DNA from: a virus
Direction: 5' to 3' (one strand)
DNA length: 26,972 nt
IMG/VR virus record: IMGVR_UViG_3300023192_001830
Span: 1-26,972 of that record
Part shown: in pieces, positions 1 through 26,972 of the stretch
How positions within the stretch are numbered: position 1 is the first letter of the stretch
How the letters are laid out: every line of letters starts with the position of its first letter
Position numbers and translations under genes: made by a program
Notes under the pieces: generated by a model
Seen by the model: only the letters and a program-made list of their open reading frames with translations
What the model was told of the DNA's origin: nothing
Database searches by the model: none

Positions 1-2
1 TA

Positions 3-188
3 ACTATATCAGTAGCCTGGGCAGCGATGGGAAACCAGATGAGTAACCATATAATAAGCGAAGATATACACATGGATTACCGAGAACTAAAAGGCGAATT
101 TGTTACAAGGGAAACATACGATAATGAAGTAAAATTTATGAACGAAAAATTAGACCGTATAGAGAAACTATTATTGGATAGACAATAA
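3..188 (+). CDS. small phage protein with coiled-coil tail, 5' end outside window
   Basis: An open frame runs from the left edge to a TAA at 186-188, so the gene may start upstream. Internal ATGs at 27, 39 and 72 would give proteins of about 53, 49 and 38 residues. The readable end is charged and predicted helical (MDYRELKGEFVTRE, then NEKLDRIEKLLLDRQ), with heptad-like leucine and isoleucine spacing that suggests a short coiled coil. The residues before ATG 27 (TISVAWAA) are mildly hydrophobic and could be the end of a membrane segment. It lies just upstream of membrane proteins and a lysozyme, so a role in lysis is possible, but this is inferred from position only. No family is recognised. 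Confidence 0.5.
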   Translation, partial: TISVAWAAMGNQMSNHIISEDIHMDYRELKGEFVTRETYDNEVKFMNEKLDRIEKLLLDRQ

Positions 189-190
189 TT

Positions 191-253
191 ATGCCCTGTG
201 TTAACTCCTTACCATGTTACCCACATAAAAACCTCCTCAGTTAGGCAGGGCAT
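191..253 (+). promoter_or_regulatory. hairpin enclosing a ribosome binding site
   Basis: ATGCCCTG (191-198) is perfectly complementary to CAGGGCAT (246-253), and TAACT (202-206) is complementary to AGTTA (239-243). Together they give a 13-bp stem broken only by a 3x2 internal loop. The right arm contains AGGCAGGG (243-250), the best ribosome binding site for a TTG start at 258. The folded mRNA would hide that site. Regulation of lysis-gene translation is inferred; the complementarity is directly visible. Confidence 0.5.
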
Positions 254-257
254 AGCT

Positions 258-494
258 TTGGATTTTGTAGAATATGGAATGGTCGGTGTAGTCGCAGTAT
301 TGTTTGTAGGCTTGATTAAGTTTCTTCAAAAGATAATAATTGATAAATTAGATAATGTTGAAGGTATTACCATTAAGTTAATAGATAGATGGAATAAGTC
401 TGATTTACAAGCGGATGATAGGCATGAGAGATTATTAGAAGAAATGAGTAGAATAAAAGAAGGGTTACATTATTTAAAAGGAAAGGCAGGCTAA
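258..494 (+). CDS. small membrane protein with cytoplasmic coiled coil, lysis module
   Basis: The frame is also open from a GTG at 198, but no ribosome binding site precedes that codon and its first 20 residues do not look protein-like. The TTG at 258 has AGGCAGGG seven bases upstream, so it is preferred (78 residues). From there, one hydrophobic segment (about residues 7-18, MVGVVAVLFVGLIKFL region) is followed by a charged helical tail ending ERLLEEMSRIKEGLHYLKG. One N-terminal membrane helix plus a coiled coil is seen in several phage lysis accessory proteins (XhlA-like), but no family motif can be assigned. It sits between another small helical protein and a holin candidate. An ATG at 279 is a further possible start. 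Confidence 0.55.
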   Translation: MDFVEYGMVGVVAVLFVGLIKFLQKIIIDKLDNVEGITIKLIDRWNKSDLQADDRHERLLEEMSRIKEGLHYLKGKAG

Positions 495-495
495 A

Positions 496-564
496 ATGAG
501 TGATTATTTAACATGGACTAATGGGTTTTATCTGTTAGGATTAATTCGTATAGGAGTATTATAA
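496..564 (+). CDS. 22-residue micro-ORF coupled to holin candidate
   Basis: ATG at 496 follows GGCAGG (485-490) by five bases. The peptide, MSDYLTWTNGFYLLGLIRIG plus VL, is hydrophobic in its second half. Its TAA overlaps the ATG of the next gene (TAATG at 562-566), and the next gene's ribosome binding site (AGGAG, 552-556) lies inside it. This is the geometry of translational coupling or a leader peptide. It may be a real small membrane peptide or only a device to time holin translation. It is too short for any homology argument. Confidence 0.4.
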   Translation: MSDYLTWTNGFYLLGLIRIGVL

Positions 565-860
565 TGGAATGGATTGCAGCGAAACTTGGAGTAGAAGTTG
601 TACAGTATGCAGCTGGAGGTGCTGTAGCTATTGGAGTTGCCTGGGCATTGAAAAAGATACCTAATGCAACAATTAAAGCAAAGTTTGGTGTGCTGATGTA
701 TGGTGCAGGAGTTACCTGTACTTTAGGATTGGCAAAGTTCAAATGGACAAAAAAGGTATGGAATAAGACTATTGAGCCTTATTTAGTGGATGCTATAGAT
801 AATATAGTAGCACATGGAATACAAGAGTTTGTTCGTGGTTTAAGGTCAGATAACGAATGA
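564..860 (+). CDS. putative holin (two membrane helices)
   Basis: This 98-residue protein has two hydrophobic stretches, about residues 12-30 (VVQYAAGGAVAIGVAWAL) and 41-57 (FGVLMYGAGVTCTLGLA), separated by a short basic turn (KKIPNATIKAK). A charged C-terminal tail follows. Small size, two membrane spans and a position immediately before the lysozyme gene fit a class II-type holin, which would permeabilise the inner membrane and release the endolysin. The start has AGGAG at 552-556 and overlaps the stop of the preceding micro-ORF. No holin family signature is recognised, so the assignment rests on topology and context. Confidence 0.6.
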   Translation: MEWIAAKLGVEVVQYAAGGAVAIGVAWALKKIPNATIKAKFGVLMYGAGVTCTLGLAKFKWTKKVWNKTIEPYLVDAIDNIVAHGIQEFVRGLRSDNE

Positions 861-879
861 AAGTCGTTGTAAGTTTTAA

Positions 880-1311
880 ATGGGAACTCGGGTAATGAAT
901 TATAAAAGACTCAAGGAAAGTGTTGAAAAGCATGAAGGCTTCAGCCGTAAAGTATACAAAGATACGCTTGGTATTGATACGATCGGGTATGGCTTTGCAA
1001 TCAAAGACTTGGTTCTCGAATCAGACATTGCCAGTATACTGCTGGACAGAAAACTCACAGACCTTATACTACAATGTTTCAATCGGTTTCAATGGTTAAG
1101 TCGGCAGCCCACTGTGATCCAGGAGACGGTGATTGAGATGTGTTACCAGTTGGGAGTAAGAGGATTCAGTAAGTTTGTAAAAACAATATCATTTTTAGAT
1201 GAAGGAGATTATCAGAAAGCGTCTATTGAAATGTTAAGATCAAAGTGGGCGGCACAAACGCCTAACCGGGCGATTGAACTAAGCGCGAATGTAAAAGGGT
1301 GTATCTCTTGA
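880..1311 (+). CDS. endolysin, GH24 lysozyme (T4 lysozyme-like muramidase)
   Basis: The product hydrolyses the N-acetylmuramic acid to N-acetylglucosamine linkage of peptidoglycan at the end of infection. The N-terminus has the GH24 active-site pattern: HEGF, YKDTLG, then DTIGYG. With spacing as in T4 lysozyme, the catalytic residues are Glu19, Asp28 and Thr34, all present. At 143 residues it is a single catalytic domain, close to the family's usual size, with no cell-wall-binding domain. No signal peptide is evident, so export would depend on the holin upstream. ATG 880 has no clear ribosome binding site. ATG 895 (MNYKRLKE) gives a T4-like N-terminus and is an equally good start, 138 residues. 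Confidence 0.93.
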   Translation: MGTRVMNYKRLKESVEKHEGFSRKVYKDTLGIDTIGYGFAIKDLVLESDIASILLDRKLTDLILQCFNRFQWLSRQPTVIQETVIEMCYQLGVRGFSKFVKTISFLDEGDYQKASIEMLRSKWAAQTPNRAIELSANVKGCIS

Positions 1312-1565
1312 TTCACTATTGAAAAATATATAAAGTAAAACATCATTTCTCGTCAAGGATAAAACTGGAATAAATCCCCTTATATTGGGTATATATACCC
1401 TTCTCTATTATATGTAGTAGTATAAGCAAAATAAACTCACCGCAACTAAATGAGTTAATAATGCAAAATACACAAAAACCTTATTGGCTCATTATTATGA
1501 CTGATTACTACCAATTACGCCCGATATTACCTGATTCCGACCACACACCACAAGGAAACCAATTC
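1312..1565. promoter_or_regulatory. non-coding control region before early genes
   Basis: About 250 bases separate the lysozyme from the first early gene if the ATG at 1566 is used. It is AT-rich. Promoter-like pairs on the + strand include TTGAAA (1319-1324) with CATCAT (1341-1346), and TTGGGT (1385-1390) with TATTAT (1406-1411), the latter with a short 15-base spacer. Neither is strong enough to be certain. A frame opens at ATG 1461, but its first 35 residues are poorly protein-like and lack a ribosome binding site. This is the most likely place for the switch from late to early transcription. Confidence 0.4.
1387..1400. promoter_or_regulatory. perfect 14-bp palindrome, candidate operator
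   Basis: GGGTATATATACCC reads identically on both strands. It overlaps the TTGGGT hexamer of a promoter-like pair and lies upstream of the HTH gene. A dimeric repressor or activator site is the natural reading. Only one exact copy was noticed. Confidence 0.45.
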
Positions 1566-1778
1566 ATGAGAGACTACCTAAAGGCTGAACAGGCTGCTGA
1601 TTATTTGCAAGTACATAAAAAAACATTGAACCAATACGCCAGGGAGGGGCGGATTCCAAGATACAAGTTCGGCGGAAATATCAGATATAAGGCGACGGAT
1701 TTAGCAGAATTTATTGAAAAGAACAGAGTGATACCAGATATGAACCGGGAAGCAGTCAAGGAGGTAATAACGAAATGA
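1566..1778 (+). CDS. excisionase/AlpA-family helix-turn-helix protein
   Basis: The product is a 70-residue protein. Residues 2-55 match the MerR-like HTH_17 fold used by excisionases and AlpA regulators: YLKAEQAADYLQVHKKTLNQ forms the helix-turn-helix, followed by the typical wing REGRIPRYKFGGNIRY and DLAEFIEKN. Such proteins bind DNA as recombination directionality factors or as transcriptional regulators. An upstream ATG at 1461 is in frame, but the 1566 start has AAGGA nine bases before it and begins where the family begins. As the first early gene, just after a palindromic control region and with no integrase in view, a regulatory role is at least as likely as excision. The stop overlaps the next ATG (ATGA). 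Confidence 0.8.
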   Translation: MRDYLKAEQAADYLQVHKKTLNQYAREGRIPRYKFGGNIRYKATDLAEFIEKNRVIPDMNREAVKEVITK

Positions 1779-1870
1779 ACTATGACAAATTTTTAGATCG
1801 TATGGCAGCAGCAACGGTGGCAGGAGCAGCTATTTATTTCACAATACATTTTTTAATCTACATCACATAA
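1775..1870 (+). CDS. 31-residue single-span membrane peptide
   Basis: ATG at 1775 overlaps the previous stop (ATGA) and is preceded by a near-consensus ribosome binding site, AAGGAGGT at 1758-1765, nine bases away. The peptide has a short charged N-terminus (MNYDKFLDR) and then one hydrophobic helix (AAATVAGAAIYFTIHFLIYI). The strong ribosome binding site and tight overlap argue that it is translated. Function unknown; early phage peptides of this type often act on the host envelope, but nothing here shows that. Confidence 0.6.
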   Translation: MNYDKFLDRMAAATVAGAAIYFTIHFLIYIT

Positions 1871-1889
1871 ACAAAAAAGAGAGGCGAAC

Positions 1890-2171
1890 ATGAAACACAC
1901 ACCAGGTAAATGGCAAGTAAAACAATGGAAAAGGGATCATTACGTACATGGTTTTGAAACCGTTATCACAGATGCAAGAGGTCACGGCTTATTTACATCA
2001 ACACAAAAAGGTAAAAGTAAGAAGGTTGAAGCCAACGCAAACCTAATCGCAACAGCTCCGGAAATGCTTCAAGCGTTGAAAGATTCATTAATGGTCTTGC
2101 ATGAATATCAGATAGAAGAATCAATACGAAATGAACTTTGGGATATAATCGCCAAAGCGGAGGGCAAATGA
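1890..2171 (+). CDS. conserved phage hypothetical protein (NANLIATAPEML type)
   Basis: This is a 93-residue protein of a type common in phage early regions. It opens with HTPGKW and contains a central EANANLIATAPEMLQAL signature followed by a helical C-terminus. No biochemical role is established to my knowledge. GAGAGG (1878-1883) lies six bases upstream of the ATG. Its stop overlaps the next start, so the two are probably translationally coupled. Confidence 0.8.
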   Translation: MKHTPGKWQVKQWKRDHYVHGFETVITDARGHGLFTSTQKGKSKKVEANANLIATAPEMLQALKDSLMVLHEYQIEESIRNELWDIIAKAEGK

Positions 2172-2452
2172 TGAGAATACAAATGCGAATTAAGTGTGCC
2201 GTGTGTCAATCGCCCATTACACATGACCTGACAAGACCGTTCGGATTACGGATAATATGTCCTTCATGCCCCAATGGCGGTCATTGGCAACCAAAGTCTA
2301 AAAAAGACAAATGGCACATCGCTAATGTGGAGGAGGAATTATCGGACATCAGTAATTCATCTTATAGAGACCAATGCAACTCTGACAGATTTGATTTAGC
2401 GGATGAATATGACGACCCAATCCAACGTGCAGAAATAAGAGCGGGCGCATAA
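2171..2452 (+). CDS. small zinc-ribbon protein
   Basis: From ATG 2171 this is a 93-residue protein with two CxxC pairs, Cys9/Cys12 and Cys30/Cys33, spaced as in a zinc ribbon. An acidic C-terminal half follows (NVEEELSDIS, DLADEYDD). GGAGGG (2159-2164) is six bases before this ATG. The ATG at 2168 overlaps the preceding TGA and would add one Met. Metal binding is inferred from the cysteines. The target (nucleic acid or protein) is unknown. It is one of several zinc-ribbon genes in this early region. Confidence 0.7.
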   Translation: MRIQMRIKCAVCQSPITHDLTRPFGLRIICPSCPNGGHWQPKSKKDKWHIANVEEELSDISNSSYRDQCNSDRFDLADEYDDPIQRAEIRAGA

Positions 2453-2453
2453 T

Positions 2454-2726
2454 ATGAACTGCCCGAACTGCGACAAAATAATGGATGAGATTGAATACGG
2501 CACAGCTGAGTCGGATGTATCCGAATTAGGTGATGGTTGTTTTGAATGTGGGTTATTTATTGATCCGGATGGTTGCGCAAGTTTTGACGATGAGTACGCC
2601 AAGCAAAGAGAGGCATTAACATTGCCCCGGACGGCAGATTCGCCTCCGCCCAAGTCCTCACGCATTTTTCATAGCTTTTTATGTAGTGAGGAGTCCGGGG
2701 TTGTTATCGAAAGAGAGGCAACATAA
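2454..2726 (+). CDS. small zinc-ribbon protein with atypical C-terminus
   Basis: This is a 90-residue frame. Cys3/Cys6 (MNCPNC) and Cys29/Cys32 (CFEC) form a zinc ribbon, and residues 1-55 look like a normal small protein. The last 35 residues (from about TLPRTADSPPPKSS) are low in typical coding character and coincide exactly with a branched inverted-repeat element at 2625-2700. The original gene may therefore have ended near there and been extended by an insertion. The stop (2724-2726) touches the ATG of the exonuclease gene. Function unknown. Confidence 0.65.
   Translation: MNCPNCDKIMDEIEYGTAESDVSELGDGCFECGLFIDPDGCASFDDEYAKQREALTLPRTADSPPPKSSRIFHSFLCSEESGVVIEREAT
2625..2700. repeat. 76-nt branched inverted-repeat element
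   Basis: The outer arms CCCCGGAC (2625-2632) and GTCCGGGG (2693-2700) are perfectly complementary. The inner arms TCCTCAC (2655-2661) and GTGAGGA (2686-2692) are perfectly complementary, and the inner right arm directly abuts the outer right arm. On the left side a GGC/GCC mini-hairpin (2633-2635 with 2642-2644) fills the gap, which gives a three-way-junction shape. It lies within a coding frame just upstream of the exonuclease gene. It could be a miniature mobile repeat or an RNA control element. Confidence 0.6.
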
Positions 2727-3676
2727 TGGAGTATATCTCCACAAAAGATATGAGCCGTGAGGAGTGGCTAAAACTACGCCCGACGTATTTGGGAGCATCG
2801 GAGTTTGGATCAGTCCTGGGGTTAAACAAATGGTCTACGCCATTGGACGTATACCGCATCAAGATGGGCGACAAGGTAATCGAGGACAATATACGTATGA
2901 AATTCGGCAGGGACGCAGAGGATTTGATTGCGGATTGGTTTATGGAAGAAACCGGTTTAACTGTTCACAGGGAAAATAAGATCAGGATACATTCCGATTA
3001 TTCATTTATTGGGACGAATCTGGATAGAATGATTGTAGGCAAAAACAGTGAAGGGACTGGCAGTTTACAGATTAAGACTGCATCGGATCGTGCTGTTCAA
3101 TCGTGGGAAGGCAACACGAACCTGAATTACTACGCACAGATACAGGGTGAGTTAGCTGTTACCGGATGGAGTTATGGTTATTTTGCGATCCTGGTTGTGG
3201 GGTTTGCCGGAGTCCAGGAGTTAAAGATTATCCGGTATGACAGGGATCAATCTTTCATTGATGATATGCTGCCAAAACTGGTGTCATTTTGGAAGGATCA
3301 CATTGAGAAGAATATTGCGCCGGAAGCGATTAACACGAATGATCTTTTAACGCTGTACCCCCAGAGCGAAGAAGGCAAAGAGGTTATAGCGGTCAAAGAG
3401 ACTTTAAATGTGTATAAAAGGCTGTTAGAGGTTAAGGAATCACTGGCTTTATTCAATAAGCAGAAGAAGCAATTGGAGCAAGAGATTAAGCTGGCGATGC
3501 GGGATGCAGAGCGGTTGACGCTGGACGGATTTGATCTTATTACGTGGAGATCGGCAGCCGCATCACGGAAGTTTGATACCGAGGGGTTCAAAAAAGATTA
3601 CCCATTATACTATGAGAAATACTTGAAAGCATTTAATGGTTCAAGGAGATTTCTTGTTAAAACACCACAGGAATAA
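2726..3676 (+). CDS. YqaJ-family (lambda exonuclease-like) recombination nuclease
   Basis: This 316-residue protein carries the YqaJ order of motifs: REEWLKLRPTYLGASEFG near residues 11-28, FGRDAEDLIADWF (60-72), GTNLDRM (96-102) holding the metal-binding Asp100, LQIKTAS (114-120) and YYAQIQGELAVTGW (135-148). The family resects 5' ends of double-stranded DNA to leave 3' tails for an annealing partner, and the next gene is a RecT, completing that pair. The usual glutamate of the D...ExK nuclease motif is Gln115 here, with Lys117 kept. Some RecB-like nucleases tolerate this change, but activity is not assured. A lysine-rich helix follows (about residues 220-262). AGAGAGG lies seven bases before the ATG. 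Confidence 0.88.
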   Translation: MEYISTKDMSREEWLKLRPTYLGASEFGSVLGLNKWSTPLDVYRIKMGDKVIEDNIRMKFGRDAEDLIADWFMEETGLTVHRENKIRIHSDYSFIGTNLDRMIVGKNSEGTGSLQIKTASDRAVQSWEGNTNLNYYAQIQGELAVTGWSYGYFAILVVGFAGVQELKIIRYDRDQSFIDDMLPKLVSFWKDHIEKNIAPEAINTNDLLTLYPQSEEGKEVIAVKETLNVYKRLLEVKESLALFNKQKKQLEQEIKLAMRDAERLTLDGFDLITWRSAAASRKFDTEGFKKDYPLYYEKYLKAFNGSRRFLVKTPQE

Positions 3677-3689
3677 AAAGGAGGCAGAA

Positions 3690-4706
3690 ATGTCAAAAGC
3701 AATAACAACCACAAATGGCAGCATCCGGGATAAAGCCCTTGCTGCTGTTAAAAAAGCGGATAAGGCTGGGACGATGCTGGGTCTTAAAGCGAATGATATC
3801 ACAGATATTATACGCACATATAGATCAGCCATAGCCCAAGCAATTCCGAGGCATCTTACGGTGGATCGTGTGATCCAGCAGGCGACTACGCTGGTATCGA
3901 GATCGCCGGCAATAGCCGAGTGCAGCGTTGAGTCTATTATCGGCGCAACCATGCAGGCATCCATATTGGGATTCCAGCCGGTGGCAGCACTGGGTCAATG
4001 TTACTTCGTTCCCTTTTACAATAAGAAGTCTGGGAAGAAGGAGGTGCAATTCATAATTGGGTATAAGGGTTACATTGATTTAGCCCGGCGATCCAATGAG
4101 ATCAAGAGCATCTACGGTTATCCGGTCTTTGAGAATGACACGTTTGAGTTTGAGTTAGGTCTTGAGCCAAAGCTGAAGCATATACCGGCGATCGGTCATC
4201 GGGGGAATCTTACCCATGCCTACGCAGTTGCCAAGTTCATTAATGGCGGGGAGGCATTTGATGTTGTTACCCGGGAAGATGTAATGAAGCGTAAGAACGT
4301 CTCACAGGCAAAAGGATCTGAGTTTTCACCCTGGAACACCTGGGAAGAAGAAATGTGGGTCAAAACGGCGATTAAGACCCTGCAAAAGTGGCTTCCGCTC
4401 TCTGTTGAGCAGCAGCAGACCATTGCAACGGACGAGAGTGTCATTAAGATTCAGTCCTTTGGCGTTGATGGAGAATTAAACCCGGATGCGGTAGAGATTC
4501 CTGATCCGGAGTTTGAGGAAGTGGCAGAGGAAGTGGCAGAAGAACCGGTGGATGACGGAATAAAGTCAGCCGAGGCTGAATTGAGTGATCATAAAGCGGC
4601 TTTAGAAAAAGCATCCAAGAAGCAGCAGGATAAGGCTGATGATGGGATACCACCGGAGTACGAAGAAGTACCGGTAGAAGCCTATGAAAAAGAAGAACTG
4701 TTTTAG
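3690..4706 (+). CDS. RecT-family single-strand DNA annealing protein
   Basis: The product is a 338-residue protein. Its core matches RecT: a helical N-terminus, AIPRHLTVDRVIQQATTLVS, then SIIGATMQASILGFQPVAALGQCYFVPF, VQFIIGYKGYIDLARRS, and a C-terminal WEEEMWVKTAIKTLQKWLP. RecT binds single-stranded DNA and pairs complementary strands, working with the exonuclease encoded immediately upstream. The start at 3690 is set by AAGGAGG (3678-3684), five bases away; an in-frame GTG further upstream would overlap the exonuclease. After residue about 255 there is a long acidic, low-complexity tail with an imperfect repeat (EEVAEEVAEE), ending in KEELF. That tail is an addition to the RecT core and may be a protein-interaction segment. 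Confidence 0.93.
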   Translation: MSKAITTTNGSIRDKALAAVKKADKAGTMLGLKANDITDIIRTYRSAIAQAIPRHLTVDRVIQQATTLVSRSPAIAECSVESIIGATMQASILGFQPVAALGQCYFVPFYNKKSGKKEVQFIIGYKGYIDLARRSNEIKSIYGYPVFENDTFEFELGLEPKLKHIPAIGHRGNLTHAYAVAKFINGGEAFDVVTREDVMKRKNVSQAKGSEFSPWNTWEEEMWVKTAIKTLQKWLPLSVEQQQTIATDESVIKIQSFGVDGELNPDAVEIPDPEFEEVAEEVAEEPVDDGIKSAEAELSDHKAALEKASKKQQDKADDGIPPEYEEVPVEAYEKEELF

Positions 4707-4724
4707 ACAAACGGTGTAGATGAT

Positions 4725-4781
4725 GGCGGCAGCAATATGCGGGTTATCAGAACATGGCAAACAATCGGTTTTGCTGCTGCC
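4725..4781 (+). promoter_or_regulatory. inverted repeat between recT and winged-helix gene
   Basis: GGCGGCAGCAA (4725-4735) pairs with TTGCTGCTGCC (4771-4781) over 11 positions with one G-U wobble, enclosing a 35-base loop. TATAAT (4789-4794) follows closely, overlapping the ATG at 4793, without a convincing -35. It is not a classical terminator because no T-run follows. An mRNA control or processing hairpin between two early genes is the best guess. Confidence 0.35.
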
Positions 4782-4792
4782 TCTCTAATATA

Positions 4793-5116
4793 ATGACTAT
4801 ATACCACAACACTAATTTATTAACAAAAAAAGAACTTATTTCTGCTGAAAAGAGAGCCAGCACGGAGACGGATATGGTGTATTCTCATTTCAAGTTTTGT
4901 CCAGGTCAGTGTTTTACTCCGGATGAGATTAGAGAGCGTATGCACCTGCCGGAGATAAAAATAATAGGAATCCGCAGGGCAATCACTAATTTAACGGCAG
5001 AGGGCTATTTACGAAAAACGGACAAGATGGGTATTGGCACGTCCGGTGTTAAATGTCATACGTGGGTCTTAAATGAGTCACGTGGTGAGCAAGTGCGGAT
5101 ATTTAAGATATGGTAA
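4793..5116 (+). CDS. winged-helix DNA-binding protein
   Basis: From ATG 4793 the protein has 107 residues. The central part (CFTPDEIRERMHLPEIKIIGIRRAITNLTAEGYLRKTD) has the helix, recognition helix and wing order of a winged-helix domain, followed by a strand-rich KCHTWVLN. This fits a small phage transcription or replication regulator. The frame also opens at ATG 4754, but those 13 extra residues are cysteine-rich and fall inside a hairpin. Neither start has a good ribosome binding site, so translation may be coupled to recT. The target is unknown. Confidence 0.6.
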   Translation: MTIYHNTNLLTKKELISAEKRASTETDMVYSHFKFCPGQCFTPDEIRERMHLPEIKIIGIRRAITNLTAEGYLRKTDKMGIGTSGVKCHTWVLNESRGEQVRIFKIW

Positions 5117-5259
5117 GCCTGATCCATACACTTGTAGACTTTTTCGGCATTATAATTGTGGGCGGTATAGCAATCGTCCTTTTATTCTTTGCCACCGGGG
5201 TTCTTATGGTTTGCCTTGATGAGTTGAGAATTTATTTGTACGGCAAAATTTCTAAATGA
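5110..5259 (+). CDS. 49-residue membrane protein
   Basis: ATG at 5110 overlaps the last codon and stop of the preceding gene. The product begins MVSLIHTLVDFFGI, followed by one long hydrophobic stretch (residues 11-36, including IIIVGGIAIVLLFFATGVLM), then a short positively charged tail (DELRIYLYGKISK). This is a clear single-span membrane protein. No strong ribosome binding site is present, so coupling is probable. The last codons lie in the first copy of an 18-bp direct repeat. Function unknown. Confidence 0.55.
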   Translation: MVSLIHTLVDFFGIIIVGGIAIVLLFFATGVLMVCLDELRIYLYGKISK

Positions 5260-5266
5260 GAAGTAA
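5249..5266 (+). repeat. 18-bp direct repeat, copy 1
   Basis: TTTCTAAATGAGAAGTAA, identical to 5794-5811. This copy contains the stop of the 49-residue membrane protein and precedes the zinc-ribbon gene that the two copies bracket. Confidence 0.75.
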
Positions 5267-5289
5267 GTAGTTTGATAAATTAGATCGAG

Positions 5290-5811
5290 ATGATAAAAAT
5301 AGATACAGATATACCGATACCAGAAGATTATGATAAACATCTTCCTAATTATAAACGAGATTGCATAGCCGCATTAAAATCTTTAGACATTGGAGATTCT
5401 ATTCTTATAAAAGACAGAACCCATGATACAGCAAAAATTTATGTGTGGTGTGCAGAGCGCAAAACGAATTTAAAATTTACTGTTAAATTTATAAACCATT
5501 GGGAGCATAGAATATGGAGAATTGGTAATGACGTTAATAACAAGTTATGTAAAACCAAAAAATGTTCTCGTTGTAAGATGGATATAAGTAAGGATAAGTA
5601 CAGTGGCGGTTGTTATTGTTGTAAGGATAAGCATATATATCCGAGAGAGTTGTTAACAACACCGTGGGAATATCTTGGTGGTCGATCCAGGTCAAGCCAA
5701 CATGACTGGAATAAGACTCTTGATTATATAGATGAGTTCTATGATGGCTATGGAATCTATGATGCGATACGCAGAAATATTGACAACGAAGAGTTTCTAA
5801 ATGAGAAGTAA
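5290..5811 (+). CDS. phage protein with zinc-ribbon-like cysteine cluster, inside direct repeats
   Basis: This is a 173-residue protein. Residues 10-80 resemble a small phage domain seen in early regions: a PEDYDKHLPNYKRD opening, LDIGDSILI, then a strand pattern ending WEHRIWRIG. Residues 87-111 hold six cysteines (87, 92, 95, 108, 110, 111), suggesting a zinc ribbon. The C-terminal part is aromatic-rich (TPWEYLGGRSRS, YIDEFYDGYGIYDAI) and unrecognised. The gene is AT-rich compared with the recombination genes and is bracketed by an 18-bp direct repeat. The second copy encodes its final FLNEK and stop. The ribosome binding site is weak. It looks like an acquired cassette; function unknown. 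Confidence 0.65.
   Translation: MIKIDTDIPIPEDYDKHLPNYKRDCIAALKSLDIGDSILIKDRTHDTAKIYVWCAERKTNLKFTVKFINHWEHRIWRIGNDVNNKLCKTKKCSRCKMDISKDKYSGGCYCCKDKHIYPRELLTTPWEYLGGRSRSSQHDWNKTLDYIDEFYDGYGIYDAIRRNIDNEEFLNEK
5794..5811 (+). repeat. 18-bp direct repeat, copy 2
   Basis: This is an exact copy of 5249-5266, 545 bases downstream, read in a different frame as the last codons of the cassette gene. Confidence 0.75.
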
Positions 5812-5880
5812 AATGAAATGCACAATAAGCTATTGATTAAGGGGGTCTTATTGTGGAAAGCAATAATATGGCAGTAAATA

Positions 5881-6108
5881 ATGAAGAAATCTAAATGCAA
5901 GTATATAGATGGTGGCTATAAAATAGATTCTGGCGGCAGAATGGTCAGGGGCGATATGAATAACTATTATCGAAATTTAGAACCATATCTCTGTAAAAAA
6001 TGTAATATGGTATGGCAACCAATGACAGAAGACCGTCAATTATCTGACTATTTAACAGGGTTTCCAAAATATGGGTGTACAATTAAAGTATGTACAAATT
6101 GTTTGTAA
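5881..6108 (+). CDS. small zinc-ribbon protein
   Basis: This is a 75-residue protein with Cys38/Cys41 (CKKC) and Cys71/Cys74 (CTNC), a four-cysteine zinc ribbon, plus Cys6 and Cys66. The N-terminus is basic and glycine-rich. It is AT-rich like its upstream neighbour and has no clear ribosome binding site. Function unknown; the ribbon suggests nucleic-acid or protein binding. Confidence 0.55.
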   Translation: MKKSKCKYIDGGYKIDSGGRMVRGDMNNYYRNLEPYLCKKCNMVWQPMTEDRQLSDYLTGFPKYGCTIKVCTNCL

Positions 6109-6137
6109 GGGTATAATCTTAAAAAATATGGGAATAA

Positions 6138-6554
6138 ATGATCAAATTTGAAGTAAGGGGACAGCCGCAGGCATTAAAGCGTCACCGGTCTACCGTGAGG
6201 GGCGGAATAATCAGGCAGTACGATCCCTCCGCCGCAGCTAAGCGCAGTTTTCTGCTTTACGTTATTAATCATGCGCCTAAAACGCCCATAGCGGCTGCAA
6301 TATCTATCAAGGCGACCTTTTGTATGACCAGACCTAAAAGTCACTTCAGAACAGGCAAATACTCCAGTATCTTAAAGGATAACGCCCCAACCCGGCATAC
6401 CGGAAGACCTGATTTGGATAATTTAATAAAATTTGTATCAGATGCGCTTAATGGTGTCTTCTACAAGGATGACTCCCAGATCGACAGCATTGCAGCTGTA
6501 AAGTTTTATGATGTAGTACCAAGAACTGAAATAGAGATAGATGATATCTGTTAA
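6138..6554 (+). CDS. rusA: RusA-type Holliday junction resolvase
   Basis: This 138-residue protein has the RusA signature: HTGRPDLDNLIKFVSDALNG with Asp92 and Asp94, followed by YKDDSQI with Asp111/Asp112. These are the acidic residues that bind metal for junction cleavage. The N-terminus (FEVRGQPQALKRHR) is also typical. Length is close to the family norm. RusA dimers cut four-way junctions produced by recombination and replication, which fits the exonuclease and RecT encoded upstream. The end overlaps the next gene by 14 bases. GC content looks higher than in the flanking genes. Confidence 0.9.
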   Translation: MIKFEVRGQPQALKRHRSTVRGGIIRQYDPSAAAKRSFLLYVINHAPKTPIAAAISIKATFCMTRPKSHFRTGKYSSILKDNAPTRHTGRPDLDNLIKFVSDALNGVFYKDDSQIDSIAAVKFYDVVPRTEIEIDDIC

Positions 6555-6906
6555 ATTAATTTTTGATTCATTACCTACTCAATCAGTGCCAATACTGGAA
6601 ACGAGAAGTGGCATATATTTTTTATATGATGGCAAAGAGGTGGTTTATGTAGGGAAAAGTAATAACATAATATTTAGGGTACATACTCATAAATACGGAA
6701 AATTACATACCGGTATTAAAAAGTGCTTTACTCGTGCGAAAAGTAAAGAATATCCGAACTATGATGATTTTATGCTATCAGTGATAGAGAACAGGTGGAT
6801 TAAAAGACTCACTCCTAAATATAATTTACAGGGAAATCCGAGATATATTTATAATCAAAAAAAGAAATGTTATGAAACAGCAACACCACACACCAAAGTA
6901 AGGTAA
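6541..6906 (+). CDS. GIY-YIG endonuclease, small free-standing
   Basis: This 121-residue protein has all the core GIY-YIG elements: GIYFL (24-28), YVGKS (36-40), Arg46, catalytic Glu83 in VIENRWIK, and PKYN (92-95). The domain fills most of the protein, with a short basic tail and no obvious DNA-binding module. This looks more like the single-domain phage and UvrC-type nucleases than a long homing enzyme. It is AT-rich and follows RusA with a 14-base overlap. Homing, DNA repair or degradation of competitor DNA are all possible. The last three codons run into the 11-bp repeats that start the origin-like region. Confidence 0.88.
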   Translation: MISVKLIFDSLPTQSVPILETRSGIYFLYDGKEVVYVGKSNNIIFRVHTHKYGKLHTGIKKCFTRAKSKEYPNYDDFMLSVIENRWIKRLTPKYNLQGNPRYIYNQKKKCYETATPHTKVR

Positions 6907-6929
6907 AGGTAAGGTAAAGGTAAGGTAAG
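6898..6929 (+). repeat. three tandem 11-bp repeats (GTAAGGTAAAG)
   Basis: GTAAGGTAAAG occurs at 6898-6908 and 6909-6919, with a third copy at 6920-6929 lacking one A. These short purine-rich direct repeats directly precede the larger AT-rich repeats and probably belong to the same origin or control element. Confidence 0.8.
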
Positions 6930-6964
6930 TAGGACAGTGATTAAATGATTATACAACACATTAT

Positions 6965-7148
6965 ACGACGACAAGAGCAAAACCTATTATACAAGTTATA
7001 TAATCCATTATATAACCCATTCCACGACGACAAGAGCAGAACATATTATAAAAGTTATATAATCAAATTATATAACCCATTTCACGACGACAAAAGTAGA
7101 ACATATTATAAAAGTTATATAATCAAATTATATAACCCATTATATAAC
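6965..7148 (+). repeat. iteron array of about 60-bp units, probable replication origin
   Basis: Three units begin ACGACGACAA at 6965, 7024 and 7084, with spacings of 59 and 60 bases. Lines 7021-7080 and 7081-7140 differ at only three positions. Each unit contains GTTATATAAT followed by its complement ATTATATAAC, separated by CC in unit 1 and CAA in units 2 and 3 (palindromes at 6995-7016, 7054-7076, 7114-7136). A seventh half-site is at 7139-7148. The array ends five bases before the ribosome binding site of a probable initiator gene. AT-rich iterons beside an initiator gene are the classic arrangement of phage and plasmid origins. Confidence 0.75.
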
Positions 7149-7165
7149 TCATAAGGAGGCAGCAA

Positions 7166-8140
7166 ATGGCACGCAGAAGAATGATTGATCCTGGACTGTG
7201 GGCATCCGGGCATAATACTAAACTTATATACAGGCAGCGACTGTTGTTCATTGGATTAATATCAAACGCAGATGACGAAGGAAGAATAAAAGGAAATCCA
7301 AACTACATCAGAGCAGTTGTGTTTCCGTACGATGATATACCCGGAAATGAGATATTAGACGATCTGAATTTATTAGAATCTGAAAAAATGATCTCACAAT
7401 ATCTGGTGGAAGATGTGCGTTATATCCAATTATCAAAATGGAAAGACTTCCAAACGATCAACAGACCACAGCTATCCAAGATTCCATCAGCTATTGACGA
7501 CAAAGTGAACAGTTCAATGAACGAATCAGTGTATGAATCAATGACCAATTCACGACTAAGAGAAGTTAAAGGAATTAAAAAAGAAAATACACAAAAGAAA
7601 AAAAATGTGGTGGTGTATAATTTTGAAAATCATAATAAAGAAGTTCCATTTGTGATTGCTTTTTGGAAACAATGGGTTAATCCTAATTCACAGGAAGCCA
7701 TAGCTGGAAGTCCTACACCAACAGAAAAAAAACAAATCATGGACTATGCGTTTGCTTACAGTCAGGACATTGAGTTTTGGAAGCCGTATCTTGGGACTCG
7801 ATTAATCCGCATACAGAATGGGGATTTTCATCATAGCAGCATCAAGGCGTTCGCCGGGGGTGGGTTCAGAGATTATGACCCGGAAAAACCTAAAAAAGGC
7901 AAAGAGCCTATCACCAGGAAGTACGATAAAACAGTCACAGGCTATTACAAGGCTTACTGCTCAAAATGCGGGAAGATGGAATTACCGCCTGGGAAGTTTC
8001 AGCTTTACGAAGGATCAACGTGCTGCAAGGTAGATTATACTCCTGTAAAACCAAAAGAATCACCCGGCAAGCCGCACAAAGTATTTACGCCTGACACCCG
8101 GTCAGAATCAACGCAATCCCTGGCGGATATACTGCCTTGA
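7166..8140 (+). CDS. probable replication initiator / replisome organiser
   Basis: This 324-residue protein opens with ARRRMIDPGLWAS, followed by LIYRQRLLFIGLISNADDEGRI and a compact helical region to about residue 110. That opening is typical of phage replication proteins with an N-terminal winged-helix DNA-binding domain. A linker rich in Ser, Lys and Asn (about 115-150) leads to a second domain (FWKQWVNP, FWKPYLGTRLIRIQNGDF). A zinc-binding-like cluster (Cys265, Cys268, Cys286, Cys287) comes near the end. AAGGAGG (7153-7159) is six bases before the ATG. It sits directly downstream of the iteron array, which it probably binds. No helicase or primase motif is present, so it would load host or other phage proteins. 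Confidence 0.7.
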   Translation: MARRRMIDPGLWASGHNTKLIYRQRLLFIGLISNADDEGRIKGNPNYIRAVVFPYDDIPGNEILDDLNLLESEKMISQYLVEDVRYIQLSKWKDFQTINRPQLSKIPSAIDDKVNSSMNESVYESMTNSRLREVKGIKKENTQKKKNVVVYNFENHNKEVPFVIAFWKQWVNPNSQEAIAGSPTPTEKKQIMDYAFAYSQDIEFWKPYLGTRLIRIQNGDFHHSSIKAFAGGGFRDYDPEKPKKGKEPITRKYDKTVTGYYKAYCSKCGKMELPPGKFQLYEGSTCCKVDYTPVKPKESPGKPHKVFTPDTRSESTQSLADILP

Positions 8141-8148
8141 TCACCACG

Positions 8149-8355
8149 ATGAAAAAATACCGGAAGTTGCAGGATCGGCTTACGGAGGCTGAAAAATCGC
8201 TGGAGCGGGCGGAAGCGGCTAACTATAAGCTGCAAAAAATCCTCAAAAACGTCCAGGATGTCATAAATCTCTGGGAAAGTCGTATTATCGGCAATTTAAA
8301 GGCTATTTCTACCCTTGCTGCATACCTATCACCCGACGAGAAAGACAAAAATTAG
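8149..8355 (+). CDS. small coiled-coil protein
   Basis: From ATG 8149 this is a 68-residue protein that is almost entirely helical, with heptad-like repeats (LQDRLTEAEKSLERAEAANY). An in-frame TTG at 8137 that overlaps the previous stop would add four residues. The ribosome binding site is poor, so coupling to the initiator gene is likely. It could be a helicase loader or accessory factor, but that is only position-based. Function unknown. Confidence 0.5.
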   Translation: MKKYRKLQDRLTEAEKSLERAEAANYKLQKILKNVQDVINLWESRIIGNLKAISTLAAYLSPDEKDKN

Positions 8356-8492
8356 GATCAGCAGCCCGGAAACCATAGGGGCATAAACCCCAGAGCAAAT
8401 TGGATCTATTCCGTGCGATTACTACCCATTCCGCACAATTACGACAATCCAAAACAATTTGACTTTTACATTTTTAGCTAACAGATTCCAGC
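8356..8492. promoter_or_regulatory. structured non-coding gap between replication and packaging modules
   Basis: The gap contains a GGGG-CATAAA-CCCC hairpin (8378-8391) and a nested inverted repeat. The outer pair is TTGGAT (8400-8405) with ATCCAA (8447-8452), and the inner pair is GTGCG (8413-8417) with CGCAC (8432-8436). TTGACT (8459-8464) is a good -35 hexamer, but the expected -10 (CAGATT, 8482-8487) is weak. Phage packaging start sites and late promoters are often found close to the small terminase gene, so this is a candidate for either. Confidence 0.4.
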
Positions 8493-8651
8493 ATGGATTC
8501 CGTAACCATCATCATCGTCCAGTCGTTAGTTGTGGTGATTGCATCGTTAGCCGGAGCGCACATCTACCGCAGAGGAACGAATAATCAATCCGTTTTTGAA
8601 ATCCCGCCTAAAATACCGTCTGAAAAGTTGGATGAATCATGGGAAAATTAG
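8493..8651 (+). CDS. 52-residue N-terminally anchored membrane protein
   Basis: ATG 8493 to TAG 8651. The first 24 residues contain a long hydrophobic stretch (VTIIIVQSLVVVIASLAGAH), followed by YRRG, so the positively charged flank would stay in the cytoplasm. The tail is polar and proline-rich (FEIPPKIPSEKLDESWEN). There is no clear ribosome binding site. Spacing to the terminase gene is short. It resembles small membrane proteins scattered in phage genomes; function unknown. Confidence 0.5.
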   Translation: MDSVTIIIVQSLVVVIASLAGAHIYRRGTNNQSVFEIPPKIPSEKLDESWEN

Positions 8652-8667
8652 ATATTAGGATGTACGG

Positions 8668-9066
8668 ATGCGGCTAACTTCAAAACAGATCAGGTTCGCT
8701 GAACTTTACACCGGGAACGGCACGGCAGCGGCTATTGAATCCGGATACTCAAAGAAATCAGCATCAGCCCAGGCAACTCAGCTGCTTAAAAACCCGCTGA
8801 TCATTGAAGCGATCCAGGAACACGAATCTGTGCGGACAGAAAAACGCATTGCGACCCGGGAGCAACGGCAGGTGTTCTGGACAACGATCATGTTAGATGA
8901 TGGCAAGCACATGAAAGATCGCTTGAGGGCATCGGAATTGCTCGGCAAATCCAATGGAGATTTCATGGACAGGGTAAGCATTGACATTCCTGGCTTAATT
9001 ATAAGGATGCCGGAACTTGTTCCTGTGGGAACACCGGTTGCCTACGAAACACCGGGGGAGGCATGA
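8668..9066 (+). CDS. terminase small subunit
   Basis: This is a 132-residue protein. The N-terminal half is the helix-turn-helix of the Terminase_2 (P27/SPP1-like) family: LTSKQIRFAELY, GNGTAAAIESGYSKKSASAQ, LLKNPLIIEAIQ. It is followed by an arginine- and glutamine-rich helix and DRLRASELLGKSNGDF, another family hallmark. It recognises the packaging site on viral DNA and recruits the large subunit encoded next. AGGA (8657-8660) is seven bases before the ATG. Its last codons overlap an ATG in the large-subunit frame. Confidence 0.88.
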   Translation: MRLTSKQIRFAELYTGNGTAAAIESGYSKKSASAQATQLLKNPLIIEAIQEHESVRTEKRIATREQRQVFWTTIMLDDGKHMKDRLRASELLGKSNGDFMDRVSIDIPGLIIRMPELVPVGTPVAYETPGEA

Positions 9067-9098
9067 ATTGGTTACTAACGATTGTTGTGGTAAGTGTC

Positions 9099-10517
9099 AT
9101 GTATGATGTTCAGCCCCAGGTGGCAGAAGATTCATCTATTGAGCAGTGGATACCTCATGCGGGCAAACAGACGGAAATACTTAAACGCAGAGAGTTCGAG
9201 TGTCTATTTGGCGGATCACGTGGCGGCGGCAAAACAGATGCTGGATTAGTCTGGCTGGTAGCACCGGAATATTACAAACATCCCAAGTACAAAGGCTTGG
9301 TGGTGCGGCGCAATGCAGATGACCTGTCTGACTGGATCGCCAGAGCCAGAGCCTTTTATCATCCGTTAGGGGCTACATTTGCCGGTAAAACTCCGATCAT
9401 TAAGCTGCCGGCGGGTGGATTCATCAAAACAGGTCATTTGAAGGATGAAAATGCCTACACCAAGTACCAGGGGCATGAGTACCAGAAGATTCTCATTGAA
9501 GAACTCACTCAAATACCCAGGGAAGAAGATTATTTGAAACTGATCTCATCATGCAGATCAACAGTCCCGGAGTTAAAGCCACAGATATTATCGACCACAA
9601 ACCCTGGCGGTGCGGGTCATGTGTGGGTTAAGCAGCGGTTTGTGGATGTAGCCAAAGATAAAACGCATTACGACAAGGTCTCCGGCAGATCAAGAATATT
9701 TATTCCAGCCCGGATCGAAGATAACCCAACCTTGATGGACAACGATCCCGGGTATGTTAAATTCCTGGAGTCGCTGCCCAATGATTTAAGAAAAGCCTGG
9801 CGGGATGGTGATTGGGATATCTTTGCCGGACAGTATTTCAAGAAGCTGCGGAAGTCCATTCACCTGTGCGAACCGTTTGTAATTCCCAGATCATGGACAA
9901 AGTTCAGATCGTTGGACTGGGGATACGGTCACAACACGGTCTGCTTGTGGTGGGCTGTGGATCACAATTCACCCTCCAATGCGTATATATACCGCCGGTA
10001 CATCCAGAATGAGACAGTTGTAAGCGAAATGGCGCAGAACATACTGGATATGACCCCGAAGAATGAACAGATACAGACGACAGCATCCGATCCGGCAATA
10101 TGGGTGAAGAATCCCTACTCGGAAGCACCGACGGATAAAACGATGGCAGATGTGATCAGGACGGTAGGATTACACATTGAAAAAGCCAATAACAACCGTA
10201 TTAACGGCTGGCAAGCCTTGCGGGAACTGTTAGAGTGGAGCGATGAGAAGCCAAGCCCCAGGCTACATATATTTGAAACCTGCGAGGATGTGTTTGATGG
10301 GTTGAGCGTATTAGTCCACAATGAGAAAAAGCCGGAAGATGTTTTAAAGGTGGGCGGGGACGACATTGGTGATTGTGCAAGGTATGGGGCAATGCACCTG
10401 TATGCTGCATTAGCACCGGAGAAAGATAAGTCGAAGGAAGATAAATTTATAGAATCAATAGTAACAGATCAGATATTTGCCGGTGAACCGGATAACTCAA
10501 CATGGGATAATGTCTAA
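9099..10517 (+). CDS. terminase large subunit (packaging ATPase-nuclease)
   Basis: The product is about 472 residues. Walker A is GGSRGGGKT (about residues 38-46), Walker B is KILIEE with the catalytic glutamate (130-135), and the coupling motif is STTNPGG (165-171). The C-terminal RNase H-like nuclease shows its acidic residues in FRSLDWGYG, ASDPAIW and GGDDIGDCARYG. The complex translocates DNA into the prohead and cuts it. An upstream in-frame ATG at 9063 would add a hydrophobic 12-residue leader (NWLLTIVVVSV), unlike terminases, and its GGAGG is only one base away. The 9099 ATG is therefore preferred, though not proven. The stop overlaps the portal ATG. Confidence 0.95.
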   Translation: MYDVQPQVAEDSSIEQWIPHAGKQTEILKRREFECLFGGSRGGGKTDAGLVWLVAPEYYKHPKYKGLVVRRNADDLSDWIARARAFYHPLGATFAGKTPIIKLPAGGFIKTGHLKDENAYTKYQGHEYQKILIEELTQIPREEDYLKLISSCRSTVPELKPQILSTTNPGGAGHVWVKQRFVDVAKDKTHYDKVSGRSRIFIPARIEDNPTLMDNDPGYVKFLESLPNDLRKAWRDGDWDIFAGQYFKKLRKSIHLCEPFVIPRSWTKFRSLDWGYGHNTVCLWWAVDHNSPSNAYIYRRYIQNETVVSEMAQNILDMTPKNEQIQTTASDPAIWVKNPYSEAPTDKTMADVIRTVGLHIEKANNNRINGWQALRELLEWSDEKPSPRLHIFETCEDVFDGLSVLVHNEKKPEDVLKVGGDDIGDCARYGAMHLYAALAPEKDKSKEDKFIESIVTDQIFAGEPDNSTWDNV

Positions 10518-12250
10518 TGAGATCAAATGTATCAACCACATTGGATTACGACGAACACACTCTGGAAGCCATAGCGGATAGTGCCGATCAGATTTCCCGG
10601 GTTAAGAAATGGTTTGAAGAATCGAAGAAAGCCAGGGAATCACAGTCAGAGCGGTGGCGAAAGAATGAAAAGCTGTATTACGGACAGCACTGGGTGGAGA
10701 CGCAAAAGGATTCCAGGACAAAGCTGGTGTATAATTTCCCCTTGAGCGTTGTGGAAACAACTATGCCGATCATTGCGGATCATTTACCTACGGTGGATAT
10801 TATGCCGAAGGAACAGGACGACGTTATGTTTGCGGATATGGTACAATCACGGTTCGATCAGCTTGCAGACCAGTCAGGCTTATATGACAAGATATTATTA
10901 ACCGTTAAGGATTCGCTGATATATTCAAACGGATACCTGGAGGTATTGCCTGAATTGGACGAAAATGGCAGTCTGACCGGCATATCGGTCAATGTGCCTG
11001 ACCCATATACGGTATTCCCCCATTATTTCGCTACAACGATGGAAAACGCCAATTATATCATCTTTGCAACACCCATGCACGTAAACGAGATTGAGCAGCA
11101 GTATGACGTGCAAGTCACACCGGAAGGCAATTTAGACGATTACCGATCTTTTCAAACGGCGGTAGATGATGAGACCAGGGAAGGGGACGATATGGCACTG
11201 GTTATAGAGTGTTTTAGCTATGACCCGGACAGGGAGACGTATCCGAACGGACGGTTTACAGCGATTGCCCGAGAGCAGCTGCTGATCGATGAGCCATTAG
11301 AGTTGTCACGGATTCCTTATTTTATGGTGGGAAACTACAAGTCAGCCCATACCTGGTACGGTATTGGTGAGCCGGATTTAGTGCGAACACAGACCAAGAC
11401 GTTAAACGAGGTTATGAGTTCTATTGCAGATAATATTCGGGAAGCAGGAAACCCCATACGCAAAATGACTCCGAGATTTGTCGCAAAAAACCCATTAGGG
11501 ATTAACCCTCATGCCGGGGGGAAGGTAGTGGTAGACGATCCAAAAGATTTAACGTGGGACGCTCCGCCATCCATACCGGGGTACGTCCAAAACTATATTC
11601 AACAGACCTCTGTAATGATGGATGCTGTTACCGGTGTCCATGACGTTACCCAGGGCAGACAGCCCACAGGCGTTACAGCTGCATCAGCGATTGCAGCATT
11701 GCAGGAAGCAGCCCAGACACGCATCCGGTATAAGATTACCAAAGAGATCAGTACGATGATTAAAGATGTGGGGAATTATGTGGTTGATTTGATCCAGACG
11801 TATGACGATCAGATATTGTCGTTAAGAGAAAGATATTCCGGCGGAGACTTTGAGTTTAAAGAATTTAATCCCCAGGCGGTAGATGAAAAGACCGGAAAAA
11901 CCTTTTCAGAAGGTCAGTTCGACATAACAGTGGCAACAGGTTTCAGGCAGCCATCCGGACGTTTAGCTGCGGAGGAAAGAGCGTTGAAACTCTATGAACT
12001 GGGTGTCTATGGTGTTGAGGATATTGTTATGGCACTAAATGAGCCGAATAAACAGGATTTAATAGAAAGATTTTATAAGCGGCAGCAGGAAGCGCAGATG
12101 CAGCAGCAGGGCGGAGAACAGATACCGCCGGAAGTGATAGAGCAGTTTCAGCAGCTTGTGGAGATTGCGCAGCCGGGAACGCCGGAAGAAGAACAGTTAA
12201 GGGAAATGATGGAGCAGTATCCAGAACTACAGGAGATCATCCAGGCGTGA
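10517..12250 (+). CDS. portal protein (P22-like)
   Basis: This 577-residue protein forms the twelve-fold ring at the head vertex through which DNA is packed and ejected. The pattern follows large podovirus portals: SERWRKNEKLYYGQHW near residue 45, a helix-rich wing, YSNGYLEVLPELD (135-147), WYGIGEPDLVRTQTKTLNEV (about 275-294), then MMDAVTGVHDVTQGRQPTGVTAASAI (about 373-398), which is highly typical. The C-terminus is glutamine- and glutamate-rich, suggesting a coiled-coil barrel. The start ATG overlaps the terminase stop (TAATGA). A long non-coding gap follows. Confidence 0.92.
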   Translation: MRSNVSTTLDYDEHTLEAIADSADQISRVKKWFEESKKARESQSERWRKNEKLYYGQHWVETQKDSRTKLVYNFPLSVVETTMPIIADHLPTVDIMPKEQDDVMFADMVQSRFDQLADQSGLYDKILLTVKDSLIYSNGYLEVLPELDENGSLTGISVNVPDPYTVFPHYFATTMENANYIIFATPMHVNEIEQQYDVQVTPEGNLDDYRSFQTAVDDETREGDDMALVIECFSYDPDRETYPNGRFTAIAREQLLIDEPLELSRIPYFMVGNYKSAHTWYGIGEPDLVRTQTKTLNEVMSSIADNIREAGNPIRKMTPRFVAKNPLGINPHAGGKVVVDDPKDLTWDAPPSIPGYVQNYIQQTSVMMDAVTGVHDVTQGRQPTGVTAASAIAALQEAAQTRIRYKITKEISTMIKDVGNYVVDLIQTYDDQILSLRERYSGGDFEFKEFNPQAVDEKTGKTFSEGQFDITVATGFRQPSGRLAAEERALKLYELGVYGVEDIVMALNEPNKQDLIERFYKRQQEAQMQQQGGEQIPPEVIEQFQQLVEIAQPGTPEEEQLREMMEQYPELQEIIQA

Positions 12251-12299
12251 TTCAACGAATTATTATCTACTTAAAAAAATTACATACAGTTAGATCAAT

Positions 12300-12318
12300 A
12301 CCGGATGATTTTACCGGT
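12300..12318 (+). other. small hairpin in portal-scaffold gap
   Basis: ACCGG and CCGGT flank a nine-base loop (ATGATTTTA). There is no T-run, so it is not a terminator by itself. It is the first of several inverted repeats in this gap. Confidence 0.4.
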
Positions 12319-12341
12319 AAGATTCTAATAAACTGCCAATT

Positions 12342-12388
12342 AGGCTATGTTAATAATATCGTGATATCGGAGAGTATTAAAATAGCCT
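12342..12388 (+). other. long AT-rich hairpin in portal-scaffold gap
   Basis: AGGCTAT (12342-12348) pairs with ATAGCCT (12382-12388). TTAATA (12350-12355) pairs with TATTAA (12375-12380). ATATC (12356-12360) pairs with GATAT (12363-12367). The three nested stems leave one seven-base bulge (12368-12374), giving an extended hairpin that is unlikely by chance. It may be part of a non-coding RNA or a processing signal. Confidence 0.5.
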
Positions 12389-12446
12389 GAATTAGACCCA
12401 GATTTGATTAAACCGACCTAAAACCCGGGGAAATCGGAAAAACCGA

Positions 12447-12494
12447 AGCCCTGGACACTCTTTTCAAAGCGAGAGGAGCGTTCAGGGCTTTTTT
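12447..12494 (+). terminator. Rho-independent terminator before scaffold gene
   Basis: AGCCCTG (12447-12453) pairs with CAGGGCT (12483-12489). A second small stem, CTCT/AGAG, lies in the loop region, and six T residues follow (12489-12494). This should stop or attenuate + strand transcription coming from the portal gene, so the head genes may have their own promoter just downstream or be read through when antitermination is active. Confidence 0.75.
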
Positions 12495-12510
12495 AATGTC
12501 AATAACCAGT

Positions 12511-12528
12511 GTCAATCACATGATTGAC
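12511..12528. promoter_or_regulatory. inverted repeat upstream of scaffold gene
   Basis: GTCAATC and GATTGAC are perfect complements separated by ACAT, 20 bases before the scaffold start. It could be a protein-binding site or an mRNA hairpin controlling scaffold translation. Confidence 0.4.
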
Positions 12529-12548
12529 CAACTGAAATGAGGACACAC

Positions 12549-13343
12549 ATGATAGCAGCAGAAAATGTATCATACGAAAGCGTAGAAGTCTCGGACTCTG
12601 ACCTTGAGGGTATAGAGCAACCCAGTGAGCCATCTACTGAAAACAAACCGGTAGAAGCAAATACCGGTGACGAAAGCGATAACGACGATAACGACGCACC
12701 AGCAACGGTCATGGTTGGAGATCAGGAGTATACTGTTGATGAAATCAATGATGCTTTTGATTCCCATAAAAACAAGACTGACTGGAATAAAACCAATACG
12801 GAAAAGGCGCAAAAGATCGCAGACCAGCGCAAGAGTGTAGAGCCGATGGTTCAAATGGTGAAGATGTTCAATAATAACAAGGATTTCACTGAATTATTGA
12901 TGGATTCCATAGAAGATGAGTTAGGGGAGGAGGGGAAAAGCCTTTTCGAGAACGTATTAAAGGCTGATCCCGGAGTAAACCCTTACAAGTCTCAGCTGGA
13001 AGAAGTACAGCATGATAGAGACATAATGCAGGCGGATGCAACTTTAAACAAAGCGAAGTCCGAACTGAAAAGCAAATTCAAGCTGAAAGATAATAAAGTG
13101 AACGATGTTGTTGATTTTGCAGTAAAAACTCACGAAGAAACCGGCAGGCTTATATCTTTAGAGGAAGCCTATAAGGTACTCGATTATGACACCTTAAAAG
13201 CAAAATCAGAGAAGAATAAACCTAAACCTCCGCAGCTGGCAAACAAAGATCGTGGTGCAGCCGCTATCCATACGTCCGATAAAAAGGCAGGGACGGCTAA
13301 CTACGATGATGTTGATATAAGTGGATTCAACCTGTTTGGTTGA
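12549..13343 (+). CDS. probable capsid scaffolding protein
   Basis: From ATG 12549 (TGAGGA ends five bases upstream) this is a 264-residue protein. The N-terminal 60 residues are very acidic and low in complexity (DESDNDDNDAP). A long helical, coiled-coil-rich middle follows (KAQKIADQRKSVEPMVQMVK, ADATLNKAKSELKSKFKL), and then a lysine-rich stretch (SEKNKPKPPQL). Lack of recognisable enzymatic motifs, high charge, predicted helicity and position between portal and major capsid genes are the usual marks of a scaffold, which guides prohead assembly and leaves before packaging. The ATG at 12537 is an alternative start. No protease domain is seen. Confidence 0.78.
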   Translation: MIAAENVSYESVEVSDSDLEGIEQPSEPSTENKPVEANTGDESDNDDNDAPATVMVGDQEYTVDEINDAFDSHKNKTDWNKTNTEKAQKIADQRKSVEPMVQMVKMFNNNKDFTELLMDSIEDELGEEGKSLFENVLKADPGVNPYKSQLEEVQHDRDIMQADATLNKAKSELKSKFKLKDNKVNDVVDFAVKTHEETGRLISLEEAYKVLDYDTLKAKSEKNKPKPPQLANKDRGAAAIHTSDKKAGTANYDDVDISGFNLFG

Positions 13344-13372
13344 TGATTAATTAGAAGAAAGGAGTTTAAGCT

Positions 13373-14401
13373 ATGGCTTTAACTTATGATTCTTTAGAAT
13401 CGTTGATCGCAAGGAAATATATGCCTATTCTTGCTGACAATATCTTTGTCAAGAGTCACCCTCTGACAGCAATTTTAAAGAAAAAATCAAAAACATTCAG
13501 CGGGCGTGAAATTGGGCTGCCCCTGGAAGTAACGGATGCAGACAGCACTAACAATGTTGTATGGGGATCGCCGGGTGCAGCATTAACCCCGACGGTATCA
13601 GACCCATTCACACTGGCATTGTATACCCCGCAGATGCTGACCGGAACTTTGAAGATCAACAAAGAGGAGTTCCTCATAATGAATACACCGGAAGCGGTGA
13701 AAAACATTGTGTCCTCCAAAGTGAAGAACCTTCAAAAAACCCTGGAAAAGGCTTTTGCTGATGCCATGTGGACGACAACCACAAGCGCATGGAACGCATT
13801 AACGGTTCTATTGAACGACACCAACAGCACGGCAGTAGGCGGTATTACACCAACAGCTACCTTGAATACGTGGTGGAAAACATCGATGGTAGATGCAGAA
13901 ACTATCCGGCAAACAACGGCGACTGCCGTAACGGAGAGTGATCTGTATGATGCAGACTCCGGAACGTATATTCCCAGGATGTTAGCCCGGGGCGTTGCCA
14001 ATGCCAAGAAGCAGACCGGCGAAACACCCGATTTGATTGTGGTAACTCAATACCTGTGGGACGTGATGGAGGATATTCTCGATCAGAAAAAAGCGGGTAA
14101 TAAGTTCCATGATACAATGGGCGCAGCCGGGTTCAAAGCACTTGACTTCCGGGGCGTTGCTGTGATTGCTGATGCAGATTTACCTTTATCAGGTAATAAG
14201 GCAAGTATGTACTTCATTAATTCGGATTATCTGTATATGTTCTTCAATTCCGGTGCGAAATTTACCGCCGGGAAATTCATTGAGAGCGATACGGCTAATA
14301 CGCACTCCATGAAGGTTCATACCTACGGAAACCTGGTTACATCTAACAGAAACGCACATTGTGTTATTGAAAATGTGTATTCTGACAGCAGTTACGTCTA
14401 A
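13373..14401 (+). CDS. major capsid protein (HK97-fold type)
   Basis: This 342-residue protein is likely to form the icosahedral shell. The order matches phage coat proteins of the HK97-like class: an N-terminal arm (SLESLIARKYMPILADNIF), a loop rich in Gly and Thr, TGTLKINKEEFLIMNTPEAV, a long spine helix (NIVSSKVKNLQKTLEKAFADAMW), and a C-terminal domain with DLIVVTQYLWDVMEDI, FRGVAVIADADLP and YFINSDYLYMFF. AAAGGAG (13359-13365) lies seven bases before the ATG. It is not fused to a protease. Assignment rests on this pattern plus position after the scaffold. Confidence 0.88.
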   Translation: MALTYDSLESLIARKYMPILADNIFVKSHPLTAILKKKSKTFSGREIGLPLEVTDADSTNNVVWGSPGAALTPTVSDPFTLALYTPQMLTGTLKINKEEFLIMNTPEAVKNIVSSKVKNLQKTLEKAFADAMWTTTTSAWNALTVLLNDTNSTAVGGITPTATLNTWWKTSMVDAETIRQTTATAVTESDLYDADSGTYIPRMLARGVANAKKQTGETPDLIVVTQYLWDVMEDILDQKKAGNKFHDTMGAAGFKALDFRGVAVIADADLPLSGNKASMYFINSDYLYMFFNSGAKFTAGKFIESDTANTHSMKVHTYGNLVTSNRNAHCVIENVYSDSSYV

Positions 14402-14415
14402 ACCGTAAATAGAAT

Positions 14416-14458
14416 GTGAAGCTATCAGGGGGTGGATAACTATCCATCCCCACTTCAC
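14416..14458 (+). promoter_or_regulatory. strong hairpin between capsid and adaptor genes
   Basis: GTGAAG (14416-14421) pairs with CTTCAC (14453-14458). Inside it, GGGGGTGGAT (14428-14437) pairs with ATCCATCCCC (14442-14451) with one G-U, leaving a four-base loop. No T-run follows, and the ribosome binding site of the next gene begins directly after. It probably lowers read-through or protects the abundant capsid mRNA 3' end. Confidence 0.6.
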
Positions 14459-14470
14459 AAGGAGAATATT

Positions 14471-15316
14471 ATGACCACAGCCGAAGCCTTAACCATACTT
14501 GGACACCGCCTGGAAGACCCCACTGGCGATTTGTTTGACGATACCCTTAAATATCTAATGCTCAACCGGGGTCAGGACAAACTGATTCAATACTTAAATC
14601 CGCACTTGTTGCAAGAATTACAGTCAAGCACCACAGCGATCGCTTTAACGGAAGATTCAGAACTTCCAGATGATTATAACGATTATTTTACTGCCAGTGA
14701 TTTAGGCAGCACACCTTTTGGCGGATTGACCGGCATATTTGGTATCCGAGATGCTACTACCGGAGATTTTTATACAAAAACATCCTTTGAAACAATGATG
14801 ATGGCGATGGATGCAGTCCGGGCAATCATCAGCGATCGTGTTTCGTCTGCCTATCCGTCTATAAAATTTTATTTCTTAAAAAACCGGGTGTATTGCCACC
14901 CGGGGCTACATGATGTAAATGTGTACTATATCCGTCAGCCAGCAGAGTTTGGATCGACCATAGATGTGCTTAATAACCTTATTGTTGGACAACGCTATAG
15001 CATCGTGGTCGTCGGGACTACAGATTTTACAGCACACGGAGCGAGTGCTAATACGGTTGGAGTGGAGTTTGTAGCAACCAATACAGGATTAGGGACAGGC
15101 ACGGTAGATGTCGAATGTCCATTAGAACGAATATTCCACGATGCCTGGGTTGAACTGGCTGAGTACGAGTTATGGATGACAAATAGAGATTTTGACAAGT
15201 CGCAAGAAGCCTTATCCAGGGCAATGGCAATAATTAATCAGCATAACACGTCTATCCCGGCTCTGAATATACCGGATCAGGTGAATGATCCTTTTTATAA
15301 TTCTCATCATATCTAA
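14471..15316 (+). CDS. head-tail adaptor / head completion protein with inserted beta domain
   Basis: From ATG 14471 (AAGGAG at 14459-14464) this is a 281-residue protein. The first part is helical and acidic (TILGHRLEDPTGDLFDDTLK) and the C-terminus is helical again (HDAWVELAEYELWMTNRDFD), as in phage adaptor proteins that sit under the portal. About residues 165-217 (VGQRYSIVVVGTTDFTAHG, then GVEFVATNTGLGTGTV) match a small beta-sandwich-like module that recurs in phage virion proteins and looks inserted here. Position between capsid and nozzle genes supports the adaptor role. The exact family is not recognised. Confidence 0.65.
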   Translation: MTTAEALTILGHRLEDPTGDLFDDTLKYLMLNRGQDKLIQYLNPHLLQELQSSTTAIALTEDSELPDDYNDYFTASDLGSTPFGGLTGIFGIRDATTGDFYTKTSFETMMMAMDAVRAIISDRVSSAYPSIKFYFLKNRVYCHPGLHDVNVYYIRQPAEFGSTIDVLNNLIVGQRYSIVVVGTTDFTAHGASANTVGVEFVATNTGLGTGTVDVECPLERIFHDAWVELAEYELWMTNRDFDKSQEALSRAMAIINQHNTSIPALNIPDQVNDPFYNSHHI

Positions 15317-15319
15317 ATT

Positions 15320-18300
15320 ATGGCGAAACGTATAGATATACGAAGTTTTGAAGGTGTGATCACCAATGCCGATCAGGAAGATTTACGTCCGGAAGTTTTA
15401 ACAGCCTTAAAAAATTTACGCCCGGTAAACGGTAAGCTGGTTAAAACATTCGGGGCAGGGGAGTTTACAGATATCCCTGCACCGGTGATTGATGTTATGT
15501 CTGCAAAACTCGGTGAAACGTATACGGTTCGCAATGTGTTTGTGTTTAATTCTGTCTATTTATCAACCACAGAAGCCCATCAGCACCGGTATATCGTTGT
15601 AGCAACCGACGACACCAGTAAGAATACACGGATTCTATGGTGGGACTATGATGTCCCCGCTGTATCCAACTGCTTGGTCTTTACCGATAATACGCTGTTC
15701 TTCTCTACCTCCGCAGCCCATAAAATTGATGAAGATGATTATGTAATGATCCAGGATGTGAAAAATAACGATGGTGCAGCTATCACCGGCTGTGAGATTT
15801 TTGATCAGGCAGGAAGTCAGTCAGATGCCGATACAGTCTATATAAATTCACCTTCCGGGTTTGGCGGGACGTGGATGGACGATCGCGGTGAGTTAGATGT
15901 GGAAATCATATCAGCAAAGCCATCAATGGGCGGGAAGTTGTCTCGTCATTTGCAATTTAACACTATAACGGTTGGATCAGACCAGATGACTAAAGTAGGG
16001 CATATAGCCATCGTGGAAGTGAATGGCGGATCAGCCGTCGTAACCCTTGCTGCAATAGCAAAATTTACAGAAGGCTTTTATAGGCTGTACTATTCTACAG
16101 ATGGTACGAATTTTACAGCCCTGGCAACATCGGAATGGAGCGGAATCATAAGCTCAGGCATTAATATTAATATCCACCAAATAAGAGCCTTTAATAATTC
16201 TTTTTATGTAGCGGTTGAGCATTATAAAGACCCAACAAATTATACAAGCATAGTGAAGGTAACGCCGACATGGAGCGCATCGGTTGTAACCTGGGCGGAT
16301 ACAAACCCTATACAACTCGCACAGCAATTATCAGCGTGTCAGATGGTGGATTATACCCAGGGCGGAAGCAATTATTTGATGATTTTATTTAATGATGGTA
16401 CTGCCGGGCATTTATACCGTCTCGACACCAGCGATACACCCACTAACTATACATCTGGTCTGCCGTCCTCTGATAAAGCACTGTATCTGTGTATGGGTCT
16501 TGATTCTCCCGGTAAGGAAAATTTCTTCATTTCGTGGGCTTGGGCAGGCACAGTATATATTTACTATTGTAGAATTACCCATCTTGGCAATACAAATCCC
16601 TGGACATTAATTAGTGACGGTATTATTGATAGTGCTGAAAATGTTATTGCTATGGACGGATATAAGCACCAGGACGATAAAACGGCTATCGTATGTCTGG
16701 AAGATACCTCAGCAAATACCCATAAAGTATATACGATAAAAGATGATGGCGGCTTTGAATTGACATTATTAAATATCGCAATACCGACAGATTCGCAAAC
16801 TGACGGCAAAGTAATAAGAATGTATGGGACTCATGCCACACCAGGCGGAAATGAATATCTCTATATCTCATACGATACATATAACGATGGCACGCAGCAT
16901 GGAGGCACTGTATATATAATAGCCGAAAGCGGAACACACGCACAAGTAACCGAATGTGATGCCGGGGCGGATTTAAAGGGAAAATCTATAGTGTCGTTTG
17001 GAGATGTATCAACAGTCTTTAGTATGACCTATGCTAAAGCACACATGGTTTTATACGGTGCGTTTGTACAGGGGACAGGAGTCACGGCAGAGGAAACAAC
17101 TGTATTCCGCCATAGCGACGTGGGCTGGGCTACCGGAACATGGAGCGGAAACGGATCGCTAAAGTACAACTGGCGGGATTTGTTGGGTTTCTTTGACATA
17201 TCAGGAGATTTTAAACAGGAAAATAACCGTAATCCGATTGTTCCGATGGGCGATTCTATCCGGTTTCTTCCTGGTGTAATATCTGACGGTGACGAATTAT
17301 GGGTCGGGCATATAGACCGCGAATTGCTGGGCGGGAATGTCACCTATGCTGACGACTTTTATGGTCTTATTAATGCGATTACAAATCCGTTTAAAATTAA
17401 CGGACACGATATATCCCTCACAGAGAATGAAGTGAGAGCAGAGGAAGGTGTCAAATATGCTGTAACAGCTATCTATGACGGAATCCAGGAGTCGCTAATT
17501 GATGATGATGATGTGCATAAACTGAATATATCAGCAAACATAAAAAAATCCATTGTTGATTTGACGATTAAGATTAATACAAACAATATTAACAAGAGGA
17601 TTACCGGTATTAATGTATACAGATCGTCTATGCTGTCTACGCAAACATTCGGAAGTTTTTCCTTAATTCAGACAGTTAATCTATTGGATAGCTATACAGA
17701 CTTAACACCTTTGAATGGGAATATTCATGCACTAAAGGACGACAAATTTTGGATTGTAGATAAAAATAATGCGTTAATAAAAAGTGGATTAATTGCTGGT
17801 AATTTAGCAAAAATAAAAATTACAGGAGCATATCATGGCGCACGTAAAAGGATAGAATACGACGAGGCTAATGCTCATCCAATCATTAAGCCTGTCTGGT
17901 ATGACTCCGGGGCGACTCTATCGTCCAATCCCAGCTCATCAACCTCAATAGATGTGTCAGATGGGACTAAATTCAGCACAGGGCAGCTTATCCATGTCAC
18001 AGGGTCTGTTATGGTAAACGAGGCTTACGTTAATGGTTATTATTATAACACCAAAGACGGCTCTTATGACGAGATAATGGAAATTACCTATATTGTTTCA
18101 AATACTCTGACAGTGGTAAGGGGTTATGAAGGATCAACAACATACACATCCTATTCTACCAGTGATTATATTTATATTTATAGCGGTATCTCATACATAA
18201 ATATTTTAGGGACTTCAGGAGCGAATATATTTAATGCAGGCTGGGCGTTTGATCATAACGTTTCCGGGTCAACTATAATAGAAACCGATACAACCGGTGC

Positions 18301-19639
18301 GTTCGGGGCAGGATATACAGGGATTTTAGAGCCTTTAGATACAGACGATTGGGTAACGAGCGGATCAGTAGACATCTCTTTGGCAAACAACAGAACTTTC
18401 TACGGAGTCCTCTCAACAGATGAAACGCAAGAAGAAGTGAATATTGTCAATGCTGTAAGCAATTATGATACTAAACTTGGATTTGGTTTTGTAAATATGA
18501 AAAATAAGATTATGGCTGATAAGATCACTTTAGAAGGTGTTTTTAGAGGGAGTGCCTCATTTGAAGATTTAGGCGGCGGTGTATATAATGTTACAATCAA
18601 TGATAACGGACTCCCGGCAGGCGCATATCACTATAACGAGGGTGAGGACAGCATTAATACGTCCGGGAAATTCGGTAAAGTGTTTAAAGGGCGGATGTTT
18701 TTATTCAATTTACGCCTGGATATCGGCGATGAAAACGAAGAACACCGGGATTGGCTGTCTTATTCTGAATTAGAGCAGTTTGATGTTCGATCTGTCAGCA
18801 ATGTGATTGGATTCCCGGATAAAGAAGGCGGAGAAGGGACAGGCATGGCTGAACTGTTCGGCAGGCTGCTGCTGTTTAAGCCTCAAGCTATCTTTACCCT
18901 GGATGTGGTAGACCCGACCGATCCCGCAACATGGAGACGGAGGGAAAGTAAGCATAATATCGGTAATATTGCTCCGCAAGGCGTTGTAGAAGCGATTGAT
19001 TCGGTATATTTTGTATTCCGGGATGGTATTTATCGATTAGACCCAAATTTTGCCGCTGCTGCGGATGCAACGCCATCCAAGCTGAACCGCATTACTGAGC
19101 CGATCAGGGATATCTTCGACGGCATAGACGATAAAACGATTATTAAGGGAGCGTATGATCAGAATTTAAACGAAGTGGTTTATAAATGGGTCAGAAGTTC
19201 ATCACAGGAAGTCTGGGCGTATAATGTCCATGATCAAGCCTGGAGGCAGTTGGATACAGCCGGGGCGGTAGATATGTATTTCCATAATGAAGATAATTAC
19301 CTGAATTATTATGACGAAACAGCAAAAAAAATACACACATTCAATAATACAGAAAGTTCCACAGCCAGCTTTAAAACAATGAGATTCCCGGTAGGAATGG
19401 ATAGAAAAACTAAAATACGCCATGCGGCATTTCAATACGATGGACAGGATACCATAACGGTAAATGTCTACGTCAATGGCGAAACAACCCCATCTACAAC
19501 ACATACGCTAACCGGGACAGGTCGGCAGATTAGGAAAATACCTCTGAAACGGTATGCAAATTCCGTCCAGTTAGAAATAGAATCAGCCGCATCAACAAAC
19601 ACTTTAGAATTTGAAAGACTACAATTAGAAACGGAGTAG
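15320..19639 (+). CDS. very large tail nozzle / tail-tube-B-like virion protein
   Basis: This is a 1439-residue, strand-rich protein. The N-terminus (RIDIRSFEGVITNADQEDLR, then LKNLRPVNGKLVKTFG) and the C-terminal half (GMAELFGRLLLFKPQAIFTL, NIAPQGVVEAIDSVYFVFRD, VWAYNVHDQAWRQLD) resemble the propeller-like nozzle proteins of podoviruses (T7 gp12/P22 gp10 class), which complete the short tail. It is much longer than those. About residues 868-930 form a module with SIDVSDGTKFSTGQLIHVTG and LTVVRGYEGST, a known type of phage beta insert. It starts three bases after the adaptor stop with no clear ribosome binding site, so coupled translation is likely. Confidence 0.68.
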   Translation: MAKRIDIRSFEGVITNADQEDLRPEVLTALKNLRPVNGKLVKTFGAGEFTDIPAPVIDVMSAKLGETYTVRNVFVFNSVYLSTTEAHQHRYIVVATDDTSKNTRILWWDYDVPAVSNCLVFTDNTLFFSTSAAHKIDEDDYVMIQDVKNNDGAAITGCEIFDQAGSQSDADTVYINSPSGFGGTWMDDRGELDVEIISAKPSMGGKLSRHLQFNTITVGSDQMTKVGHIAIVEVNGGSAVVTLAAIAKFTEGFYRLYYSTDGTNFTALATSEWSGIISSGININIHQIRAFNNSFYVAVEHYKDPTNYTSIVKVTPTWSASVVTWADTNPIQLAQQLSACQMVDYTQGGSNYLMILFNDGTAGHLYRLDTSDTPTNYTSGLPSSDKALYLCMGLDSPGKENFFISWAWAGTVYIYYCRITHLGNTNPWTLISDGIIDSAENVIAMDGYKHQDDKTAIVCLEDTSANTHKVYTIKDDGGFELTLLNIAIPTDSQTDGKVIRMYGTHATPGGNEYLYISYDTYNDGTQHGGTVYIIAESGTHAQVTECDAGADLKGKSIVSFGDVSTVFSMTYAKAHMVLYGAFVQGTGVTAEETTVFRHSDVGWATGTWSGNGSLKYNWRDLLGFFDISGDFKQENNRNPIVPMGDSIRFLPGVISDGDELWVGHIDRELLGGNVTYADDFYGLINAITNPFKINGHDISLTENEVRAEEGVKYAVTAIYDGIQESLIDDDDVHKLNISANIKKSIVDLTIKINTNNINKRITGINVYRSSMLSTQTFGSFSLIQTVNLLDSYTDLTPLNGNIHALKDDKFWIVDKNNALIKSGLIAGNLAKIKITGAYHGARKRIEYDEANAHPIIKPVWYDSGATLSSNPSSSTSIDVSDGTKFSTGQLIHVTGSVMVNEAYVNGYYYNTKDGSYDEIMEITYIVSNTLTVVRGYEGSTTYTSYSTSDYIYIYSGISYINILGTSGANIFNAGWAFDHNVSGSTIIETDTTGAFGAGYTGILEPLDTDDWVTSGSVDISLANNRTFYGVLSTDETQEEVNIVNAVSNYDTKLGFGFVNMKNKIMADKITLEGVFRGSASFEDLGGGVYNVTINDNGLPAGAYHYNEGEDSINTSGKFGKVFKGRMFLFNLRLDIGDENEEHRDWLSYSELEQFDVRSVSNVIGFPDKEGGEGTGMAELFGRLLLFKPQAIFTLDVVDPTDPATWRRRESKHNIGNIAPQGVVEAIDSVYFVFRDGIYRLDPNFAAAADATPSKLNRITEPIRDIFDGIDDKTIIKGAYDQNLNEVVYKWVRSSSQEVWAYNVHDQAWRQLDTAGAVDMYFHNEDNYLNYYDETAKKIHTFNNTESSTASFKTMRFPVGMDRKTKIRHAAFQYDGQDTITVNVYVNGETTPSTTHTLTGTGRQIRKIPLKRYANSVQLEIESAASTNTLEFERLQLETE

Positions 19640-19643
19640 AATC

Positions 19644-20387
19644 ATGGATCCATATACAGCATATCTTTTATATCAAGGCGGTAAAAAAGCAATCGGAAGC
19701 GTGTCCAGGTTGTTAAACCCGAAATTCGGGCAGACACGGTACGGATCACAGCTGCATAGAATAAAGGAGCAAGGTATATATAGCCAGGCAACACGATCCA
19801 ATATACTTACAAAAACAGGCAGGCAGTTCGATATCACAGCCGCACCTTCAATACAAAAAACACAAGGCAGGCTCATTAGGAATAATATGTATAACTCGGT
19901 TGCATCCGTTAAAACATTAGCCCAGCCGGGGATTGCAAAAGCAAGAGTCATGGCGCATACAGAAGGTGATTTACAGGCAGTCAATGAAGAAACAAAGCAG
20001 AGAGCCATCATTTCCTACGCTCAGGGTATTGACAGAGATAAAGCAGAACGCCGGGGAGCAGTTGCAGATTTGGGCGGAGTAGCCCTTGACTTTGGAGCGC
20101 AGTATTACGGAAAAAAAGCTGCGGATAAAAAGGCTTTGGATGCTTCTTATTCAAGTGCCTCTAAATCCGGGTACGATCCAAAAGAAATAACACTGCCAAG
20201 TGGCAAGAAGTCTTTTATAGACATTTCACCAAAATTGCTCAAAGAGGCTGGGAATAAGATAATTGACGATTATATGACACAAGGAGATAAAGGCGACCCG
20301 GCAAAATTACTCCAAGAGTTAATTAGACAATTTGGTGCAAAAGATGGGGCTGCGATTTTTGAGGCTATGGCAAAAGCGGGGATATAG
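19644..20387 (+). CDS. probable internal virion / ejection protein, small
   Basis: This 247-residue basic protein has an Ala- and Gly-rich, helical character (YLLYQGGKKAIGSVSRLLNP at the N-terminus, GAVADLGGVALDFGAQYYG in the middle, DPAKLLQELIRQFGAKDGAA at the end). Small Gly/Ala-rich proteins that follow the nozzle gene in podoviruses are usually ejection proteins packed inside the head. No specific family motif is recognised. CGGAGTAG precedes the ATG at a short distance. Confidence 0.5.
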   Translation: MDPYTAYLLYQGGKKAIGSVSRLLNPKFGQTRYGSQLHRIKEQGIYSQATRSNILTKTGRQFDITAAPSIQKTQGRLIRNNMYNSVASVKTLAQPGIAKARVMAHTEGDLQAVNEETKQRAIISYAQGIDRDKAERRGAVADLGGVALDFGAQYYGKKAADKKALDASYSSASKSGYDPKEITLPSGKKSFIDISPKLLKEAGNKIIDDYMTQGDKGDPAKLLQELIRQFGAKDGAAIFEAMAKAGI

Positions 20388-20389
20388 AA

Positions 20390-21469
20390 ATGGGTAATAT
20401 TCGAGATTATTTAGACAAAAAGATTGAACCTCGCAAAATGTCGGACAATGATCGTGCCATCGCCAGGCATTATTCACAAGCATTTCTTGCAGACAGTCCA
20501 TTTACCGGTGATTATGCGGGGACAGCTATTGCCGTTAGAGATTCGCTTGCCGTATCTAAATACGACCCAAATGCAACACCTGCAATCGCAAAGGTAAATA
20601 AGAATAAAAAGACCGAAAAAGACTATATTCAAGCATATATAAACGCCAAAGGGACATACCAGTTTAATCCTGATTCAGTCTCCGCAGATCAAGCAAGTGA
20701 TTATAAATTTAAAAACCGGATGATTGTAAAAACGAATGAAGAATTAAAAGCAAAAGCGGAAAAGCAGTTTAAAGAAAAATATCCAGTTCCTTTGGAAGAA
20801 ATACTTGAAAAAATTAATAAGGATGCAAAAGCATACGTAAAATTTCTTCAAGAGACAGGTGTGCGGAGCGCAGCGGAAATACAGCACGCCGCAAAAGTGT
20901 TTATGAGTCAAAGCATGGAAAAGGAGGGGTTAGACCCGGCGGGGTATATACGGTTAGATGAGCCGGACAGACCGAACACACCACACGTTGAATCAGAAGA
21001 CGAAGATTTAGAAGATGTAAAAATAATACCACAGTCAGTTATGCAGCCAATTAAGATAGATGAGCCGTCCCCTGTCCCGGTTAAAAAGAGGGAACAGGAA
21101 TATGCAAAAGAGACGCTTGCTATGAAAGTCGCAAATCCTCCTCCAGAATCCAAAAAAATTGGCAAAAAATTAGAGGCTAAATATCAAGAACTAACTAATA
21201 AATATAAAAACAATAGATACATTGAGGTTAAAAAGACCTACAATAATAATACGAACAGATGGGAACTCAAATTAAAAACTGATGTTGAGGGCGAATTGAA
21301 AAGGCAACTTGGAATATATATATTGCCAGGCGGTGAAAAGATAGACATATCGCATATTAAAGAGGATTCAAATCGCAATCCAGATGAAAAAGAAGCATTA
21401 TATCAAAGCAAAATAGTAAAATATGTTGGTGAATACATTCAAAATGATTTAAACAATCCTGGCAAGTAA
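20390..21469 (+). CDS. probable internal virion protein, lysine- and glutamate-rich
   Basis: This 359-residue hydrophilic protein starts three bases after the preceding stop. It has a conserved-looking N-terminus (IRDYLDKKIEPRKMSDNDRA, YSQAFLADSPFTGDYAG), a long charged helical centre, an acidic linker (ESEDEDLEDVKIIP) and a lysine-rich end. No enzyme motif is seen. The neighbours suggest a head-interior component injected with the genome. Its end overlaps the next start (TAATG). Confidence 0.5.
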   Translation: MGNIRDYLDKKIEPRKMSDNDRAIARHYSQAFLADSPFTGDYAGTAIAVRDSLAVSKYDPNATPAIAKVNKNKKTEKDYIQAYINAKGTYQFNPDSVSADQASDYKFKNRMIVKTNEELKAKAEKQFKEKYPVPLEEILEKINKDAKAYVKFLQETGVRSAAEIQHAAKVFMSQSMEKEGLDPAGYIRLDEPDRPNTPHVESEDEDLEDVKIIPQSVMQPIKIDEPSPVPVKKREQEYAKETLAMKVANPPPESKKIGKKLEAKYQELTNKYKNNRYIEVKKTYNNNTNRWELKLKTDVEGELKRQLGIYILPGGEKIDISHIKEDSNRNPDEKEALYQSKIVKYVGEYIQNDLNNPGK

Positions 21470-23670
21470 TGCCTGAACCATTTACAATACCGCAGATAAA
21501 GCCTAAAAAGCAGGCTGTACCCCCAGAGACAGTGTCGCCTTCATACGATCTGTTTGGGTGGGTAGATGATATAGCTAATTTTGAGAAACCCTCCTTAAAC
21601 GGCGAATATGAGCCTCCGCAACAGCCAGAAGTCTATACAGAGGGTCATATTGTCCGAATGTCTGACGGCAGGGAAGAAATTATGGTCGATACCGGAGAGG
21701 AAATTGACGTTTCCGGTATCCCTCATTATTTAGCAGAGAAAGACACCGGGGAACAATATTACATCCCGGCAAGCGATGTGCCGCAAGATTCACTAACGGC
21801 TGTCGATGATCCGGTAATGGATACGGTCAGAGCCATAACAGAAGCAAACCAGATGCGGGCTGAGCGCGATTCGGTCATATTAGAAAGTTCTGATCCTGAA
21901 AAAACATTGACCGAGTTAAGGCAGGTGGAAAGCAAGGTTAAAAATGAATCGCCGGAAGTTCAAAAGTTCGTATTAGACAGACATAGAGCGCAATACAGAC
22001 AACCCACACCGTTTGAACAGGCGGGAGATATCCCACCTGGGCGTGATTTCACAGGGCAGGGGTTTGCCGAAGCAACAAGACCGGGGCATCTCCCGGAATA
22101 TCCAGAAGGCGAAAATGTAAAGCAGTTTTTTAACGAAGCGTTTGCACAACCATATTATTCCATGATGTCTGGAGTACAGGGCGGTACATCTCGGTTTTTC
22201 ACTATGTTAGATAACTACGCCAGATATTTAGAGGACAAAACAGGATTAGAAGGCAGGGGCGGACTCTTTGAAGATTTAGCAAAACTGTATAACGATAATG
22301 CTGAATATTATGACAGTAAAGGTATTGATCCAAAAGAAGGGTTTATGAACTCTCTGGCAGATGCGTTATACACTGGTAGCGGTCAGTTAATAGTTGATCT
22401 TCCGCAAATAATAGCGTTGAGGAAATGGGGATTACCCATCTTTATGGGTGCGCATGGCGGGAGTGAGGCTATTGCAGAAAATGAACAATATAGTGAATTA
22501 ATGGCATCTTTGCGGGGCGGAGAAACACAGTTTAGATATCTTAATGAAAACGAATATATTAAGCCGGAAGGAATAAAGCCTGCAATAGAGGCTATCAATC
22601 GAGGAGATCAATACCAATCATTTCATGGGTCTCCTTTACTTATGCAAACTATTGATAAATATAAAACGACTGAAAAGCCGGATGAGCATAGTATAGCACT
22701 CGGTATAGCCAAAGGGGTAGGCAAGGGAATTGTACTGCATAATATACTTAGCGGGCTGAAATATGCACCTCAATACATTGCCAAAACAACAGCCGCTACC
22801 GTGTTTGGCGGTATGTCGCTACAAGAAGAATTGAAAAAGCCTGCGGTAGAAAGAGACATGGCAAATATAGTCGCCGGTACTCTTATGGGGGCATTTTTTG
22901 GCAAAGGTCAAAAAGGAAAAACACATAAACAGTTCTTTAGTGAGATTTCTGATGGTCTTGGGCTAAACAAAATAACCGAGTTGCAACTGACTAAAAGCGA
23001 GATAGTGGCATTAAGGAAAGTATTTAATGCGCCGGAGGAAGCTACACTGTCAGATATTGAGTTTATACAGGGTATAACCAAAAACGGTAATAAGTCTTTT
23101 CTCTTTAACGAAGTGTTTAGAGGCGAAGGACGGATACCTGTAACATTAAGCAATAAAATTAAAGCCGTTATGAACAGGGTTCTTGGCAGACCGGTCACAG
23201 AAGGGTTGGAAATCTCCGAATTACCAGTAAAAGAAAAATTAGAAGGCAGGACGGTTAAATATGAGCCACCGATTGCAGTACAGAAGCCGTCACAGATAGA
23301 AGGCGAGGTTAAACCGGATATTGTGGAAGTCCCAGTGGAGATGTTAAAAAACATTGTTAAAGAACGACCACCAGGTGAACCCACAATTATTGAAGCTATT
23401 GGAAGTAAAGATGTAGTGTATATAGGAAAAACAAAAGCAATAGACGGCAAAGAGGCAGATGTATATTTATATGAAAACAAGAATATGCTTGCTAATTGGA
23501 GATTCATGGTCATAGGAAAAAACTATGCAAGTGAAGTGGGCTGGGCGGTTGGACTTGAAATATTAAACGAAAAACTTCCAACCGTAGATGTGTTTGAAGA
23601 TTTAATTCGACTGGACAGGAGATTTGCAAAACCACCTGAGCCTCCTGTAGAAGTTCCGGAAAGTTGTTAG
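21469..23670 (+). CDS. large internal virion protein with membrane-active segments
   Basis: This 733-residue protein has a proline-rich N-terminus. A short domain at about residues 55-110 contains EIMVDTGEEIDVSGIPHYLA. A helical middle has several hydrophobic, glycine-rich stretches near 306-330 (LIVDLPQIIALRKWGLPIFM), 413-450 (GIVLHNILSGLKY, TTAATVFGGMS) and 466-480 (IVAGTLMGAFFGK). Such amphipathic or membrane-seeking stretches are common in podovirus ejection proteins that form the channel across the host envelope. A C-terminal strand-rich domain (YIGKTKAIDGKEADVYLYEN) ends in a Pro/Val linker (AKPPEPPVEVPE) just before the stop, so the frame may once have been joined to the next one. Confidence 0.5.
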   Translation: MPEPFTIPQIKPKKQAVPPETVSPSYDLFGWVDDIANFEKPSLNGEYEPPQQPEVYTEGHIVRMSDGREEIMVDTGEEIDVSGIPHYLAEKDTGEQYYIPASDVPQDSLTAVDDPVMDTVRAITEANQMRAERDSVILESSDPEKTLTELRQVESKVKNESPEVQKFVLDRHRAQYRQPTPFEQAGDIPPGRDFTGQGFAEATRPGHLPEYPEGENVKQFFNEAFAQPYYSMMSGVQGGTSRFFTMLDNYARYLEDKTGLEGRGGLFEDLAKLYNDNAEYYDSKGIDPKEGFMNSLADALYTGSGQLIVDLPQIIALRKWGLPIFMGAHGGSEAIAENEQYSELMASLRGGETQFRYLNENEYIKPEGIKPAIEAINRGDQYQSFHGSPLLMQTIDKYKTTEKPDEHSIALGIAKGVGKGIVLHNILSGLKYAPQYIAKTTAATVFGGMSLQEELKKPAVERDMANIVAGTLMGAFFGKGQKGKTHKQFFSEISDGLGLNKITELQLTKSEIVALRKVFNAPEEATLSDIEFIQGITKNGNKSFLFNEVFRGEGRIPVTLSNKIKAVMNRVLGRPVTEGLEISELPVKEKLEGRTVKYEPPIAVQKPSQIEGEVKPDIVEVPVEMLKNIVKERPPGEPTIIEAIGSKDVVYIGKTKAIDGKEADVYLYENKNMLANWRFMVIGKNYASEVGWAVGLEILNEKLPTVDVFEDLIRLDRRFAKPPEPPVEVPESC

Positions 23671-23672
23671 AT

Positions 23673-26600
23673 ATGCTGGATGACAAGGAGGGGTATCTGG
23701 CGGACACAAAAGAAGAAGCACCTGAAGGAACACTTGATGTGAAGAAACCCACAGAGACAGATGCAATTATAGAATTGAAGGATTTGTTTCAAGCGGTTGA
23801 TCCAGAGGTAGTATATGAGGAACGTCTTTCTGAATTAAGGACTCTTAAAGATAATATAGAAGATCCGTTACACCCAGAAACTCCAGAGAATGCCATGTTA
23901 CAGATACAGGCTGCTGGTCGGGAATTAGCTGGACTTAAACCAGAAGATGTACAAATAGCAGGACAAAATTATCAGAAAGTAAAGGATGGTACGCTGGTAG
24001 ATATAATAAAGATCCATAAAGGCGCAGATATGGGTACGGTGATTGAAGAGCGTGCAGAAACATGGTATTGGACACAAGAACAAATAAGCCCTGACTGGGA
24101 TAAAACAATAACTGAAGAAAGGAGAAAATACCATGATAGAACGAGAGAAAAAGACGACCCAACACAAAGTAATCTGGAATGGTTCAGTGATAAGGCGAAG
24201 GACAATGCGATTGGTGCGGAACCAGTCGGGAAGGTCGGTGCTGCTATTCAGCGAATCTTTACCAAGTTCCGACAGTACGCCCAAGCTCTCCAAAAGAGTG
24301 CCAAGAAGTTTGCTCGTTACGTTAGAGAAGGCAAAGTCCCGAGTAAATTAAAGTCCTTTTTAGAGAAAGCTGTTGAAGAGCCGATCCCAACGCCTAAAGA
24401 GGTGGCGGCAGCTCTGAAAAAGAAAAAGCCCAAACCAAAGAAGATCAAATATGATATAGCATTAACGCCGAAGAACCCCAAGTATGAGTTGATCCTCGAA
24501 AAGAAAGCAAGGACACACAAAGAATTAAAAGAAATTATACCTGCGAATAAGAGAGTTGCCCAGAAGAAGCCCAAGGGCAAGCCATATAAGCATATCAGCG
24601 GTGAGAGATTCAGTGATTTAGATCTAAGTAAGACTGAGGCTAAAGTCACGCTTACAGATAAAGATATTCAGGATGTTTGGCAGAAGGTTCTTAAATCCAC
24701 TAATATACCAAAGGCAGAATTGCCAACAGGCATGGAGCCGCATGGTGCTGCTTTCTTCAATGATGCATTAAGTTTACCAGACAGAAGCAGGTACTGGTAC
24801 GAGAACTCCGCTGAAACATTCAATGATCGTTTTGTGGACAACACACCAGAAGAGATCCAGACAATATTTTCTGTAAGCAGCGCAGCCAGCGTACAGGCTA
24901 CTCCTGAACTTCAAATGAGAAGAACTCTAAGTATATTGGCAGAAAATGAGCAAGGCATACCAATTGAGACAGGTTTACCGACACCACAGTCAGTATCAGA
25001 TGCCTTATTCAGACATTTGGCTGGCTTAAAGACAGGAAATTTCGAGCAGACTTTCAGTTATTTGAGTGGTTTTGTTGAAGAGCCTCCGCTATCTACTAAC
25101 GACAGGCAGGTCGCATCTTATTTTAATATAGACCCCAATGAGCTTGCTGCTGACCCTAGACTGTATGAAGTACTGTCAAAATTCCACATAGAGCTGCGGG
25201 ATAAGATCAATTCACAACTGGAGAAGGGACAAAACAAATATGAGAGCTGGCAGATTCAGGCAGTTGCCTGGGTTCAGGAAAGAATAAATAAAGGCGTATC
25301 CACTGAAGCAAATGATTTAGAAGAGGCAATGGATGCAGTATTGAATAGACTGAAAAATGCTGATGTAGATGTTCCAGTGAATGAAGCTGGTCAAATGATT
25401 GTTACAAAAGAATTGCTCAATAAGCCCAAGGTCATTGATGTTTTGACACCAACCACAAAGCAATTAAGAGAAAGTAAGATAGCAACGGTTGAAGTGGGCA
25501 CCACTCAAACCCCAGTGGGAAAACAAGCTGCGAAATTATTGACCAGGGTCAGGGATATTTACGATAAGACAACAGATCCACGAATAAAGAAACAACTTGA
25601 CAATGTTCGTCATCATTACAGATCAATACAAATTCGTGCCTTTAAAGAACTTGGCAGAAAAAGAAGTGAGATGTCAGGAAGTCCAAATCTTATTGATATG
25701 ATTGTTACCGCAATGACTGGTAAACGAGCAATAATTACAAGGATCGATTTTGGTCATGGTGTATTTGGAACCTATAATGGTATTGCGAGTCCTAATATTC
25801 GTATACCAATGGTACAGAAATTTGGGGATAAGTATGTACCGCTAACCGATGATCAGATTAATATGGTATTGGGATTCATTGGTAAACCATTCAAACAGGA
25901 TGCTATGGCAGCAAGTAAATTTAAGCCTGTAGATCCACAAACAGATCCAGACACTCACACTGTTTTCATAAAACAGTATAAAAAATTACATTCAGAGATA
26001 GTTGAAGATATTGAAAATGAGTTAAATAGAATTTCTGGTCTTGATTTTAGTTTCAATGTTCATCATGTCCCTAATGGTGTTGTTATAGATGTGAACCCGC
26101 ATTTTAATGCTGATTTCACAACTGAAGCACCTGATAAGGTGATGTTAAATGATGTGATAAAAGAGGTTTTAGGTGACAAAGTTAACATAAAGTACTTGGA
26201 TAATACATATGATGCTAACTATTTTGAGCACCCTGATTATAACCAGTTAATAAGGAGATTAAAAAATGGCATCGCAGAAAGACACAAAGCTGCCCTCAGG
26301 AAAAACACTAAGGCAAGTCCAAGCCAATCTAGATCAGCTATACAAGGACAAAAACCGATCAAAGAAATTCTCGAAGGATTTTCCAAGCATGACATTGGAA
26401 GAGCAACGGCGGGAAGGATTAAGTACAGAGCCGACATTGATTATCTCAACAGGGCGCAGACCGAAATTGAAAAAATAGCATCTAATTTCGATAAAGATAC
26501 TGCTGTATGGAATAAAAAATCTGAACCAATTATAAAAAGAGCGGAACAACCGCCCCCACCCACCTACCATATAAAGAGACTATATAAAGATTTAAAAAGT

Positions 26601-26702
26601 GGAAAGACTGCGGATCTCTCCGCAGCAGAATTAAAAGCCGAAGCAGTCCGTTCAAGAACTGGCAACCCCCCCCATATACGCAGGATCAATCAATCTCGAT
26701 AA
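23673..26702 (+). CDS. very large polyvalent-type ejection protein, frame broken at its end
   Basis: This is an open frame of about 1010 residues. An in-frame TTG at 23664 would add three residues. The layout is modular: an acidic N-terminus; KGADMGTVIEERAETWYW (about 117-134); a basic amphipathic helix region (IQRIFTKFRQYAQALQKSAK); a Lys/Pro linker (KKKKPKPKK near 250); a helical domain with DRSRYWYENSAETFNDRF (about 370-388) and ESWQIQAVAWVQERI (about 524-538); and a domain with KLHSEIVEDIENELNRIS and VVIDVNPHFNADF. This resembles the large multi-domain 'polyvalent' proteins that phages inject with DNA. The frame runs into a stop at 26700-26702 just after an eight-C run, although sensible coding continues in the +1 frame. 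Confidence 0.55.
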   Translation: MLDDKEGYLADTKEEAPEGTLDVKKPTETDAIIELKDLFQAVDPEVVYEERLSELRTLKDNIEDPLHPETPENAMLQIQAAGRELAGLKPEDVQIAGQNYQKVKDGTLVDIIKIHKGADMGTVIEERAETWYWTQEQISPDWDKTITEERRKYHDRTREKDDPTQSNLEWFSDKAKDNAIGAEPVGKVGAAIQRIFTKFRQYAQALQKSAKKFARYVREGKVPSKLKSFLEKAVEEPIPTPKEVAAALKKKKPKPKKIKYDIALTPKNPKYELILEKKARTHKELKEIIPANKRVAQKKPKGKPYKHISGERFSDLDLSKTEAKVTLTDKDIQDVWQKVLKSTNIPKAELPTGMEPHGAAFFNDALSLPDRSRYWYENSAETFNDRFVDNTPEEIQTIFSVSSAASVQATPELQMRRTLSILAENEQGIPIETGLPTPQSVSDALFRHLAGLKTGNFEQTFSYLSGFVEEPPLSTNDRQVASYFNIDPNELAADPRLYEVLSKFHIELRDKINSQLEKGQNKYESWQIQAVAWVQERINKGVSTEANDLEEAMDAVLNRLKNADVDVPVNEAGQMIVTKELLNKPKVIDVLTPTTKQLRESKIATVEVGTTQTPVGKQAAKLLTRVRDIYDKTTDPRIKKQLDNVRHHYRSIQIRAFKELGRKRSEMSGSPNLIDMIVTAMTGKRAIITRIDFGHGVFGTYNGIASPNIRIPMVQKFGDKYVPLTDDQINMVLGFIGKPFKQDAMAASKFKPVDPQTDPDTHTVFIKQYKKLHSEIVEDIENELNRISGLDFSFNVHHVPNGVVIDVNPHFNADFTTEAPDKVMLNDVIKEVLGDKVNIKYLDNTYDANYFEHPDYNQLIRRLKNGIAERHKAALRKNTKASPSQSRSAIQGQKPIKEILEGFSKHDIGRATAGRIKYRADIDYLNRAQTEIEKIASNFDKDTAVWNKKSEPIIKRAEQPPPPTYHIKRLYKDLKSGKTADLSAAELKAEAVRSRTGNPPHIRRINQSR
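26266..26478 (+). CDS. overlapping small ORF inside the large gene
   Basis: ATG 26266 is preceded by AAGGAG (26252-26257) with eight bases between, close to ideal. It opens a 70-residue frame shifted +1 from the large gene: MASQKDTKLPSGKTLRQVQA, then DQLYKDKNRSKKF and GRRPKLKK at the end. The sequence is basic and looks as protein-like as the main frame. It may be a true nested gene or a chance product of an A-rich segment. No family is recognised. Confidence 0.35.
   Translation: MASQKDTKLPSGKTLRQVQANLDQLYKDKNRSKKFSKDFPSMTLEEQRREGLSTEPTLIISTGRRPKLKK
26666..26673 (+). repeat. eight-C homopolymer at a frame break
   Basis: GGCAA is followed by eight C and then ATATACGCAGG. With seven C the large frame would read GNPPIYAGSINLDKL and continue to the window's right edge. 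With eight it ends 29 bases later. This is either an assembly indel or a slippage tract. Confidence 0.8.
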
Positions 26703-26972
26703 ATTAATATTAGACGATGCGGTTAATATGGGCTTTACGCCGCAAAGCATGAGACTGCTGTACGACGGTCTTGTCAGTGTAGGAAAATTTACATTTAATG
26801 ATCTTCCTGGTAAATTAAGATTAGAAGCCCGCCGGCATGGAATCAATAAAGATAACTTTACCGAGCAGTTTGGTAACTTTAAAAATGCCTCCGCAAAAGC
26901 ACAAGCCTGGTTTAAAAAAGTTTGGGAAGCTATAAAAGCGTGGTACGCAAAGAACCGGGAATACTTGCAGCA
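26674..26972 (+). CDS. continuation of the large ejection protein in the +1 frame, partial
   Basis: From the C-run to the right edge the +1 frame is open and clearly protein-like: IYAGSINLDKLILDDAVNMG, TPQSMRLLYDGLVSVGKFTF, AQAWFKKVWEAIKAWYAKN. It has no start codon or ribosome binding site near its beginning, and it fits as the next segment of the upstream gene after a one-base shift. The WFKKVWEAIKAWY stretch is an amphipathic helix. The gene continues beyond the window. Confidence 0.6.
   Translation, partial: MYAGSINLDKLILDDAVNMGFTPQSMRLLYDGLVSVGKFTFNDLPGKLRLEARRHGINKDNFTEQFGNFKNASAKAQAWFKKVWEAIKAWYAKNREYLQ

Follow-up and report, generated by a model that had tools for sequence, protein, structure and literature searches.

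A predicted lambda-type origin inside the initiator gene of a tailed phage, with a phage-specific palindromic array upstream

The locus

The window analysed here is the entire IMG/VR record IMGVR_UViG_3300023192_001830, a linear stretch of 26,972 bases from a tailed phage that is probably an incomplete genome. Its genes include RecE/RecT, RusA, terminase, portal and capsid. A gap of 259 bases, filled by repeats, separates a GIY-YIG gene (stop at 6906) from a plus-strand gene (7166-8140) for a probable replication initiation protein of 324 aa. Other long intergenic gaps in the window lie at 8356-8667 (312 bases) and 12251-12536 (286 bases). Cumulative GC skew rises near-continuously along this partial genome, which codes on one strand, and has no minimum. 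A 23-kb contig (L011, IMGVR_UViG_3300022693_000699) encodes a terminase protein identical to that of the window and probably comes from the same phage. This contig begins at the terminase, so the repeats before the initiator gene fall outside it, and it is long enough to pass the end of the window.

Structure of the upstream array

The main array (6948-7150) comprises 3.3 copies of a 60-bp unit and holds seven TTATATAA cores and three dyads of 10+10 bp. Tandem Repeats Finder reported it at 6948-7142 with a period of 60, 3.3 copies and a score of 306, and every other array in the window scored 62 or less. Exact copies of GTTATATAAT start at 6995, 7054 and 7114, and exact copies of ATTATATAAC at 7007, 7067, 7127 and 7139; no further exact copy of either was found across all 26,972 bases. 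First-order shuffling of the array sequence gives a mean chance expectation of 0.016 such sites. With three GTTATATAAT and four ATTATATAAC sites, far above chance, the palindromic repeat array that the initial annotation described before this gene is real.

Unit 1 (6948-7006, 59 bp) opens with degenerate copies of the site (ATTATACAAC at 6948, ATTATACGAC at 6960 and ATTATACAAG at 6986) and has a dyad half-site at its end. Units 2 (7007-7066) and 3 (7067-7126) are each 60 bp long and differ from one another at three positions. Aligned as direct repeats, the three 60-nt copies are 87-95% identical and start 59 and then 60 bases apart, in agreement with the earlier description of a first unit of 59 bases. 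The dyad spacers are also as previously described, with CC in the first dyad (GTTATATAAT-CC-ATTATATAAC, 6995-7016) and CAA in the other two (GTTATATAAT-CAA-ATTATATAAC, 7054-7076 and 7114-7136). A seventh half-site, ATTATATAAC at 7139-7148, keeps the same 12-bp step. The two arms of each dyad had been called a half-site and its exact complement. The sites are as stated, but the core TTATATAA reads the same on both strands. Each half-site is thus a palindrome in its own right, with an orientation set by a single flanking base per side; the complementarity rests on those flanking bases, which weakens the view of inverted half-sites.

A distinct short repeat precedes the array at 6898-6930 on the plus strand and starts within the last bases of the GIY-YIG gene, which it overlaps. 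It was described as three copies of the 11-bp direct repeat GTAAGGTAAAG; those at 6898 and 6909 are exact, but the third is inexact and agrees in the first nine bases only. At its other end the array adjoins the initiator gene's ribosome binding site, as the initial annotation had it (AAGGAGG, 7153-7159, plus strand; ATG at 7166).

An open frame for 69 aa runs through the array on the plus strand (6945-7154), with a stop that overlaps this ribosome binding site. We think it highly unlikely that the array is coding sequence for a repetitive small protein. No stop codon interrupts the frame along the array, its end is 11 bp from the ATG, relatives are also tightly packed here (the median gap before their initiator genes is 7.5 bases), and units 2 and 3 differ at third codon positions only (three of three differences). 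However, three third-position changes have a chance of about 4%, no good ribosome binding site precedes the start, and the protein matches no family or phage protein. The 59-bp first unit also shifts the frame, which means that the DNA repeat does not give a repeat in the protein.

The initiator protein

The gene at 7166-8140 probably encodes a replication initiator. Its product was said to have the N-terminus of a phage replication protein, and residues 1 to about 140 indeed match PHROG 1408, 16167 and 2149 (E values of 1e-18 to 2e-20). The match to these families fails over the whole length, with only residues 1 to about 140 aligning. Members of the three families are found in Pseudomonas phage F10, Escherichia phage HK639 and Streptomyces phage Ididsumtinwong, and they share with the window the N-terminal domain, a gene start reading MARxRxIxP and in-gene repeats just past the domain, whereas the C-terminus of the window protein is another module and the upstream array is found only in the window.

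Residues 1 to about 110 are predicted to form a winged-helix DNA-binding domain. An AlphaFold2 model made with 40 relatives confidently places a winged helix at residues 10-95 (mean pLDDT 84), and Foldseek retrieved general winged-helix proteins, including 4pt7 (titled 'initiator'), with E values of about 0.01-0.03 and all above 0.006. A sequence search of solved structures with the initiator gave no real match. Near the C-terminus, residues ~236-299 (window 7871-8062) carry a Cys motif (CSKCGK...CC). The same kind of C-terminus is common to the initiators of phages with related terminases (L178-L181), which have a different, DnaD/O-like N-terminus. Because this C-terminus occurs in initiators with unrelated N-terminal domains, the window protein is modular, and as judged from sequence the shared Cys motif is a case of domain shuffling. 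With the whole initiator as query we found no close homologues in viral contigs and therefore used alignments of the N-terminus instead.

Repeats inside the initiator genes of relatives

We gathered ~170 relatives by their N-terminal domain, drawing on phages with annotation, viral contigs and bacterial genomes, and compared zones of 83 non-redundant genes for short-period repeats, with z > 2 taken as significant. Around the initiator genes of the first 87 relatives scanned, the window richest in repeats was mostly in-gene, between +250 and +550. Within the statistics set, 81% of the 83 genes had significant short-period repeats in the zone from +294 to +468 (67% at z > 3), compared with 1% from -175 to 0, 7% from -350 to -175 and 5% in the zone of the DNA-binding domain.

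The period of the in-gene repeats is mostly 10, 11, 12 or 15 bp. They are short near-palindromes that differ in sequence from group to group (e.g. TTCAATGAA, TCACTGA, TTCGCGAA, TTCGACGAA and TGTCAGACA). Where the step is 11 bp (e.g. L101, L103 and L185), the sites occupy all three reading frames, which places the constraint on the DNA and not on the encoded peptide. After the repeats there is usually a purine-rich tract, and the purine maximum of the family falls in the same zone. The predicted rule for the family (L091-L265) is a set of clade-specific short palindromes that lie ~310-420 bases into the gene, mostly in 10-12 bp steps, and are followed by a purine tract. Such a rule could let pairs of initiator and site be predicted for many uncultured phages. 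In one relative, L117, an 11-bp repeat occurs at least 12 times inside the initiator gene.

The closest relatives by N-terminus identity are L182 (64%), L098 (53%) and L184 (46%). All three show the arrangement seen in the window, with 12-bp palindromic repeats that include a terminal half-site, plus an A/G tract; the upstream array is in none of them.

Predicted in-gene sites of the window

The initiator gene of the window has a corresponding cluster at 7512-7558, where predicted initiator sites follow each other in 12-bp steps (GTTCAATGAAC at 7512, AATCAGTGTAT at 7524 and AATCAATGACC at 7536) and end in a terminal half-site (ATTCACGACTA at 7548). An A/G-rich tract on the plus strand (7556-7607; 79% A+T, 81% purine) is a candidate unwinding element. 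We scanned the 27 kb with a TTCANTGAA matrix trained on nine relatives, the window excluded. The best four-site cluster in the window was at 7500-7546 with a score of 26.1, while 200 shuffled genomes gave no more than 19.6, and across both strands of 1.32 Mb of DNA from control phages 0 clusters reached 26.1 and the maximum was 20.6. That top control match is at L017:10512, on a terminase-related contig in which no initiator relative was detected.

Three sites of the cluster are good matrix matches (7512, 7524 and 7536), and AGTTCAATGAACGAATCAGTGTATGAATCAATGACCAATTCACGACTAAGAG in the window aligns by eye with L184 and L098. Compared with L098, L182 or L184, the window has less perfect in-gene sites; two of the four deviate from the consensus, and the periodicity test is weak there (z about 2). 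A three-site matrix match of similar score inside the terminase gene, at 9491, is apparently due to chance. Under the same matrix, the upstream array gave a single weak match.

Comparison with the lambda origin

The layout of the predicted window origin resembles that of lambda ori. In lambda, ori iterons 1-4 (NC_001416, 39034-39118) lie at +348 to +432 of O, and the window sites lie at +346 to +392 of their gene. Two features of the lambda-type architecture are present in the window, namely dyad sites in the gene after the DNA-binding domain and an adjoining AT-rich tract; in lambda, too, inverted-repeat sites lie in the initiator gene past the DNA-binding domain and are followed by an AT-rich tract (PMC7466680). 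A further likeness is that a lambda-O-like C-terminus occurs in some of the window protein's relatives (L184). The window sites differ from those of lambda in being shorter (9-11 bp in 12-bp steps) and of other sequence, and lambda has no TTATATAA array before O. On membership of the lambda O family by descent the evidence points both ways: comparison of the N-terminal domains of the window protein and lambda O gave an hhalign probability of 0.1%, yet both match PHROG 5810 (4e-7 and 1e-13, respectively).

The lambda iterons are all inverted repeats and O is dimeric (PMC7466680), O dimers bind the iterons (PMC5043065), and lambda is the textbook case of such sites. The suggestion that iterons which are palindromes bound by dimers are unusual is therefore wrong.

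We consider it very probable, from the layout of the gene and its relatives, that a lambda-type origin lies inside gene 7166-8140. The N-terminal winged helix would bind the near-palindromic TTCANTGAA-type sites at 7512-7558 in 12-bp steps, and because these in-gene sites are palindromic, binding by a dimer is probable. The adjoining A/G-rich, AT-rich tract (7556-7607) would then open for helicase loading, as at lambda ori (PMC7466680, PMC5043065). The predicted origin thereby shifts from the eye-catching upstream array to a less obvious cluster in the gene. An origin of the in-gene type is already known from lambda, and it is the array that is private to this phage. The initiator could be phage-specific with altered specificity, a point against placing the origin within the gene.

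Searches for counterparts of the upstream array

Read as an iteron origin, as the initial annotation proposed, the array would be expected beside the same gene in related phages, and it was found in 0 of ~170 relatives. In the 270 bases that precede the start, the window has a repeat-pair score of 137, and all other genes among the 170 reach at most 4. Among the ~170 relatives compared, the array is an extra element found only in this phage.

Searches in phages, plasmids and viral contigs retrieved no convincing DNA relative of the array. By blastn, phages gave a single 33-base match (E 0.07) and plasmids zero. The exact dyads occurred at seven places in viral contigs, all unrelated; a pattern search for the architecture returned 72 AT-rich places, none with a 60-bp unit; and the spacer of the array gave zero matches. 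The array was not found in 41 related contigs, in a search that had no positive control, and phages with the same terminase have neither the initiator N-terminus found here nor the array. A literature search on the half-sites brought up only unrelated sequence strings.

We also considered known signals. The transcript of the array folds better than its shuffles (z -2.5), which would hold for palindromic arrays in general, and Rfam returned no match above threshold; an RNA element was thus rejected. Near the array there was no exact DnaA box, and beside it no good sigma-70 promoter, the promoter scan giving fewer sites than shuffled sequence.

Role of the upstream array

An origin in the array itself, or an enhancer half of a two-part origin with an initiator dimer bound to the palindromic units, is in our view unlikely. 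Initiators of iteron replicons often bind sites before their own gene too, which counts in its favour. The array is AT-rich and directly 5' of the initiator gene, its multi-copy dyads are unique in the record, and the in-gene sites are weaker here than in L098, L182 or L184. On the other side, the repeats of the relatives are in-gene and the window keeps this family-typical cluster; the array occurs in no relative, and the motif learned from the relatives is missing from it. These results do not support the earlier proposal of an iteron origin at the array.

We put the chance that the array is an operator for the initiator gene at about even. A precedent comes from paired TTATATAA cores beside Cro/CI-type genes at L285:646-706, L333:6116-6183 and L337:90-150, which are candidate operators of phage repressors. 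As in the window, these pairs lie between or before phage genes, there regulator genes; they differ in spacing and copy number, lack the 60-bp unit and neighbour a regulator and not an initiator, and their operator function is itself putative. Under the operator reading, the array would be a multi-site operator, placed after the GIY-YIG gene and ahead of the initiator's ribosome binding site, and a dimeric repressor or activator on each TTATATAA dyad would set transcription of the initiator gene. No regulator able to bind the array was identified among the genes of this incomplete genome. Taken as one reading, a lambda-type origin in the gene together with a separate array that is most likely an operator is the account we moderately favour. 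The array is in any case a phage-specific putative binding array.

We regard an origin switch as improbable. The in-gene iterons would be decaying, and the new 60-bp palindromic array, bound by the initiator or by a different dimeric protein, would serve as a second or replacement origin. If a switch were true, a single genome would show how phage origins and initiator specificity jump.

There is only a slim chance that the array is a recent tandem duplication without function. Units 2 and 3 are 95% identical including the spacer, and the array is restricted to one phage, as such a duplication would be; but all seven cores are intact although units 1 and 2 diverge elsewhere, and the additional half-site falls in the same 12-bp step.

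A centromere-like partition site is a similarly slight prospect. It would have a parallel in a TTATATAA array of the contig L335, which lies between an actin-like (ParM-type) gene with its small partner and a probable replication gene. However, no ParA, ParM or ParR was found among the window genes scanned, and the window array is unlike that of L335 in geometry and context. The L335 array itself (L335:8354-8440) consists of two clusters of three TTATATAA repeats between the actin-like operon and the probable replication gene, and looks like a partition or origin site.
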